Part shown: positions 1 to 60,083 of the stretch, one piece after another | Position numbering within the stretch: position 1 is the first letter of the stretch | How the letters are laid out: each line of letters starts with the position of its first letter | Source of the DNA: Fidelibacterota bacterium | Lineage (GTDB): Bacteria; Fidelibacterota; Fidelibacteria; Fidelibacterales; Fidelibacteraceae | DNA length: 60,083 nt | Assembly: GCA_021734505.1 (NCBI GenBank) | Contig: JAIPIT010000002.1 | Location: 1-60,083, forward strand | Direction of reading: 5' to 3' | Position numbers and translations under genes: made by a program | Notes under the pieces: model-generated | The model's database searches: none | Seen by the model: the letters and a program-made list of their open reading frames with translations, nothing else | Told to the model about the DNA's origin: nothing

Positions 1-3000
1 CTCTTGCTGGAAGAACCTGAATTCAGGAAAAAAGCCTTTACTGCAAATGATCTCCTGCCTCTTCCAAAGGAGGATAAAGAGTATTTTTATGACCCCCTGA
101 AATTAACACTCACTAATTATCCCGATTTTGACGGACTTGAACATTATGATTTTCCCGTTGCCGCCGGTGGGGTTCCGATAGAAGTAGATGTTTATCAAAT
201 CCCACAACAGAACAACAGTTCAAGTGTATATATGGGTATCGATGTTGGTTCTACTTCAACAAAAGCTATTATTATCGATTCTAAAAATATGCCAATAGCC
301 GGATTTTACACCCGGACTGCCGGTCGCCCGATTATTGCTGTTCAGGGTATTTTTGAAGCTATTGACCATATTGTAAAAAAATATGAACACAGCTTTGCGT
401 TTAAGGCGGTTGCAACGACGGGCTCAGGACGAAAATTTATCGGAAAACTCGTGGGTGCGGATTGTATTATGGACGAGATCTCTGCACATGCAAGAGCGTC
501 CGTTGAACTGGATCCCGATATTGATACGATCATCGAGATCGGCGGACAGGATGCAAAGTTCACAACTTTACGCAAAGGCGTCGTTACTTTTTCAAAAATG
601 AATACGGTTTGTGCCGCGGGAACAGGGAGCTTCATTGAAGAACAGGCTCAAAAACTCGGTGTGTCTCTTTCGGAATATTCCGGTCTTGCGGAAGGCGCGC
701 GGTCACCACTTGCCAGCGATCGCTGTACTGTGTTCATGGAACGTGATATCAACCACTATTTGAATAAAAATTATACGGTCCGCGAAATACTTGCAACCGT
801 CCTTTTTTCTGTGCGTGAAAATTATCTGCAAAAAGTTGCCTCGGGTGGAAGCATTGGAAAACGCGTTTGTTTTCAGGGAGCGACGGCAAAAAACAAGGCG
901 TTGGTAGCCGCTTTTGAACAAAAGCTAAAGCAGCCGGTCTTTGTTTCGCGTTATTGTCACTTGACCGGTGCACTCGGTGCTGCTATCACGGTTTTAGAAG
1001 AATTTAAGGGGCGGAGTTCTTTCCGGGGCATTGATATATACAAAGAAAATATCCCCGTGAGAACAGAGATATGTGAACTTTGTTTAAATAATTGCCGTAT
1101 TCGGATAGCGAGCGTAAAAGATGATGAAGTGGCTTACGGCTTTCTTTGCGGTCGTGATTATGACACAAAAAAATATGTGAATAAAGAGAAGGTCCCCTCA
1201 CTTCTGCAAGTCCGGAAAAAAGCACTTCCCAAGTGGACTAAAAAAGCAGTCGCGGACAATGCCCCGCTTGTGGGAATTCCGGCCGGATTGCAAATTTTTG
1301 AAGAACTGCCTTTATGGGAGCATTTCTTTAATTCTCTTGGTATAAGAACCATCGTCAGTAACGATGATAAAGATATTCTTGAGCTTGGGAAAAAACATAG
1401 CGGAGCGGAATTCTGTGCCCCCGTAACCGCTTTTAATGGGCATGTCAAATCTTTGATCCAAAATTGTGATATACTTTTCCTTCCCATCCATCTTGAAAGC
1501 AATAAAGACCCGGTCAAACCTGAGCGTCTGCGAAAATATTGTTATTACACCCAGTTCGTTTCTGTTGTTGCATCACTGACAAAAGAAAAAGACATGCGTG
1601 TTAAAAGTCTGCGCCCTTTGATCAACCACAGGCTGAACCCTTTATTGACCAAGGCGGAACTTTATTCTTCTTTGCACAAGGCTTTTCCGGGACAATACGG
1701 CATACTCGCAATAAACAGGGCTTACGACGAAGCTTTGGCATATTATAGCATCTCAAAGCAAAGCATGAAAGCACTATACAAGGCACCCGGCAAAAATGAA
1801 GTTAAGGTTGCCTTGCTCGGACGCCCTTATACTGTTCTTGCAAACTCAATGAACAAGGGTATTCCCAACTACTTTGCACAACTGGGTGTTGAAACATATT
1901 TTAACGATTCCCTTCCCCTGACAACGAAAGATGGGGATATGGAATTGCTGTTGGATCAGTTTCACTGGGCATATCCCGCCGCTATTCTCGAAGCGGCAGA
2001 CCTTTGTATTAAAACACCCGGGTTATATCCGGTATTTATTACATCGTTTAAATGTGCACCTGATTCTTTTGCTCTTGAATATTTCAAGCGGATTATGGAT
2101 ACACATGAAAAGCCTTACCTCATCTTGCAATTGGATGAACATGACTCCAATGTCGGTTATGAAACCCGTATCGAAGCCGGCATTCGTGCTTTTCGAAATC
2201 ACTTGCGATCAAGTGATGCAACCATACTACCCGAAAAGAAATATGCCATTACCGTAGATATGGAAAAAGATTATACGGGGAAAACCTTATTGCTGCCAAA
2301 CTGGGATCCTTCTGTTATTCCTTTGATCGCCGCAAACTTAAGGTCTTTTGGAGTCGATGCGCGCATTCTTGAAGAAACACCTCAGCTGATCGCAGAAAGT
2401 ATGAAAATGAATACCGGGCAATGTATTCCTGTCAATGCGGTCGCCCATGAATTTATAGCTTACATTAAAAAGTACGATCTTGATCCGGCAAATACCCTTC
2501 TGTGGATGATCGAAGGCAAATGGGCTTGTAATATTCGCTTATACTCTCCATACATTAAAACTCTTATTAACGAAAGCGGCAATGGATTTGAAAAAGCCGG
2601 AATTTATAATGGCACGATTGCGATGAATGATTTCAGCCCAATCGTGTCGGTAAAAACATATTTTGCCTATATGTTTGGTGGAAATCTAAAAAAGATCGGC
2701 TGCATGATCCGCCCCTACGAAGTTCAAAAAGGAAAGACTGATCGTGTTCTTGCCCAATGCCGGAATATTTTCATTGATGCCTTTCTTGGGAAGATCAAAT
2801 ATCATGATGCGGTGGAAAAGGTAATCATGAAGATCGATGATATTGCGATCAAAAAAATACCGAAGCCAAAGGTTGCAATTTTTGGAGATCTTTATGTGCG
2901 CGATAATGAGATCATGAATCAAAATCTTATTCGCTCCATTGAGGATGCGGGCGGAGAGGTGGTTATTACGCCATATCATGATTATGCAAAGATCGCTTAT

Positions 3001-3462
3001 GGGGCTTATGAAAAAAAATGGATCAAGGAACTGAACGTATCGGATCTGCTTACTTATCGTACTTTGCTTGCGGCTATGCAAGTATTTGAAAGTCGTTATC
3101 AAAGCCTTTTCAGCAAATATGTCGGGAAGCCGGTGTCGGCAAGAAATCCCGATGCGGAAAAAGAATTGGGGCATTTTAATATCCGCATTGAACAGGATGG
3201 CGAAAGTTACGAAAATGTATTAAAGATATTTCGTATTATGAAAGAACACCCCGATATTGCTCTCTTTATTCAAACCAATCCGGCGTTTTGTTGTCCATCT
3301 CTGATCACCGAAGCGATGAGCAAGGATATTGAAGAAATTACTGGCGTGCCTGTTCTGACAATCACTTATGACGGTACCGATACGCCAAAAAATGACGTTA
3401 TTATACCATATTTAATGTACGCAAAGATAGAAAGCGACTCTAAATTCGCTGATCAGACTTAG
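1..3462 (+). CDS. 2-hydroxyacyl-CoA dehydratase activase / dehydratase-like fusion (5' truncated)
   Basis: The reading frame is open from the first base, so the gene begins upstream of the window; no credible start is visible. Counting from the TTG at 4, the first ~70 residues look like an interdomain linker. An ASKHA-type ATPase of the BadF/BadG/BcrA/HgdC family follows, with the phosphate-binding DVGSTSTK at 80-87, GGQDAKF near 180 and CAAGTGSF at 203, whose Cys is the usual ligand of the bridging [4Fe-4S] cluster. Next come a DUF2229-type region and an HgdB-like C-terminal half with scattered Cys (CAPVTAFNGH, NPAFCCPS). Family members of this architecture normally carry two tandem ATPase domains, so I infer that the first one lies upstream. 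Such ATPases inject electrons into 2-hydroxyacyl-CoA dehydratases or benzoyl-CoA reductases of strict anaerobes; the substrate of these giant fusions is not known to me. No dehydratase alpha or beta partner is adjacent. Confidence 0.85.
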   Translation, partial: LLLEEPEFRKKAFTANDLLPLPKEDKEYFYDPLKLTLTNYPDFDGLEHYDFPVAAGGVPIEVDVYQIPQQNNSSSVYMGIDVGSTSTKAIIIDSKNMPIAGFYTRTAGRPIIAVQGIFEAIDHIVKKYEHSFAFKAVATTGSGRKFIGKLVGADCIMDEISAHARASVELDPDIDTIIEIGGQDAKFTTLRKGVVTFSKMNTVCAAGTGSFIEEQAQKLGVSLSEYSGLAEGARSPLASDRCTVFMERDINHYLNKNYTVREILATVLFSVRENYLQKVASGGSIGKRVCFQGATAKNKALVAAFEQKLKQPVFVSRYCHLTGALGAAITVLEEFKGRSSFRGIDIYKENIPVRTEICELCLNNCRIRIASVKDDEVAYGFLCGRDYDTKKYVNKEKVPSLLQVRKKALPKWTKKAVADNAPLVGIPAGLQIFEELPLWEHFFNSLGIRTIVSNDDKDILELGKKHSGAEFCAPVTAFNGHVKSLIQNCDILFLPIHLESNKDPVKPERLRKYCYYTQFVSVVASLTKEKDMRVKSLRPLINHRLNPLLTKAELYSSLHKAFPGQYGILAINRAYDEALAYYSISKQSMKALYKAPGKNEVKVALLGRPYTVLANSMNKGIPNYFAQLGVETYFNDSLPLTTKDGDMELLLDQFHWAYPAAILEAADLCIKTPGLYPVFITSFKCAPDSFALEYFKRIMDTHEKPYLILQLDEHDSNVGYETRIEAGIRAFRNHLRSSDATILPEKKYAITVDMEKDYTGKTLLLPNWDPSVIPLIAANLRSFGVDARILEETPQLIAESMKMNTGQCIPVNAVAHEFIAYIKKYDLDPANTLLWMIEGKWACNIRLYSPYIKTLINESGNGFEKAGIYNGTIAMNDFSPIVSVKTYFAYMFGGNLKKIGCMIRPYEVQKGKTDRVLAQCRNIFIDAFLGKIKYHDAVEKVIMKIDDIAIKKIPKPKVAIFGDLYVRDNEIMNQNLIRSIEDAGGEVVITPYHDYAKIAYGAYEKKWIKELNVSDLLTYRTLLAAMQVFESRYQSLFSKYVGKPVSARNPDAEKELGHFNIRIEQDGESYENVLKIFRIMKEHPDIALFIQTNPAFCCPSLITEAMSKDIEEITGVPVLTITYDGTDTPKNDVIIPYLMYAKIESDSKFADQT

Positions 3463-3475
3463 GTCTCTTTGCTGC

Positions 3476-3504
3476 TTGACTTGGTGCTTACTTTAAACTA
3501 TTTT
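3476..3504 (+). promoter_or_regulatory. Putative sigma-70 promoter of the GT4 gene
   Basis: TTGACT at 3476-3481, a 17-nt spacer and TATTTT at 3499-3504. These hexamers and spacer are the same as those in front of tRNA-Ser(GGA). A start of transcription about 7 nt later would fall just before or within the Shine-Dalgarno GAGGT at 3510-3514, which supports GTG 3522 as the translation start and excludes TTG 3504. Confidence 0.45.
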
Positions 3505-3521
3505 TGGACGAGGTTATTAAC

Positions 3522-4691
3522 GTGAAATTAGATGTTATTCAATTCAATGAGTCATTTCCGCCATTAATGGACGGCGTTGCAAATGTAACGCGAAATTATG
3601 CACATTGGATTAAAAAGAAATATGGTAGATCTTATGTGGTAACCCCGGAATATCCGGCTTTTGTTGATGACGAGATCTTTCCGGTCATTAGATATCCTTC
3701 TATACCGCTCGCCGGACGGAAACCCTATCGCCTGGGAGTCGGTCAGCACAATCCGAAACTTTGGAAGAAACTAAGTACTTTGCATGTTGACATTGTTCAT
3801 GCGCAGAGTCCATTCAGCTCCGGAAATATTGCTCTGCAATATGCGCGGCAACAATCGGTTCCTCTTGTCGCGACTTTTCATTCAAAATTCTATGATGATT
3901 TCAAAGAAGCTACCCGTTCTGATGCCATTTCCTGGCTGATGACCCACTTGGTTGTAGATTTCTTTAACTATGCCGATGCCGTTTGGGCGGTAAATGAAAG
4001 TACTCGTGAAACACTTCTCTCCTATGGGTACAAAGGACAAGTTGATGTGGTGCCAAATGGCGCAGACTTTACTGTGCCCACAAATCTTGAAACTCTGGTT
4101 GGTTCAATAAATGATAAATATGACCTTTCTGAAGATGGATTGGTTTTTCTTTTTGTAGGACAAATGATCAAGCAAAAAAATATTCCGATGATCATTGATT
4201 CACTGGGCCTCCTTCAAAAAGCCGGTTGCAATTTTACCATGTTATTTGTCGGTGAAGGTAAATCGCGTGATGAATTTCAGATGCAAGTAAGGCAGCTGGG
4301 GTTAGACAAAAATATACTCTTCCTTGGCAAAATACTGGATCGTGACGTTCTAAAAAGCATCTTCGCGAGAGCTGATCTGTTTATCTTTCCCTCAATTTAC
4401 GATAACGCTCCTGTTGTCACGCGGGAAGCTGCAGCGGTCGGAACCCCATCCCTGATCGTAAAAGGAAGCAACGCCGCTGAAGGCATTGTTCACGGTGAGA
4501 ACGGATATCTTTGTGAAAATTCTGCCGCTAGTGTTTCTCAGTCGATCTTAAAGATCGTGGCCGATCGCAAAAGTTTGAAAAACGCCGGAATACTGGCACA
4601 AAAAACCATTTTCCGATCCTGGGAGAGTATCGTTGATGAGATCGTCGTTCCAAAATATCTTGATATCATCGAAAAATACAATAGAAGATAA
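3522..4691 (+). CDS. GT4 family glycosyltransferase
   Basis: This is a 389-residue GT-B glycosyltransferase. The N-terminal domain opens with NESFPPLMDGVANVTRNY, the sugar-acceptor side typical of GT4 enzymes. The C-terminal nucleotide-sugar domain shows FVGQMIKQKNI, FLGKI and the PSIYDNAPVVTREAAAVGTP region, with the E-x7-E-like motif of the family. These enzymes are cytoplasmic or membrane-peripheral and transfer sugars to lipids or glycans; this one resembles 1,2-diacylglycerol or phosphatidylinositol-type glycosyltransferases, but the donor and acceptor cannot be read from sequence. The GTG at 3522 is preceded by GAGGT with a 7-nt spacer; the longer TTG start at 3504 has no such site. A likely promoter sits directly upstream, so it is probably expressed separately from the activase gene. 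It is followed after 15 nt by a small membrane protein gene. Confidence 0.85.
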   Translation: MKLDVIQFNESFPPLMDGVANVTRNYAHWIKKKYGRSYVVTPEYPAFVDDEIFPVIRYPSIPLAGRKPYRLGVGQHNPKLWKKLSTLHVDIVHAQSPFSSGNIALQYARQQSVPLVATFHSKFYDDFKEATRSDAISWLMTHLVVDFFNYADAVWAVNESTRETLLSYGYKGQVDVVPNGADFTVPTNLETLVGSINDKYDLSEDGLVFLFVGQMIKQKNIPMIIDSLGLLQKAGCNFTMLFVGEGKSRDEFQMQVRQLGLDKNILFLGKILDRDVLKSIFARADLFIFPSIYDNAPVVTREAAAVGTPSLIVKGSNAAEGIVHGENGYLCENSAASVSQSILKIVADRKSLKNAGILAQKTIFRSWESIVDEIVVPKYLDIIEKYNRR

Positions 4692-4706
4692 ATTTAAGGA
4701 CTATAT

Positions 4707-5066
4707 ATGAAATTTGTAAAAATCAGCTCTGCAATTATTGGTATGTTGATGATATTGCAATGGGTCTTTTTTATCGTGACCGGCAATATCCCTGAATTTG
4801 AGACAGCACCTGTAAGTATCGCTTTTCATATCTCCATCGAAATTATTACTGCTGTCTTGCTGATATTTTCTTCTCTTATTTGTAAGAAGAGAGTGATCAG
4901 AGAAACCTTGTTATTATACGGACAGGGAATGTTAGGGTATACTGTGATAAATTCAGCAGGATATTTTGCTCAATCCGGACAATGGCTGTTCCTGGCCATG
5001 TTCGCTGTTTTATTGTTGATCTCGATTTATAATGCTGTGATCTTGTTTCGCCAGCGAGAGCATTAG
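4707..5066 (+). CDS. Small four-helix membrane protein, unknown function
   Basis: The 119-residue protein consists almost entirely of four hydrophobic helices (about residues 6-26, 38-58, 70-88 and 92-112) separated by short polar loops; the tail FRQREH is positively charged and probably cytoplasmic. It has an AAGGA site 8 nt before the ATG and lies 15 nt after the GT4 gene, so the two are probably co-transcribed. Its stop codon overlaps that of the convergent YgjV-like gene by 3 bases. I recognise no family. A link to glycolipid synthesis is only suggested by position. Confidence 0.6.
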   Translation: MKFVKISSAIIGMLMILQWVFFIVTGNIPEFETAPVSIAFHISIEIITAVLLIFSSLICKKRVIRETLLLYGQGMLGYTVINSAGYFAQSGQWLFLAMFAVLLLISIYNAVILFRQREH

Positions 5067-5704
5067 GCCTGTGCCGTTCGCTTATAGATGGGAATACCAT
5101 TTTCATTGGCTGTTTGCTTAAATCCCATGGCATTCAAATATTTGCGGTGCAGTTCATTCGGATCTTTAATGATCAATTGTTTTTTTTCATCAATCCCGAG
5201 ACGCTTCAGCCCTTCATGATAAAAATATTTTCCGGTCTTCATATCCCGATATTGCGGGATCGTATAATCCAATTCGACCAGTAATTCATTCTCAGATATA
5301 GCGGAAAACAAAACAAGGCCAACCGGGCGACAATCTCTAAGACAAAAGTATGCGATATAATTCATTTCTTCTTTGTATTTGAATGCAGGGAAATATTTTG
5401 CAATATCTTCTTTAAAGAAATTAATAAAGCGTTGTGTGAAAATTGAAGTTTTAATATCAATTTCCAAAAGATCAAAATATTCTTTGTGGCGACCCATAGC
5501 GATCAGATAATAGATATCAACAATAGCGACAAAACCATTTAAGGCAAATACGGGCCATGCGCCTATTATTGCCCCATAAATAGAAAAACTTGCCGCGCCA
5601 AAAAGATTCCACCAGCGCAGGCGGTGTATGTTTTTCATCATAAGCGATATGGCCGTAACTATCGATGCCACATATCCAATGATCTCAAAAATCATGTTAT
5701 CCAT
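5063..5704 (-). CDS. YgjV-family membrane protein with soluble C-terminal domain
   Basis: 213 residues. The first ~85 residues form three transmembrane helices with the EIIGYVASIVTAISLMMKN and LRWWNLFGAASFSIYGAIIG pattern of the bacterial inner-membrane protein YgjV family. The rest (about 95-210) is a soluble domain with alternating strands and helices ending in NAMGFKQTANENGIPIYK, which resembles the end of a GNAT acyltransferase fold. YgjV itself is about 80-180 residues, so the C-terminal extension is an added module. Function is unknown. The stop overlaps the end of the convergent plus-strand gene; the deacetylase gene ends 3 bp upstream of its start, so the two are probably co-transcribed. 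Confidence 0.65.
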   Translation of the reverse strand: MDNMIFEIIGYVASIVTAISLMMKNIHRLRWWNLFGAASFSIYGAIIGAWPVFALNGFVAIVDIYYLIAMGRHKEYFDLLEIDIKTSIFTQRFINFFKEDIAKYFPAFKYKEEMNYIAYFCLRDCRPVGLVLFSAISENELLVELDYTIPQYRDMKTGKYFYHEGLKRLGIDEKKQLIIKDPNELHRKYLNAMGFKQTANENGIPIYKRTAQA

Positions 5705-5707
5705 CTC

Positions 5708-6562
5708 TTACTTTCCTTTTTCAGCCATATACTCTTTAGCATAAGTGCTAAGATTAATGTTATTTTTTACAATTTGTTTTCTAAATGCCTTTGAGCTCAA
5801 TACCTTAAATTCGGCCTCTCGGTGCTCGCTCATATTGGTTGGACCCGAGGGGTTCATGTCGATCATCGCATCCATTTCGGGACCGGTTTTCCCAAGATGG
5901 CAAACCAATAAATTAACGCCTTCTTTGTCCAGATTTTGTAGTTGATCAACAATAGCTTCCATTTTCTTTTTCGGTTCCTGTGAATACATACCGCCCATGC
6001 GATAATCGGAAACAAACTCAGAAAAGATCAATCCATATTCAACTGCCAATCGCACAATGATATCATGAATGTCTTCACGAGTGTCAAGAGTTGACATATG
6101 TGTATCGCAATATTGGATATCAAGGCCGCTTCGTAAGGCTCTTTCTATTTGAGCCCGTATTTCAATCTCAATTTCCCCTAAAGAAGGATCGGCATCATAG
6201 GCCAAATCTTTCCTCGGGTAGAAATAGCCGTTCTCGTCAACCAGGCTGGAAACATTTGCCGTAACGGCGCAGGGACCCCAGCGATAATTTTTCCATTCGC
6301 TGTTCATTGTAAGATGAATACCAAAGCATACATTTTCATAAGCCTTTAGAATATCAACGGCTTCCTGATACCAGGGGCAAACGAACATAATTGAATAATT
6401 GAGGGGAATGCCCGTTTCGGCCAGTTCTTTTGCGGCAACATTCACGGCATGACACATGCCGATATCGTCGCAACGTACCATTAATGTGGCTGGTTTCGTT
6501 TCAGCAAAAACGTTTATTGTTGTTAATAATAATATTATTGTTATGTGAAATACTTTTTTCAT
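5708..6562 (-). CDS. ChbG/HpnK-type carbohydrate deacetylase, exported
   Basis: The protein (284 residues) begins with MKKVFHITIILLLTTINVFAE, a clear Sec signal peptide, so it acts in the periplasm or outside. The mature part has the YdjC/ChbG fold signatures: CDDIGMCHAVN near the N-terminus (metal-binding Asp), GIHLTMNSEW (metal His), DTHMSTLD and CHLGKTGPEM. The family removes acetyl groups from N-acetylated sugars such as chitooligosaccharides. The ATG at 6562 is chosen because GAGG lies 7 nt upstream on the minus strand; an in-frame GTG at 6574 would absorb that site. It sits 26 bp after hflX on the same strand. The natural substrate is not evident. Confidence 0.8.
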   Translation of the reverse strand: MKKVFHITIILLLTTINVFAETKPATLMVRCDDIGMCHAVNVAAKELAETGIPLNYSIMFVCPWYQEAVDILKAYENVCFGIHLTMNSEWKNYRWGPCAVTANVSSLVDENGYFYPRKDLAYDADPSLGEIEIEIRAQIERALRSGLDIQYCDTHMSTLDTREDIHDIIVRLAVEYGLIFSEFVSDYRMGGMYSQEPKKKMEAIVDQLQNLDKEGVNLLVCHLGKTGPEMDAMIDMNPSGPTNMSEHREAEFKVLSSKAFRKQIVKNNINLSTYAKEYMAEKGK

Positions 6563-6588
6563 TTTATGCCTCACATATTAGATATTGA

Positions 6589-7854
6589 TTACAACTGATA
6601 TTTTTTCTTTAAACTGTCATATATCGGAGCATCAAGAAAAACCGTAAACAGTATCTTGTCTTCGACAAAACGGCTTTCCAATATCTCACCGAATTTATGC
6701 AGGTCTGCAATAAGCTTTCCTTCTTGCGGGTCAACATAAAAGTGATGTACATAAGAGCTTTCATCAATACGGTTCCTAATTGCAAGTACCAGTTTTTCCA
6801 AACCTATCCCGCGCTCTGCGGAAATACAAAAAGAGTCGGGATAATTGCGTTTTGCGAATTTGATATGTTCGGCACTTTCAAGGACATCCGTTTTATTAAA
6901 AACGGTAATAAATCTTTTCTCCGGGATATCGAATTCTTTAAGGACTTCGTCAATGATCAGCATGTGTTCTTTAAAGTTCGGGTCAGAAATATCAATAACT
7001 TTTAAAAGCAGGTCGGCGGTCTCTACCTCTTTTAATGTTGAGCGGAAAGAGGCAACCAATTGATGTGGTAATTTTTGAATAAAGCCCACGGTGTCGCTAA
7101 GATAAATTGTATGAGCTTTATCCAGCTGTACTCTGCGTACGGTGGTATCTAGCGTTTTAAAGAGTTGGTCTTCCACTTCCACGCTGGGTCCGGCGAAATG
7201 GTTCATTAATGTTGATTTCCCTGCATTGGTATATCCCACAAGGGCAACATTAAAACGTTTTGAACGTGATTTTCGTTTCGTATCAAGCTGCACGGATATT
7301 TTTTTTAGATCAAGTTTTAATTTCTTGATACGATCTCTTAATAATCGCCGGTCGATTTCGATTTGAGTTTCACCTGGTCCGCCACGCATTCCAATACCAC
7401 CCGCCTGACGCTCAAGATGGGTCCATTGTTTTGTTAATCTTGGCAGGAGGTACTCTGCTTCTGCCAGCATCACTTGTGCTTTTGCTTCTCTGGTATGTGC
7501 ATGTAAAGTAAATATGTCAAGGATCAGGGCAGATCGATCGATAATTTTAAGCCCCGCTAATTCCTGCTCAATATTTTTCTGCTGTGTGGGTGTCAACTCA
7601 TCATCAAAAATGATCACGTCCGCTTCCAGTTCCTCGGCAAGCATTTTTAAAGTGTTCAGTTTGCCTGAGCCAAAATAATATTGGGTGTGGACCCTGTCGC
7701 GAGCCTGGATCACATTGTCCAGAACCACCGCTCCGGCTGTTTCGGCTAAACGGCCTAATTCAGCTATGGCGTGTTCTGTGTGTTCTGTTTTCCCCGGAAA
7801 TGACACGGCGCATAATATTGCGCGTTCCGGTTCTTTTTTTATTATGTGTTCCAT
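6589..7854 (-). CDS. hflX: Ribosome-associated GTPase HflX
   Basis: The 421-residue protein has the two expected parts. The N-terminal glycine-rich domain includes the HTQYYFGSGK region and the GGIGMRGGPGETQIEIDRR signature (151-170). The TRAFAC GTPase domain has G1 GYTNAGKS at 207-214, G3 DTVGF at 254-258 and G4 NKTD at 320-323, followed by a short C-terminal domain. HflX binds the 50S subunit and rescues stalled ribosomes under stress. Its ATG immediately follows the TAA of the BatA-like gene (no intervening base), which points to translational coupling. Length and all motifs are normal. Confidence 0.95.
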   Translation of the reverse strand: MEHIIKKEPERAILCAVSFPGKTEHTEHAIAELGRLAETAGAVVLDNVIQARDRVHTQYYFGSGKLNTLKMLAEELEADVIIFDDELTPTQQKNIEQELAGLKIIDRSALILDIFTLHAHTREAKAQVMLAEAEYLLPRLTKQWTHLERQAGGIGMRGGPGETQIEIDRRLLRDRIKKLKLDLKKISVQLDTKRKSRSKRFNVALVGYTNAGKSTLMNHFAGPSVEVEDQLFKTLDTTVRRVQLDKAHTIYLSDTVGFIQKLPHQLVASFRSTLKEVETADLLLKVIDISDPNFKEHMLIIDEVLKEFDIPEKRFITVFNKTDVLESAEHIKFAKRNYPDSFCISAERGIGLEKLVLAIRNRIDESSYVHHFYVDPQEGKLIADLHKFGEILESRFVEDKILFTVFLDAPIYDSLKKKYQL

Positions 7855-9615
7855 TTATTTCGTACGTTCTCCCTTTCTTAATAAAAGCATTTCTAAAATA
7901 AAGAATAACAGCGCTAGAATATAAAAAAATGTTTGAGTATTCCTACCTTTGATCTGTTTTTCAATATCGGCAATATCTCTTCCGTTCCATTCTAATATTT
8001 TAATATCCTCGGTTTTAATTTGATCCTGAACACTTTCATCCGCAGGAATATTTACGGCGATTATCTTTCTTCTCCCCGCACTTTCCACAGCATAAAATCC
8101 GGGTGTATTTGTGTGCGAAAAAATATCTTTTATTTGATATTGTTCGCCTGTGGGAGTAAGCACTTTTGAAAAAGGTTCTTTGATCGAAATTATATCTCCG
8201 GTCTCATATAATAATTCTTCGTTTTCACACAAGCGTATAATAAGGTCGCCGATAACGCGCGTAAAATACGGCGATAGCCCCATTTCATTCCAATCAAAAT
8301 GGAAGGGAGAAAGCAATAAATATATGTTTTTATCTGCCTCCATAAGAAGGGGGTCGTTCGATGCCAGTTCCCACAATATTTTTTCCGGCTTAAGCGAAGT
8401 GCGATAAAATCGTTTAATATGAAAGTCTGCGGAACCCTCGGTCCTATAAATATCTTTTACTCTATAAAACCCACTTTCATCCTTAACGGGGGTTAAATTA
8501 CCAACGACGCTTTCCCAGCCACTGGGTTGATCTGTTTTTTGCCCGGCAACAATAAGAATTGGGTTGTCCCTGGCAAAAATACTGATCGCCTTCATTGCGT
8601 TAAGACTAATGGGATACAGATTTGAGAACCACAGCATATCGTACTGATCCAAATTTATGGACAATAGTTTCTCGGGCCTGATTTCTGTGATGTCAACTTG
8701 CTCCATGGCGCGGAGTGCTTTCAGGTGATAGTTCGCCTCTTTTTCTTCATTTATGCAGAGAATTTTTGTTTTTTGTCGATTTCTTATAACAAGATAGCGA
8801 ACATTGTCCTCGGGATATTCGTCATCCGAACATGTCGCAATGCAGGGAATATAGTCATTTTCCGGAGTGCTGAAGTGGAAGTCACCGTATCCTTTTTCAT
8901 TCAGGCTGGTACGCCCGGCCTGCTTACCGTTTATCTTAATATGAATTGATGGCTGTGTTATTGCTTTAACATTTTTTGATAGTTGAACTTCAATGTTTTT
9001 CATATCTCTTGAGTCACTGTTTTCGTTCATAACGCGTATGTTTGACAGTGCAAAATTCTCCTTTTCTTTTACTAGCGGCAGGCCGTATGCCCTTGTGGTT
9101 AGCGTTTTAATAAAATCTATTATTTGCCGGTTTTGCCGGTTTTCCTGAAAATCGCTTAGTAAAATGATATTGGGATTCTCGCGTTTATTATTTTCAATAT
9201 TTGTGAGAATTTGTTCTCTTAAACTATCAGAGTTGCTCTTTTCGTCGTAAGTGATATTGTCCCAGCGGGGTAAATTTTCAATTAGATCTTTTTCTTTGTT
9301 GGTGTAATTTACATCGATTGATGTGCTAAAGCTTTTGTCTATAAGTATAATGCCCGGTTCAAGGGATCCTCCCGCAGAAGAAAAGAAAGGTTGGGCGATT
9401 GCTAAAACCAAAAGAGCGATCCAGAGTGCTCTGGCAAGTAAAACCAGCAATTGGCGTAAGTGCAATTTTTGCAACGAATCGCGTTCGATCTCCCGTAAAA
9501 ACTTCAATGAACTGAAAGAGATGGCCTGATATTTTCTCTCACCAAGCAGGTGTATGATGATGGGAACTCCTATCAACACGCTTAAAACTAATAATAATGG
9601 TTGTAAAAAAGTCAC
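7855..9615 (-). CDS. BatA-like membrane protein with VWA-type core
   Basis: 586 residues. The N-terminus matches the BatA (aerotolerance regulator N-terminal) domain: a first helix at about 4-24, then the SFSSLKFLREIERDS stretch and a second helix at about 60-80. A VWA-like segment follows with the MIDAS-type DKSFS and a second LLSDFQEN strand. A large periplasmic beta-rich region comes next, and one C-terminal helix before RKGERTK. Proteins of this architecture are widespread in the FCB group, often beside MoxR/BatB genes, and their role is poorly defined; here no moxR or batB is adjacent. It lies between a SpoIID-like gene (8 bp upstream) and hflX (0 bp downstream). Confidence 0.8.
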   Translation of the reverse strand: MTFLQPLLLVLSVLIGVPIIIHLLGERKYQAISFSSLKFLREIERDSLQKLHLRQLLVLLARALWIALLVLAIAQPFFSSAGGSLEPGIILIDKSFSTSIDVNYTNKEKDLIENLPRWDNITYDEKSNSDSLREQILTNIENNKRENPNIILLSDFQENRQNRQIIDFIKTLTTRAYGLPLVKEKENFALSNIRVMNENSDSRDMKNIEVQLSKNVKAITQPSIHIKINGKQAGRTSLNEKGYGDFHFSTPENDYIPCIATCSDDEYPEDNVRYLVIRNRQKTKILCINEEKEANYHLKALRAMEQVDITEIRPEKLLSINLDQYDMLWFSNLYPISLNAMKAISIFARDNPILIVAGQKTDQPSGWESVVGNLTPVKDESGFYRVKDIYRTEGSADFHIKRFYRTSLKPEKILWELASNDPLLMEADKNIYLLLSPFHFDWNEMGLSPYFTRVIGDLIIRLCENEELLYETGDIISIKEPFSKVLTPTGEQYQIKDIFSHTNTPGFYAVESAGRRKIIAVNIPADESVQDQIKTEDIKILEWNGRDIADIEKQIKGRNTQTFFYILALLFFILEMLLLRKGERTK

Positions 9616-9623
9616 TCTAAAGC

Positions 9624-10934
9624 TTATTTATATTTTTTTTCTATGCCGGATCCTCTGAAATAGTGAGCCAGAATATCTTTGTAGGTTCTGCCGACATTTG
9701 CTTGTGCGATAGCCCCTGTTTGGCACATGCCAACCCCATGTCCCCAGCCTGCACCATTAATAATAAACGAAACGGGCTCTGTGGTGGGTCCGATCTTATC
9801 CACAACGAAACATGAGCTTTTTAAGGGGGACTCCCATAGCATGCGAATATTCAATTCCCCATTAAGGCGACAATGCCCTTCGCTGCCAATGAATAAAATA
9901 TCGTAAATGCGTCCCGAGACACCTCGTTCCAGGGGAATAATATCATAGATCAAGCCTATATCTTCTACCTTTTCTGCAACGGCCTTGCTTAATTCTCCCG
10001 GCGAGATACTGCGAGTCCAACGAAAATGTTGTTTGCTCCATTCGGGGGTCAGCTCTGACGGCTTACACCAGCAATCCGGTTCGCTGTTGATCCATGTTCT
10101 AATATCATCCGCTTGCGTTAGGTCCAGATCGATCTCACCGTCCATGTCGGGATGTCCGCTCCATTGTTCTGCATGTCCCGAACGACTAGGCCAAACATTT
10201 TCTATATCTTCTGAGTGTCCGCCGCAATTGGAGGCATAATAAGCGCTAATGATGGTATCGTTGGCAACTAAGACTTCTCCCCGTGTTTCTGACACGGCTT
10301 TAAAAACTGCGTCATTTGACTTACCAATACCGCTGTAAACCTGACAATAAATATCGGCGGTCAAGATGTAGTGCTCGCCTGCATACTTCCCGCTTTCAAG
10401 ACCAATCACCGCTTCTGAACGCGCACAGATCGCCTGGGCCTTAAGCGCTTCAATGGGTGCGGTTACTCCGATCTCTGAGGGTACAACGCCCAACAGATAT
10501 GTTTCAATATCCAGAATAGAGATTACGTCGATCTTATTGTCGGCATTGATATAAAACTCAAGATCACCTTTATAAACCCGGTCTTCACTTCCCGCCCAAA
10601 ACCAACCAATGCCATAGGGCACTTGTTTTATTTCTAGATTTTTATTTTTATCGCTGTTTTTCATTTTTAAAGAAGATCCTGTTATCAGCGTTCTTCCTTT
10701 ATCGTCAATTAACTTAAGTGTATCTTTTTCTAAGGCAATAGAGAATGTTCTCTCTCCGCGAAGAATGATCTTGTGTTCATCTTGATTGTAAATATATATT
10801 TTTGACTCACTGCTCATGTATATCTTTTCTTCGCTATACATGATACGAACGCTGACAATGGGGTCGTCGGCAAATAAGATCGAAAGATTTGCTAAAAGTA
10901 AAGCAACAAATAATAGACGGCATTTTTTTTTCAT
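9624..10934 (-). CDS. SpoIID/LytB-domain protein, exported
   Basis: 436 residues with a signal peptide (cleavage probably after LSILFA-D). The SpoIID-type domain is recognised by DIETYLLGVVPSEIG, ALKAQAICARSEAV (residues ~165-180), ASNCGGHSE and the C-terminal GWGHGVGMCQTGAIAQA. In Bacillus SpoIID is a lytic transglycosylase acting on denuded glycan strands; homologues in Gram-negative bacteria are presumed peptidoglycan remodelling enzymes and are not linked to sporulation. An N-terminal beta-rich region of about 120 residues precedes the domain. It is the first gene of a probable operon with the BatA-like gene, hflX and the deacetylase; a GGGATGTG stretch precedes the ATG. Confidence 0.85.
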   Translation of the reverse strand: MKKKCRLLFVALLLANLSILFADDPIVSVRIMYSEEKIYMSSESKIYIYNQDEHKIILRGERTFSIALEKDTLKLIDDKGRTLITGSSLKMKNSDKNKNLEIKQVPYGIGWFWAGSEDRVYKGDLEFYINADNKIDVISILDIETYLLGVVPSEIGVTAPIEALKAQAICARSEAVIGLESGKYAGEHYILTADIYCQVYSGIGKSNDAVFKAVSETRGEVLVANDTIISAYYASNCGGHSEDIENVWPSRSGHAEQWSGHPDMDGEIDLDLTQADDIRTWINSEPDCWCKPSELTPEWSKQHFRWTRSISPGELSKAVAEKVEDIGLIYDIIPLERGVSGRIYDILFIGSEGHCRLNGELNIRMLWESPLKSSCFVVDKIGPTTEPVSFIINGAGWGHGVGMCQTGAIAQANVGRTYKDILAHYFRGSGIEKKYK

Positions 10935-11020
10935 TTCACATCCCAGTTTTAATAGATGAATCTAATAAAAAAAGGCTCTAAATAAAATGACAAAGCGTGA
11001 TTATTAATGGCAACCCTTGC

Positions 11021-11965
11021 CTAGAATCGTTTAACATATCCATGGCAATAGGGTAATTTTCCCCTGTTGTCATAGTAGTCCTGGTGATACTCTTCAGCCC
11101 TATAGAAGGCGGCAGGCGCTAAGATCTTTGTTGCAATCTTATAGCCTTTATCTTTTAATTGATTAATAAGTTTTTGGGTAATGATCTTTTGTTCTTCGTC
11201 TTGATAGAACACGGCTGATCGATATTGTTTCCCAATGTCTGGACCTTGTCCGTTTTTTTGAGTTGGGTCGTGGATCTCAAAAAATGTCTTTGCCAATGTC
11301 TCAAAATTTACAAGTGCAGGATCATAAGTAATTTCAACGGCTTCATAATGCCCCGTGTTTTTATATGAAACATCTTCATAAGTAGGAGCTTCACTTTTTC
11401 CGCCCGTATAGCCGGATACAACACTTTTTACCCCATTTATCTGCTGCATATAATATTCAACACCCCAAAAACAACCACCGGCAAAAACCGCTTTTTCTTC
11501 AAGTTCCAGTTTTTCGGGAATAAAATCCATTGAAATGGAGTTCACGCAATGACGCGTATCTTTTTCCGTGAATTTTTCACCAAGGAACACATGTCCGAGA
11601 TGTGCTTTGCAGTTTGAGCAAACGATCTCCGTTCTTCGGCCATCGGCATCCGGAATACGTAATACGGCTCCTTTTATCTCATCGTCAAAACTTGGCCAAC
11701 CACAATGCGATTCAAATTTGGATGCAGAATAATAAAGCGCAGCACCGCATTGGCGACAAGTAAATGTACCTTCGCGTTTTTCATTCAGAAGATCTCCACT
11801 GAAAGGTGCCTCGGTGCCCTTTTCGATAATAACGCGTTTTTCTTCTTTGTTAAGTTTGTTAAATTGGTCAGCCGGCATAACTCCTCCCTTGATGGACACA
11901 AATAATATAAAAATGCTTAGCGTTTTAAAAAGTATCTGTATTTTATTCCTTTTAGAAAATTTCAT
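11021..11965 (-). CDS. Bifunctional peptide methionine sulfoxide reductase MsrB-MsrA, probably exported
   Basis: The fusion has 314 residues in the order MsrB then MsrA. The MsrB domain (about 36-150) has the zinc pairs C70/C73 and C116/C119, a catalytic C140 in RHCVNSISMDF and C88 as a possible resolving residue. The MsrA domain (about 157-310) has GGCFWG with catalytic C165 and the GHYEAVEITYD signature. Together they repair both diastereomers of methionine sulfoxide. Residues 1-30 form a charged start and hydrophobic helix, suggesting export or membrane anchoring, so it probably protects envelope proteins. The start has AAAGG upstream. It is a single-gene unit, and fits the oxygen-defence genes at 23.5-25 kb. 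Confidence 0.93.
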   Translation of the reverse strand: MKFSKRNKIQILFKTLSIFILFVSIKGGVMPADQFNKLNKEEKRVIIEKGTEAPFSGDLLNEKREGTFTCRQCGAALYYSASKFESHCGWPSFDDEIKGAVLRIPDADGRRTEIVCSNCKAHLGHVFLGEKFTEKDTRHCVNSISMDFIPEKLELEEKAVFAGGCFWGVEYYMQQINGVKSVVSGYTGGKSEAPTYEDVSYKNTGHYEAVEITYDPALVNFETLAKTFFEIHDPTQKNGQGPDIGKQYRSAVFYQDEEQKIITQKLINQLKDKGYKIATKILAPAAFYRAEEYHQDYYDNRGKLPYCHGYVKRF

Positions 11966-12030
11966 AAAAGCCTTTCGTTTTTTTCTTTAACGATGGCACT
12001 TATTATTGTTCCCCGTGATAGCAAAAGGTT

Positions 12031-12408
12031 TTAATGTAAATATTTATTAAGGATAACTTGCATTTCATTGCGCTGGATTGGTTTTGACAGATAATCGTCA
12101 AACCCATCTTTCAAGATGGTTTCCCTTTCATCGTCCAGAGCATAGGCTGTTTGTGCAATAATGGGCAGTTTGGGGCGAAAAACCTTAATTCTTTTTGTGG
12201 CTTCCCTGCCATCCATCTCCGGCATTTTAATATCCATAAAAACAAGATCTATGTCCGGATCTTCGTTGCATATCAGGACAGCCTCAATTCCGGTTTTGGC
12301 CAGAAGAATTTTAGCTCCTTCCTCTTTGAGTATCTCTTTTAGATATTCAAAGCTTATCCTGTCGTCTTCCACTATTAAAATTTTTATTTCTTTTGTGTCG
12401 CTCAACAT
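12031..12408 (-). CDS. Single-domain response regulator (CheY-like receiver)
   Basis: 125 residues forming one receiver domain and nothing else: the acidic pocket E14-D15-D16, phosphoacceptor D59 in VFMDIKMPEMDG, T87 and K109 in YLSKP. No output domain and no histidine kinase gene is nearby, so its partner is unknown; it could relay phosphate or bind a target protein directly. The ATG at 12408 is preceded by AGGAAA at proper distance, and the sequence before it in the longer open frame (back to 12492) does not belong to the receiver fold. Confidence 0.85.
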   Translation of the reverse strand: MLSDTKEIKILIVEDDRISFEYLKEILKEEGAKILLAKTGIEAVLICNEDPDIDLVFMDIKMPEMDGREATKRIKVFRPKLPIIAQTAYALDDERETILKDGFDDYLSKPIQRNEMQVILNKYLH

Positions 12409-12540
12409 TCTTTTCCTGCCATATTTAAAGAAAACAAGCTGTATGGTTTGACCCTCTAATAAAATATAAAACATCTTTGAATTTGAAAACACATTTATTC
12501 TGGGTTCTTTTTGCTCCTTGTATATTATCGGTCATTCTCT

Positions 12541-12568
12541 TTGTTCTTAATTGAAAAAAACTTATATT
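12541..12568 (+). promoter_or_regulatory. Putative sigma-70 promoter of the alcohol dehydrogenase gene
   Basis: TTGTTC at 12541-12546, a 16-nt spacer and TATATT at 12563-12568. The same hexamers and spacing precede the interrupted tRNA-Ser copy at 23.4 kb. Transcription would start near 12575, just before the AAAGGA ribosome site and ATG 12596. Confidence 0.45.
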
Positions 12569-12595
12569 TATAAGCTGTTTTACTGAAAGGACATC

Positions 12596-13636
12596 ATGCG
12601 CGCTGCAGTTTTTCATCACTCATATGAGCCATTGTCTATTGAAGACGTCCCTATGCCTGCCGTAGGGGCACACGATGTAAAAGTTAAAATCCAGACTTGT
12701 TCAATTTGCCATACGGATATGCAATTTATTGATCAGGGTATGGCACCCAATATGAAGCCGCCAATTATCCTTGGACATGAGATTGCCGGTATTGTAGAAG
12801 AAACAGGATCTGAAGTGAAAAAATTTATGGCTGGCGATCGTGTTATTTTGCCCGCTACAATTACTTGTAATCATTGTCTTGCTTGTAAGTCCTGGAATGA
12901 AACTCATTGTGAAAATATCAGAAGGATCGGGGTTGATTGCAACGGGGGTTTTGCTGAGTATATTGTTGTCCCGGATTTTCATCCTTATCGCCTTCCTTAT
13001 GAATACAGCTTTGAAGCAGGCAGTTTAATTTCTAATGTACTTGTAGGTGCATACCATGTGGTTTTCGATCGTATCAATATCCGGGCAGGCGAAAATGTGG
13101 TAATTTTTGGCAGTGGCGGTTTCGGTTTAAGTATTTTACAAATGGCAAAGCTTCGCGATGCAAAGGTTACAATGGTAGATATTTTCGATTGGAAACTTGA
13201 AAAAGCCCTGAAACTTGGCGCTAATCATGTTTTAAATTCAAATAAAGTCGATATTTGTGAAGAAGCGATTATTGATACGGTTGGTGGAAAACCGGACATC
13301 GTGATTGAAACCATCGGCGCGCCTAGGACGCTTTTACAATCAATGAACGCCCTGAAAAAAGGTGGTCGGCTTGTCCTTTGTGGTTTGACTGATAATGCAT
13401 TGCCATTTCTAATGGGGCGTATTATAGGTAATGAAATTTCCCTGATCGGCGCCGCGGGAGCACCGCGTCGAAAAATTCCCGAGATCATTCATCTTCTTGA
13501 GGATAAAAAAATATCTTTAAATAATATGGTAACAAAGCGATATGACCTGGAACATATTAATGAGGGTATTAATACACTACGCATGGGACAGACCATCAGA
13601 ACAGTGATCTATCCATTTGGAATTAATAATATTTAA
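12596..13636 (+). CDS. Zinc-dependent medium-chain alcohol dehydrogenase
   Basis: 346 residues, normal for the MDR family. Catalytic-zinc ligands are C38 or C35 in CSICHTD and H61-E62 in GHEIAG; the structural-zinc quartet is C91, C94, C97 and C105. The Rossmann nucleotide site is FGSGGFGLS near 170, followed by an acidic residue (VDIFDW) that favours NAD over NADP. It oxidises or reduces alcohols or polyols with NAD(H); the exact substrate cannot be assigned. The ATG has AAAGGA in front and its own likely promoter. The GT2 gene starts 12 bp downstream on the same strand, so they may be co-transcribed although no functional link is obvious. Confidence 0.88.
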   Translation: MRAAVFHHSYEPLSIEDVPMPAVGAHDVKVKIQTCSICHTDMQFIDQGMAPNMKPPIILGHEIAGIVEETGSEVKKFMAGDRVILPATITCNHCLACKSWNETHCENIRRIGVDCNGGFAEYIVVPDFHPYRLPYEYSFEAGSLISNVLVGAYHVVFDRINIRAGENVVIFGSGGFGLSILQMAKLRDAKVTMVDIFDWKLEKALKLGANHVLNSNKVDICEEAIIDTVGGKPDIVIETIGAPRTLLQSMNALKKGGRLVLCGLTDNALPFLMGRIIGNEISLIGAAGAPRRKIPEIIHLLEDKKISLNNMVTKRYDLEHINEGINTLRMGQTIRTVIYPFGINNI

Positions 13637-13648
13637 TTAGAGAATGCC

Positions 13649-14389
13649 ATGAAACGACTTGTGATCATCCCGACATACAACGAAAAAGCCAATATCAGTA
13701 AATTGATCAGTAAAATTCAATCTCTTAAAATAGAGGGCTTGGATATTTTATTTATTGATGATAATTCTCCCGACGGCACGGGAAAAATTCTTAAATCATT
13801 TCAAAAAGACAATCCGAATCTTTTGCTTATCGAGCGCGAAGGGAAGCTTGGACTTGGAACAGCCTATATACGCGGTTTCAAATACGGACTTGAAAACGGT
13901 TATGATTATATTGCTCAAATGGATGCTGATTTTTCGCATAATCCTAAAGACTTGATCCCCCTATTTGAAGAAGCCGAAAAACACGATTGGATCGTTGGCT
14001 CCCGATATATATCGGGTATAAATGTGGTTAATTGGCCACTCCGCCGTCTGGTGCTCAGCAAGGGAGCAAATGTTTATACGCAGATCGTTACCGGCCTGCC
14101 CATCAAAGACGGTACCGCCGGTTTTAAGTGTTGGAATCGCAGAGTTCTTGAGACAGTAGATCTTGATGCCGTACGCTCGCGGGGTTATTCTTTTCAAATT
14201 GAAATGAATTATCGTGCGTGGAAGGCCGGATTTAAATGTCATGAACATTCTATTGTTTTTATTGACCGGACTGTCGGGCAATCTAAAATGTCAAAAAATA
14301 TTATTTATGAAGCCATTTGGATGGTCTGGCAACTGGTTTTCTGGAATCTTTTCGGAAAAATAAAAACCGTTTCAAAAAAAGATGTCTAA
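13649..14389 (+). CDS. Polyprenol-phosphate mannosyltransferase-like GT2 enzyme
   Basis: 246 residues of the GT2 fold in the Dpm1/polyprenol monophosphomannose synthase group: IPTYNEKANI at the N-terminus, FIDDNSPDGTG (nucleotide binding), MDADFSHNP (the DxD motif) and GSRYISG, NWPLRRLVLSKGAN and DGTAGFKCW. No C-terminal transmembrane helices are present, so it is the soluble Dpm1 type. It is expected to make polyprenyl-phosphate-mannose (or a related hexose) as lipid-linked donor for periplasmic glycosylation. Its end overlaps the next gene by 8 bases, so the two GT2 genes are translationally coupled and probably act in one glycan pathway. Confidence 0.88.
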   Translation: MKRLVIIPTYNEKANISKLISKIQSLKIEGLDILFIDDNSPDGTGKILKSFQKDNPNLLLIEREGKLGLGTAYIRGFKYGLENGYDYIAQMDADFSHNPKDLIPLFEEAEKHDWIVGSRYISGINVVNWPLRRLVLSKGANVYTQIVTGLPIKDGTAGFKCWNRRVLETVDLDAVRSRGYSFQIEMNYRAWKAGFKCHEHSIVFIDRTVGQSKMSKNIIYEAIWMVWQLVFWNLFGKIKTVSKKDV

Positions 14390-16421
14390 TCCCGATATTT
14401 CAATCATTATTGTTTCCTATAATGTAAAAACCTTTTTACAACATTGTATTCATTCTATTCAAAAAGCATCCAAGGGCCTGGATGTGGAAATTTTTGTTGT
14501 TGATAATAATTCAATTGATGGAAGCGGTGAAATGGTACAGCGTGAATTTCCTGATATCATTTTTATCGGTAATGATAAAAACCTGGGCTTTGGTAAGGCT
14601 AATAATCAAGCGTTGAAACGATCTCTTGGGAAATATGTGCTTTTTTTGAATCCCGATACCCTGATCGAAGAAAACACACTGCGCATTTTTCTTGAATTTA
14701 TGGACAATAATCAAAAAGTGGGGATTGCCGGTCCGAAAATCCTTAATTCTGACGGTTCGCTTCAGTTGGCCTGTCGTCGTTCCTTCCCTTTGCCATCAAT
14801 TGCTCTGCCAAAACTACTCGGATTGAGCTCGCTTTTTCCAAAAAGCAAGGTTTTCGGAAAATACAACCTGACGTATTTAGATCCTGATGAAAGTTACGCG
14901 GTTGATGCCATTAGCGGTTCATTTATGTTTTGCCGTGGCTCCCTGATCCGTGAACTTGGTGGTTTTGACGAAGACTTCTTTATGTATGGAGAAGACCTTG
15001 ATCTTTGCAGGCGTGTACAGCTAAAAAACAGCTTGGTCTACTATGTTGCGGATACTACGATCATTCATCATAAGGGTGAAAGCTCAAAATCCGCTCCTTT
15101 TGATAGCTTGCTGGCTTTTTATAGGGCCATGGACATTTTCTTTCGCAAGCATTTTTCCTCTTTGTATTCTTTTATTACTACCCTTTTCTTTCGCCTCGGG
15201 ATCATTGCTCATTTGACGATCAATTTTCTCGGAAAGTTATTTCACGCCATTCGCCTGCCTTTATTGGATGGAATTCTCATTTCCGCATCGCTTGCTTGTG
15301 CTTTGTTAATTCGTTTTCCAAAAGATTTTGGGCCTGAATTTAGTCATTATTTGCCTATTTTGGGTTCATATGCCTTGGTTTATTTTTTATTTCTGGCACT
15401 TGGCGGGTCCTATCGAAGAGCTAAACATTATGATTTTGTCAGAGCCGCTGTAAATCTATTTCCCGGATTTATTTTAAATGGCTTTTTTACTTTTTTTATT
15501 TTGCGATTTGCTCAATCAAGATTGATCTTTTTGCTCTCTTTTGGTTTAATGTTATTATTCTTACCGCTTTGGCGTATTTTCGCGTCGCGTCGGCGTTCAA
15601 AGCATTTTCAAGAGCATTCCGAATCGGCCCGCAGGACATTGGTGGTAGGCGCCGGTAATGAAGGTCTTAGAATTGCAGCTACACTTGGGCTCCATCCCGA
15701 GCTTGGCTATCTGTTTGTCGGTTTTGCCGATAAAAACCTCTCACACCCTAAAACCATTGGCAGCACAGGCGATCTTTCTCAGCTTATCAAAACGCGAAAG
15801 ATCGACCATGTTATTTTTTCTTCAGATGTTTTTTCACTGGGAGAGATCATAGCCATGATCGCCGAACTTGCGCCTTTCCCTATTAGTATTAAGATCATTC
15901 CCGAAAAAGAAAATATGATCTTTGGAAAAGCGGTTATTGAAAGCCTTGATGATATTTCTGTTATAGAAATGGAGTATATTATTCTTAAACCGATTTGGAA
16001 GATCGCAAAGCGAACTGTTGATTTTTTGATTGCCTTAATTAGTATTCTTGTTTTGGCCCCTTTGGCCTATCTGTCTAAATGGCTCTCGGGCTCACTGCCT
16101 GTCAAATTTTCTGAAGATATTCAAAAAGGCAGAATATGGCATCGCAAAAAGAACGGACATGAACCCTGGTTTTACTGGTACCCGATGCTTTTTTCTTTAT
16201 TGCGCGGCGAAATGACCATTGTGGGCGATCTAAAAAATATTCCGGATGGCAGCCGCCGTTATTATAAGCCCGGCATGACCAGTATTATGCGAAGTGAAAA
16301 ACCCGCACTTCCTTCACCGGAAGAACACGAACGTTTTATCCATTATTATATGAGTAACTTCTCTTTTGTGCTGGATGTTGAGATCGTTTTTAAAACACTG
16401 GTCCTTAAAAAAGACAAATAA
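14382..16421 (+). CDS. GT2 glycosyltransferase fused to a degenerate WcaJ/WbaP-like phosphoglycosyl-transferase module
   Basis: 679 residues. Residues 1-~265 form a rhamnosyltransferase-like GT2 domain: SIIIVSYNVKTFL, VVDNNSIDGSG, NLGFGKANNQA, FLNPDT and DEDFFMYGEDLDLC. Then come four transmembrane helices (~300-410), a Rossmann-like segment starting LVVGAGNEGLRIAATLG (~420-540), and a last part with KRTVDFLIALISILVLAPLA, LLRGEMTIVGD and YYKPGMTS. The second half thus mirrors a polyprenyl-phosphate hexose-1-phosphate transferase, but the KFRSM...D-E segment holding the catalytic Asp-Glu pair is missing and GPRP has become GDLK. I infer that the module no longer transfers phosphosugars and may only anchor or regulate the GT2 domain. 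It overlaps the upstream GT2 gene by 8 bases. Confidence 0.8.
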   Translation: MSNPDISIIIVSYNVKTFLQHCIHSIQKASKGLDVEIFVVDNNSIDGSGEMVQREFPDIIFIGNDKNLGFGKANNQALKRSLGKYVLFLNPDTLIEENTLRIFLEFMDNNQKVGIAGPKILNSDGSLQLACRRSFPLPSIALPKLLGLSSLFPKSKVFGKYNLTYLDPDESYAVDAISGSFMFCRGSLIRELGGFDEDFFMYGEDLDLCRRVQLKNSLVYYVADTTIIHHKGESSKSAPFDSLLAFYRAMDIFFRKHFSSLYSFITTLFFRLGIIAHLTINFLGKLFHAIRLPLLDGILISASLACALLIRFPKDFGPEFSHYLPILGSYALVYFLFLALGGSYRRAKHYDFVRAAVNLFPGFILNGFFTFFILRFAQSRLIFLLSFGLMLLFLPLWRIFASRRRSKHFQEHSESARRTLVVGAGNEGLRIAATLGLHPELGYLFVGFADKNLSHPKTIGSTGDLSQLIKTRKIDHVIFSSDVFSLGEIIAMIAELAPFPISIKIIPEKENMIFGKAVIESLDDISVIEMEYIILKPIWKIAKRTVDFLIALISILVLAPLAYLSKWLSGSLPVKFSEDIQKGRIWHRKKNGHEPWFYWYPMLFSLLRGEMTIVGDLKNIPDGSRRYYKPGMTSIMRSEKPALPSPEEHERFIHYYMSNFSFVLDVEIVFKTLVLKKDK

Positions 16422-16446
16422 ATACTTTAAACAAACCGGTACGGTC

Positions 16447-17943
16447 ATGAAGAAGATTGTTTTCCTTTTTTTAACACTTATCTTAATTTCGTGTCAACCC
16501 TCCGATCAAAAGAATGAAAAGATCAACGGGGTTATGATAGACTGTTCCCGTCTGCTCGAGAAACAAGAATATTACTACAAGCTCATCGATTTTATGGCCG
16601 ACTGGAATATGAATACTCTTTTACTGCATTTTTCAGATGATCATGGTATTGCGATAAGTCTGTCCGGATTTGAAAAACTGGCCATGCCCCATGCCTTCAC
16701 GCCCCAAGACATCAAAAAACTGATCGCCCATGGAAAGAAAAAAGGAATTGAGATCATTCCCGAGCTGGAGGTTTTTGGCCATACGCGATATATCACCGAC
16801 CATCCCGATTATAAGCATTTATATTTTGGAGATAAATCCAATAAGATATCCTTTAATGCGATCGACCCTCTTAATCCGGAAACCATTTCTCTCATGACGG
16901 CTATGATCAAAGAAGTGGCCTCTTTATTTCCCTCTGAATATTTACACCTGGGCTGTGATGAGGTTAATCTTCAGGGGTTAAATGAACGCACCGGATTGGA
17001 TGAAACTGCAGTTTGGGTCGATTATGTTAATAAAATGATCGATATTGCCCGGAATAATGGCAAAACACCCATGATTTGGAGCGATCATATTCAAAAAAAT
17101 GAAGAAATTGCCAAATTGCTAAATAAAGATATCGTTTTAATGGAATGGAATTACGATCCCGATTACATGCCAACGAAACTCCCGACACTTATGGATATGG
17201 GTTACAAAAACATTATCATGTGCCCGTCTGTCTCATGCTGGCGAAGTCGCATTATTCCAAGTAAACCCCAATTGAAAAACGTTGATGGTCACGCGGCGGC
17301 CGTAAGAAACGGAAACGCGGATGACCTGATAAATACAGTCTGGCTGCCCATGCGCTATTTGCAGCAGTCCATGTGGTACGGGATGGCCTATAGTGCTTTT
17401 CTTGTTAATAGCAACAAACCCATGAACTTTACAAAATTCCATAAATTGTTTTCACTTAAAACTTTTGGACTCCCCTTAAGTGATGAAATGAATTCTTTTT
17501 TTAATGACTGGACCGAACTTCATCTTGATCGGCGTATCTACTCGGCTATTGCAAATAATAATTATGACATACTGAATGACCCGGAAAGAATCCTTGAGCT
17601 TAAGAAAGTAAAATCTTTATCTGCGAATGTGATCAATAATCGACTTGACCTTGTGCCCAAAAAGAATCCTGATGTATTGACATCTATGTATTTATCTGCC
17701 GAGATCATGTATGTATTAAGCGAAGGTCTGTTGCTTATTGCCGAAAAAGATGGTTCTCCTATTAGGGCAGACAAGTGGGAAACAACCATTCAGTGCGTTA
17801 TTACTCGAGCCGAAACAGAGTGGGATCAGGGCCGTTTTCCCGATGATCCCGCCAAATATAAAGCGAAATTTACCAACCAGGAAAATTCTCACCTGTTGAT
17901 CGTATTAAGAAAATTGCGCGATCATGACTTGGTGAAAAATTAA
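16447..17943 (+). CDS. Glycoside hydrolase family 20-like lipoprotein
   Basis: 498 residues starting MKKIVFLFLTLILISCQPS, with a lipobox ending at C16, so it is a lipoprotein. The TIM-barrel region shows LLLHFSDDHG, IIPELEVFGHT and HLGCDEV at 167-173, whose D171-E172 pair corresponds to the GH20 polarising Asp and acid/base Glu; VLMEWNYDP and W/Y-rich loops follow. GH20 enzymes release terminal N-acetylhexosamine. The C-terminal ~130 residues are alpha-helical and not recognised. The ATG at 16447 is chosen because it gives a proper signal peptide; the frame is open further upstream inside the preceding gene. It lies 25 bp after the GT2 fusion gene, and no homologue-specific substrate can be stated. 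Confidence 0.8.
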   Translation: MKKIVFLFLTLILISCQPSDQKNEKINGVMIDCSRLLEKQEYYYKLIDFMADWNMNTLLLHFSDDHGIAISLSGFEKLAMPHAFTPQDIKKLIAHGKKKGIEIIPELEVFGHTRYITDHPDYKHLYFGDKSNKISFNAIDPLNPETISLMTAMIKEVASLFPSEYLHLGCDEVNLQGLNERTGLDETAVWVDYVNKMIDIARNNGKTPMIWSDHIQKNEEIAKLLNKDIVLMEWNYDPDYMPTKLPTLMDMGYKNIIMCPSVSCWRSRIIPSKPQLKNVDGHAAAVRNGNADDLINTVWLPMRYLQQSMWYGMAYSAFLVNSNKPMNFTKFHKLFSLKTFGLPLSDEMNSFFNDWTELHLDRRIYSAIANNNYDILNDPERILELKKVKSLSANVINNRLDLVPKKNPDVLTSMYLSAEIMYVLSEGLLLIAEKDGSPIRADKWETTIQCVITRAETEWDQGRFPDDPAKYKAKFTNQENSHLLIVLRKLRDHDLVKN

Positions 17944-17950
17944 CACTCAT

Positions 17951-17978
17951 AAAAAATGGGCTCAACATGGTGAGCCCA
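17951..17978 (-). terminator. Rho-independent terminator of the polyamine operon
   Basis: An 8-bp perfect stem (TGGGCTCA / TGAGCCCA, loop of 6) at 17957-17978 is followed on the minus strand by six T (the A-run at 17951-17956). It lies about 67 nt beyond the stop codon of the deoxyhypusine-synthase-like gene. Confidence 0.8.
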
Positions 17979-18044
17979 AACGATTATTTATTACTTGATT
18001 AATTGTTAATTATCCTTTATCAATTGTCAATTTCTTTTCTTGTT

Positions 18045-19022
18045 CTACCAGCCCAATAAATATGCAAACACAAGCGGTGCTACGATCGTGGCATCTGATT
18101 CTATAATAAATTTTGGTGTGTTTATATCAAGTTTTCCCCATGTGATCTTTTCATTGGGGACAGCTCCGGAGTAGGAACCGTAACTTGTTGTGGAATCTGA
18201 GATCTGACAGAAGTAGCTCCAAAACGGCGTGTCTGTTCGCTCCATATCCTGATATAGCATGGGAACCACGCAAATTGGAAAATCACCGGCAATACCGCCA
18301 CCAATTTGGAAAAAACCAATTCCATTGTCTTTTGTGTTTTCCGTATACCAATCTGCCAGCCACATCATGTATTCAATCCCGGATTTCATTGTCCCGGGTT
18401 TAAGCTCTCCCTTAATACAATACGATGCAAAAATATTACCCATGGTTGAATCTTCCCAGCCGGGAACCACAATGGGTAAGTTCTTTTCGGCCGCCGCCAG
18501 CATCCAGCTGTTTTTTGGATCTATTTCATAGTATTGTTCCAGCACGCCGGATAACAACATTTTATACATATATTCGTGGGGGAAATAACGCTCGCCTTTT
18601 GTTTCGGCATCTTTCCATATCTTGTGAATGTGAGCCTGTAATCGTCTGAAGGCTTCTTCTTCGGGAATACAGGTGTCGGTTACACGGTTTAGCCCGCCTT
18701 CCATGAGATCCCATTCTTGCTGAGGTGTTAGATCGCGATATTCGGGCACACGCTTATAATGTGAGTGTGCCACAAGATTCATGATATCTTCTTCAAGATT
18801 TGCACCCGTGCAGGTGATGATCTGAACCTTATCATGACGGATCATTTCGGCTAAAGATTTTCCTAACTCGGCCGTACTCATGGCGCCGGCCAGGGTGATC
18901 ATCATTTTATTGCCGTCCGTCAATTGCTTTTCGTAAGCAATTGCTGCATCTACCAGGGTGGCTGAATTAAAATGTTTATAATGTTCAAACATGAAGTTTG
19001 AAATGGGACCCTTGTTTTTCAT
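18045..19022 (-). CDS. Deoxyhypusine-synthase-family protein (putative homospermidine/spermidine-forming enzyme)
   Basis: 325 residues of the DHS fold, with NAD-binding stretches (LAGAMSTAELG, TCTGANLEEDIMNLVAH, PGWEDSTMGN) and the active-site lysine in ITWGKL (K297), which in DHS forms the imine with the aminobutyl group. Bacteria have no eIF5A, so it cannot make hypusine on that protein; bacterial and plant relatives are known or suspected to use putrescine as acceptor to form homospermidine. The neighbouring genes supply exactly that substrate. The ATG at 19022 lies one base after the agmatinase stop; GTG 19034 is an alternative, but homologues begin near the chosen site. The protein is very similar to those of Bacteroidota, where the same three genes co-occur. 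Confidence 0.85.
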   Translation of the reverse strand: MKNKGPISNFMFEHYKHFNSATLVDAAIAYEKQLTDGNKMMITLAGAMSTAELGKSLAEMIRHDKVQIITCTGANLEEDIMNLVAHSHYKRVPEYRDLTPQQEWDLMEGGLNRVTDTCIPEEEAFRRLQAHIHKIWKDAETKGERYFPHEYMYKMLLSGVLEQYYEIDPKNSWMLAAAEKNLPIVVPGWEDSTMGNIFASYCIKGELKPGTMKSGIEYMMWLADWYTENTKDNGIGFFQIGGGIAGDFPICVVPMLYQDMERTDTPFWSYFCQISDSTTSYGSYSGAVPNEKITWGKLDINTPKFIIESDATIVAPLVFAYLLGW

Positions 19023-19023
19023 G

Positions 19024-19878
19024 TTATTTCTCACTGTATTTAAATTTATAGGAAAGCATTTTGTAATATAATTTTGCGGTTAAAAAATCAGGTGCCTTGT
19101 TGTCTTTTAACGGCGCCAATTCAACAAGATCAAATCCCAATACATTCTTGGCTTTAAAGATCTCTTTTAAAAATGACGTTACGGTATACCAATCTAGGCC
19201 GCCCGGTTCCGGGGTGCCGGTTGCTGGCATAATGGATGGATCAAACACATCCAAGTCAATGGTGATATATATCTTATCCGACATGAGGGCAATGGCTTCT
19301 GTCATCCACCCCTTGCTTCCGGCGATATCTTGTGCAAAGAAACATTTCTCTATATTGAGATATTTTTTTTCTGAAACATCCATACTGCGAATACCGACCT
19401 GAATAAGATTTGCATGTTGATTTGCATCGTGCAAAGCGCAGGCATGATTGTAGGGTGAGCCTAAATAACTTTTGCGGAGATCTGCATGTGCATCAAGTTG
19501 AACAATTGTAATATCGGGATATTTCTCGTATATCGCTTTGATAATTCCAATGCTAATGGAATGTTCGCCGCCAAAAAATGTCAGGAATTTATTTGATCCA
19601 AGAACATATTTTGTGTTGGCATAAACCTGCTCAAAAACAGCTTTTGGGGATGCACTTTCGAGAATAGCGGGTAAAATATGAACGCCTTTTTTATAGACCT
19701 CCGAATCGGTCTCTATATCATAAAGCTCCATGTTTTCAGAAGCTTCAATAAAAGCATTAAAACCATTGTCGGCGCCCTTCCCCCATGTGCTTGTCCCGTC
19801 ATAAGGTATAGATTGCAATAAAACAGCTGCCTTTTTATAATCGGCGTATTTCTCTTCTATTCCGGCAAATGTTTTCAT
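19024..19878 (-). CDS. speB: Agmatinase (ureohydrolase family)
   Basis: 284 residues with all manganese-site signatures of the arginase/agmatinase family: GGEHS near 105, DAHADLR near 130, and IDLDVFDPSIMPATGTPEPGG near 215. It should hydrolyse agmatine to putrescine and urea in the cytoplasm. The gene starts one base after the arginine decarboxylase stop and ends one base before the DHS-like start, so the three are tightly coupled. Context separates agmatinase from arginase: the preceding gene makes agmatine. Formiminoglutamase is a less likely alternative. Confidence 0.9.
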   Translation of the reverse strand: MKTFAGIEEKYADYKKAAVLLQSIPYDGTSTWGKGADNGFNAFIEASENMELYDIETDSEVYKKGVHILPAILESASPKAVFEQVYANTKYVLGSNKFLTFFGGEHSISIGIIKAIYEKYPDITIVQLDAHADLRKSYLGSPYNHACALHDANQHANLIQVGIRSMDVSEKKYLNIEKCFFAQDIAGSKGWMTEAIALMSDKIYITIDLDVFDPSIMPATGTPEPGGLDWYTVTSFLKEIFKAKNVLGFDLVELAPLKDNKAPDFLTAKLYYKMLSYKFKYSEK

Positions 19879-19879
19879 G

Positions 19880-21286
19880 CTACTTATTATAACCTAATAT
19901 TTTAAACATTTCTTGAGCTGATTGTTCTTCTCGGTATACCGTATGTGTAAAATTGCCCTTTTCGTCACGATCGATAATAACATGTTTCGGCGAAGGAATT
20001 AAGCAATGCTTAATGCCACCGTAACCACTAATGGAATCCTGATATGCACCGGTGTGAAAAAAGCCAAGATATAACGGTTCTTTGTCATTATCGGAATATT
20101 TCGGTAAAAGTATTTCTTGATTCATGTCTTCTGAATTATAATAATCGGAATGATCACAGCTAATTCCTCCAATATTGACCCGCTGATATTCATTGTTCCA
20201 TTTATTTAGGGGTAAAAGGATGAATTTTTCATGAATGCTCCATGCGTCGGGAATGGTGTTCATCAAGCTATTATTGATAATATACCAAGCTTCTGTGTCA
20301 TTTTGAGGCTTTTGCTCCAATACCTTGAAAATAATGGCGCCGGCTTCGCCGACAGTGTATTTCCCGAATTCTGTATAGATATCAGGTTCGTCAATTTCTT
20401 CTTTAGTGCAAGAATCCTTGATATTGCCAATAATTTCATTGATCATGAATTCATAATCATATTCAAAACCCAGATGATTGCGAATTGGGAAACCGCCGCC
20501 CAGATTAAACGAATTCAGGCTTTTACTTTCTTTTTTCAATTCGATATACAGCTCAAGCGCCTTTTGAAATTCGCCCCAATAATACAGCGTGTCCTTAATG
20601 CCGGAATCAACAAAAAAGTGTAGCATTCTCAGTTCAAAATCGGGATTATCTTTGATCTTTGATCGAAAAAAATTCATAAGCTCGGTTGGTGGAATTCCAA
20701 GACGCGAAGTATAATAAGCTGACTGTGCCTGTTCGTTAATCGCCATACGTAACCCGATCTTGATCTTTTTGCCCGGATGGGTTTGAATAATGCGATCTAG
20801 TTCTTTTACACTGTCCAAAACAATAATGGAATTGGTAAAACCAACTTCTTGAAGCTTGAAGATGTTTTCTAAATACTCATCGGTCTTATAACCATTGTGA
20901 ACAATGATTCGGTCTGTGTTAATTTTCTTATCCTCATACAAATGCAAGATCAGATCAATATCATAGGCTGACGATGTTTCGATATTCACGTCGTGTTTCA
21001 TCGCTTCGTTAATTACGTGATAAAAGTGATTACATTTTGTACAATAACAAAAATAATACCGTCCTCTATATTTGTGTTTTTTTATGGCGCGATTGAAAAG
21101 ATTGCGGGCTTTTTTGATCTGATCACCAATTTTGGGCAAATATATAAACCGAAAAGGTGTTCCGTGTTTTTCAATTAAATATTTCAAAGAAACACCATGG
21201 AATGTTAGGAAATCATCCCGCAAATCAAATCCTTCTTGTGGAAAATAAAAACTCTGGTCAATAAGATTAAAATATGTGTTTTTCAT
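19880..21286 (-). CDS. Fold-III PLP arginine decarboxylase, short form
   Basis: 468 residues, clearly shorter than the ~630-residue SpeA of Proteobacteria and matching the short arginine decarboxylases of Bacteroidota. The PLP lysine is K84 in FCYCTKCNH; FNLGGGFP is the glycine-rich phosphate loop, and GGISCDHSDYYN contains the C-terminal Cys-Asp used from the neighbouring subunit. It should convert arginine to agmatine as the first step of the polyamine pathway. The next two genes, agmatinase and the DHS-like enzyme, follow with one-base gaps. A promoter candidate lies ~160 bp upstream, leaving a long leader. Diaminopimelate or ornithine decarboxylase would be alternatives by fold, but the operon favours arginine. 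Confidence 0.88.
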   Translation of the reverse strand: MKNTYFNLIDQSFYFPQEGFDLRDDFLTFHGVSLKYLIEKHGTPFRFIYLPKIGDQIKKARNLFNRAIKKHKYRGRYYFCYCTKCNHFYHVINEAMKHDVNIETSSAYDIDLILHLYEDKKINTDRIIVHNGYKTDEYLENIFKLQEVGFTNSIIVLDSVKELDRIIQTHPGKKIKIGLRMAINEQAQSAYYTSRLGIPPTELMNFFRSKIKDNPDFELRMLHFFVDSGIKDTLYYWGEFQKALELYIELKKESKSLNSFNLGGGFPIRNHLGFEYDYEFMINEIIGNIKDSCTKEEIDEPDIYTEFGKYTVGEAGAIIFKVLEQKPQNDTEAWYIINNSLMNTIPDAWSIHEKFILLPLNKWNNEYQRVNIGGISCDHSDYYNSEDMNQEILLPKYSDNDKEPLYLGFFHTGAYQDSISGYGGIKHCLIPSPKHVIIDRDEKGNFTHTVYREEQSAQEMFKILGYNK

Positions 21287-21444
21287 TCAACGTGTCGTCC
21301 GTTCATTTTGTTTGTTCAACTATACGGGCAATTTGTTATATACCGCTCAAAACACAATAAAGCTCAGCCTCAACTGATCTTGTTATGTGTTGGTTGGTAT
21401 CCTTTAACTTTTCATTATGGAATCTTTGTAATCCCTTTCAAACG

Positions 21445-21473
21445 AATATATTCAATGTGCATTTTTAATACAA
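21445..21473 (-). promoter_or_regulatory. Putative promoter of the polyamine operon
   Basis: On the minus strand, TTGTAT (21468-21473), a 17-nt spacer and TATATT (21445-21450). It would leave a leader of roughly 150 nt before the decarboxylase ATG at 21286; I see no strong hairpin or Shine-Dalgarno site in that leader. Confidence 0.4.
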
Positions 21474-21502
21474 CAAAATAGAATAAGAATTTCATTCACA
21501 AT

Positions 21503-21525
21503 ATAATGGAATAATATTCCATTAT
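21503..21525. repeat. Perfect 11-bp AT-rich inverted repeat
   Basis: ATAATGGAATA and its exact complement flank one central base. It lies 17 bp after the stop of the TudS/YbgA-type gene and about 30 bp upstream of the putative promoter of the polyamine operon. With no T-run on either side it is a poor terminator; it could be an operator, but nothing else supports that. Confidence 0.5.
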
Positions 21526-21542
21526 GCATACTGTTTCATTGA

Positions 21543-22484
21543 TCATACGTGATTTCGTAGTTTCAATTCATCCGGATGGGGATGTAAATACCATTGCTCC
21601 AATAAATAGGTCTCCTTGTATTTTCTTGCGTAATGTTGCAATAACACCAGCGGCACAACGATGGGTATAAGTTCCCTGTGATATTTATCGATAATATCCA
21701 ATAACTCCTGTTTCTCATCGGGGTTTAATTGTTTTTTGAAGTATCCCATGATGTGTTGAAGAACATTTACATGTTTTTTAACGGTGGTTTTTAAATTTAA
21801 AATGTTTATAAGTTTTTCTTCATAGGTCTTTAATTTTTGATCGAGATTTTTCTTATCTGTCGCGGCAACTAATTTTCCAACCTCTTTCAGCATCGCGGGA
21901 GAGTGAGACATCATCAAATACTTGTGCTGTGCGTGGAATTTCATTAGTCCCGAAATACTCTTATCTTCATTGAGGTAATTCAACCAACGATCATAAACAT
22001 ATATTTTTTCTATAAAATTCTCCCTGATACCCGGATCGTGCAATCGCCCCTCGTCCTCCACGGGGATATTGGGAAAACGTTTCATAAATTCTCTGGCAAA
22101 TATCCCCGACCCCCTTCGTGACGGCATGCCTGCTTCGGTGTAGATCTTTACACCACGCATACCGGACGTGGGTGACTTCGCCTTGAATATAAACCCGCGC
22201 AGTCCTTCCCTTTCCAATTCTTCCAGCTTTTCACTGATGTACGATTCCATTTGCCCGGTTTTATCCTGGAAGGTTTTATTGGTCATGAGTCTAGGCGATT
22301 CGGGATCATCGCCAACCAGACGCATCGCTTCACGGGGGACCGGAAGTCCGCATTCCATTTCGGGGCAGAGTGGTACCCAATCCACAAAATCCCCCAGCTC
22401 ATCGCGTAAAAAACGGTCAAGCTTGTGTTGTCCGTCATAGCGAACTTTATTCCCCAGCAAACAAGAACTGATCCCAATCTTCAT
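21543..22484 (-). CDS. DUF523-DUF1722 fusion protein (TudS-like plus YbgA-like)
   Basis: 313 residues. The N-terminal part (1-~150) is of the DUF523/TudS type: SSCLLGNKVRYDGQHK with C8, LCPEMECGLPVPRE with C40 and C45. Stand-alone TudS enzymes bind a [4Fe-4S] cluster and desulfurise thiouracil; their third cluster Cys lies in a SPSCG motif, which here reads SPTSGM, so cluster binding must differ or be lost. The C-terminal part (~165-310) is the helical YbgA domain with KFHAQHKYLMMSHSP. This two-domain form is common and has no established function. A promoter candidate is at 22512-22540, and AAGG precedes the ATG. Confidence 0.8.
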   Translation of the reverse strand: MKIGISSCLLGNKVRYDGQHKLDRFLRDELGDFVDWVPLCPEMECGLPVPREAMRLVGDDPESPRLMTNKTFQDKTGQMESYISEKLEELEREGLRGFIFKAKSPTSGMRGVKIYTEAGMPSRRGSGIFAREFMKRFPNIPVEDEGRLHDPGIRENFIEKIYVYDRWLNYLNEDKSISGLMKFHAQHKYLMMSHSPAMLKEVGKLVAATDKKNLDQKLKTYEEKLINILNLKTTVKKHVNVLQHIMGYFKKQLNPDEKQELLDIIDKYHRELIPIVVPLVLLQHYARKYKETYLLEQWYLHPHPDELKLRNHV

Positions 22485-22511
22485 AAATTACCTTTTTTGT
22501 AATATTTATCA

Positions 22512-22540
22512 ATAATAACACTATCTCTGTACAATCACAA
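22512..22540 (-). promoter_or_regulatory. Putative promoter of the TudS/YbgA-type gene
   Basis: On the minus strand, TTGTGA (22535-22540), a 17-nt spacer and TATTAT (22512-22517), leaving a leader of about 20 nt before the ATG at 22484. Confidence 0.4.
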
Positions 22541-22660
22541 TACACATGGTCAACAAATCTTATTCTTCGTATTATTTTGAAAATCCCGCCGGTTCTTCCG
22601 ACCTGTGCAGCATAACCTTATAAGCTCACATGGTAAAGTAAGAAATATCCTGTCTTAAAT

Positions 22661-22686
22661 AAAAAACCCCGTTTTCTACGGGGTTT
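22661..22686 (-). terminator. Rho-independent terminator of the tRNA-Ser array
   Basis: A perfect 9-bp stem AAACCCCGT / ACGGGGTTT with a 5-nt loop, followed on the minus strand by a T-run. It is immediately downstream of the decayed third tRNA copy and so ends transcription from the tRNA-Ser promoters. Confidence 0.8.
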
Positions 22687-22689
22687 GAA

Positions 22690-22766
22690 CGGAGAGAAAG
22701 GGATTCCCCCACGGGGGTCCCTTTGGGAGAACCCTCGATCCATTTGCGCGGACATCACGCTTATTC
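22690..22766 (-). pseudogene. Decayed tRNA-Ser copy carrying the 22-nt T-loop insert
   Basis: On the plus strand, 22691-22706 is identical to the acceptor/T-arm end of the intact tRNA-Ser (GGAGAGAAAGGGATTC). Bases 22707-22728 are a 22-nt insert at the same T-loop position as in the copy at 23278-23388 and match it at 19 of 22 positions. After it, GAACCC and a diverged variable-arm segment (GCGCGGAC) are still alignable up to about 22752-22766. The anticodon arm, D arm and 5' end are gone. Two of the three differences in the insert keep hairpin pairing or fall in a loop. It cannot give a tRNA. Confidence 0.7.
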
Positions 22767-22783
22767 GTCTATCTCGTTTGTTG

Positions 22784-22872
22784 CGGAGAGAAAGGGATTC
22801 GAACCCCCGGTCCGCTTACGCGGACACCGCATTTCGAGTGCGGCGCATTCGACCAGACTCTGCCATCTCTCC
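22784..22872 (-). tRNA. tRNA-Ser(CGA), intact
   Basis: The 89-nt minus-strand gene has a 7-bp acceptor stem GGAGAGA / TCTCTCC with discriminator G, an anticodon loop CTCGAAA with anticodon CGA (reads UCG), a long variable arm (TGTCCGCGTAAGCGGAC) as expected for class II tRNA-Ser, and the T-loop TTCGAAT. CCA is not encoded. A promoter (TTGTAG, 16 nt, TATATT) lies directly upstream. It is the only complete copy in the three-copy array. Confidence 0.95.
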
Positions 22873-22878
22873 GAGGGT

Positions 22879-22906
22879 AATATAAAGAATTATTTTAAAA
22901 CTACAA
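22879..22906 (-). promoter_or_regulatory. Promoter of the intact tRNA-Ser(CGA)
   Basis: On the minus strand, TTGTAG (22901-22906), a 16-nt spacer and TATATT (22879-22884), placing the start of transcription at the tRNA 5' end. The flanking bases are homologous to those before the interrupted copy. Confidence 0.55.
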
Positions 22907-22985
22907 TCATGATTTTTATCCTGCAAATATCTGAAATACGACGAAAGTACATGATAATATAGAAATATCATTTCCCTATGTCGCA

Positions 22986-23246
22986 TTACCACATCCCTTG
23001 TTCTGTAAGATACTGCCTCAGCCAAATATTGCCTTCAACTTGCTTAAAATACATTTCTCGTTTATATGCTTCTGATCTTGTGGTAAATGATTCGGCATAA
23101 ATAACTTTAAAGGGCGCGTGTCCTTTTGTAGATCTTACTTTTCTGCTATTGTGAATTTTTAATCTTTGCCCGAGGTCATGTGTATGACCGATATAATGAA
23201 AATTATCCTTAATACTTTTAAGGACATAAACACAATATTCTTCCAT
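22986..23246 (-). CDS. Small GIY-YIG nuclease-domain protein
   Basis: The 86-residue protein is a single GIY-YIG domain: VYVLK and HYIGHT are the two name-giving strands, GQRLKIHN carries the conserved Arg/His positions, and SEAYKREMYFKQVEG contains the catalytic Glu region. It resembles the UvrC-like/YhbQ group of stand-alone GIY-YIG proteins. The ATG at 23246 with GGGGGA in front is the natural start. The frame is open without a stop through the interrupted tRNA up to 23426, which I take as accidental. It lies between the interrupted and the intact tRNA-Ser, on the same strand, and is probably transcribed from the tRNA promoter at 23395-23422. A role in spreading the tRNA-linked unit is inference. 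Confidence 0.85.
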   Translation of the reverse strand: MEEYCVYVLKSIKDNFHYIGHTHDLGQRLKIHNSRKVRSTKGHAPFKVIYAESFTTRSEAYKREMYFKQVEGNIWLRQYLTEQGMW

Positions 23247-23277
23247 ATCGTCCCCCGATATTCGGAGCGTAGTTGAG

Positions 23278-23388
23278 CGGAGAGAAAGGGATTCCCACAC
23301 AGGGGTCCCTTCGGGAGAACCCCCGGTCCGCTTACGCGGACACCGCATTTCGAGTGCGGCGCATTCGACCAGACTCTGCCATCTCTCC
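23278..23388 (-). pseudogene. tRNA-Ser(CGA) copy interrupted in the T-loop by a 22-nt insert
   Basis: This 111-nt copy is identical to the intact tRNA-Ser over all 89 tRNA bases, including anticodon CGA, but has 22 extra bases at 23295-23316, between C56 and R57 of the T-loop (TTC / GAAT). On the minus strand the insert begins TCCCGAAGGGA, a 4-bp hairpin, followed by a second GC-rich inverted segment. The break separates C56 from its T-loop context, so the transcript should not fold or be charged unless the insert is removed. Perfect identity of the body beside diverged flanks suggests recent conversion or selection. It has its own promoter. Confidence 0.85.
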
Positions 23389-23394
23389 GCGAAT

Positions 23395-23422
23395 AATATA
23401 AAGAATAATTCCCAAAGAACAA
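23395..23422 (-). promoter_or_regulatory. Promoter of the interrupted tRNA-Ser / GIY-YIG unit
   Basis: On the minus strand, TTGTTC (23417-23422), a 16-nt spacer and TATATT (23395-23400). The surrounding bases align with those before the intact copy, showing that tRNA and promoter were duplicated together. Confidence 0.55.
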
Positions 23423-23497
23423 TCATGATTTTATAAGCGTAAGTACTTGAAATATTCTTACCCTTAAATCATATAAAACATTTAATTGGATGAAATT

Positions 23498-23525
23498 TTG
23501 CATAAATGAATAATTGTTGTATATT
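23498..23525 (+). promoter_or_regulatory. Putative promoter of the ferritin operon
   Basis: TTGCAT (23498-23503), a 16-nt spacer and TATATT (23520-23525). The expected transcript start near 23532 leaves a short leader with GGAGGT at 23539-23544. No clear Fur or PerR palindrome is visible to me. Confidence 0.45.
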
Positions 23526-23548
23526 AACCAAAACAAATGGAGGTAAAG

Positions 23549-24055
23549 ATGATAAGCAAAAAAATGGAAGATCAAATAAATTACCAGATCAATCGTGAAT
23601 TATATTCCGAATACCTGTATCTGTCTATGGCGGCATACTTAGAGGATAAGGGGTTGGCCGGTATGGCCAATTTTATGATCGTACAGGCACAGGAAGAGCA
23701 TTTTCATGCGATGAAGTTCTTTAATTACTTAAATGAACGCGGCGGACGAGTCGTTCTTGATACAATTGAAAAACCCCCTGTCGAATTTAATTCTCCACAA
23801 GCGGTCTTTGAGGAAAGCCTGGAACACGAAGGATTGGTAACCGGTCTGATCAACAAGCTCATGGATATGGCTATTGAGGTCAATGATCATGCCGCTAAAA
23901 GTTTTTTGAATTGGTATGTTGACGAACAGGTGGAAGAAGAAGCTTCTTTTGAAACGATCATTGCTAAATTAAATCTTGTGCAAGGCAAGGGTGATGGTTT
24001 ATTGATGCTTGATAAAGAATTATCCACCCGGGTTTTTATACCGCCTGTAAAATAA
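23549..24055 (+). CDS. ftnA: Ferritin
   Basis: 168 residues of the non-haem bacterial ferritin type. The ferroxidase residues are present: an early Glu in RELYSEYLYLSMA, E and H in QAQEEHFHAMKF, then EQVEEEASFE. It stores iron after oxidising it with peroxide or oxygen, limiting Fenton chemistry. ATG 23549 is selected because GGAGGT ends 4 bases before it; the in-frame ATG at 23537 would overlap that site. It leads a three-gene run with superoxide reductase (22 bp gap) and rubrerythrin, forming an oxygen-defence operon of an anaerobe. Confidence 0.95.
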   Translation: MISKKMEDQINYQINRELYSEYLYLSMAAYLEDKGLAGMANFMIVQAQEEHFHAMKFFNYLNERGGRVVLDTIEKPPVEFNSPQAVFEESLEHEGLVTGLINKLMDMAIEVNDHAAKSFLNWYVDEQVEEEASFETIIAKLNLVQGKGDGLLMLDKELSTRVFIPPVK

Positions 24056-24077
24056 AAAATAATAAAGCGAGGTTGTT

Positions 24078-24458
24078 ATGACAAAATTACGTGAGATCTA
24101 TTATTGCCCGATCTGCGGCAATGTAATAGAAATATTTAATGAAGGCGCATCGGCCCTGGTTTGTTGTAACCAAAAGATGCAAAAGCTGGAAGCCAAGTCA
24201 GAAGATTCAACTCTGGAAAAACACGTTCCATTCGTTGAAGAAGTTGAAGATGGCGTTCTTGTTAAGGTCGGCCAAAACCAAGTCCACCCCATGAGTGAAG
24301 ATCATCATATTAAATTTATTGAAGTTCACACTAAAGATATGGTTTTGAAAGCCGAATTAGATCCTAATGGCGCGCCGGAAGCAACTTTCCCGGTCAAAAT
24401 AGCTGATATTGTTAAAGTACGCGAATGGTGTAATCTCCACGGTTTGTGGGAAGCATAG
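24078..24458 (+). CDS. Desulfoferrodoxin / superoxide reductase (2Fe type)
   Basis: 126 residues with both iron sites. The N-terminal desulforedoxin-like centre is C10, C13, C29 and C30. The catalytic SOR centre has E47-K48-H49 in the EKHVPF loop, H70, H76, C118 and H121. It reduces superoxide to peroxide without releasing oxygen, taking electrons from rubredoxin-like proteins. GAGG precedes the ATG. The rubrerythrin gene follows after 11 bp and would remove the peroxide formed. Confidence 0.96.
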   Translation: MTKLREIYYCPICGNVIEIFNEGASALVCCNQKMQKLEAKSEDSTLEKHVPFVEEVEDGVLVKVGQNQVHPMSEDHHIKFIEVHTKDMVLKAELDPNGAPEATFPVKIADIVKVREWCNLHGLWEA

Positions 24459-24469
24459 GGAATAATAAA

Positions 24470-25054
24470 ATGGAATTTAAAAATTCAAAAACGGCAGAAA
24501 ATTTAATGAAATCTTTTGCCGGTGAAAGCCAGGCACGCATGCGGTATACTTATTATGCCTCAGCCGCTAAAAAAGAAGGTTATCTTCAAATTTCAGAAAT
24601 TTTCTTAGAAACGGCTGAAAATGAAAAAGAACACGCAAAGCTCTTTTATAAACAATTATTGGCCAACGGATTGAATGAATCCGTTGTCGAGATCAATGCC
24701 GGTTATCCGGTTGGTCTTGCAGATACGATCAAGAATCTTGAATATGCCGCAAATGGCGAACAAGAAGAATGGGAAGAACTATACCCTGCTTTTGCAAAGA
24801 TCGCAGACGATGAAGGTTATCCCGAAATTGGCAATGTGTTCCGTGGAGTGGCCGAAGTTGAAGCGCGCCATGAGGCCCGTTATCGAAAACTTATGAAAAA
24901 CATTAAAGAACACCGCGTTTTCAAAAAAGAAGGAAGGGTATTCTGGATCTGTAAAAACTGCGGTCATGTCGTAGAAGATATTGAAGCTCCCGATATTTGT
25001 CCGGTTTGTATGCATGATCAAAAATACTTCGAAGTCTGGGTGGAAAATTATTAA
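24470..25054 (+). CDS. rbr: Rubrerythrin
   Basis: 194 residues: a four-helix diiron domain with E19 in AGESQARMRY, E52-x-x-H55, and the second pair in VAEVEARHEARY, then a C-terminal rubredoxin domain with CKNC and CPVC binding one iron. It acts as an NADH-linked peroxidase in anaerobes. The ATG at 24470 matches the normal start of the family; the longer frame begins inside the preceding gene. It ends the ferritin-SOR-rubrerythrin operon and is followed by a good terminator. Confidence 0.96.
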   Translation: MEFKNSKTAENLMKSFAGESQARMRYTYYASAAKKEGYLQISEIFLETAENEKEHAKLFYKQLLANGLNESVVEINAGYPVGLADTIKNLEYAANGEQEEWEELYPAFAKIADDEGYPEIGNVFRGVAEVEARHEARYRKLMKNIKEHRVFKKEGRVFWICKNCGHVVEDIEAPDICPVCMHDQKYFEVWVENY

Positions 25055-25087
25055 ACGTGAACCGTAAAACCTATATTGTAAGTTGTT

Positions 25088-25113
25088 GGCCCTGATTAAT
25101 CGGGGCCTTTTTT
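25088..25113 (+). terminator. Terminator of the ferritin-SOR-rubrerythrin operon
   Basis: GGCCCTGATTAATCGGGGCC folds into a stem of 6-8 bp (with one G-T or mismatch) and is followed by six T at 25108-25113, 33 nt after the rubrerythrin stop. Confidence 0.85.
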
Positions 25114-25171
25114 ATGTTTTTCACGCCTCAAACCATGCAATTTACGTTTCTTGACTTTGTATTATTATCTT

Positions 25172-25201
25172 TTGCCTTTTGACTTATTTTTGTTGTATAT
25201 T
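25172..25201 (+). promoter_or_regulatory. Putative promoter of the ppiD-like gene
   Basis: TTGCCT (25172-25177), an 18-nt spacer and TATATT (25196-25201). The inferred start near 25208 lies downstream of the longest open-frame start, supporting ATG 25241. Confidence 0.4.
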
Positions 25202-25240
25202 TCTAGGCTTATTTGGTTTATTAATAGGAGATTGTATAAA

Positions 25241-27055
25241 ATGGGAATTATGGACAAAATGCGCGCAAAGATGGGAATAATCATGATTATCCTCATTGCT
25301 GCGTTTGTTATAACTATTGTTTTTAATTGGGGTGCCGGTGGCGTTGACACTTTTATGAAGGACCGCGATATTGTTGGCGTCGTAAATGGTGAGAAAATCA
25401 CAATTAAAAGTTTTTATGAAGCATATAATGCGTCACTTGAACAATACCGCAATGCCGGGGTTGAACTTGATGCCCGCATGACAGAATCTATTCTTCAACA
25501 GACCTGGGAAACAATCATTTCTCAACATCTGTGGGAACAAGAAATTAAACGCTTGGGTATTATAATTACCGATGAAGAACTGTATCATCATCTCGAGGCA
25601 AATCCCCCCGAGTTCCTGAAAACCCAGGAAGCATTTTTGACAGACGGTGTTTTTGATTACTCAAAATACATTGATATTCTCCGCAATCCTCAAGGTGGAG
25701 AGTGGTTAGAGATCGAGAAATACTTGCGCCTTAATGTTTTGCCTTATCAAAAATTAAATAATATTATTCTTTCATCTGTTGTCGTTGATGAAAATGAAGT
25801 TTTGCAAAAATTCTCGGATCAATCGGTCATATATAGCGCAAACTATCTTGCGGCTCCGGTACATTTGTTACCCGATTCTTTGTTCGAGGTGTTTGAAGAA
25901 GATCTGAAAGTTAACTATGAAGAAAACAAAGACGAACTTTACAAACAGGAAGAACGCCGTAATATTCGCTTTGTTTATTGGGAAAAAGTTCCTTCCGCCG
26001 ACGATTCGGCTGCGGTTCTTTATGACTTGGAAGATATTACACTTCGTCATTCAGAGGGGGAATCGTTTGACGATCTTGCTCTGATATTTTCCGAAACCAA
26101 AGATGATGAGGTAGGTGGTGACTTGGGATGGTTCTCTAAAAATGAACTTCGTCCAGAATATCAAGATGCCGTTTTTGCAGCCAAGGTAGGCGATGTTCTA
26201 AAACCAATTTTAATCGGCGATCAATATCATTTGATATTTGTTTCAGATAAAAAAACAGAAAATGGCGATGATCAGGTAAAGATATCTTTATTGATCCGCA
26301 GTATTGACCCTGTTAACACTTATGATTATTATTCAACAGAAGCTGAAGCTTTTGTTTTGGATGTTGAGAGCTATGGTTTTGCGAAGGCGTTTGATAATGT
26401 GGAAGCAAAATTAGACACTTTACGCGGTGGCTTCACTAAAGAATTCCCTTACTTCGGGAATCTTGGTTACCTTCCTTCGTTGGCTAAATGGGCTTATCGC
26501 TCAGAAGTTGGCGCCATTAGCCCCGTTTATGAAAATGAAACTGTCATTATTGTTGCCCAGCTCATAGGTATTGTTGAAGAATCCTACATGCCGCTTAAAG
26601 ATGTTGAGGCTTCTGTGCGACGCTCAGTGATCGCTGAATTTAAACTTGAAAAGAGTGCTGAATTAGTGCGTGAAGCATACACTGCTTTTATGCGTGGCGA
26701 TGTAACATTACTTGATATATCGGATAGTAATCCCTATCTCGAATATAAAAGTTTCTCTTCATCTGTTGATGAACTCCCATATCCCTTTGGCTCTTCACCG
26801 GTCTTTGCTGATGTTATTCGTAACATGACAACCAATACTGTATCTGCACCCTTCTTATGTGGCCGTGAGGGGTCTGTCTTTGTACAGTTAACCGGTCGCA
26901 CTTCAGTTGACGAAGAACTTTATGCCAAGAAACATGATGAGCTTGAGCAGGCCTTGCTCAAAGAAAAGCAACAGGTGGCTTACGAAAGCTGGATGAATAA
27001 CTTGAAAGAAAAAGCTGAGATCAAAGATTATCGGGTTGAATTCGGATTGAACTAA
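25241..27055 (+). CDS. PpiD-like periplasmic peptidyl-prolyl isomerase, membrane anchored
   Basis: 604 residues. A short cytoplasmic start (MGIMDKMRAKMG) is followed by one transmembrane helix (~11-32), an N-terminal SurA/PpiD-type chaperone helix region with VVNGEKITIKSFYEAYN, a parvulin domain (~235-345: GGDLGWFSKNELRPEYQDAVF and YHLIFVSDKK) and a long C-terminal region with a further degenerate parvulin-like part. PpiD assists folding of exported proteins at the SecYEG exit. ATG 25241 has AGGAG 10 nt upstream. It is a single-gene unit with its own promoter and terminator. Confidence 0.88.
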   Translation: MGIMDKMRAKMGIIMIILIAAFVITIVFNWGAGGVDTFMKDRDIVGVVNGEKITIKSFYEAYNASLEQYRNAGVELDARMTESILQQTWETIISQHLWEQEIKRLGIIITDEELYHHLEANPPEFLKTQEAFLTDGVFDYSKYIDILRNPQGGEWLEIEKYLRLNVLPYQKLNNIILSSVVVDENEVLQKFSDQSVIYSANYLAAPVHLLPDSLFEVFEEDLKVNYEENKDELYKQEERRNIRFVYWEKVPSADDSAAVLYDLEDITLRHSEGESFDDLALIFSETKDDEVGGDLGWFSKNELRPEYQDAVFAAKVGDVLKPILIGDQYHLIFVSDKKTENGDDQVKISLLIRSIDPVNTYDYYSTEAEAFVLDVESYGFAKAFDNVEAKLDTLRGGFTKEFPYFGNLGYLPSLAKWAYRSEVGAISPVYENETVIIVAQLIGIVEESYMPLKDVEASVRRSVIAEFKLEKSAELVREAYTAFMRGDVTLLDISDSNPYLEYKSFSSSVDELPYPFGSSPVFADVIRNMTTNTVSAPFLCGREGSVFVQLTGRTSVDEELYAKKHDELEQALLKEKQQVAYESWMNNLKEKAEIKDYRVEFGLN

Positions 27056-27079
27056 TTAGCTTTTTTACATAGATGATCA

Positions 27080-27105
27080 AACGGGAGCATAGCTCCCGTT
27101 TTTTT
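27080..27105 (+). terminator. Terminator of the ppiD-like gene
   Basis: A perfect 9-bp stem AACGGGAGC / GCTCCCGTT with a 3-nt loop followed by seven T, 25 nt after the stop codon. Confidence 0.9.
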
Positions 27106-27114
27106 ATTCCAAAT

Positions 27115-27142
27115 AAAAAAGGCAACTTTATCGGTTGCCTTT
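27115..27142 (-). terminator. Terminator of the RNase G operon
   Basis: A 9-bp stem AAAGGCAAC / GTTGCCTTT, followed on the minus strand by a T-run (A-run 27115-27120). It lies 53 nt beyond the RNase G stop and faces the ppiD terminator. Confidence 0.85.
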
Positions 27143-27194
27143 AAATTTACATGCTTCTTTCCCGCTTTATGATCGGGGACTTTCATCAAATGGG

Positions 27195-28685
27195 TTAATA
27201 CATGTTCGTGACATCTTGTTTGTCTTTTTTCCTTAAGAAACGGAAACTTCCAACGCCCAAGCTTTCTTCTATGACCATGTCTATCTTTATGCCATACTTA
27301 AATTGTGTCTGGCGAAGAATCTTTTTATTTTCTTTAATAAAAGCATAAAGAAATGGATGTACTTGAAGCTCTACCCTTCGTTCTCTCGTATGCTGGCGGA
27401 AATTCCGCACCCAGCTGTCAATCTTTGTGATCATACTTTCTTTGCTGGGAATACGGCCATAGCCGTGGCACATGGGACATTCATCACTAAGCGAGAACAT
27501 GATGGAAAGGCGGATACGCTCGCGTGTCATCTCAAGCAGTCCGTAACGCGAAAGGTCGCTGACGCTGACAGACGCCCGGTCTTTTGCCAGTTCGTCTTTA
27601 AATGTTCTGACAAGGGCCTTTTTGTTTTCAGGAATTTGCATGTCAATAAAATCAATTACGATCAAACCGCTAATATCTCGCAGGCGCAATTGCCTGGCGA
27701 TCTCAACCGCGGCCTCAAGATTAACTTTTAATATATTTTTTTCCTGGTCTTTTTGTCCCGTATAACGACCACTGTTCACATCAATGACAAACATAGCTTC
27801 AGTGTGGTCAATGATCAAATGTCCGCCACTTTTCAACCATACCTTGCGTCGCAACAATTTATCTGTTTCTTCGGTAATTCCGTGTGCACTGAAAAGAGAT
27901 CCTTCTTTGTGGAAAAATACCCGCTCGGTCAATTCGGGTGCAACATCATTTATATAGTTTTGAATGGCGCGAAATTTACGCTTGTTATCAACTACAACTG
28001 ATTCCACTTCTTTTGTAAACATATCGCGGATCACAGAAGAGGTCATGCTGTCATTTTCATAAACCCGCATCGCCTGACTGCCACTGTTTTTTACTGCGAC
28101 AACTATCTGATCCCACGAACTTAATAACTGTTTAATATCCTGTTTGATGTCTTTTTCTTTTTTCCCATCCGCAACCGTTCTAATTATAATGCCGAAACCT
28201 TCAGGTTTTATAGAGTTGGCGATCTCTTTGAGCTTTGCCCGTTGTTTGTTGTTTTTTATTTTTTTGGATATCCCGATCACATCATGATAGGGGGCAAGAA
28301 CAGCAAATCGGCCGGGGATGGCGATCTCGGTTGTTAAACGCGGTCCCTTGTTGGCATAAGCATCTTTTACAACCTGCACCAAAATGTGCTGCCCTTTTTT
28401 CAGGTCTTTTGCTCCGGTAAATGTTCGTGGTTTTAAACTCCCGTTTTCAAATGTTATAAAATCTTTGATCTCGGAAAAACCAAGAAAACCGTTTTGTTCC
28501 AAGCCGAGGTTCATAAAGACGGCATGCATGCCCTGCTGAATATTTTCAACGGTTGCAAAATAAACATTCCCAACGGTAGAAACATCTTCCGGGGTTTCAA
28601 TATAGAATTCCACTAATTGCTTATCTTCCATGATAGCAATGCGTGATTCCATTGGGGTTTCGCTTATATATATATTTCTTTTCAT
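27195..28685 (-). CDS. rng: Ribonuclease G
   Basis: 496 residues, the size of RNase G rather than RNase E (no long disordered tail). An S1 RNA-binding domain lies at ~35-120, the RNase H-like and 5'-sensor regions follow, and the DNase I-like catalytic part carries D302 in VIDVNSGR and D345 in VIDFIDM, the magnesium ligands. C403 and C406 (CPMC) form the zinc link between subunits. It processes rRNA 5' ends and degrades mRNA. It starts one base after the stop of the radical SAM gene, a pairing seen in many bacteria. Confidence 0.95.
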   Translation of the reverse strand: MKRNIYISETPMESRIAIMEDKQLVEFYIETPEDVSTVGNVYFATVENIQQGMHAVFMNLGLEQNGFLGFSEIKDFITFENGSLKPRTFTGAKDLKKGQHILVQVVKDAYANKGPRLTTEIAIPGRFAVLAPYHDVIGISKKIKNNKQRAKLKEIANSIKPEGFGIIIRTVADGKKEKDIKQDIKQLLSSWDQIVVAVKNSGSQAMRVYENDSMTSSVIRDMFTKEVESVVVDNKRKFRAIQNYINDVAPELTERVFFHKEGSLFSAHGITEETDKLLRRKVWLKSGGHLIIDHTEAMFVIDVNSGRYTGQKDQEKNILKVNLEAAVEIARQLRLRDISGLIVIDFIDMQIPENKKALVRTFKDELAKDRASVSVSDLSRYGLLEMTRERIRLSIMFSLSDECPMCHGYGRIPSKESMITKIDSWVRNFRQHTRERRVELQVHPFLYAFIKENKKILRQTQFKYGIKIDMVIEESLGVGSFRFLRKKDKQDVTNMY

Positions 28686-28686
28686 A

Positions 28687-31161
28687 TTAGTCCTTTATGG
28701 TGGCGTATGTTCGCTCACCGATAAAATAAGGTATATTTTCACCAAATGCCAGTTTTAGAAATTCATCAGGGCGCCCGGTTTGTGAGTTGATAACATTATA
28801 GCAAACGCTTAAAGCATTGTGATTAATATCCCAAGATTTGATATAGGGTTTCAGATCAACTGTCTTATTTCCCTTTTTGTTTTTTCGTTCGTATAAAACT
28901 TCTTTTTTTTCTAAAAGGTTTTCAATGTGCGAGCGAATTTCATTAACACTGATCTCTTCATTTAAGTGGAAAACATAAAACAACTCAATTGTATGCTCCA
29001 TGATCGATGGCAACTTGCCTTCATGGATTTCCGCTCTGTGTATTTTAATTCCCTCGGGTAAAACCGAATTGAGCGCAGCCTGGGGGTTGTGAACATTGTC
29101 ATTCAAGATAATATCCATGGTTTCATTTCCTGCGTCATAACCCATGGGGATGGGGTAACCCGCCGCAATACGGGGACGACAATTAAAACCATTGCTAAAG
29201 CGCAGCGGCCAGTGCAAAATATTACATACGCGATAGATCACCCTCATAAAGTCATGGTGCGAGATGTAACGCATCATACCGTTTTTTTCATACTTGATCC
29301 GTAAGGTATAATAACTTGTGGGTTGTTCGTTTTCTTTAATTTTTGTTCTTTTTAATTCGGTTTCTTCTGTCTTTATTTCTTTAGCGATCAGTGTTTTAAC
29401 ATCAGCATCACATAAACCGCAGGTGTTACAGTGTACCCTGCAATCTTGTGTCGTTTCTCCTCGTTCTGCTTTTTCCATTTCTTCCCGCAAGAAATCTTCT
29501 TCAACACCGGTATTGATAAAGGACCATGGCAAAGAAGCATGGCGGTCACGCGCACTTATCAAATCTTCAATTTTCTTACCGCTATCTGCTATCGCCCTGT
29601 CCCAGGCCTCTTGATTAAAATGCTCAGACCATGCGTCAAAACGAGCTCCGTTCTTCCAGGCATCGAACAGAATATCTCCGGCCGAACGATCGCCTCGTGA
29701 CATTAGGCTTTCATATATGGAAAACTCGGGGTCCCGGTGCATGATCTTTATGCCTTTTAGCTTCAACTGATTTCGAATGAAGTAAATTCTTCTTTCAAGC
29801 TCTTCGGGCGAAACATGTTCCGCCCACTGAAAGGGTGTATGCGCCTTGGGAATAAAACTTGAGAGGGTCACATTAACCTGGGCGCGGGGGTAAGAGCGGA
29901 TCAGGCCGTAAAGTCTTTTTAATAAATCCACGATCCCCTGAAGATCTTCGTCGGTCTCAGTTGGCAACCCGACCATAAAATAGAATTTTAATGTGCGGAA
30001 TTTGTTTTCAAGCGCCAGTTTTACTGATGTAAAAATATCATCTTCACTGATATTCTTGTTTATCACGTTTCTTAATCTTTGGGTGCCGGCTTCGGGGGCA
30101 AGTGTTAGGCCGGAGCGTTTTCTGCCGCCAGCGGTTTCAAGAATCTTTAAATTTAGAGAATCCAGACGCATAGAGGGAAATGAAATAGCAATATTGTTTT
30201 CTTCGCAAGCGGGGCCAATACCGTCAACGAGATCAGAAAGCCTGCTATAGTCGGATGTTGAAAGACTCAGTAATGACAACTCTTCATAGCCGGTATTTTT
30301 CAATGTTTCTTCTGTCTGCCTGATCAGATCTGATGGTTCCCTCTCGCGCACGGGTCGGTAAATAATGCCGGCATGGCAAAAACGGCACCCGGCGCCACAG
30401 CCTCTTTGTATCTCAAGTGCAAAACGATCTTGTGCTACTTCAAGCAGGGGAATAATGGGTTTATTGCTGTAGTTCTCCGGCTTTAACATGGCAATTTTTG
30501 CGGCATGAACAAGGCCATCTCGTTTTTTGTCATATATGGCGGGGGCATATACTCCCTTTTCCGGCATCGAGCATGCTTTTAATATCTCTGAACGAGTAGA
30601 CCCTTTTCCCTTATGGTGGCGAATGATCTCGGCGATCTCTACAAAAACTTCTTCTGCGTCTCCGATCACAAAAAGGTCAATATAGTCTGCAAGCGGTTCG
30701 GGGTTAAAAGCACAACTTCCGCCTGCAATTGTAATTGGATGCTTATCTTCACGATCTTCTGCTCGCACTGGAATATTTGATAAATCCAGGGCGTTGAGAA
30801 TGTTCGAATATGTCATTTCATATTGAAGCGTAAAACCAACAAGATCAAAATCCGACAGTGCGTGCTTGCTTTCCAGTGAGAATAATGGCACTTCTCGTTC
30901 ACGCAGCAGCTTTTCCATATCTACCCAGGGTGAAAAGGCCCGCTCCGCAATAATGCCCTCTTTCTTATTCAAAATATGATAGAGGATCTGATAGCCTATA
31001 AATGGCATGCCAACTTCATATGCATCAGGATAAACCAGACAAACATGACAATCCGTATCATTCCATGCTTTTTTAATTGTATTTATTTCGTTACCCGTAT
31101 AGCGGCCCGGACGCTCTACTTGAGTAAGTATATATGGGAGGTTTCTTTCTATTCGGTCCAT
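28687..31161 (-). CDS. Radical SAM protein (TIGR03960 type) fused to a DUF2344 domain
   Basis: 824 residues. Residues 1-~200 look like a B12-binding-type Rossmann domain (VYPDAYEVGMP, VIGDAEEVF) without an obvious DxHxxG cobalamin motif. The radical SAM core starts with C255, C259 and C262 (CxxxCxxC) and includes LTLAPEAGTQRLRNVINK. A Cys cluster (CRVHCNTCGLC, ~590) follows and may hold a second Fe-S centre. The last ~200 residues, from YTLRIKYEKNGMMRYISHHDFMR, are the TIGR03936/DUF2344 domain, which is often a separate protein. The family usually sits beside RNase G and has no proven reaction; tRNA or rRNA modification is a guess from the neighbour. Confidence 0.9.
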   Translation of the reverse strand: MDRIERNLPYILTQVERPGRYTGNEINTIKKAWNDTDCHVCLVYPDAYEVGMPFIGYQILYHILNKKEGIIAERAFSPWVDMEKLLREREVPLFSLESKHALSDFDLVGFTLQYEMTYSNILNALDLSNIPVRAEDREDKHPITIAGGSCAFNPEPLADYIDLFVIGDAEEVFVEIAEIIRHHKGKGSTRSEILKACSMPEKGVYAPAIYDKKRDGLVHAAKIAMLKPENYSNKPIIPLLEVAQDRFALEIQRGCGAGCRFCHAGIIYRPVREREPSDLIRQTEETLKNTGYEELSLLSLSTSDYSRLSDLVDGIGPACEENNIAISFPSMRLDSLNLKILETAGGRKRSGLTLAPEAGTQRLRNVINKNISEDDIFTSVKLALENKFRTLKFYFMVGLPTETDEDLQGIVDLLKRLYGLIRSYPRAQVNVTLSSFIPKAHTPFQWAEHVSPEELERRIYFIRNQLKLKGIKIMHRDPEFSIYESLMSRGDRSAGDILFDAWKNGARFDAWSEHFNQEAWDRAIADSGKKIEDLISARDRHASLPWSFINTGVEEDFLREEMEKAERGETTQDCRVHCNTCGLCDADVKTLIAKEIKTEETELKRTKIKENEQPTSYYTLRIKYEKNGMMRYISHHDFMRVIYRVCNILHWPLRFSNGFNCRPRIAAGYPIPMGYDAGNETMDIILNDNVHNPQAALNSVLPEGIKIHRAEIHEGKLPSIMEHTIELFYVFHLNEEISVNEIRSHIENLLEKKEVLYERKNKKGNKTVDLKPYIKSWDINHNALSVCYNVINSQTGRPDEFLKLAFGENIPYFIGERTYATIKD

Positions 31162-31448
31162 ATTGTCTTTTTTACCAATTCCATTTTTATATAATACATA
31201 CGGCCTAAGAACACCATGCTTGGGGACTCAAATAATATCCATATTGTGCCGGAAGGGAGGATGGTGTTGCTATCCCTGTTGTTTTTGGGATGCTAATTAT
31301 ATTGTTTTTCTTTTCAGTACTTCTCATTTTTCAACAGCCTAATATATCTATTAATATAGGCAATACCCATAAAATATATTTCTTTTTCATTTCCTTTGTT
31401 TTGGTTGACTTTAAGCGCAGCAACCGCTATTTTATTCAGCTTTTTAAA
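31162..31448. other. Intergenic region upstream of tRNA-Ser(GGA)
   Basis: It holds the divergent upstream region of the radical SAM gene on the left and the tRNA promoter on the right. An 8-bp inverted repeat (AACACCAT near 31209, ATGGTGTT near 31259) could pair across about 40 nt; it has no T-run and I cannot assign it. No small gene is supported. Confidence 0.4.
31407..31435 (+). promoter_or_regulatory. Promoter of tRNA-Ser(GGA)
   Basis: TTGACT (31407-31412), a 17-nt spacer and TATTTT (31430-31435), ending 13 nt before the tRNA. Confidence 0.6.
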
Positions 31449-31539
31449 GGAAAGGTGTCCGAGTTGGTTGAAGGAGCACGATTGGAAATCGTGTGTACTG
31501 TTAATAGCGGTACCCCGGGTTCGAATCCCGGTCTTTCCG
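31449..31539 (+). tRNA. tRNA-Ser(GGA)
   Basis: A 91-nt class II tRNA: acceptor GGAAAGG / TCTTTCC with discriminator G, anticodon stem CACGA / TCGTG enclosing loop TTGGAAA (anticodon GGA, reads UCC and UCU), a long variable arm (GTACTGTTAATAGCGGTAC) and T-arm CCGGGTTCGAATCCCGG. CCA is not encoded. It is followed at once by a terminator. Confidence 0.96.
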
Positions 31540-31541
31540 CA

Positions 31542-31574
31542 ATTAAAACCCCATCGTTTAGGTGGGGTTTTAAT
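31542..31574 (+). terminator. Terminator of tRNA-Ser(GGA)
   Basis: A perfect 12-bp stem ATTAAAACCCCA / TGGGGTTTTAAT with a 9-nt loop, 2 nt after the tRNA; the T-run lies within the 3' arm. Confidence 0.85.
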
Positions 31575-31782
31575 ACCGTTTAATAAAATCGGCGTAAAAG
31601 ATTATTTAAGTCAGACCATTAAATTGTTATTGAGAAAATCTCAAGCCATATATTTCCCGATTATATTTGCTATCTTTTTATTTGACATTGGCTTTATTTT
31701 CATTTAATATTTTCAAGCGATAATAATTCTTATCCTTGCTTATGGACAGTAGGGTTTAATATAAAGTTTTCGTCCCCCTCTT

Positions 31783-31806
31783 GAGAAGTCCCTTACGGGA
31801 CTTCTC
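31783..31806. repeat. Strong 10-bp hairpin upstream of the lipid kinase gene
   Basis: GAGAAGTCCC and its exact complement enclose TTAC. On the plus strand ATTTTATGG follows, a weak T-run, so it may be a second terminator for read-through from the tRNA, or a leader element of the kinase gene 77 bp downstream. Confidence 0.6.
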
Positions 31807-31883
31807 ATTTTATGGTCGGTTTTTCTTTTGGAATTGTATTGTAATATTCCTTAACTTATCTCCGCACACAACAGGAGAGGAAC

Positions 31884-32777
31884 ATGAACATACAGTTGAT
31901 CTACAACCCGAATGCGGGGGGTGGAAAGGGCGACAAGCTCTATCCGCTAATTCTGAAAGCACTTCGTGATCAGGGACATACGGTAACACCCTATCGGACG
32001 CTTTATCGTTTTCACGCGACAGAAATTGCCAAACATATTGACGCTAATGCCTGCGACCTTATTCTGGCCGCCGGTGGTGACGGGACGGTTTATGAAGTCC
32101 TGAACGGCATAATGCAAAACACATCTTCAAAAGAACACCCCCTGTATGGTCTCATCCCCGTGGGTACCGGGAATTCTTTTTCCGTTGATCTTCAAATGAA
32201 AAATTGGACAGATGGGCTCAAGGCTGTAGCAGGTGGAAAATCACGCGAAGTGGATATCATGGAATTCATTACTGAAGGTGATAAGTATTATTCGATAAAT
32301 GCTATCGGTTTTGGCTTGGTTGCCGACGTATCCTATCTTGGCAATAAAATGAAGAAATTTATCGGGAAGACGGCCTATACGGTTGGGGCAGTTGCTGAAA
32401 TAATAAAATTCAAACCACAAAAGACCAAGCTCGAGGTTGATGGAAAATTGTATGAATACGAAGGTGTTTTTACGAATTTTTCCAACTCTGTCTGGATTGG
32501 CGGAAACATGAAGATCTCGCCGAATTCAATAATAGATGACGGTGAAATAGAATGTCTGGCCCTTGAAAACCTTCCAAAAAAAGATCTTTTAAAAGTCTTT
32601 CCCACTGTCTTTGAGGGTAAACATCTTTCTGTGCCTCAATTCAAAGTATATAAGGGGAAACATTTTAAGGTGTCATCCGAACCGGTTAAAATATGTAATC
32701 CAGAGGGTGAGATATTTGGCGTAACACCGTTGGAGTTGACTGTTCTTCAAAAAGAGATCAGAGTATTGACCCTATAA
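31884..32777 (+). CDS. Diacylglycerol/sphingosine-kinase-family lipid kinase
   Basis: 297 residues of the DagK/YegS/BmrU family. The N-terminal nucleotide domain has YNPNAGGGKG, AAGGDGTVYEVLNG (the GGDGT ATP-binding motif, residues ~64-76) and IPVGTGNSFSVDL; the C-terminal beta sandwich contains FGLVADV and WIGGNMKISP. It phosphorylates a lipid such as diacylglycerol on the cytoplasmic side of the inner membrane, usually to recycle it into phosphatidic acid. AGGAGAGG precedes the ATG. It ends in a bidirectional terminator shared with ornithine carbamoyltransferase. Confidence 0.88.
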   Translation: MNIQLIYNPNAGGGKGDKLYPLILKALRDQGHTVTPYRTLYRFHATEIAKHIDANACDLILAAGGDGTVYEVLNGIMQNTSSKEHPLYGLIPVGTGNSFSVDLQMKNWTDGLKAVAGGKSREVDIMEFITEGDKYYSINAIGFGLVADVSYLGNKMKKFIGKTAYTVGAVAEIIKFKPQKTKLEVDGKLYEYEGVFTNFSNSVWIGGNMKISPNSIIDDGEIECLALENLPKKDLLKVFPTVFEGKHLSVPQFKVYKGKHFKVSSEPVKICNPEGEIFGVTPLELTVLQKEIRVLTL

Positions 32778-32814
32778 TAATATTGGGGCTCACTTTTATT
32801 GGCATAATAATTAT

Positions 32815-32838
32815 AGAGACGCGCTAAGGCGCGTCTCT
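32815..32838. terminator. Bidirectional terminator between the lipid kinase and argF
   Basis: A perfect 10-bp stem AGAGACGCGC / GCGCGTCTCT with a 4-nt loop between two convergent genes. T-rich sequence follows on the plus side and a TAA-rich stretch on the other. Confidence 0.8.
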
Positions 32839-32862
32839 TCTTTAATCTTTATATTTTTGTCT

Positions 32863-33858
32863 TTAATCTTGTAATGTTGCGATCATTACGGCCTTGATTG
32901 TGTGCATTCTGTTTTCGGCTTCGTCCCAGACTTTACTGTTCTTTGATTCAAAAACCTCATTGCTGACTTCCATTGCATCAATACCGAATTTTTCATATAT
33001 CTCCATCCCGACTGTCGTATTCAGATCATGGAATGCCGGTAAGCAATGAAGGAATATAGTGTCTGATTTGCCGGTTTTTGCCATCATGTCGGCATTTACC
33101 TGATATGGCAAGAGTATTTTGATGCGTTCTTCGAATTGTTCTTCTTCGCCCATAGAGACCCAAACATCGGTATAGATCACATCTGCGCCCCTTACGCCTT
33201 CGGTAATATCATTGGTAATGGTTATGCTCGCGCCACTTTGAACCGCTATTTTCTGTGCGGTTTCAACAAGAGCTGCCTGGGGAAAAAGACTTGTGGGTGC
33301 AACGATCCTGAAATCCATACCCATTTTGGCGGCGCCTATCATTAGTGAATTTGCCATATTGTTCCGTCCGTCACCAATAAAGGCGAATGCAATACCTTTC
33401 AAATACCCTTTTTGTTCTTTAATGGTCAGAAAATCTGCCAATACTTGTGTGGGATGAAAAGCATCCGTAAGTCCGTTCCATACAGGCACGCCGGCATGCA
33501 TTGCAAGCCCCTCAACCGTTTCATGTTTGAAACCCCGGTATTGTATACCGTCGAACATTCGTCCCAGCACACGGGCTGTGTCGGCAACGCTTTCTTTTTT
33601 CCCAAACTGTATATCATTCTTGCCTAAAAATTCCGGATGAGCACCTTCATCAATTGCAGCAACAGTAAATGCGCACCGCGTACGGGTTGAGTTTTTTTCG
33701 AATAATAATGCTATATTTTTATTTTCTAATCGTCGTGGAAATATTCCGTCTTTCTTTTCTTTTTTGACCTGAGCGGAAAGCTCAATCAAATCATTGATCT
33801 CTTCCGGGCTGTAATCCAGCAGGCCAAGAAATGAACGTCCTTTTAAATTGCTTTTCAT
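32863..33858 (-). CDS. argF: Ornithine carbamoyltransferase
   Basis: 331 residues. Carbamoyl-phosphate site STRTR at 57-61, HPTQ near 136, ornithine-site SMGEEEQ-type loop, and HCLPAFHD near 265 with the catalytic Cys. It forms citrulline from ornithine and carbamoyl phosphate. No other arginine-synthesis or arginine-deiminase gene is adjacent, so the direction (anabolic ArgF or catabolic ArcB) cannot be decided from this window. GGAGA lies before the ATG. Confidence 0.95.
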
Positions 33859-33973
33859 GTGGTTCTCCTATTTTGACTGAATAATATAAGTGTAATTTTT
33901 CATTATTGCTTCACAGAAATATGTTTAACTTGAGTTTCTAAAAACACCCTGTTTACGTTGTGTAATATCGAGA

Positions 33974-35125
33974 TCAACGCCAGTCTAAAAAACATGTATC
34001 GGGAGATTTCCTAAAAAATGAAAAATCTGAATTTTTTAATCCAAAAACCTGGACGGTCATTTTTTTGGGGAAAGTAAGATAATTTGCCCCCAAGAATGGT
34101 TTTAGCGGAAAATAGGGAATATAGGGTGTCTGAATGCCTTTCCATCCCTTTTGTTTTGCCTGAATATTAAAGAACCGAATAAGATTTGCAGCACTTCTTC
34201 CAGAAAGATGATCAACATTTACCAGATCAAGCCACCCAAAAGGAATTATTTTCCCAAATCCTGCAAAGCTAAATTCCCATGCCAGTACAAACCCATTTAC
34301 CGCACCTGAATTATCTTCATGCACGCAACAGATAATTCCGGGTTGATCCATGTACCAATTGAAATCTTCTCTGTTTTTTATTATTGCGGCATTTTTTGTT
34401 GATGTATATTCATCAAGGAGATCAAATAATCTTTGTTTGTCTTCCGGTTTAAACAGACGAATTTTATTGCCATTTTTCATGGTTTTGGGGGATCGGGTAC
34501 GCGGAGGAGATATTAACCTGATTATCCACCTCTCATAGAATTTCAACTTCATTACTTTTCTAACGGCAGAAATATCAAAAATTCGGATGATAAACCAATT
34601 AATATTAAACCATTTTATAGATTCTATTGCAGAGTTACGATCAGCAGTGGCATTTCCCAGATCGATCCCGTTTTGTTCGGGTTCGAAGATAGCATAGCTG
34701 AACGTAAACCCACGCGTGGAAACCGCTTCGATGAATTTAGAGGTCATCAGGGAGCCGACTCCCTTTCTTTTATGATCCGGGTGAACCGCGGCCCACGAAG
34801 GAACCAATACACGAAGCTGTTGACTTTGTTGAGAACCGTTTTTTTTCTCATTGAAGCAAAGGTTCCGCGGTAATCCGCCCATAAATCCAACCATCGTTTC
34901 ACTTGGCTGATGAATTACCCTAATTATAAGCTGGTCTTCAAGATAGGGTGATCCAAATATTCTTCGAAACGTTGTTGTATCAAAAACAACAGTTGTTCCC
35001 TCTTTTTGGGCAAGCTCATCTGAAAGGAACGCCTGTGTGATCAGTTCTGCAAATGACTCGAAATTTTCTTTTTCTAGATCAATTATCTCTACACTATATT
35101 CATTAACCATCGATATCTGCTCCAT
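33974..35125 (-). CDS. GNAT-family acyltransferase, probably tandem domains
   Basis: 383 residues. The N-terminal half contains GNAT motif A, VHPDHKRKGVGSLM (residues ~115-128), which binds the acyl-CoA pyrophosphate. The C-terminal half (from ~225, NGNKIRLFKPEDKQRLFDLLDEY) starts like a second GNAT domain but lacks a clear motif A. Substrate is unknown. Two starts are possible: ATG 35125 with AGGTG, or ATG 35110 with GGAG, both at acceptable distance. It is not clearly in an operon; argF begins about 115 bp away on the same strand. Confidence 0.75.
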   Translation of the reverse strand: MEQISMVNEYSVEIIDLEKENFESFAELITQAFLSDELAQKEGTTVVFDTTTFRRIFGSPYLEDQLIIRVIHQPSETMVGFMGGLPRNLCFNEKKNGSQQSQQLRVLVPSWAAVHPDHKRKGVGSLMTSKFIEAVSTRGFTFSYAIFEPEQNGIDLGNATADRNSAIESIKWFNINWFIIRIFDISAVRKVMKLKFYERWIIRLISPPRTRSPKTMKNGNKIRLFKPEDKQRLFDLLDEYTSTKNAAIIKNREDFNWYMDQPGIICCVHEDNSGAVNGFVLAWEFSFAGFGKIIPFGWLDLVNVDHLSGRSAANLIRFFNIQAKQKGWKGIQTPYIPYFPLKPFLGANYLTFPKKMTVQVFGLKNSDFSFFRKSPDTCFLDWR

Positions 35126-35323
35126 AGATTGAACACCTGAGAATATTCCAGAGTATGTTTAAAATGCTCTCTATGTAATATATTTAATTTTTAATGGCTT
35201 TTTAGCTGAAAAAATGAGAATTATTATATAAAGAAGTTGGTGTGTTTTTGAATATTCGGGTTTGTTTCTTTTTTCTTTGATTTATTCTTTTGCCTTTTGT
35301 CTTGTATTCCTTAATTTCCCCCC

Positions 35324-36583
35324 ATGTCTGAAATACGAAATCTGATAAAACGCTACCTTTCCGTCCCGCACTCAATCAAACTACTGATAACCGGCGCTTT
35401 TATGCTGCAGCTTTTAAATGCTTCAGCTATGCTTATTATGAACATATATTTAAGCAAGCTTGGTTATGTTGATTCACAAATAGCAGATTTTGTTTCATAT
35501 CGCTTTATCAGCATTTTACTTTTCAGCATACCATTCGGTCTTATAATTAAAGGAAAACGCTTAAAGCCTTTTTTTATTACGGGGGCGATCATTGTGCCAC
35601 TTTCGGGTGTCGCTTTGCTTTTTGCGGCTAATGCGCATATTGGGTGGTTGATCAAAATCCTTTTTTTTACCAGCAGTCTTGGTTTTATGTTGGAACATGT
35701 AACTGCCCTGCCATTTATTTTGCGGCACGGGAATGATGACACTCTAAGTGAAAGCATTGCCCTGAATTTTGCAGTCTGGAGCCTTGCAACCATTGTGGCC
35801 GGCTTTCTGATCAAGATTGTTTTTACTCTTGTTGCTAAAATCGGGCTTTCAGAGTTTGGTGAGTTTGAAATACTGCTTGGTGTATCGCTGATCAGCATAT
35901 TAAGCCTTATACCCTTTTCTGCCATAAAAGAAAAGAAGCCAAGCCCGTCTAATCATGAAAATGTTTTTCAACATCTGAAAAGTTATAATTGGAATAAGAT
36001 ATTCAAGGGACTTCTGCCCATGTTTCTGATCTCCATCGGCGCTGGATTGACGATTCCTTTTATGAACCTTTATTTTCATTCGGTATTTAAAATGGATTCG
36101 GATACATTTGCACTTATGGGGTCAATAGCGGCTATTATCGTCTTTATTGGGGGTCTATTAACTCCAATATTGCGCAGAAAACTTGGATATGGTATGTCTA
36201 TTGCGGTCACTCAATTCTCTGCTATTTTCTTTTTAATATGTCTGGCATCAACAGAATTATATTCTCACATGAGCTTTGCCTTATGGTTTGCCGGCGGAGC
36301 TTTTATAATAAGACAGCCTCTAATGAATATGGCCTCGCCCATAACATCAGAATTGGTAATGAAATATGTTGGTGAAAATAACCGTGAGCTGATATCCGCA
36401 ATTGAGACAGGTTTGTGGAATGCTTCATGGTTTGTATCGGCTAAGATATTTCAATTTTTGAGGGGGTTAGATTTGCCATACTATAAAATATTTATTATAA
36501 CAGCAATTTTATACAGCTTTGGTACTATCACGTATTTATTATTGGTAAAAGATTATAAACGGAAAGTGGCTCGTCGGGACTAA
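35324..36583 (+). CDS. Major facilitator superfamily transporter
   Basis: 419 residues with about 12 hydrophobic helices in two six-helix halves separated by a charged loop (KEKKPSPSNHENVFQHLKSYN, ~205-225). A weak motif A-like sequence, RRKLGYG, lies in the second half. It is a secondary transporter of unknown substrate. There is no Shine-Dalgarno site: the ATG follows a pyrimidine-rich TTTCCCCCC tract, so translation may be leaderless or start differently. It converges on glgA, whose stop lies 5 bp away. Confidence 0.82.
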   Translation: MSEIRNLIKRYLSVPHSIKLLITGAFMLQLLNASAMLIMNIYLSKLGYVDSQIADFVSYRFISILLFSIPFGLIIKGKRLKPFFITGAIIVPLSGVALLFAANAHIGWLIKILFFTSSLGFMLEHVTALPFILRHGNDDTLSESIALNFAVWSLATIVAGFLIKIVFTLVAKIGLSEFGEFEILLGVSLISILSLIPFSAIKEKKPSPSNHENVFQHLKSYNWNKIFKGLLPMFLISIGAGLTIPFMNLYFHSVFKMDSDTFALMGSIAAIIVFIGGLLTPILRRKLGYGMSIAVTQFSAIFFLICLASTELYSHMSFALWFAGGAFIIRQPLMNMASPITSELVMKYVGENNRELISAIETGLWNASWFVSAKIFQFLRGLDLPYYKIFIITAILYSFGTITYLLLVKDYKRKVARRD

Positions 36584-36587
36584 AAAC

Positions 36588-38075
36588 CTATATCCTGTCG
36601 TGTTTTTTCTTCTTTTCAATAGCATTTTCATAAGCCATTTCATAGCGCTTCGCACTATCCTTCCAAGAAAAAGATTTTTGCATGGCCCGGTTTTGCATTA
36701 CGCCGTAGTGTTCGGGGCGATCATAAAATGTTGAAACCGCCCAGCCAACCGTATTATAAATGGCACGTTCTGTTGCATCATAGAATTTAAAGCCCGTACC
36801 ATCTCCCGTTGTTTCATTATATTGTTCTACGGTATCTTCAAGCCCACCTGTAGCTCTTACAATAGGTAGGGTACCATAACGCAATGAATAGATCTGATTC
36901 AAACCACAAGGTTCATATAATGATGGCATGATAAAGAAATTTGCGCCCGCTTCAATCATGTGTGCCAGCTTGTTGTCGTAACCGATCTGTACTCCGATTT
37001 GTCCCGGGTATTTTGCGGGTAGCGATGCAAAATAATTTTCCAGTTCCTTGTCTCCCGATCCCAGTATTGCAAATTGTACTTGCATGTTCTTTATAATAGC
37101 TTCAATACAATTTGCTAATAGGTGTAAACCCTTTTGTTCTGCCATACGACTAACGATCCCAATAATCGGTGTTTCATTATCGGTTAATCCGTAATGTTTA
37201 CGTAATGCTACTTTACAGCTTGCTTTGCCTGACATACTTTTAATATTGTATTTTTGAGGGATAAGCGTGTCATTTGACGGATCCCATTCCGAATAATCAA
37301 CGCCATTCAAAATACCGATATATTGTTCTCCCTTCATGTGAAGAAAGCGGTCAAGTCCATGTGAATAATCGGGGGTTAAAGTTTCGTTGGCATAAGTCGG
37401 ACTGACGGTATTGACCATGTCGGCAAAATGGATTCCTCCTTTTAACAGGTTTATGCCACCAAAATCTTCAAAAATATTTTGATTAAAGTCTTCTTCGCGG
37501 AAACCAAGATAAGAATAATCATTCTTGGGATATTTACCTTGATAACCAATATTGTGAATAGTCAGCACGCCGGCTGCTTCTCCAAGGAATTCGTCATTAT
37601 AATGGTGTGTTTTTAAATAAGCCAGCGCTGCAGAACTTTGCCAATCATGTGCGTGAACGACATCTATTTTTATTTGTTTGGTTTTGCACAAGTACAAAGC
37701 GGCTTGTGATAAAAACGCAAAGCGTTTGGGATTATCGAGATAATCCTGCATGACTAAATTGTGGTACATGCCTTCGCGAAAAAAATAATTTTGATAATCA
37801 ATGAAGAAATAGTCAAGATTTTCACATATCTTTTTAGGGTGAACCAGACACCATTCTTCGGTATCTCCCATCCATACATTCATTGAGAAGGGGGCTTCAT
37901 CTGAGTGGGTCAATTCTGGTGAGATGCTGGCATAATATGGCATTACAACCGTAACCTTGTGTCCATTTTCAGCCAAAGTTTTAGAAAGTGCGCCGGCAAC
38001 ATCTGCCAAACCTCCTGATTTTGCATAGGGAACGCTCTCGGAAGTTACAAATAAAATACTTCGTTTTTTACTCAT
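36588..38075 (-). CDS. glgA: Glycogen synthase (GT5)
   Basis: 495 residues. The ADP-glucose-binding KSGGLADV at ~18-25 and the C-terminal MPSLYEPCGLNQIYSLRYGTLPIVRATGGL, with the catalytic Glu, are typical of GT5 bacterial glycogen/starch synthases; ILNGVDYSEWDP is also conserved. It extends alpha-1,4-glucan from ADP-glucose (or UDP-glucose in some lineages). No glgB or glgC is near, so the pathway genes are scattered. It is preceded by the TonB operon and its terminator. Confidence 0.94.
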   Translation of the reverse strand: MSKKRSILFVTSESVPYAKSGGLADVAGALSKTLAENGHKVTVVMPYYASISPELTHSDEAPFSMNVWMGDTEEWCLVHPKKICENLDYFFIDYQNYFFREGMYHNLVMQDYLDNPKRFAFLSQAALYLCKTKQIKIDVVHAHDWQSSAALAYLKTHHYNDEFLGEAAGVLTIHNIGYQGKYPKNDYSYLGFREEDFNQNIFEDFGGINLLKGGIHFADMVNTVSPTYANETLTPDYSHGLDRFLHMKGEQYIGILNGVDYSEWDPSNDTLIPQKYNIKSMSGKASCKVALRKHYGLTDNETPIIGIVSRMAEQKGLHLLANCIEAIIKNMQVQFAILGSGDKELENYFASLPAKYPGQIGVQIGYDNKLAHMIEAGANFFIMPSLYEPCGLNQIYSLRYGTLPIVRATGGLEDTVEQYNETTGDGTGFKFYDATERAIYNTVGWAVSTFYDRPEHYGVMQNRAMQKSFSWKDSAKRYEMAYENAIEKKKKHDRI

Positions 38076-38116
38076 AGCCGCCCTTTCTTGTTTTGAATTC
38101 TAATACTTGATACATA

Positions 38117-38160
38117 TAAAAAATCCGCGTTACTACGTTTTCACATAATGCCACGGATTT
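38117..38160 (-). terminator. Probable terminator of the exbB-exbD-exbD-tonB operon
   Basis: On the minus strand AAATCCG...CGGATTT pairs over 7 bp with a loop of about 26 nt and is followed by a T-run. The long loop makes it weaker than the other terminators here. Confidence 0.5.
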
Positions 38161-38170
38161 AATATATAAT

Positions 38171-38824
38171 TTATTTTGTGTTTAGCTTAAATGTAACTGG
38201 AATTGAGATCCAGACACCAACATTTCTGTCGCGCTGTTTTGCTGGTTTGAACTTAGTTTTCTTGATCGCTGAAATTGCGGCCTCGTCCAGCCCGGTACCC
38301 GGCATGCCTTTTAGGATCAAGCAATGTTCCACCACGCCATTTTCGTTGATAAATGCCTGTACAACCACCTGGCCTTCAATACCGGCCTCCTTGGCGATTT
38401 CGGGATAAATCGTATTGCGTGAAATTGCGGCCTGGCCGCCAATGGGTGTTGGAGGTTCATCATAAGCAATAAATTCCACTACGATACCCGTACCATCACT
38501 TGGTGGTGGGGGCGGGGCATCGATCGCTTCGTAATCATCAAAGTCCATATCGTCAATTGTGAAGTCTTCGGATATTTCCTCGTCCTCGCTCATTACGGGG
38601 ATAGAGGGGCGTTGTTGAGGGGCTTGCATTTCCTGAAGTTCGATCTGTGGAATTTCTTCAGATTGTATAAATTCAATAACCGTTTCTTTTTGAATCTGAG
38701 AATCGCGGTCAAATTTTGGAAACAGATAGACAAATAACACAACCAGTGCTAAAACAGCCACCATTGCGATCTCCGTTATAAAACCGGAGCGGGCTTTAAA
38801 GCGTTCAAATTGTTTTGCTGGCAT
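38171..38824 (-). CDS. tonB: TonB-type energy transducer
   Basis: 217 residues. A short cytoplasmic start, one transmembrane helix (~17-36), an acidic and proline-containing periplasmic linker (~37-115, with a PPPPP run), and a C-terminal TonB domain (~125-215: YPEIAKEAGIEGQVVVQAFINENG, LDEAAISAIKKTKFKPA). It transmits the proton motive force from ExbB/ExbD to outer-membrane receptors. The linker is strongly acidic rather than the usual Pro-Lys/Pro-Glu repeat. It is last in an exbB-exbD-exbD-tonB operon. Confidence 0.93.
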   Translation of the reverse strand: MPAKQFERFKARSGFITEIAMVAVLALVVLFVYLFPKFDRDSQIQKETVIEFIQSEEIPQIELQEMQAPQQRPSIPVMSEDEEISEDFTIDDMDFDDYEAIDAPPPPPSDGTGIVVEFIAYDEPPTPIGGQAAISRNTIYPEIAKEAGIEGQVVVQAFINENGVVEHCLILKGMPGTGLDEAAISAIKKTKFKPAKQRDRNVGVWISIPVTFKLNTK

Positions 38825-38842
38825 TATATGACTCCCGTTCTT

Positions 38843-39250
38843 CTATTTAGGTTTCGCCGAATAGTTTACTTTCAGCGCGCTCGCGTCTCGCAGTTCATTT
38901 TGAACATCCGATACAACTCCCATTTGAGTTTCCTGGTCAGAACGCATTGAAATGGTCAACATATTATCATTTCTACGCAGGGGATATATTACTTCTGAAA
39001 CATCTTCGACGTTTAGCAATTTATCCTGTATACTGATACGTCCGGTACGATCGATAAAGACAAAAAGTACCGATTGTTTTGGTGTATCCAGCTTGGCAAT
39101 TGACCGGGCGCGAGGAAGCTTTACCTTAAGTCCTTCCACTGTCTTCAATGATGTTGCCGCCATAAAAAAGATCAGCAACATAAAAATAATATCAGACATT
39201 GAGGAGGTTGGAATTCCGCTCTTTGGTTTTGATTTTTTCTTTATTGACAT
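38843..39250 (-). CDS. exbD: ExbD/TolR-type biopolymer transport protein (second copy)
   Basis: 135 residues. One N-terminal transmembrane helix (~18-36) preceded by basic residues and carrying the conserved SDIIFMLLIFFM with the proton-path Asp, then a periplasmic domain. It differs clearly from the first ExbD upstream (only the helix is well conserved), suggesting that the two form a mixed pair in the ExbB channel. It has an 8-bp gap to the first exbD and an 18-bp gap to tonB. Confidence 0.9.
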   Translation of the reverse strand: MSIKKKSKPKSGIPTSSMSDIIFMLLIFFMAATSLKTVEGLKVKLPRARSIAKLDTPKQSVLFVFIDRTGRISIQDKLLNVEDVSEVIYPLRRNDNMLTISMRSDQETQMGVVSDVQNELRDASALKVNYSAKPK

Positions 39251-39258
39251 AGTATCTC

Positions 39259-39657
39259 CTACTGCGTTCCAATAAGTGCCAGTTTCTTGACGTTTGCAGC
39301 GGTTAGCTGGTCAACCACATCAATATAGTCCTGATACTTGGTTTTTCGATCTGTTTGTACCGAAAACACCATGTTCGGGTTGCTTGCCTCAAGTTGGCGT
39401 GCCCTTTCCGTGATCTGCTCAACAGCTATTATCTCATTGTTGAACAAAACATCACCACTGGCATTTACAAGCACCATGGTAATATTTTTGGGGTTCAATT
39501 TGATCTCTGAGTCACCCGGTGGGGGCAAAACAACTCCCAATCCTTTGTCTGTATCAACATTTGATACCAAAAGGAAAAAGACCAATAACAGAAACGCAAT
39601 GTCAGACATTGACGAACTCGGAATCTCTGCAGGCGGACGTTTTTTCTTACCTAACAT
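39259..39657 (-). CDS. exbD: ExbD/TolR-type biopolymer transport protein (first copy)
   Basis: 132 residues. The start KKKRPPAEIPSSSMSDIAFLLLVFFLL carries the single helix with the conserved Asp, followed by VLPPPG and a periplasmic TolR-like fold with a C-terminal VKKLALIGT strand. Two consecutive exbD genes after exbB are common in the FCB group. It lies between exbB (23 bp) and the second exbD. Confidence 0.92.
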   Translation of the reverse strand: MLGKKKRPPAEIPSSSMSDIAFLLLVFFLLVSNVDTDKGLGVVLPPPGDSEIKLNPKNITMVLVNASGDVLFNNEIIAVEQITERARQLEASNPNMVFSVQTDRKTKYQDYIDVVDQLTAANVKKLALIGTQ

Positions 39658-39680
39658 TTGATCTTCCTATCATTTCCGTT

Positions 39681-40295
39681 TTATTTTTTGATCTTTTGTG
39701 TTTCAAGCGTATCAAGCAGGTCTAAAGAACTTCTTTCCATGTCGATAACAAGGTTGTCGATTTGGAAAAGGAAGAAATTTTGGAATACTTGAATGATCAT
39801 GGCTACAATAAGACCAAATAGTGTGGTCAATAGTGCCTGAGAAATACCAACAGCAACAACAGCCGGTGACATATCGTTAGAAGCGGCAATATCCTGGAAA
39901 GCGGTGACCATACCTGAAACCGTACCTGTAAAACCAAGCATCGGTGCAATAACGATCACTGTAGACAGCCATATCTGGTTCTTTTCAAGGAAAGTCATTT
40001 CCAATGAACCGATCGTGTCTAAAGTTTTTTCAACTCTTTCCAAGCCTTTATCTGCGTGACGCAGTGCTTCTGCATACATAATGGCAATAGGGCTTGTGGA
40101 ATCTTCGCAAATTGCAAGGGCTGCTTCAATTCCATCTTCTTCCAAAGTACCTTTGATTATTTTGGTGAAAGCTTTTGTTTTGGTTGAAATTGTTATAAGG
40201 GCATAAAGGCGCTCAAAAACAATGACAAGACCAACAATAAAAACACCTAAGATTGGCCACATAAAGGGACCACCATCTAAAAAGAGCTTTACCAT
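39681..40295 (-). CDS. exbB: ExbB/TolQ-type proton channel protein
   Basis: 204 residues with three transmembrane helices (~10-30, ~110-132, ~150-175) and the MotA/TolQ/ExbB core GLLGTVxGM-like GFTGTVSGMVTAF in helix 2. With ExbD it forms the inner-membrane proton-driven motor for TonB. ATG 40295 is chosen because GGAGGT lies 7 nt upstream; the TTG at 40310 would include this site in the coding sequence. A promoter is seen at 40343-40371. Confidence 0.93.
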   Translation of the reverse strand: MVKLFLDGGPFMWPILGVFIVGLVIVFERLYALITISTKTKAFTKIIKGTLEEDGIEAALAICEDSTSPIAIMYAEALRHADKGLERVEKTLDTIGSLEMTFLEKNQIWLSTVIVIAPMLGFTGTVSGMVTAFQDIAASNDMSPAVVAVGISQALLTTLFGLIVAMIIQVFQNFFLFQIDNLVIDMERSSLDLLDTLETQKIKK

Positions 40296-40342
40296 AAATT
40301 CGACCTCCAAATTATCGTTTTAATTTACGTGTACAACATATC

Positions 40343-40371
40343 ATTTTAAGCAAATACGCTTATAAAGTCAA
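40343..40371 (-). promoter_or_regulatory. Putative promoter of the exbB-exbD-exbD-tonB operon
   Basis: On the minus strand, TTGACT (40366-40371), a 17-nt spacer and TAAAAT (40343-40348); the leader to ATG 40295 would be about 40 nt. It lies just beyond the S41 protease stop, so the TonB operon is probably an independent unit. Confidence 0.45.
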
Positions 40372-40378
40372 TATTTTA

Positions 40379-42001
40379 TTAATGTATTGCCATAAACTTT
40401 TGTGCTTCTCTCATGGATTGAAAGGCCTTTTTGAACTGATTATCGCTCAAGAGGCGTGTTTCGTAATAAACATTATTATCCCACCATATTTTAGCCAGCT
40501 CGGATTTGATTTGCATTTGCAAATAATCTCTGTCTTCAGATAGTTCTTCTTCTTTAATATCCTTCACATCTTTGACCGCGAACTCGTACAGCTCAGGGAT
40601 GAATGTTTCGTCAAACTCTATGTCATAGATAAAAACATCAGGATCGGTTTTATACTCGGGATGTTTACGGGCATACTTCTGCGCAAATTTGAAAAATACC
40701 CGGACATCCTGGCTGAAAATATTCATTGTGCTTTTACTAAGGTCATAATTTTGTTTTACGATAATATCAGGGGTGATACCGCCGCCGCCAAAAACAGTTC
40801 GTCCGCTTTTTGTTGCAAATTTTGGTCTGACTTCTAAATGTTTATCAAGCGAGTCATTAAAAACACTGTCGGGAAGAGTATAGAGATCCTCATAATATTG
40901 ATCAACACCATCTTCGTAGGATCGCTGTATCAACCGACCCGAGGGGGTGAAATAATGGGCGGTCGTCACACGAATTGCAGATCCGTCGCGCATTGTCCAC
41001 TGATTCTGCACCAACCCTTTCCCAAAAGAAGTTTCTCCTACGATCAAGCCCCTGTCGAGATCCTGCAGTGCGCCCGATACGATCTCTGATGCGGATGCGG
41101 ATCCGCGATTGATAAGAACCGCCACGGGGACATCTTCATATTTGCCTTTCTTTGTGGCAATATGATAGCGATTTGCATTCTTGATCCGGCCCTGTGTATA
41201 AACAAGCGTATCACCGTCCTGAACAAATTCATCTAAAATATCAATAGCTTGATTCATATAACCGCCACTGTTATATCGAAGGTCCAGGATAACTGATTTC
41301 ATTCCTTCTTTTTTGAGAGCTTCCATGGCGTCTGAAAATTCTTTAAATGTCTTTTCGGCAAATCGGTTTATTAGAACATAGCCTGTTTCATTATCCAGCA
41401 TGAAGTATCCAGACACAGAGAAAAGCGGAATATCGTCGCGGATGATCGTAACATCAAAAGGTTCTTTTTCGCCCGGACGTAATACATTTACAACAACTTT
41501 TGTGCCCTTTTTACCCCGAAGACGATTCTTTGTTTCATCTCGGGTGATTTTATAGGCCGATTCATTGTCTATCTTTAAAAATTTATCACCCGAACGTAAT
41601 CCAACATTGTCGGCAGGTGTTCCGATAATGGGAGAAATAACGGTAATATAACCATCAATAATATCATACTCAATACCAATGCCCTGGAACTCCCCATCAA
41701 AGGTTTCTTGTACTGTTTTAAGACGCTTGGCGGGAATGTAAGTAGAATGGGGGTCAAGCCTCTCAAGAAGACCTCGGTATGCCCCTTCCATTGTACTGTC
41801 CCAGTTTACGTCTTCAACATAGTTTTCGTTAACTATTCCGATAATGTCAGTTAAGACTTGCAGTTTTTCATAAATGTCGCGGGCGTCTGCGCGAAGCCTG
41901 GATATTTGTGAAATACTTAATAACAATACTAAAACTACCATCGAAAGTACGATAGTTCTTTTGTTTCTTTTAATAAAGGCCATAATTTTATTTTTCTCCA
42001 T
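40379..42001 (-). CDS. C-terminal processing peptidase (S41 family)
   Basis: 540 residues. A single N-terminal helix (~16-34) anchors it in the inner membrane facing the periplasm. A PDZ domain follows (~90-180, GIGIEYDIIDGYITVISPIIGTPA region), then the S41 catalytic core with VILDLRYNSGG, the nucleophilic Ser in RGSASASEIV and the general-base Lys in FGKGLVQ. The last ~120 residues are helical. It cleaves exported proteins near the C-terminus. Two starts are possible, ATG 42001 or ATG 41983 (GGAGA 12 nt upstream). Confidence 0.92.
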   Translation of the reverse strand: MEKNKIMAFIKRNKRTIVLSMVVLVLLLSISQISRLRADARDIYEKLQVLTDIIGIVNENYVEDVNWDSTMEGAYRGLLERLDPHSTYIPAKRLKTVQETFDGEFQGIGIEYDIIDGYITVISPIIGTPADNVGLRSGDKFLKIDNESAYKITRDETKNRLRGKKGTKVVVNVLRPGEKEPFDVTIIRDDIPLFSVSGYFMLDNETGYVLINRFAEKTFKEFSDAMEALKKEGMKSVILDLRYNSGGYMNQAIDILDEFVQDGDTLVYTQGRIKNANRYHIATKKGKYEDVPVAVLINRGSASASEIVSGALQDLDRGLIVGETSFGKGLVQNQWTMRDGSAIRVTTAHYFTPSGRLIQRSYEDGVDQYYEDLYTLPDSVFNDSLDKHLEVRPKFATKSGRTVFGGGGITPDIIVKQNYDLSKSTMNIFSQDVRVFFKFAQKYARKHPEYKTDPDVFIYDIEFDETFIPELYEFAVKDVKDIKEEELSEDRDYLQMQIKSELAKIWWDNNVYYETRLLSDNQFKKAFQSMREAQKFMAIH

Positions 42002-42097
42002 GGTTTCTCAACCGTTTTCCAGCAATTATATTAATTTTATCGCCTTTCTCCTACCATTTGTTTCATGTTTACTGCAAATTAATAAATAATTTATATA

Positions 42098-42129
42098 AAA
42101 AAACACCCCGTTAAATCGGGGTGTTTTTT
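42098..42129. terminator. Bidirectional-looking terminator after the parvulin lipoprotein gene
   Basis: A perfect 13-bp stem AAAAAACACCCCG / CGGGGTGTTTTTT with a 6-nt loop; on the minus strand it ends the glmL-type operon 18 nt after the parvulin stop. Confidence 0.9.
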
Positions 42130-42146
42130 AATTATTAACCCCGTTT

Positions 42147-43169
42147 TTATAGGGTGAATTTGAATTCGTACTTTGCAACCAAGCTATCTAAAATCGGAGG
42201 AAAGGCAGCTTCTTTTTTCTGTTCTTTCAGCGCTGTAATAACTTCTGTGCGAACATCATCAAGCGTTTTGCCTGCTTTGTGGTCTTCAATTTTAATAATG
42301 TGATAACCGTAAGGGGTTTCTACCAAATCAGAGATCGTGCCAACCGGAAGTGTAAAACTGGCATCTTCAAAAGATTGGACCATTCTGCCTCGCGGGAAAT
42401 CGGCATATAGGCCGCCGCTTGTGTTTGAACCGGGATCTTCGCTGTATGTTGCAACAAGTGAAACAAAATTTTCACCTTTTTTTGCTCTTTTGGTAACTTC
42501 TTCTGCTAAAGTTTTAATGCTGTCAATCTCTTCTTCTGACTTACCCTGAGTTAAAAACAGTATGTGGCGAACCGTTGCGGTTTCTTGTGAATACTGTTCT
42601 TTATTGCTGTTAAAATAATCAACAACCGCTTTTTCCGAAACATTTACATCAACTCCCGCAAGGGCAACTTCATCAATGTATTTCATGATAAGCATATTTT
42701 TGCGTGTGTCTTCGCGAACAAAATCAAGATCGACTTGTTGTAATTTGAGCTGTTCTACAAATGCATCTTTTCCACCATTAGGGGCAAAAAGATTTTTTTC
42801 CATAAAGGCATCAATGGAATCTTTTGAGATTGATAAGCCTTCATTTTTAGCTTCAGCCAATAAGATATCCTGCTGTGCTTTTAGTGTTACAATCTGTGCA
42901 ATAAACGACTCAATACGAGCGGGGTCAACATTATCAATAATGGTGATATCTCCGCGCATGCCCTGATAAACACTTTCCATGATATCAAAGTTTTTGATCT
43001 CAAAAGAAGTGGTGGTCGCCAATACAACCACTGTGTCGGGTTTCATGTAAGAAATTTTTTCGCCCATCGCTTCAAAAAACTCAATTTGGGCCGGGGTAAG
43101 ATCGGCTTTATCCGAGCACCCGACAAACATCATTGTTGCTAACGCCATAATTAATAGTGTCCTTTTCAT
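42147..43169 (-). CDS. Parvulin-type peptidyl-prolyl isomerase lipoprotein
   Basis: 340 residues with a lipobox MFVGC (C18). A helical N-terminal chaperone region (~30-185) precedes one parvulin domain (~197-300: VRHILFLTQG, YSEDPGSNTSGGLYADFPRGRMVQSFEDASF and YGYHIIKIEDHK). It should help fold outer-membrane or periplasmic proteins, like PrsA or SurA. It is the last gene before a strong terminator, following the transglutaminase lipoprotein after 13 bp. Confidence 0.9.
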   Translation of the reverse strand: MKRTLLIMALATMMFVGCSDKADLTPAQIEFFEAMGEKISYMKPDTVVVLATTTSFEIKNFDIMESVYQGMRGDITIIDNVDPARIESFIAQIVTLKAQQDILLAEAKNEGLSISKDSIDAFMEKNLFAPNGGKDAFVEQLKLQQVDLDFVREDTRKNMLIMKYIDEVALAGVDVNVSEKAVVDYFNSNKEQYSQETATVRHILFLTQGKSEEEIDSIKTLAEEVTKRAKKGENFVSLVATYSEDPGSNTSGGLYADFPRGRMVQSFEDASFTLPVGTISDLVETPYGYHIIKIEDHKAGKTLDDVRTEVITALKEQKKEAAFPPILDSLVAKYEFKFTL

Positions 43170-43182
43170 TCATATTTCCTTT

Positions 43183-44604
43183 CTATTGATTCAAATATTC
43201 TAATTCTAAGTGATAATCCCATTGATTGAAATACAGGTTACCGCCGCGCCATTCCACTTCGCCTCGTTGAAAATCGACTGTTTCACTTCGCAAAAATTGT
43301 TTTGCGGGAAAAAGCTGCATTCCATAATCATCATTCACGATAAGTCTGTATGTGTCCAGACCTCCTAAGAAAAATCCTTGTACTTCGGGGTTTTTAACTT
43401 CTTGGCGACCAAAAGATTGATCAACCGGAACCCAGCCAGGGCCTTCAAAATAGATCTCGCACCAATCGTGTAAGTTTTTGTTGCCGGGGTGAAGCATCCA
43501 ACCGCTCTGCCAGCGAGCAGGAATTCCATTATACCGCGCAAGAACCATAAACAGCAATGTTACCTGTCCGCAGTCACCGTGATTATTTGCAATCACATAT
43601 TCGGGGATATTTTCTATCGTAGAATATTCGCGAGCACCGGCCCATGGATAGTTTGAGGTAATATGGTTAAATATTTTTTTGACGATCTGATAAGGGTCTT
43701 TTTCATCGCCGACGATCTTTTCCGATAAGGCTTTAACAGCGGGCGTAAATAAAAGATGCGGGTTTCGTTCTTTCGTATATGTTTTATATATTTCGCTGTT
43801 CTTATCGTAAGATTTAATCTCAGCGTTTTCGAGATCGAACCATTGGGGGCGCGTGGTAGTTGAGAAGGCTATTTCAAATATCGTGGGTTGACCGGCAACT
43901 GCTGGTTTCTGCATGTACAGGGTGCGCTGCATCTGGCTGTTGGGCGCCAGGATATAATCTTCCATGTTGGTTGAAAGAAGTTTTACATCCTGTTGTCTCA
44001 CATTTCCTTCTCGTGGAAACGGCAGCCAGCATCTGATCATTTCACCGGCGGGAACTGCATCTGCATCAACTGTAAGCGTGTAGGTGAATTTTATTTTAAG
44101 TGATTTTCCGGTAACGCCCTTGCTGTTTTTCACATCTTCTATGACGCTCGGAAGATTTTGTTCTAAAAAACTTACAAGTTCGTCTTTTTTTTCTCCGTCA
44201 ATTTTAATCATTTGCGCTTTTGCATCTTTGTCAATGCGGAAAAGATTTCGGGCCGATCTGGCAAAATAACGATCTTCACCATTGATCTTCATTTTTTCCA
44301 GGGCTTTACTTTCCCCCCAGGCGCGAAGCTGTTCACTTGTAACTTCCGGATAATATTTTTTTATATCTGGCAGGATATCATCCAGAGATTTATTGAAATC
44401 CAGCTCAATGCGATGCATAATATCTTTTTTCTCTTCAAGCGCAATTCGTTCTAGGTCGGGGACATTATCTCCCGCCAGTAAATTATTGATTTGTGTTTTT
44501 GCCATTTTGAAATGTCCTTTTTCCATTTTTTCATCAATGGAACTACAGCCGCTCATGATAGCGAGTAACAAAAATATAAGGATAAAGATCCCTGCGCGCT
44601 TCAT
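43183..44604 (-). CDS. Transglutaminase-like lipoprotein
   Basis: 473 residues with a lipobox IMSGC (C20). The C-terminal half is a transglutaminase-like fold: catalytic Cys in NHGDCGQVTLLFMVLARYNGIPAR, His in NLHDWCEIYF and Asp in PVDQSFG. The N-terminal ~180 residues are helical, and a beta-rich segment lies between (TYTLTVDADAVPAGEMIRCWLPFPRE). Such proteins are mostly proteases or peptidoglycan-related hydrolases; the substrate is unknown. It is cotranscribed with the KOW protein (9 bp gap) and the parvulin gene. Confidence 0.85.
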   Translation of the reverse strand: MKRAGIFILIFLLLAIMSGCSSIDEKMEKGHFKMAKTQINNLLAGDNVPDLERIALEEKKDIMHRIELDFNKSLDDILPDIKKYYPEVTSEQLRAWGESKALEKMKINGEDRYFARSARNLFRIDKDAKAQMIKIDGEKKDELVSFLEQNLPSVIEDVKNSKGVTGKSLKIKFTYTLTVDADAVPAGEMIRCWLPFPREGNVRQQDVKLLSTNMEDYILAPNSQMQRTLYMQKPAVAGQPTIFEIAFSTTTRPQWFDLENAEIKSYDKNSEIYKTYTKERNPHLLFTPAVKALSEKIVGDEKDPYQIVKKIFNHITSNYPWAGAREYSTIENIPEYVIANNHGDCGQVTLLFMVLARYNGIPARWQSGWMLHPGNKNLHDWCEIYFEGPGWVPVDQSFGRQEVKNPEVQGFFLGGLDTYRLIVNDDYGMQLFPAKQFLRSETVDFQRGEVEWRGGNLYFNQWDYHLELEYLNQ

Positions 44605-44613
44605 GCTGAACTC

Positions 44614-45741
44614 CTATTGTTTCTCGATCATTTCTAAATTTGCACGCGGAAGAAGAACTTCTTTTTTTGTTTCATAAAGTTTGACTTTGGCTACGCGGGC
44701 AAGTGAGCCGGACTCCAGGCGCTGAAGTGCGTGCGGTAGGTCGGTGACCTCTCCAAGCATCCCAAAATATGGGGCGCGAATAACCCGAACTTCTGTACCG
44801 GGTTCCATGCCGAAGAGCTCTGCCGGCGCTGCCGTTAATTTGATGTCGCCATCGAGTGGAATAATTATCTCCGGCCGAATAACGCCGGCGCGAATTTGGG
44901 TTGCCCCGTTCATGGAGGCCATTTTCCCTTCATGGGAGCTTAAAAGATCAAATGTTTGTTTAGCCATATGAACTTCGCCAAAACCCTCTGTTATGATCAG
45001 GGTTGTTTCAATTTCTTCCTGGCCCGTAATGGCAACACCGATATCATAACCGACTATTTGCTTAATATCGCTGTAGTTAAAACCTCCGACAACTATACCA
45101 ATAGCGCCAAGCCTCTGTGCTTTCATAAATGCTTTGTAACTTAAAAAAGAACCCCCGACAAGGATCTTACCTTTGCAATTACTTGAGATCATGTCTTCGG
45201 TGATCGGTGTTCCGGTGTCTTTGGTAAGTATCAAGATCTCTCCACGGCGTTCGCCACCTATCCCAAAAATACCTTGTATAAATGATGCGGCCGTGCTGAT
45301 TTCAACACCTTCGTTTTCTATAATTCCGGTAACTGTCCCGTTGATATATGCTTGAACGGAAACCGGTGCCGGTGCTTCGCGAATAATTGCCTGTCCTGTA
45401 ATATTTGAAACTGCTTCCAGTGTGCCTGACGCCGGCGCAATGGCTTTTGATTTAAATAAGCCAAATATTCCCGGGGTTTCGGCAATAATATCATTTTTTT
45501 CAATCGGGTCGCCGGGTTTAACAAGCAATAGCTCCGAGATTTCGGATGCTTCTATATTTAACATATTGGCTAAATTTACCGGAACAACGTTTCCCGGAAG
45601 ATTTGTTGTTGCAACAACATCTTCGGCCTTAACCTTTGCGCCAACTTCAACTATTACTTTGCCCTTTAGGGGGAGGCGTCTGGTTTTATGGACCACTGTT
45701 TGGGGAATAACTTTTAGTCCGGGGGTATATGCGTGTGCCAT
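44614..45741 (-). CDS. Uncharacterised protein with biotinyl-lipoyl-like segments and a C-terminal KOW-like motif
   Basis: 375 residues, soluble, no signal peptide. The first ~130 residues show repeats of the kind seen in barrel-sandwich (biotinyl/lipoyl-like) domains: LKGKVIVEVGAKVKAEDVVAT, LLVKPGDPIEKNDIIAE and AIAPASGTLEAVSN, without the MKM lysine. The middle (~160-270) is Rossmann-like with many Gly (GKILVGGSF, AIGIVVGGFN). The end has a KOW-like GTEVRVIRAPYFGMLGEVTDLP. It lies 40 bp after the GlmL-like gene, and I recall this pair from other anaerobes. I do not know a function; a structural partner of the ATPase is the simplest inference. Confidence 0.6.
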   Translation of the reverse strand: MAHAYTPGLKVIPQTVVHKTRRLPLKGKVIVEVGAKVKAEDVVATTNLPGNVVPVNLANMLNIEASEISELLLVKPGDPIEKNDIIAETPGIFGLFKSKAIAPASGTLEAVSNITGQAIIREAPAPVSVQAYINGTVTGIIENEGVEISTAASFIQGIFGIGGERRGEILILTKDTGTPITEDMISSNCKGKILVGGSFLSYKAFMKAQRLGAIGIVVGGFNYSDIKQIVGYDIGVAITGQEEIETTLIITEGFGEVHMAKQTFDLLSSHEGKMASMNGATQIRAGVIRPEIIIPLDGDIKLTAAPAELFGMEPGTEVRVIRAPYFGMLGEVTDLPHALQRLESGSLARVAKVKLYETKKEVLLPRANLEMIEKQ

Positions 45742-45781
45742 ATTTTCTCCTTTATTATAAATATTAAAGCCGCGGCCTTAA

Positions 45782-47599
45782 TTATTTATCCTCAAATTCA
45801 TTGACGGTTTTACTCCATTCCTGAAGTTTTGATACACGTTCGACGGGGTTTTCCGGAAGAACAAAAGGACGGCGTCCGCGGGCATCAATAATAATGCCAA
45901 CAAGGCCTCCATAAATCTTTGTCTTTACAACCTGTCCCGGGCCGCCGCCGACGTCAACACCCCTGGCGGGAATAATCTCTGCTTCCATGGCCACATAAGG
46001 TGCTTCAAATAATTCCATTTCACCAAGAGTATAGGCCTTATCGATCATTTTACCGTCCGGTAGTGTTAAACGAATGCGCATGTATTCTTTGCCCGGTTTA
46101 ATAGCTCCGACCGGAGCAATACAAGTACCAAGGCGAAGAAGGCAGTCTTTGTTAAACACTTCGGTCGCGGCTTTTTCGTGTACACTTGCAAGCACACCTA
46201 ACTGCGGCATCATAAAAATTGAATCTACCGCTATTTGTGTGACGCCTTCCGGTTGGAAAGAATCTATCATCATGCGTGCTGATTGGTGGCGACGGGGAGC
46301 ATGGGAAAGCACGCCACCCGAACCGACAAGAATATCCAGATCCATCATATTGACAAGTGTTTCACCTGATGAAGATTGATCAAAAGCATCTGAAATGGTT
46401 CGTTCTTTTTGAACGCCTCTTAATCCAACTGCGAATGCTTTATGCTGTATAAAAGATAAGCGTAGTGCCTCACGGGCAATTGCTTGCTCTATTTTTAATT
46501 CTTCCAGTGATTGTGGAATCGTCGTGGGCCGGATCATTTTATTCCCAATCCTGTTCCGAAGATCAATTTCATCAATCTCAAAGGGTACCCAACGAAGAAT
46601 ATTGGGAAGGGTTGCAGATGCAAGAACATTAGAAATGGAATATGACATTCCAAGATTGGCGCTAACGGTTCTATTAAATACCGGTTCGCCCTTTTCAAGG
46701 TCTTTAAAAACCGAGAACACATCGGTGGTGGCACCTCCAATATCAACACCAAGAACCGTAATACCTTCTTTTTTTGCAATAACTTGCATGATCTCGCCTA
46801 CGGCACCGGGGGTCGGCATAATTGGCGCATCGCTCATATCCATTAATTTTTTATATCCGGGGGCTTGGGCCATTACGTGTTCCATGAAAAGATCGTGGAT
46901 TTTATCGCGTGCAGGACCGAGATTTTCCCTTTCAAGTACGGGTCGTATATTTGCAACGATACTTAGGTCTGTTTCTTTCGAAAGATTTTTTCTGATCTCA
47001 TCGTTTGCTTTTTGGTTTCCCGCATAAATAACAGGAAGCTTATAGTTGATACCAAGTCGTGGTTTGGGATTTGCTGCCTTTAATAGCTCGGACATTTCCA
47101 CCACGCCTTTGATATTTCCCGAATCAGTACCACCCGAAAGAAGGATCATGTCCGGGCGAAGGTGGCGAATACGTTGGATTTTTTCGTGGGGAAGGCGACC
47201 ATCGTTTGATGCCAAAACATCCATTACGATCGCTCCCGCACCTAAAGCTGCGCGTTCGGCTGATTCCGCACTCATTGCTTTTACAATACCGGATACGACC
47301 ATTTGAAGGCCGCCACCGGCGGAGCTGGTTGAGATATAAATATCAACGCCCTTATCGCCTTTTTGGGGTGTAATGATCTTGTCGTTATCTAAAATTTGGC
47401 GACCCCGAAGTTCTTCGACTTCCTTTGCCGCATTCAAAACTCCCTTTGTTACATCTTCAAAAGGAGCCTCAACGGTTGTTGGGGCTTCACCTCGAACAAC
47501 AAGTCTGTATTCATCACCTTGTTTTTCGATGAGAATTGCTTTTGTTGTGGTGCTACCGCAATCCGTTGCAAGAATGGATTTTATTGCTTCCGGTTTCAT
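45782..47599 (-). CDS. GlmL/MutL-type ASKHA ATPase (glutamate mutase-associated family)
   Basis: 605 residues of the MutL/GlmL family, named for the gene between the two glutamate mutase subunits. It has the ASKHA phosphate loops DCGSTTTKA at 13-21 and GVDIGGATTDVFS near 300, and the conserved SSAGGGLQMVVSG and LSGGTDSG. The family is thought to act as a chaperone or reactivase for adenosylcobalamin mutases. No mutase S or E subunit is in this window, so its client is unknown; it is instead paired with the KOW-like protein. ATG 47599 is chosen since GAGG lies just upstream; the open frame to 47665 adds a lysine-rich stretch unlike the family. Confidence 0.85.
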   Translation of the reverse strand: MKPEAIKSILATDCGSTTTKAILIEKQGDEYRLVVRGEAPTTVEAPFEDVTKGVLNAAKEVEELRGRQILDNDKIITPQKGDKGVDIYISTSSAGGGLQMVVSGIVKAMSAESAERAALGAGAIVMDVLASNDGRLPHEKIQRIRHLRPDMILLSGGTDSGNIKGVVEMSELLKAANPKPRLGINYKLPVIYAGNQKANDEIRKNLSKETDLSIVANIRPVLERENLGPARDKIHDLFMEHVMAQAPGYKKLMDMSDAPIMPTPGAVGEIMQVIAKKEGITVLGVDIGGATTDVFSVFKDLEKGEPVFNRTVSANLGMSYSISNVLASATLPNILRWVPFEIDEIDLRNRIGNKMIRPTTIPQSLEELKIEQAIAREALRLSFIQHKAFAVGLRGVQKERTISDAFDQSSSGETLVNMMDLDILVGSGGVLSHAPRRHQSARMMIDSFQPEGVTQIAVDSIFMMPQLGVLASVHEKAATEVFNKDCLLRLGTCIAPVGAIKPGKEYMRIRLTLPDGKMIDKAYTLGEMELFEAPYVAMEAEIIPARGVDVGGGPGQVVKTKIYGGLVGIIIDARGRRPFVLPENPVERVSKLQEWSKTVNEFEDK

Positions 47600-47706
47600 A
47601 AAGGCCTCATTTTCACTTTTATCATGCGCTATTTTTTTTAATTTATTTTTTTGCTGTAATTTCAAACCAAGTGTGTAATCTATGCTTTTTTATTAAAAAA
47701 ACCACC

Positions 47707-48534
47707 TTAAACGAAAAATTTTATATACACGTATATCCAATATAGCGGGACAACGACAGCCAGAGAATCAAAGCGATCCAAAAAACCACCGTGAGTTAAC
47801 AAAATATTGGATGAATCTTTTACGCCGATCTCCCTTTTGATTTTTGATTCAACGAGGTCCCCCATCTGTCCGAATATTCCCGCACAAAGAGCGAGGACCA
47901 TATAATCAAATACATGAAAGACCGGGATAAAATCAATTAACCAAAAAACGATCATAGCAATACAGGAAAAAATAAAGCCGCCCACTGCGCCTTCAACCGT
48001 TTTTTTAGGGCTCACCGATGGGAAAAGCGGGTGCTTGCCAATTAATTTACCTATATAAAAAGCAAAAATGTCTGTGGCATAAACCGCAACGATCATTATG
48101 ATCACGATATTACGTCCAATATCTATTTGCTGATATGCGCTGATCTCAATATTTCTTAAAAGGATCATTGTACCCAGGCTTAATCCCGGGTAGATCACTG
48201 AACCAAGTCCGACGAACGACATTTTTATAAATTCCGAACTTTTATAAAAAAGGAGGCTAAAATTGGTAAAGGCTGCGGCAAATAATAAGATCAGAAAGAC
48301 AATATCAAAACGTGAAAAATACATGACCAGTAAACACAAGGGTGTTACCACTAGAGTTAACACCATTAAAACACGGGGTGGATAATGAACCATTTTAAGA
48401 AGCTCGTATTGTGAAAATACTGCTATAAGGGCAACAATGGCAAGAAACCAACCGCCGCCAAACCAGGCTGCGGCCAAAAAGATCGGCCCCAAGGTAAATC
48501 CAATTAATAATCTTTGTTTGTGTGCTTTACTCAT
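47707..48534 (-). CDS. cdsA: Phosphatidate cytidylyltransferase
   Basis: 275 residues with about eight membrane helices. The family signature is near the C-terminus: SPKKTVEGAVGG (~170) and GQMGDLVESKIKREIGVKDSSN followed by THGGFLDRFDS (~225-260), with the metal-binding Asp residues. It makes CDP-diacylglycerol, the precursor of all phospholipids. It is in the minus-strand run after recF (70 bp gap). Confidence 0.94.
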   Translation of the reverse strand: MSKAHKQRLLIGFTLGPIFLAAAWFGGGWFLAIVALIAVFSQYELLKMVHYPPRVLMVLTLVVTPLCLLVMYFSRFDIVFLILLFAAAFTNFSLLFYKSSEFIKMSFVGLGSVIYPGLSLGTMILLRNIEISAYQQIDIGRNIVIIMIVAVYATDIFAFYIGKLIGKHPLFPSVSPKKTVEGAVGGFIFSCIAMIVFWLIDFIPVFHVFDYMVLALCAGIFGQMGDLVESKIKREIGVKDSSNILLTHGGFLDRFDSLAVVVPLYWIYVYIKFFV

Positions 48535-48604
48535 ATTTATTTCCAGTCCTAAATATACTGAATAACGCTGTCTTTATAAATGTTTTTTATGGGAAATTTT
48601 CTTC

Positions 48605-49702
48605 TTAAGCGATCTCAATAACATTGATGTTGTTCTTGCTAATATCCATCCCGTGTCGACGAAGATCGCTCATGTCTGTTGTTGTAATTAGAACTTGCTT
48701 GGCGTCCATGATCTTTTGTACTATCCGCTTGCTGTTGTTAAGGTCCAATTCGGCAAAAAGATCATCCAGTAAATAAATGGGTTCTGCTTTTTGAAGCTTT
48801 GTAATAATTTCTCCTTCGGCAAGCTTTAACAGGGTCATCCAAATTTTGTGTTCTCCTTGTGATGCATAATGGATCAAAGGTGTATCGTTTCTCAAAAAGA
48901 GATACTTATCATAATTTGGTCCCCATAAAGTTCTTCGTAAAATGATCTCTTTGTCGATATTGTTTTGTGTTTGCTCTCTGTGAATGATCTGAAAATCCGC
49001 TTCTGTTTTCGCTGTTAAAGATGGTTTATAAACGATCGTTCCCGTACTGCCATTATCGAATGTGCTTTTATAAAGCTCTTCCAGGTGTTTATTAAACTTC
49101 TCACTATATGAGCGGCGGGTGTTAACGATCCGGAACATGATCGGGGATAATTGCTCATCGTAGGCTTCCAACTGGGCCGTATAGCGATATTCTTTTTTTT
49201 CGCTCAGTTGTTTGAGGTGGGCGTTACGATTTTTAAGCAGTTTTCTGTAAGTAATTAGATCTTGAAGATATGGTTGAGATATTTGGGAAATAAATCTGTC
49301 AAAATATCCGCGTCGCTCTATACTTGGACCTGCCGTAACGCGAAAATCTTCGGGTGACTGAAAAACCAGAGGAAAGCTTCCAATAACATCAGCCATTCGA
49401 ATCATTGTTTCATCATCAAAAATAAAACGCTTCCCTTTTTTCTTGAGGTAGTTGGCCTGGGCCTTGCTGTATTTGTTGCCTTCCCATAAGCTGGCTGTTT
49501 GAAAAAAGTCCGCGTCCTGTTTTATCATATCAACATCTTGCGGTGCCTTAAAAGATTTTGTAAAAGAGGTAAAATAAATGGCTTCAAGCAAAGAAGTTTT
49601 ACCAACGCCGTTTTTTCCAAGAATTACATTTACGCCCGGTTGGAAATCCACCGTTTTTTCTTCAAAGATGCGGAAGTTTTTAACAGTAAGTTGTTTTATC
49701 AT
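48605..49702 (-). CDS. recF: DNA replication and repair protein RecF
   Basis: 365 residues of the ABC/SMC-like ATPase RecF. Walker A GKNGVGKT is at 29-36, the signature-like ASQGEHKIW near 275, and Walker B IYLLDDLFAELD near 303. It loads RecA at gaps with RecO and RecR. Its position two genes after dnaN is the classical origin-region order, with one lipoprotein gene inserted between. Confidence 0.95.
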   Translation of the reverse strand: MIKQLTVKNFRIFEEKTVDFQPGVNVILGKNGVGKTSLLEAIYFTSFTKSFKAPQDVDMIKQDADFFQTASLWEGNKYSKAQANYLKKKGKRFIFDDETMIRMADVIGSFPLVFQSPEDFRVTAGPSIERRGYFDRFISQISQPYLQDLITYRKLLKNRNAHLKQLSEKKEYRYTAQLEAYDEQLSPIMFRIVNTRRSYSEKFNKHLEELYKSTFDNGSTGTIVYKPSLTAKTEADFQIIHREQTQNNIDKEIILRRTLWGPNYDKYLFLRNDTPLIHYASQGEHKIWMTLLKLAEGEIITKLQKAEPIYLLDDLFAELDLNNSKRIVQKIMDAKQVLITTTDMSDLRRHGMDISKNNINVIEIA

Positions 49703-49810
49703 TGCGTTAAATATAATATAAAAAGTAATTAGGTCTGCGCTTAATATTTGTTTATTACATTTGGTGGTAAAATATCTTTCTCAAACCAATCTCGTGATCT
49801 TTGTGAGATT

Positions 49811-50500
49811 TTATTTATTGCCGCCTATAGAAAATTTGTATTCCACACCTGCGGACATAATAATAAAAGGGTAGCTAAAGATTGCGGAAAAATGAGATTG
49901 TGAGTAACCAAGCTGAAATTTGGCTTTGAATTTCTCGGCACCTACCGCCATAAAAATTGCCGGTTCAAAAAACATTTCAAATATTTTGGGGTCGTCTATT
50001 ATATTGTCTTCATCATTTTTGTAGATATTTACCAGTCCTTCACGCATTGCCAGCCCAAAATTAATATATTTCCACTTTAGCCCCATATCAACCTGACCAT
50101 ATAATTTAAAGTAATTTGTATTTCTATATGTCCCCGCGTCATCGCTGTGTGTAAAGGTTCTTCCGGCTCCGGTTCCAATATATGCCTCAAATATGGTATT
50201 TGTATTAAGTGGTTTATAAAATCCGGCTGCACCCTCGAAATAGTAATTGCCACTTCTTCTGTCGGTATTAACTTCGGTATCATTTAGGTTGGTTAGGTTT
50301 GCGTTTATTTGAAGGCCGAGATTTTTAATGGGGGAGTAGGCGCTTTGAATATCCACACCTCCGTTCAGAAGGGATAGTGACAGTTGAATATCTCCTTTTT
50401 CTTTCAAAAGCGGCGCGTTTAATCCGTTGGGATAATAAACATATGTTGAGCAGGAATAAAATAGAGATATTATGATCAACAGTATGAAAAGTTTTTTCAT
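49811..50500 (-). CDS. Lipoprotein with outer-membrane beta-barrel-like sequence
   Basis: 229 residues. MKKLFILLIIISLFYSC has a lipobox (C17). The rest has regular amphipathic strands with aromatic girdles (GLQINANLTNL, YIGTGAGRTF, KYINFGLAMREG, FKAKFQLGYSQSHF) and ends in a strand (SAGVEYKFSIGGNK), consistent with an 8-stranded barrel. I recognise no family. It is placed between dnaN (25 bp) and recF, which is unusual for that locus. Confidence 0.65.
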   Translation of the reverse strand: MKKLFILLIIISLFYSCSTYVYYPNGLNAPLLKEKGDIQLSLSLLNGGVDIQSAYSPIKNLGLQINANLTNLNDTEVNTDRRSGNYYFEGAAGFYKPLNTNTIFEAYIGTGAGRTFTHSDDAGTYRNTNYFKLYGQVDMGLKWKYINFGLAMREGLVNIYKNDEDNIIDDPKIFEMFFEPAIFMAVGAEKFKAKFQLGYSQSHFSAIFSYPFIIMSAGVEYKFSIGGNK

Positions 50501-50525
50501 ATTAGCCCTTTAAGTGATCAATATT

Positions 50526-51638
50526 TTACATTAAACGGATAGGCATTAAAAGAAATAGAATTTCTTCATCAGCTTGTTGTTCTGTGGGAAAGAACAATCC
50601 CGCCATTAAAGCATTCTTAAGATGAATATCAACCTTCTCGCCGTCAATATGGCGGATCATTTCTCGCAGATAATCTGAATTATAACCAATAATAAAGTCT
50701 TCGCCTTTATATTCAAGATCTATCTTTTCTTTTGCGGTTGATGCCGTTTCAATATCTTCTGCTTTTATCAAAGCACTGTTGTTTGAAAAATTCAGTGATA
50801 TCTGGCGCGTGTTTTTACTTGCAAATATTCCCACGCGTTTTACGACTGATAATAATTCATCTATTCCTACAAGTACTTTTTTATCGTTCTCCGCCGGAAT
50901 AACACTTTCATAATCCGGGAAACGTTCTTCTATTATCCGGGAATAGATCGTCGTGTCTTGTAATTCAAGCATGATATGATTATGCCCGATTCGAAGCGTA
51001 ACAAAATCAACATCTTTTATACTGTTAACGCAAAGATTAAGGAATTTAGGTGGAACAATAATATCTTTTATGTCTTCTGCACCTTGGAATTCTTTAAGAG
51101 TATACTTTACCAAGCGGTGACCATCTGTAGAAACTGCGCGTAATTCATTTTCTTTAAATTGAAACAATACTCCGTTTAGGGCTACTTTCATTTCGTCACG
51201 ACTAACGGCAAAACCGGTTTTTTCTACAATTCGTTTAAATTTTTCTGCTTGCAGTGTGATAATTTTACTATCGTCAACTATCGGCTCCGTAGGGAATTCC
51301 ATTGCGGGATGTCCCATAATCTTATATTCCCCACCTACATCTGTTGTTATAATCACTTGTTCGTCTTCAATATAAAAATGTAGAAGTGTATTGGGCAACT
51401 CTCCTGTAATCTCTTTAATTATTTTACTTGGTACTGCGATAGCTCCTTCTTCTTCCATTTGAATATCACAAGAAGCCGTCATGGTAATTTCAAGATCAGT
51501 GGATCGCATCTTCAGCAAGTTATCTTTTACAGTAAAAAGTATACAAGACAAGATCGGTAAAGTTGATCTTACAGGGGTTACATTGGATACCTTTTGTAAG
51601 ACATGGAAAAAGTTTTCTTTTGAAACTGTAAATTTCAT
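50526..51638 (-). CDS. dnaN: DNA polymerase III beta sliding clamp
   Basis: 370 residues in three repeated clamp domains. The N-terminal MKFTVSKENFFHVLQKVSNVTPVRSTLPILS, the central ALNGVLF and TDGHRLV motifs, and the C-terminal LLMPIRL (normally MPMR[LI]) are typical. The dimer encircles DNA and tethers polymerase III. GAGGTG lies 5 nt before the ATG. It is the first gene left of the proposed origin region; dnaA is not in the window. Confidence 0.97.
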   Translation of the reverse strand: MKFTVSKENFFHVLQKVSNVTPVRSTLPILSCILFTVKDNLLKMRSTDLEITMTASCDIQMEEEGAIAVPSKIIKEITGELPNTLLHFYIEDEQVIITTDVGGEYKIMGHPAMEFPTEPIVDDSKIITLQAEKFKRIVEKTGFAVSRDEMKVALNGVLFQFKENELRAVSTDGHRLVKYTLKEFQGAEDIKDIIVPPKFLNLCVNSIKDVDFVTLRIGHNHIMLELQDTTIYSRIIEERFPDYESVIPAENDKKVLVGIDELLSVVKRVGIFASKNTRQISLNFSNNSALIKAEDIETASTAKEKIDLEYKGEDFIIGYNSDYLREMIRHIDGEKVDIHLKNALMAGLFFPTEQQADEEILFLLMPIRLM

Positions 51639-51874
51639 TTAACACCTCTATCATTTATAAACATTGACATTAATTAATTTAATATCTTTTTCTTTAAAAT
51701 ACATACTAAAATTCTTAATACTGTTAATTTCGTGAATACTTCATCAATCTGCTTTATTATTAGTGATTTGTAAGAGTCTTATAAAGTGGATAAGTGTGTA
51801 TGTAATGTGGATAAATACACCCAAGACAACAACAATAACTCACACATGTGTATGTTATTGAAATTATCCCAAAA
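51639..51874. other. Candidate chromosome replication origin (AT-rich region with DnaA boxes)
   Basis: This gene-free stretch has a very AT-rich left part (about 51655-51780) and two DnaA boxes: AGTGGATAA at 51785-51793 (one mismatch) and TGTGGATAA at 51806-51814 (exact, reverse orientation of TTATCCACA), 21 bp apart, i.e. two helical turns on the same face. A small palindrome ACACATGTGT follows near 51842. A third exact box lies at 52235-52243 inside the next gene. It abuts dnaN and is 7 kb from two parS sites. Only two or three boxes are seen, fewer than in most origins, so the call is tentative. Confidence 0.5.
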
Positions 51875-53161
51875 TCAGAACTTTATTTCCACATAGTATT
51901 TTCCATATAAACCTTCCATCCAGTTTTCCCAAAAAACAGATTGTTTTTTATTTAAAGCCATGTTTTCAAGGATGGGATAGTGGTCCTTTAAACTAATCTT
52001 TTCAGCTGGAATATGCTTGTTTAAACGTAGTATATGAAAGCCGTAGGGGGAAATAAAAGGTTCTGATATTTCACCCGCTTTCAAGTCTTTAGACACATCG
52101 CCAAACTCGGAAATCTGAAGGGTCTCAAGCGCAAACTCACCAAGATGTCCCCCATTCATGGCAACGTCGGGATCCTCACTGTATTTTCTCGCAAACCCCT
52201 CAAAATCACCACTTTTTATTATACTGTCGCGGAGTGTGGATAACATGTTAATAACATATTGATTGTCTGATTCTGTTGTTTGGATAGAAAACAAAATATG
52301 TCGCGCGTGGATCAGTTCACCGCGAATTTCAATGGTTTGAATTAAATGATAACCAAATTGAGTTTCAACAGGTTCTGATATTTCGCCCTCATTAAGGGCG
52401 AATGCAGCCTTTTCAAATTCTGCTACAAAAGTACCCTTGGGGACGAAACCAAGATCGCCACCATCTTCAGCAGAGCCGGGATCCTGAGAATACTCAAAAG
52501 CAGCATCTTCAAAAGTGATAGTTCCCGCGATAATATCTTTTCTTACTTTTTCTATCATATCCAATGTTTTTTGCTTTGATTCCGGAGAGGGTTTTTCTGT
52601 AATAAGAATATGATCAATATCTATACGCTCCGGAAGATCCGGCAGGGAATCTTTATTTGAATTATAAAACTCAATAACTTCCGGGCGGGAAATTTTAATT
52701 TTTGAAAATTTTTCAGCTTGAAGTTGTTGGGAGATCATTGAACTTTTAACACGCTCATACAACATCTCCCGGATTTTTTTCATGGGAGTATCAAAATACA
52801 TTTCCAGAACTTCTTCAGAACCGGCCATTTGAATGTATTGTTGTACTTGTTGTTCTACCGTCATCTCAACATTTCGCTCGTTGATCTCAATAGAATCTGC
52901 TTCTGCCTGAAGTATAATGATCTTTGAATTTACAAGATCGCGCAAAGCATCATGCTGGATTGCGCTAAAAGCCTGTTGATCTTTATAAATATCAATCCCG
53001 CTTTGTTGGGCTATCTCAAAAGCATATTGATTCATTTCTGAATACAGAATAATATTCTCGCCCACAATGGCCGCAATACCATCAACGAGCTGTTGTGCCG
53101 GAAGAAAAAGAGCGCCAATAAGCAAGACATTAGCGATCAGAAGTTTTGAAAATTTTGACAT
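51875..53161 (-). CDS. surA: SurA-type periplasmic chaperone with two parvulin domains
   Basis: 428 residues. A signal peptide (cleavage near LFLPA-QQ), a SurA N-terminal chaperone domain with DGIAAIVGENIILYSEMNQ, then two parvulin domains: ~178-280 (IDHILITEKP, GGDLGFVPKGTFVAEFEKAAF, FGYHLI) and ~285-385 (ARHILFSIQT, YSEDPDVAMNGGHLGEF, YGFHIL). The size and order match E. coli SurA, which carries outer-membrane proteins to the BAM complex. It overlaps the preceding lipoprotein gene by 32 bases and is the last of three parvulin-family genes. Confidence 0.92.
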   Translation of the reverse strand: MSKFSKLLIANVLLIGALFLPAQQLVDGIAAIVGENIILYSEMNQYAFEIAQQSGIDIYKDQQAFSAIQHDALRDLVNSKIIILQAEADSIEINERNVEMTVEQQVQQYIQMAGSEEVLEMYFDTPMKKIREMLYERVKSSMISQQLQAEKFSKIKISRPEVIEFYNSNKDSLPDLPERIDIDHILITEKPSPESKQKTLDMIEKVRKDIIAGTITFEDAAFEYSQDPGSAEDGGDLGFVPKGTFVAEFEKAAFALNEGEISEPVETQFGYHLIQTIEIRGELIHARHILFSIQTTESDNQYVINMLSTLRDSIIKSGDFEGFARKYSEDPDVAMNGGHLGEFALETLQISEFGDVSKDLKAGEISEPFISPYGFHILRLNKHIPAEKISLKDHYPILENMALNKKQSVFWENWMEGLYGKYYVEIKF

Positions 53162-53903
53162 TTATATGATCCTTTAGTTCTTTTTGTTTTTTTTGCAGGG
53201 CATTCGCACGTGCGGCCACTTGAAGCTTTTGTATGATATCATCACGAACATGTTCCACATGAAGCAATGAATTTTCCGGGTAATATTGGATTATGGAAAT
53301 AACATAATATTTACCGGCATGAAATATTGGGCCAAGAGGAGATTTTGTGTTATTTGCAAAGATTGCTTTATCCAAAGGTTCAACACAGCCGCCCTTATGA
53401 ACGAGCTTGAGTTGGGCGGGAACCAGGGGGCGCTCAGAGTTCTTTACTGCCGTTAAAACACCACTAGCTGCTTCTCGGGACAATGTTGAATATATTTCGA
53501 TAAATGCCGATTGTTGATGTGATATAAATTCCTCATGATGTTTATCGTAATAATCAAGAACCTCATTTTCGACAATCATTATCTTATTAAAAACCTTTTG
53601 TTCCTGGAACTCGCGAACTATTAGAGAAGATCGGTATTCTTTAACCTGAGAGCGAAGATGGTCATTCATGCGAACATTTTTTTTGGCCTCAATATACCAA
53701 AGTTGCCTGTCGACCCATTGTTCAATAAACATATCCTCGTTTTGCGGGGAGAAAGATTCACCCAGAGCTTCTTTTATGTCAGATGTTCGTAAGCGACGCC
53801 ACTGTACCCTAGCTACAACGGGGTCATTATGAAAACGTAAAAGATCACACCCCGACACCAAAACAAGCGCCAACAAAGGAAAAACCCAATATTTTATTTT
53901 AAT
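53130..53903 (-). CDS. Lipoprotein of the parvulin N-domain family, probable non-AUG start
   Basis: About 257 residues. It resembles the N-terminal part of SurA/PrsA (ARVQWRRLRTSDIKEAL, YYDKHHEEFISH) with a degenerate parvulin segment (GPIFHAGKYYVISIIQYYPE) lacking the catalytic pattern. The first usual start, TTG 53876, leaves only MLALVLVSGC, too short and uncharged for a lipoprotein signal. Reading on, the frame gives (I)KIKYWVFPLLALVLVSGC with an ideal n-region, starting at ATT 53903 (or ATC 53909 / ATA 53897), and GAGGGTG lies just upstream. No ATG or GTG exists in this part. I therefore place the start at ATT 53903, tentatively. The gene overlaps both neighbours. Confidence 0.65.
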   Translation of the reverse strand: MKIKYWVFPLLALVLVSGCDLLRFHNDPVVARVQWRRLRTSDIKEALGESFSPQNEDMFIEQWVDRQLWYIEAKKNVRMNDHLRSQVKEYRSSLIVREFQEQKVFNKIMIVENEVLDYYDKHHEEFISHQQSAFIEIYSTLSREAASGVLTAVKNSERPLVPAQLKLVHKGGCVEPLDKAIFANNTKSPLGPIFHAGKYYVISIIQYYPENSLLHVEHVRDDIIQKLQVAARANALQKKQKELKDHINVKIFKTSDR

Positions 53904-55582
53904 AGAGATGAATTCACCCTCATAGAATAAGTGTTTCTAAGCATTGCTTTTTGTTCAGCGCGTTTTTCATTCATATAATGATTGCGATAATCTGTTAACA
54001 GGCGATAAGACACTTTATCAAAATCGCGAAAACTTTCTGGAACATATTCCACGCGCTGGATAACAGAATAAAAATCACCGATCTTGTATGGGCCACCGAT
54101 CTCGCCATCCAACATATTAAAGGCAGCGATACTCATTTCACCGTATTGATTTCTCTTAATTGCAGGGATCAGGCCTTTATTATTCTTGCCGATATTTCTT
54201 CGAGAATATTCAGTCGCCAGAGCGCCCATGTCTTCACCTGCTTTTGCGCGCTGTAAAACATCTACCGCAAGAACGGAATCTGCCAGAAGCACCTCTCGAA
54301 CAAGAACCCTTGCCTCTTGTTTATAAAGTTCGCTTTTATAGGTTTCATAAAAGTCGCGCAATACTGATTGTTCCGGTGCCATTTGTTCAAAGACATATAA
54401 TTTGTCAAATAGTGCAGAGGCCTTTTGGGCTAAATAAACATTCCGTGTTTTTATAAATTCTTTTGAGGAATCCAAACCAAGGTTATGAGCAGCCTCATAA
54501 AGAAGGGCACCTTTTCGGTTTTGTTCAATAAAGCTTTTAAAAGATGCCGTGTCGGTGAAGCGCGGGGGTATCTGAAGGCTAATCATTTTTAAGAATTGAT
54601 AGATCCAGGCTTTATTAATTGGCATATCCCCAAGATAGCCAACCGTTAGAGTATCTTCAAATATTTCCATAATATCAAACGCAGTAAACTGTTCTGAATA
54701 AAAAACATTTTGTGATAAACGGGTAAAACGATCAACAAAATCATTTAACAAGGAATCATTCAATATCAAAGGGTTAGCAACATTGAGCGAATCAAAGACC
54801 TCATTATCCCGCGCAAGGAATTTTGATCTCCAGCGAGAATAAGCCATTTCTACCAGATCGTCTTTAACTTTTTCAAAGGGTTCAACCTGTATTTCGCGTT
54901 TTTCCAGCAATTTAATAATATGAAAACCGAAGGGGGTTTCAACCGGTTTTGAAATTTGACCGGGTTCCAAAGCATATGCCGCATCTTCAAATTCTTCTAC
55001 CCAGCGCCCTGTTTTTGACCAACCAAGGTTTCCGCCATTTTCATTTTTACTGCCATCGTCAGAATATTCAGCGACAAGTTCAGAAAAATTGTCATTGTTA
55101 ATTCTTTTTGATATTTCTTTTGACAGAGAGTCGGCTTCTTCACGGGTTCTATCGTTTAGGGGGCGAGAAGCCGTATTGTACCCAATTAAAATATGACTAA
55201 TATTTAGTTCGTATTTTGTTTTATTATACAAATCATTCAGGGCTGAGGGTGTTAATATTTTATCTATAACCAGATTCTGATAAGCGCCATTGGCAAGTTC
55301 GCGGATTTCCCACACACGGTTTTCCCACATAACTTCGCCGGAATCAAGATCTCCTTGATCTTCGAGATAATAGCGTGCAAGATAATCATAGCAAATAGTC
55401 TCGACCTGAAGTTCTTTTTCTTCAAGGGAAAGTGCGGAAAAATTTGCAGGTGTAATATATTTATATAGCTCATCAATGGAAATTTTCTTTCCATTGACCA
55501 CCGCAATATCTTTATCGGTCATTTTAGTACAAGAAGAGACCAATAGAACAAACACCAAAATCGGTAAAACAAAACGTTTCAT
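53894..55582 (-). CDS. Parvulin-type peptidyl-prolyl isomerase lipoprotein with two domains
   Basis: 562 residues with a lipobox LLVSSC (C18). An N-terminal chaperone region (AVVNGKKISIDELYKYI) precedes a parvulin domain (~130-235: ISHILIGY, YSDDGSKNENGGNLGWSKTGRWVEEFEDAAY, FGFHIIKL). A second, weaker parvulin domain lies in the C-terminal part (~420-510: VLVREVLLADS, YSRRNIGKNNKGLIPAIKR). ATG 55582 has GGAG upstream; the longer frame back to 55651 gives no better start. It heads the three-gene parvulin run and follows mfd by 78 bp. Confidence 0.88.
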   Translation of the reverse strand: MKRFVLPILVFVLLVSSCTKMTDKDIAVVNGKKISIDELYKYITPANFSALSLEEKELQVETICYDYLARYYLEDQGDLDSGEVMWENRVWEIRELANGAYQNLVIDKILTPSALNDLYNKTKYELNISHILIGYNTASRPLNDRTREEADSLSKEISKRINNDNFSELVAEYSDDGSKNENGGNLGWSKTGRWVEEFEDAAYALEPGQISKPVETPFGFHIIKLLEKREIQVEPFEKVKDDLVEMAYSRWRSKFLARDNEVFDSLNVANPLILNDSLLNDFVDRFTRLSQNVFYSEQFTAFDIMEIFEDTLTVGYLGDMPINKAWIYQFLKMISLQIPPRFTDTASFKSFIEQNRKGALLYEAAHNLGLDSSKEFIKTRNVYLAQKASALFDKLYVFEQMAPEQSVLRDFYETYKSELYKQEARVLVREVLLADSVLAVDVLQRAKAGEDMGALATEYSRRNIGKNNKGLIPAIKRNQYGEMSIAAFNMLDGEIGGPYKIGDFYSVIQRVEYVPESFRDFDKVSYRLLTDYRNHYMNEKRAEQKAMLRNTYSMRVNSSLLK

Positions 55583-55660
55583 AAAGACTCCATTTTTATC
55601 AAGAAAAGTTAATACACAAGGACATAAAATAAAATGTTTATTTATGGGCATGAATACACA

Positions 55661-58600
55661 TTAAGAATTAAATGTTCCCGAGTAAAAGGCGGATAAGAAA
55701 TCTAATCCCACTTTTGCGGAAAGGTGCTTTTGGGAAATTAATTCAATTTTTATGTTTTTTTCATTAAAGAGACTCAGAAGTTTTCCGGCTGAAGTCTGTA
55801 AAAGCGAAACCGGTATGTTTTTCTGAAAAGTCAAGATAAGAGACGCATCTTTTTTTAAAAGTGATTCAATATGAAAATCTTTCAGCCAAAGAGATAAGCC
55901 GGCTTCATTGAATAAGTTTTGTGCCTCCGGGGGCAATTCGCCAAATCGATCCCGAACAGACCATCTAAGATGTTCAAGGTTGCGCCGGATGTTCTTTTTG
56001 TCTTTTAACGAAGAGAGAATCTCGGATATTTTTCGATAAAAAGAAATTCTGATATCTTTATTGTTGATATAGTCGTCGGGCAAATAGGCCGCCTGTTCCA
56101 GTCGAATGTCCGGCACCTCTGCAAATACTTCAAGCGTTTCACTTTCACCGGATTTTAACATTTCGACCTCTTCACCGAACAAGCGATTAAAATAAGCATA
56201 ACCCAGTCGATTAATATGTCCGCTTTGTTCAACGCCAAAAAGAGAACCGGCACCCCGAATTTCAAGGTCGCGCATTGCAATTTGATACCCCGAGCCAAGA
56301 TCCGTATAATATTCTAAAGTTTGTAGACGTTTCATCGCTGCCGGGTTAATATGTTTTCCACGCGGAACCACCAAATAAGCAAAGGCTTTTTTGTAAGAAC
56401 GACCAACACGCCCCCGGATCTGATATAGTTGTGACAATCCAAAATTGTGCGCATTCATAACGATCAACGTGTTGGCGTTTGGAATATCAATTCCGGATTC
56501 AATAATCGTCGTTGATATCAAAATATCAAAACGGTGATGGTGAAAATCAAGCATGATGTTTTCAAGCTCAACCCCCGGCATTTTACCACTTGCCGTTCGA
56601 ACTCCGGAAGAAGGGAACATTTCTTCAATTTTTTCCCTGAGGGCGGGTTGCTCCTCAATCACATTGTGAAGAATAAAGACCTGCCCGCCCCGTTCAAGTT
56701 CACGTCCGATCGCTGTCCTGATATCGACATCATTCCAATACATGATCTTTGTGGAAATAGGCAGCCGTTCTTTGGGCGGTGTATCAATTTTCGTAATATC
56801 GCGCAGACCCACAAGTGAAAGCTGAAGGGTTCTTGGTATCGGAGTGGCCGTCAAGGTCAAAACATCCACATGCCTTTTCATGTTTTGGATTTTTTCTTTA
56901 TGGTTTACACCAAAACGATGTTCCTCGTCAACAATTAGCAGTCCTAAATCATTAAATAACAAAATGTTAGACAGTATTTTATGGGTGCCGATAATAATAT
57001 CAATTTGACCATTTTTAATTTCTTCAAGTCGTTCTGTTAAGACTTTTCCGCTCACAAAGCGATTTATATAACTCACTTTAATTCCAAAGGCATCGAGTCT
57101 CTCATGAAAGCTTTCATAATGTTGAAAACAAAGCATGGTCGTTGGAACCAATACCGCAGCCTGTTTTCCGGAATAAACACATTTAAATGCAGCACGAATC
57201 GCAACTTCGGTTTTCCCAAAACCAACATCGCCACAAACCAAACGATCCATAATTCGAGCTTTTTCCATATCCTTTGTAATATCTTTAATTGCCCGATTTT
57301 GATCAGGTGTTTCGTCGTAAGGAAAACTTGCTTCAAGCTGAAGTGTATCGGGCGTGTCGGCAAGAAAGGGAAACCCGGGCAATTTCTTGCGGTCCCGATA
57401 CAGGGCAAGAAGATCAAAAGCAGCCTTCCTCAAATAGCTTCTGGTTGTAATTTTTGCCTGCTCCCATCGATTGCTTCCAATTTGATCAAGATGAACACGG
57501 GCAGGCTTTTCTCCGCTATATTTAAAGATCTTATTCATATACCGAACAGGCACAAAAACACGGTCCTTGTTTTTATATTCAACAACCATGGATTCTTGTT
57601 TTATGCCGCGGAATTCAAGTAATTCCACACCTCGATAAATTCCAATACCATAATCAACATGTACGACAGCGTCGCCATATTCGAGGGATTCGAGTGTTTC
57701 TATTCGCGTTGAACGTTCGGGGATAAAGCGATTATTTGGGTTAACATAATGTTCTTTGTGATAAATTTCACGACCGGAAAGCAGGACAAGCCCAAGAGGT
57801 TTATATTGAAAACCCACCCGTACGTTGATTGGATAATATGAAGCATGAGCACCAAGCTTTTCCCTTAATGATTCGCGGACAAGATCATGTTCGGTAAAAA
57901 CCGCAATACGCTCATATTCATTTAAAATGTTTTCATAGAACCCCGGAGAGCTGACTTTTTTAGGCGGATCGATATCGGCTATTGAAAAATTTACATCAGC
58001 ACCCGGTTCGGCCGCTTTAAAATTAACCTGAATAAAAGGAATATCCTTATCATAAGAAACTGTTAATTCTTCATTACCGACCCCGTGAATTTTTATAATC
58101 ACGGTATTTTTTGGAAGTATATCCTGTATTGTGGAATGAGAAAAAGACGAAAAAGAAGCAGGCCGTATTTGTGCATGCTTACAAGTATCAAAGGTATTTT
58201 GATCACCGGGATTAAAACGACGGACCGATTCAACCGTATCTCCAAAAAACTCAATGCGAAACGGATAGGTTTCCCCATAGGGATAAATGTCAACAATACC
58301 CCCGCGTAGCGCAAATTCGCCGCAATACTCTGCCATATTGCTGCGCTGATATCCCATTTCAACCAACCTGCCCGATAAAGAGGAATAAGCGAATTCCTCT
58401 CCGGCCGAGAAATGCAGCATATGTTTTCTGAGAGTAATTTTATCCGGAATACGCTGATTTAGTATGTTTGGGGATGACAATACAATATCCAGGGCATTTT
58501 TATAATAATCATCAAGAAATCGGGAAATATGGTTTTCAAGTGCGGGGTTTTCATGAAGCAATGCCTCGGAGGAGAACAAAGGGATCCAGGCGAGTTTGCT

Positions 58601-58867
58601 TGGGGCGAAAAACCCCAAGGCATCAGCATAAAAGGCTTCAGCCTCTCGTTCTTTATCAAAAACCACCAGGGGGAAATACCCCTCGATACGAAGCATTTTC
58701 AACCAAAAAAGAACAAATGTGGGATTTGCAGTATTTAAGACAAGTGATTTTCGATGTCCAAGAAGAGAAAACCCGGCCATAAAATCCTTGTCGGCACGGA
58801 AAAGCTCAACAAGCTCCGAAATCTGCGATGTTTCACGTGAAACATTTTTTTCAGGCGATGACAACAT
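55661..58867 (-). CDS. mfd: Transcription-repair coupling factor
   Basis: About 1068 residues. In order: a UvrB-like N-terminal region, the RNA-polymerase-interaction domain (YGDAVVHVDYGIGIYRGVELLEF), and superfamily 2 helicase motifs (I GDVGFGKTEVA near 545, II VDEEHRFG near 650, III LTATPIPRTL, VI QIRGRVGRSYKKAFA), then the C-terminal TRCF domain. It releases stalled RNA polymerase and recruits UvrA. The frame is open to 58984 but that extension runs over a parS site and is unlike Mfd; ATG 58867 is the best start, though its Shine-Dalgarno site is not convincing. The first parS site lies inside its first codons. Confidence 0.94.
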   Translation of the reverse strand: MLSSPEKNVSRETSQISELVELFRADKDFMAGFSLLGHRKSLVLNTANPTFVLFWLKMLRIEGYFPLVVFDKEREAEAFYADALGFFAPSKLAWIPLFSSEALLHENPALENHISRFLDDYYKNALDIVLSSPNILNQRIPDKITLRKHMLHFSAGEEFAYSSLSGRLVEMGYQRSNMAEYCGEFALRGGIVDIYPYGETYPFRIEFFGDTVESVRRFNPGDQNTFDTCKHAQIRPASFSSFSHSTIQDILPKNTVIIKIHGVGNEELTVSYDKDIPFIQVNFKAAEPGADVNFSIADIDPPKKVSSPGFYENILNEYERIAVFTEHDLVRESLREKLGAHASYYPINVRVGFQYKPLGLVLLSGREIYHKEHYVNPNNRFIPERSTRIETLESLEYGDAVVHVDYGIGIYRGVELLEFRGIKQESMVVEYKNKDRVFVPVRYMNKIFKYSGEKPARVHLDQIGSNRWEQAKITTRSYLRKAAFDLLALYRDRKKLPGFPFLADTPDTLQLEASFPYDETPDQNRAIKDITKDMEKARIMDRLVCGDVGFGKTEVAIRAAFKCVYSGKQAAVLVPTTMLCFQHYESFHERLDAFGIKVSYINRFVSGKVLTERLEEIKNGQIDIIIGTHKILSNILLFNDLGLLIVDEEHRFGVNHKEKIQNMKRHVDVLTLTATPIPRTLQLSLVGLRDITKIDTPPKERLPISTKIMYWNDVDIRTAIGRELERGGQVFILHNVIEEQPALREKIEEMFPSSGVRTASGKMPGVELENIMLDFHHHRFDILISTTIIESGIDIPNANTLIVMNAHNFGLSQLYQIRGRVGRSYKKAFAYLVVPRGKHINPAAMKRLQTLEYYTDLGSGYQIAMRDLEIRGAGSLFGVEQSGHINRLGYAYFNRLFGEEVEMLKSGESETLEVFAEVPDIRLEQAAYLPDDYINNKDIRISFYRKISEILSSLKDKKNIRRNLEHLRWSVRDRFGELPPEAQNLFNEAGLSLWLKDFHIESLLKKDASLILTFQKNIPVSLLQTSAGKLLSLFNEKNIKIELISQKHLSAKVGLDFLSAFYSGTFNS
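58829..58844. promoter_or_regulatory. parS site 1 (ParB-binding palindrome)
   Basis: TGTTTCACGTGAAACA is a perfect 16-bp palindrome and exactly the canonical chromosomal parS sequence. It lies in codons 8-13 of mfd, where it encodes NVSRET. Confidence 0.92.
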
Positions 58868-58940
58868 GGCCAATATTACAAAATTCACCTCAAGTGTAAA
58901 ATGAAAATCGAATAAGAATCTATTTTGCCACTTCTTTATA

Positions 58941-58956
58941 TGTTCCACGTGAAACA
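58941..58956. promoter_or_regulatory. parS site 2 (ParB-binding palindrome)
   Basis: TGTTCCACGTGAAACA fits the parS consensus (TGTTnCACGTGAAACA) and lies in the mfd-dapF intergenic region, 112 bp from site 1. ParB binding here could affect the divergent promoters of mfd and dapF. Confidence 0.9.
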
Positions 58957-58971
58957 TCAAATTTTTGGTAT

Positions 58972-59000
58972 TTGGTATTTCCAAAGCAAATTCCTATATT
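58972..59000 (+). promoter_or_regulatory. Putative promoter of dapF
   Basis: TTGGTA (58972-58977), a 17-nt spacer and TATATT (58995-59000). Transcription from about 59007 would exclude the longer frame start at 58972 and supports ATG 59032. It begins only 16 bp from parS site 2. Confidence 0.45.
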
Positions 59001-59031
59001 TTTCAACAATTACAATTTGGAGACCGGGTTC

Positions 59032-59820
59032 ATGCTTATTTCATTTTCAAAATATCAAGGTGCCGGAAATGACTTTATTCTTATCAAGGATCTGGAAAAT
59101 TCTTTTCCCGACAAAGATCATAAATTCATAGGCGACCTTTGTGACAGGCGTTTTGGAATCGGGGCCGACGGGCTTATGTTATTACGCAGTTCTCCGGACA
59201 AAGATTTTACGATGCTTTATTTTAATGCCAACGGGCATGAGGGCACCATGTGCGGAAATGGCGGAAGATGTCTGGTTGCTTTTGCTCGCGATTGCGGTTT
59301 CATACAGAAGGACAAGGGAATAATATTTGATGCCGTTGACGGCGAGCACAGCGCAGCAATTATTCGACCCGGAGTCGTATCGCTTAAAATGAAAGACGTA
59401 AGTGAAATCAAAAAAATGGGCAGAGGATATCATATTAACACCGGATCAATTCACCATGTGGAATATGTGGATAAGCTTGTGGATATGGACGTATGCCGTA
59501 GGGGGAGGGCGATAAGAGAACATAAAATGTATGCCCCGGACGGATGTAACGTCAATTTCATCAAGGGGGATAAAGAAGAAAACATTATAGCTATTAGAAC
59601 TTATGAGCGAGGCGTGGAAGATGAAACACTTGCCTGCGGAACGGGGTCTGTTGCTGCGGCAATTGTCCACCACGCGAACGGCAAAAAATATGACAAATAT
59701 TTGATCAGGGCACGGGGCGGAGTTCTAAGTGTGAATTTGAAATATGACAAGCAGATCTATCATGACATATACCTTGAGGGTCCTGCTACATTTGTTTATA
59801 AGGGAGAGTGGCAAAGATGA
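59032..59820 (+). CDS. dapF: Diaminopimelate epimerase
   Basis: 262 residues. The two catalytic cysteines are C74 in MCGNGGRC and C202 in LACGTGS, both in the expected context; GAGNDF at 10-15 is also a family marker. It converts LL- to meso-diaminopimelate for peptidoglycan and lysine. ATG 59032 follows GGAG by 9 nt. Its stop codon overlaps the ATG of the next gene (ATGA), so they are translationally coupled. Confidence 0.96.
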   Translation: MLISFSKYQGAGNDFILIKDLENSFPDKDHKFIGDLCDRRFGIGADGLMLLRSSPDKDFTMLYFNANGHEGTMCGNGGRCLVAFARDCGFIQKDKGIIFDAVDGEHSAAIIRPGVVSLKMKDVSEIKKMGRGYHINTGSIHHVEYVDKLVDMDVCRRGRAIREHKMYAPDGCNVNFIKGDKEENIIAIRTYERGVEDETLACGTGSVAAAIVHHANGKKYDKYLIRARGGVLSVNLKYDKQIYHDIYLEGPATFVYKGEWQR

Positions 59821-60083
59821 GTGATTTTAATATAATTGAGTATTACAACAAGTATAAATACGGTGACGATATTCTTCGCAAACTGATGCGTTTTCGAATA
59901 AAGCGCATACTTCTTATTTCAACCGTTTATGATGCTTTTGTGTTTGAGCGGGATGCCTTGCTTGGAGACCAGGTCTTTGGTGAATATATGGAATTAAACC
60001 TTTCTTCACCGCCTGAGATCGAAGCGGTTCCAACCGGAGAAGAGGCCATAAAGCAAATAAAAACAAACAATTATGACCTTGTT
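59817..60083 (+). CDS. N-terminal part of a PEP/pyruvate-binding-domain protein with receiver-like domain (truncated by window end)
   Basis: Only the first 89 codons are present and the frame is open at the edge. The sequence FRIKRILLISTVYDAFVFERD, DQVFGEYMELNLSSPP and AIKQIKTNNYDLV resembles the degenerate receiver-like N-terminus of the long PEP-synthase-like (PPDK N-domain) proteins common in the FCB group. The usual acidic triplet of a phosphorylated receiver is not seen in this part. The identification rests on recollection of those N-termini, so the rest of the gene is needed to confirm it. Confidence 0.5.
   Translation, partial: MSDFNIIEYYNKYKYGDDILRKLMRFRIKRILLISTVYDAFVFERDALLGDQVFGEYMELNLSSPPEIEAVPTGEEAIKQIKTNNYDLV

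Follow-up and report, generated by a model that had tools for sequence, protein, structure and literature searches.

SegB of phage T6, a free-standing GIY-YIG homing endonuclease, cleaves DNA within tRNA genes at the motif RAWTSGAAC; it also drives the amplification of the tRNA and segB in tandem (PMC13096335). This motif, as derived in our analysis, is the reverse complement of GTTCSAWTY, i.e., the T-loop; matches to it in the tRNA region of T4 lie within the T-loops of tRNA-Thr and tRNA-Gly. GIY-YIG homing genes of phages near tRNAs are already known, and so are the double-hairpin elements (DHEs) of fungal mitochondria, short G+C-rich tandem hairpin pairs that are dispersed and thought to be mobile (Paquin 2000, cited in PMC5910586 and PMC10085805). 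Comparable G+C-rich tandem hairpin pairs, likewise dispersed and thought to be mobile, are found in sponges as RHEs (PMC2800124).

The window analyzed here, a stretch of 60,083 nt from a Fidelibacterota bacterium (contig JAIPIT010000002.1), resembles the SegB system of T4 and T6 in that a GIY-YIG gene lies between tRNA genes and the T-loop motif is present; tandem arrays of tRNA parts and nuclease, as seen at other loci of the family, are a further likeness. In contrast, SegB is a phage protein of 221 aa, whereas the window nuclease has 86 aa and is chromosomal, and the two are distantly related. Furthermore, the account of SegB describes neither a hairpin-plugged 3' tRNA copy nor a favoured isotype (PMC13096335).

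A tRNA-Ser(CGA) array around a GIY-YIG gene

On the minus strand, within positions 22661-23428, a plugged tRNA-Ser(CGA) is followed by a GIY-YIG ORF, then by an intact gene for the same tRNA and finally by a decayed, likewise plugged 3' copy (Table 1). Alignment, ARAGORN, Rfam and Pfam confirmed this order, which the initial annotation had proposed. Copy 1 is identical to the intact gene over the whole tRNA except for a clean 22-nt insertion, and ARAGORN does not call it as a tRNA. The SegB motif is whole in the intact tRNA-Ser and split in both plugged copies. In an Rfam scan of the window, tRNAs were the only matches and no family was found for the insert; with its 22 nt the insert is much shorter than any known self-splicing intron.

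Table 1. Features of the tRNA-Ser(CGA) array, in window coordinates.
Feature	Position	Strand	Basis
tRNA-Ser(CGA) copy 1, full length, T-loop holds 22-nt double hairpin	23277..23388	-	alignment with intact copy
22-nt double-hairpin insert TCCCGAAGGGACCCCTGTGTGG, between T-loop C56 and R57	23295..23316	-	sequence, alignment, family covariation
GIY-YIG nuclease gene, 86 aa, UPF0213-like	22986..23246	-	Pfam PF01541, profile matches, invariant residues
Intact tRNA-Ser(CGA)	22783..22872	-	ARAGORN; Rfam 55.3 bits
SegB-type motif GTTCGAATC in T-loop of intact tRNA-Ser	22796-22804		motif scan
Decayed tRNA-Ser 3' copy, T-loop interrupted	about 22690..22757	-	sequence match 22690-22754, 88% identity
Second 22-nt double-hairpin insert TCCCAAAGGGACCCCCGTGGGG, in decayed copy	22707..22728	-	pattern match
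Terminator-like hairpin, 3' of last tRNA copy	22664..22686	-	one found, 0.8 expected by chance

Two promoters had also been assigned to the array; a consensus scan lent them no support, and what is visible are about 70 nt upstream of copy 1 and of the intact tRNA-Ser that are homologous but diverged. Of the proposed terminator the hairpin itself is present, but its weight is small given the chance expectation of the scan. The region being an assembly error is unlikely, because a genome of the same genus (G009; its locus, L039, is the same as CALMFL010000085.1, a Marinimicrobia MAG) was assembled independently and carries this locus too, next to the same gene. There, an intact tRNA-Ser is followed by two tandem units, each consisting of a GIY-YIG gene and a 3' tRNA copy with the insert.

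Nuclease genes abutting tRNA genes

The window nuclease matches Pfam PF01541 (1.7e-15), which places it in the GIY-YIG superfamily, and its profile finds PDB 1zg2 (1.2e-14) and SLX1 (6e-7). Residues Y7, Y18, G20, R28 and E64 are invariant in the profile set (A1), members of which occur in 112 of 245 genomes of the phylum. Its sequence relatives are the UPF0213/SLX1-like GIY-YIG proteins (PDB 1zg2, 1ywl, SLX1), for which we found neither a tight tRNA link nor tRNA-copy tails described in the literature searched; among phages, relatives were distant matches only.

We sampled phylum loci by their score against a profile built from tRNA-associated members, and among the 67 with enough upstream sequence a tRNA lay within 400 nt of the nuclease gene in 60. 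The tRNA (in one case tmRNA) stood directly upstream on the same strand in 51 of these 67 loci, where a rough estimate of chance adjacency gives 1-2%, and the gap between tRNA and nuclease has a median of about 11 nt, with over half of the gaps at 12 nt or less. A second sample, taken around a Bacteroidetes genome, showed the association at 27 of 29 loci. The isotypes in both samples include Ser, Leu, Asn, Glu, Pro, Ala, Asp, Gly, Val, Lys, Arg, Met, Gln and Cys. The idea of a selfish, tRNA-targeted element around the nuclease, already voiced in the initial annotation, gains support from this link in most loci of the two phylum samples and from the T-loop sequence split by the insert, which is the motif cut by the GIY-YIG enzyme SegB. 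At one locus (L403, G054:C60) the nuclease gene lies directly 3' of the tmRNA, and two copies of the tmRNA 3' end with an interrupted T-arm follow behind the gene.

Several individual loci deserve mention. At L089, L322, L332 and others, the nuclease start codon lies 0-10 nt past the tRNA 3' end, which suggests a leaderless mRNA freed by tRNA processing. At L382 (G122:C20) and in G127:C153, the usual upstream gene and the nuclease are retained and the tRNA-Leu(CAG) is absent from the locus. Nuclease genes without a tRNA, flanked by inverted repeats, occur at L349, L390 and L408; two of these three, judged by eye, apparently lie inside a four-helix-bundle-like gene.

The nuclease gene is often followed by a copy of the local tRNA's 3' end. 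In 34 of 39 such copies the T-loop is interrupted or replaced, with the 22-nt element or an unrelated palindrome as the usual cause, and in the remaining five a hairpin has replaced the anticodon arm. Blocking of the T-loop is hence not universal, as several loci keep an intact T-loop in the tail copy and have another arm altered. Tandem arrays reach up to eight units; at L459 (G314:C34), eight GIY-YIG units stand in tandem with tRNA-Met-like 3' copies between them.

Tandem duplication and decay of tRNAs are common, and the array could be read as just such an event beside an unrelated nuclease gene. Since this combination is met again at a dozen isotypes, at tmRNA and in many families, we regard this as extremely improbable. 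The plugged copies, which are co-oriented with the nuclease gene and match the local isotype, might also recall a toxin-antitoxin-like pair, in which the nuclease would attack tRNA as an RNase, with the plugged copy as an uncuttable decoy RNA. We consider such a pair very unlikely, because many of the copies consist of a 3' fragment alone, the majority of plugged copies lack a nuclease and the known relatives SegB and SLX1 act on DNA.

In a nuclease tree of 59 loci, built on 76 columns and with many unresolved forks, tRNA isotype required 15 changes (31-35 when shuffled) and host family 35 (39-42 when shuffled). From this it follows that nuclease lineages follow the tRNA and not the host, although the isotype clustering could in part stem from vertical descent within lineages. 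Within one genus, a single tRNA-Leu(CAG) locus is empty in some species, and in others decayed, filled or occupied by two units with plugged 3' copies. Presence and absence at a fixed site, together with a tree that follows isotype and not host descent, is the pattern of a free-standing homing endonuclease.

The 22-nt double hairpin as a dispersed repeat

The insert consists of two tandem 11-nt hairpins, each with 4 bp and a 3-nt loop. Across the double-hairpin family, 95.5-97.3% of pair cells are paired, with 15-17 double changes vs about 4 in shuffles. A smaller set of copies was anchored by nuclease or tRNA, i.e., selected without the insert pattern; it gave 95.5% standard pairs and 15 double changes vs 4.4 when shuffled, and sliding the partner destroyed the signal. 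Stem variants are TCCC/GGGA, CTCC/GGAG, TGCC/GGCA and TCAC/GTGA. As in DHEs, two tandem hairpins are thus maintained by compensatory changes. The likeness to fungal DHEs and sponge RHEs, paired tandem hairpins in dispersed positions, is one of form; unlike these, the repeat seen here resides in bacterial chromosomes, has a fixed length of 22 nt and inserts into hairpin loops with exact empty sites.

The insert is present in relatives, where the initial annotation had proposed to look for it: GGTTCTCCCNNNGGRAYYCC gave 22 matches in 13 of 245 genomes (reversed-pattern control, 0). The pattern TCCCNNNGGGAYYCCNNNGGRR matched in 18 of 18 selected genomes (about 98 matches vs 1 for the reversed control) and in 39 of the 245 phylum genomes, and the genome of the window itself holds several further copies. 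The reversed-pattern controls ruled out that the insert matches arise by chance; for the double-hairpin count a reversed-sequence control is uninformative, since a reversed double hairpin is again a double hairpin. Viral contigs gave 16 pattern matches, in no case near a tRNA or GIY-YIG gene, and no viral carrier was seen.

Inserts in T-loops sit between C56 and R57 and leave the T-stem of the local tRNA intact. Many other copies occupy apical loops of unrelated palindromes: a flanking stem score of at least 10 was found at 15% of double-hairpin places vs 0.1% of random places. One Ignavibacteria genome has both empty copies of the palindrome, CCTCTCCTTTCAGGAGAGG, and the filled form, CCTCTCCTTT and CAGGAGAGG with the 22 nt between them. 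Further copies were seen in an anticodon loop, in a D-loop and inside another double hairpin. The double hairpin is a dispersed repeat with exact empty/filled pairs. These copies elsewhere rule out an insert specific to T-loops or GIY-YIG loci, so that the initial annotation lacks support in its original form: the insert is not peculiar to this array, and a GIY-YIG gene is not always within 600 bp, as most dispersed double hairpins have no nuclease nearby. Conversely, other nuclease loci hold unrelated hairpins at the place of the insert.

As single cases, two genomes (G262, L230-L244; G251, L254-L269) hold the 22-nt double hairpins in loops of dispersed palindromes, and G262 has empty copies of the same palindrome elsewhere. 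In the region of L164:2422, one double hairpin is nested in the loop of another (TCACGAAGTGATGCCTTTGGCA).

Short dispersed palindromes with a possible enzyme acting in trans bring to mind REP/REPIN sequences and their RAYT, although here the enzyme fold is GIY-YIG and the repeat is a 22-nt unit of two 4-bp hairpins. The nuclease might mobilise the double hairpins by opening hairpin loops for insertion, as an autonomous partner of a non-autonomous repeat. This would agree with its occurrence in 34 of 39 genomes with double hairpins vs 78 of 206 without (Fisher p 9e-9), with inserts that occupy loops in exact empty/filled pairs and with the inverted repeats that flank some nuclease genes. The odds ratio, however, drops to 5 when stratified by family, the nuclease was not detected in five genomes with hairpins, one family (f5) is rich in nucleases without having hairpins, and most dispersed hairpins have no nuclease near them, so that we find mobilisation by this enzyme unlikely. 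A wider version of the idea would be a single mobile system, in which the enzyme opens palindromic loops (T-arms, terminators, REP-like sequences), the hairpins travel as non-autonomous passengers and the cassettes specialise on single isotypes across phyla; this, too, appears unlikely. In view of the weaker signal within families and of the many hairpins far from any nuclease, we treat the hairpin as a separate, recruited repeat.

Candidate homing on tRNA genes

We consider it rather probable that nuclease gene and tail copy form a homing cassette of the free-standing GIY-YIG type, which lives as a parasite of tRNA genes and in which the displaced 3' copy of the tRNA cannot be cut. The architecture, its recurrence, the tie to isotype and the presence or absence of cassettes are observed, and cleavage and mobility are inferred from them and from the likeness to SegB. 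The nuclease would cut the T-loop of a cognate tRNA gene without cassette, and repair would copy the donor across, beginning in the intact tRNA, passing the nuclease gene and ending in the tail copy. The recipient would be left with one intact tRNA, its original 3' end displaced behind the nuclease gene, and a palindrome in the displaced T-loop would abolish a second cutting site. In the window genome, this plugging palindrome would be the 22-nt double-hairpin repeat, which may insert independently into hairpin loops. A point against the model is that the motif is still present in the intact tRNA at the host locus, so that an additional specificity would have to prevent self-cutting. Tandem arrays could arise by unequal exchange among the repeated parts of the tRNA, and the three-copy array of the window, with its one intact tRNA, would be a result of this exchange.

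Alternatively, the hairpins might act at the RNA level, where they would stop the duplicated 3' half from competing for the tRNA 5' half or from being processed as a tRNA, and where they would also provide a stable end to a nuclease mRNA read through from the tRNA promoter, with no protection of a site. Plugging of any arm (T, anticodon or D), the equal service of unrelated palindromes and start codons often only 0-10 nt past the tRNA, which leaves no space for a promoter, all fit such a role. An RNA-level role, however, leaves unexplained why nuclease lineages follow isotype and why most inserts interrupt a known GIY-YIG motif at precisely one point, between C56 and R57; we therefore hold it to be possible, if on balance unlikely.

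Our literature search, which covered few subscription journals and extended to work on double-hairpin elements, brought up no earlier description of GIY-YIG cassettes that abut chromosomal tRNA genes and carry plugged copies of the tRNA. The layout recurs at many tRNAs and at one tmRNA, and does so in two or more bacterial phyla; it has the look of a family of selfish genes that is large but has drawn little notice. A common family of small nucleases, usually annotated as hypothetical or repair-like, is thereby suggested to consist of selfish genes living on tRNA genes, each lineage mostly tied to one tRNA isotype and able to occupy the tRNA without destroying it. Besides describing a double-hairpin repeat of bacteria whose empty sites are clean, this work offers an account of some of the broken tRNA copies in genomes, and with the cassettes it becomes possible to test how homing genes specialise on a target and protect themselves.
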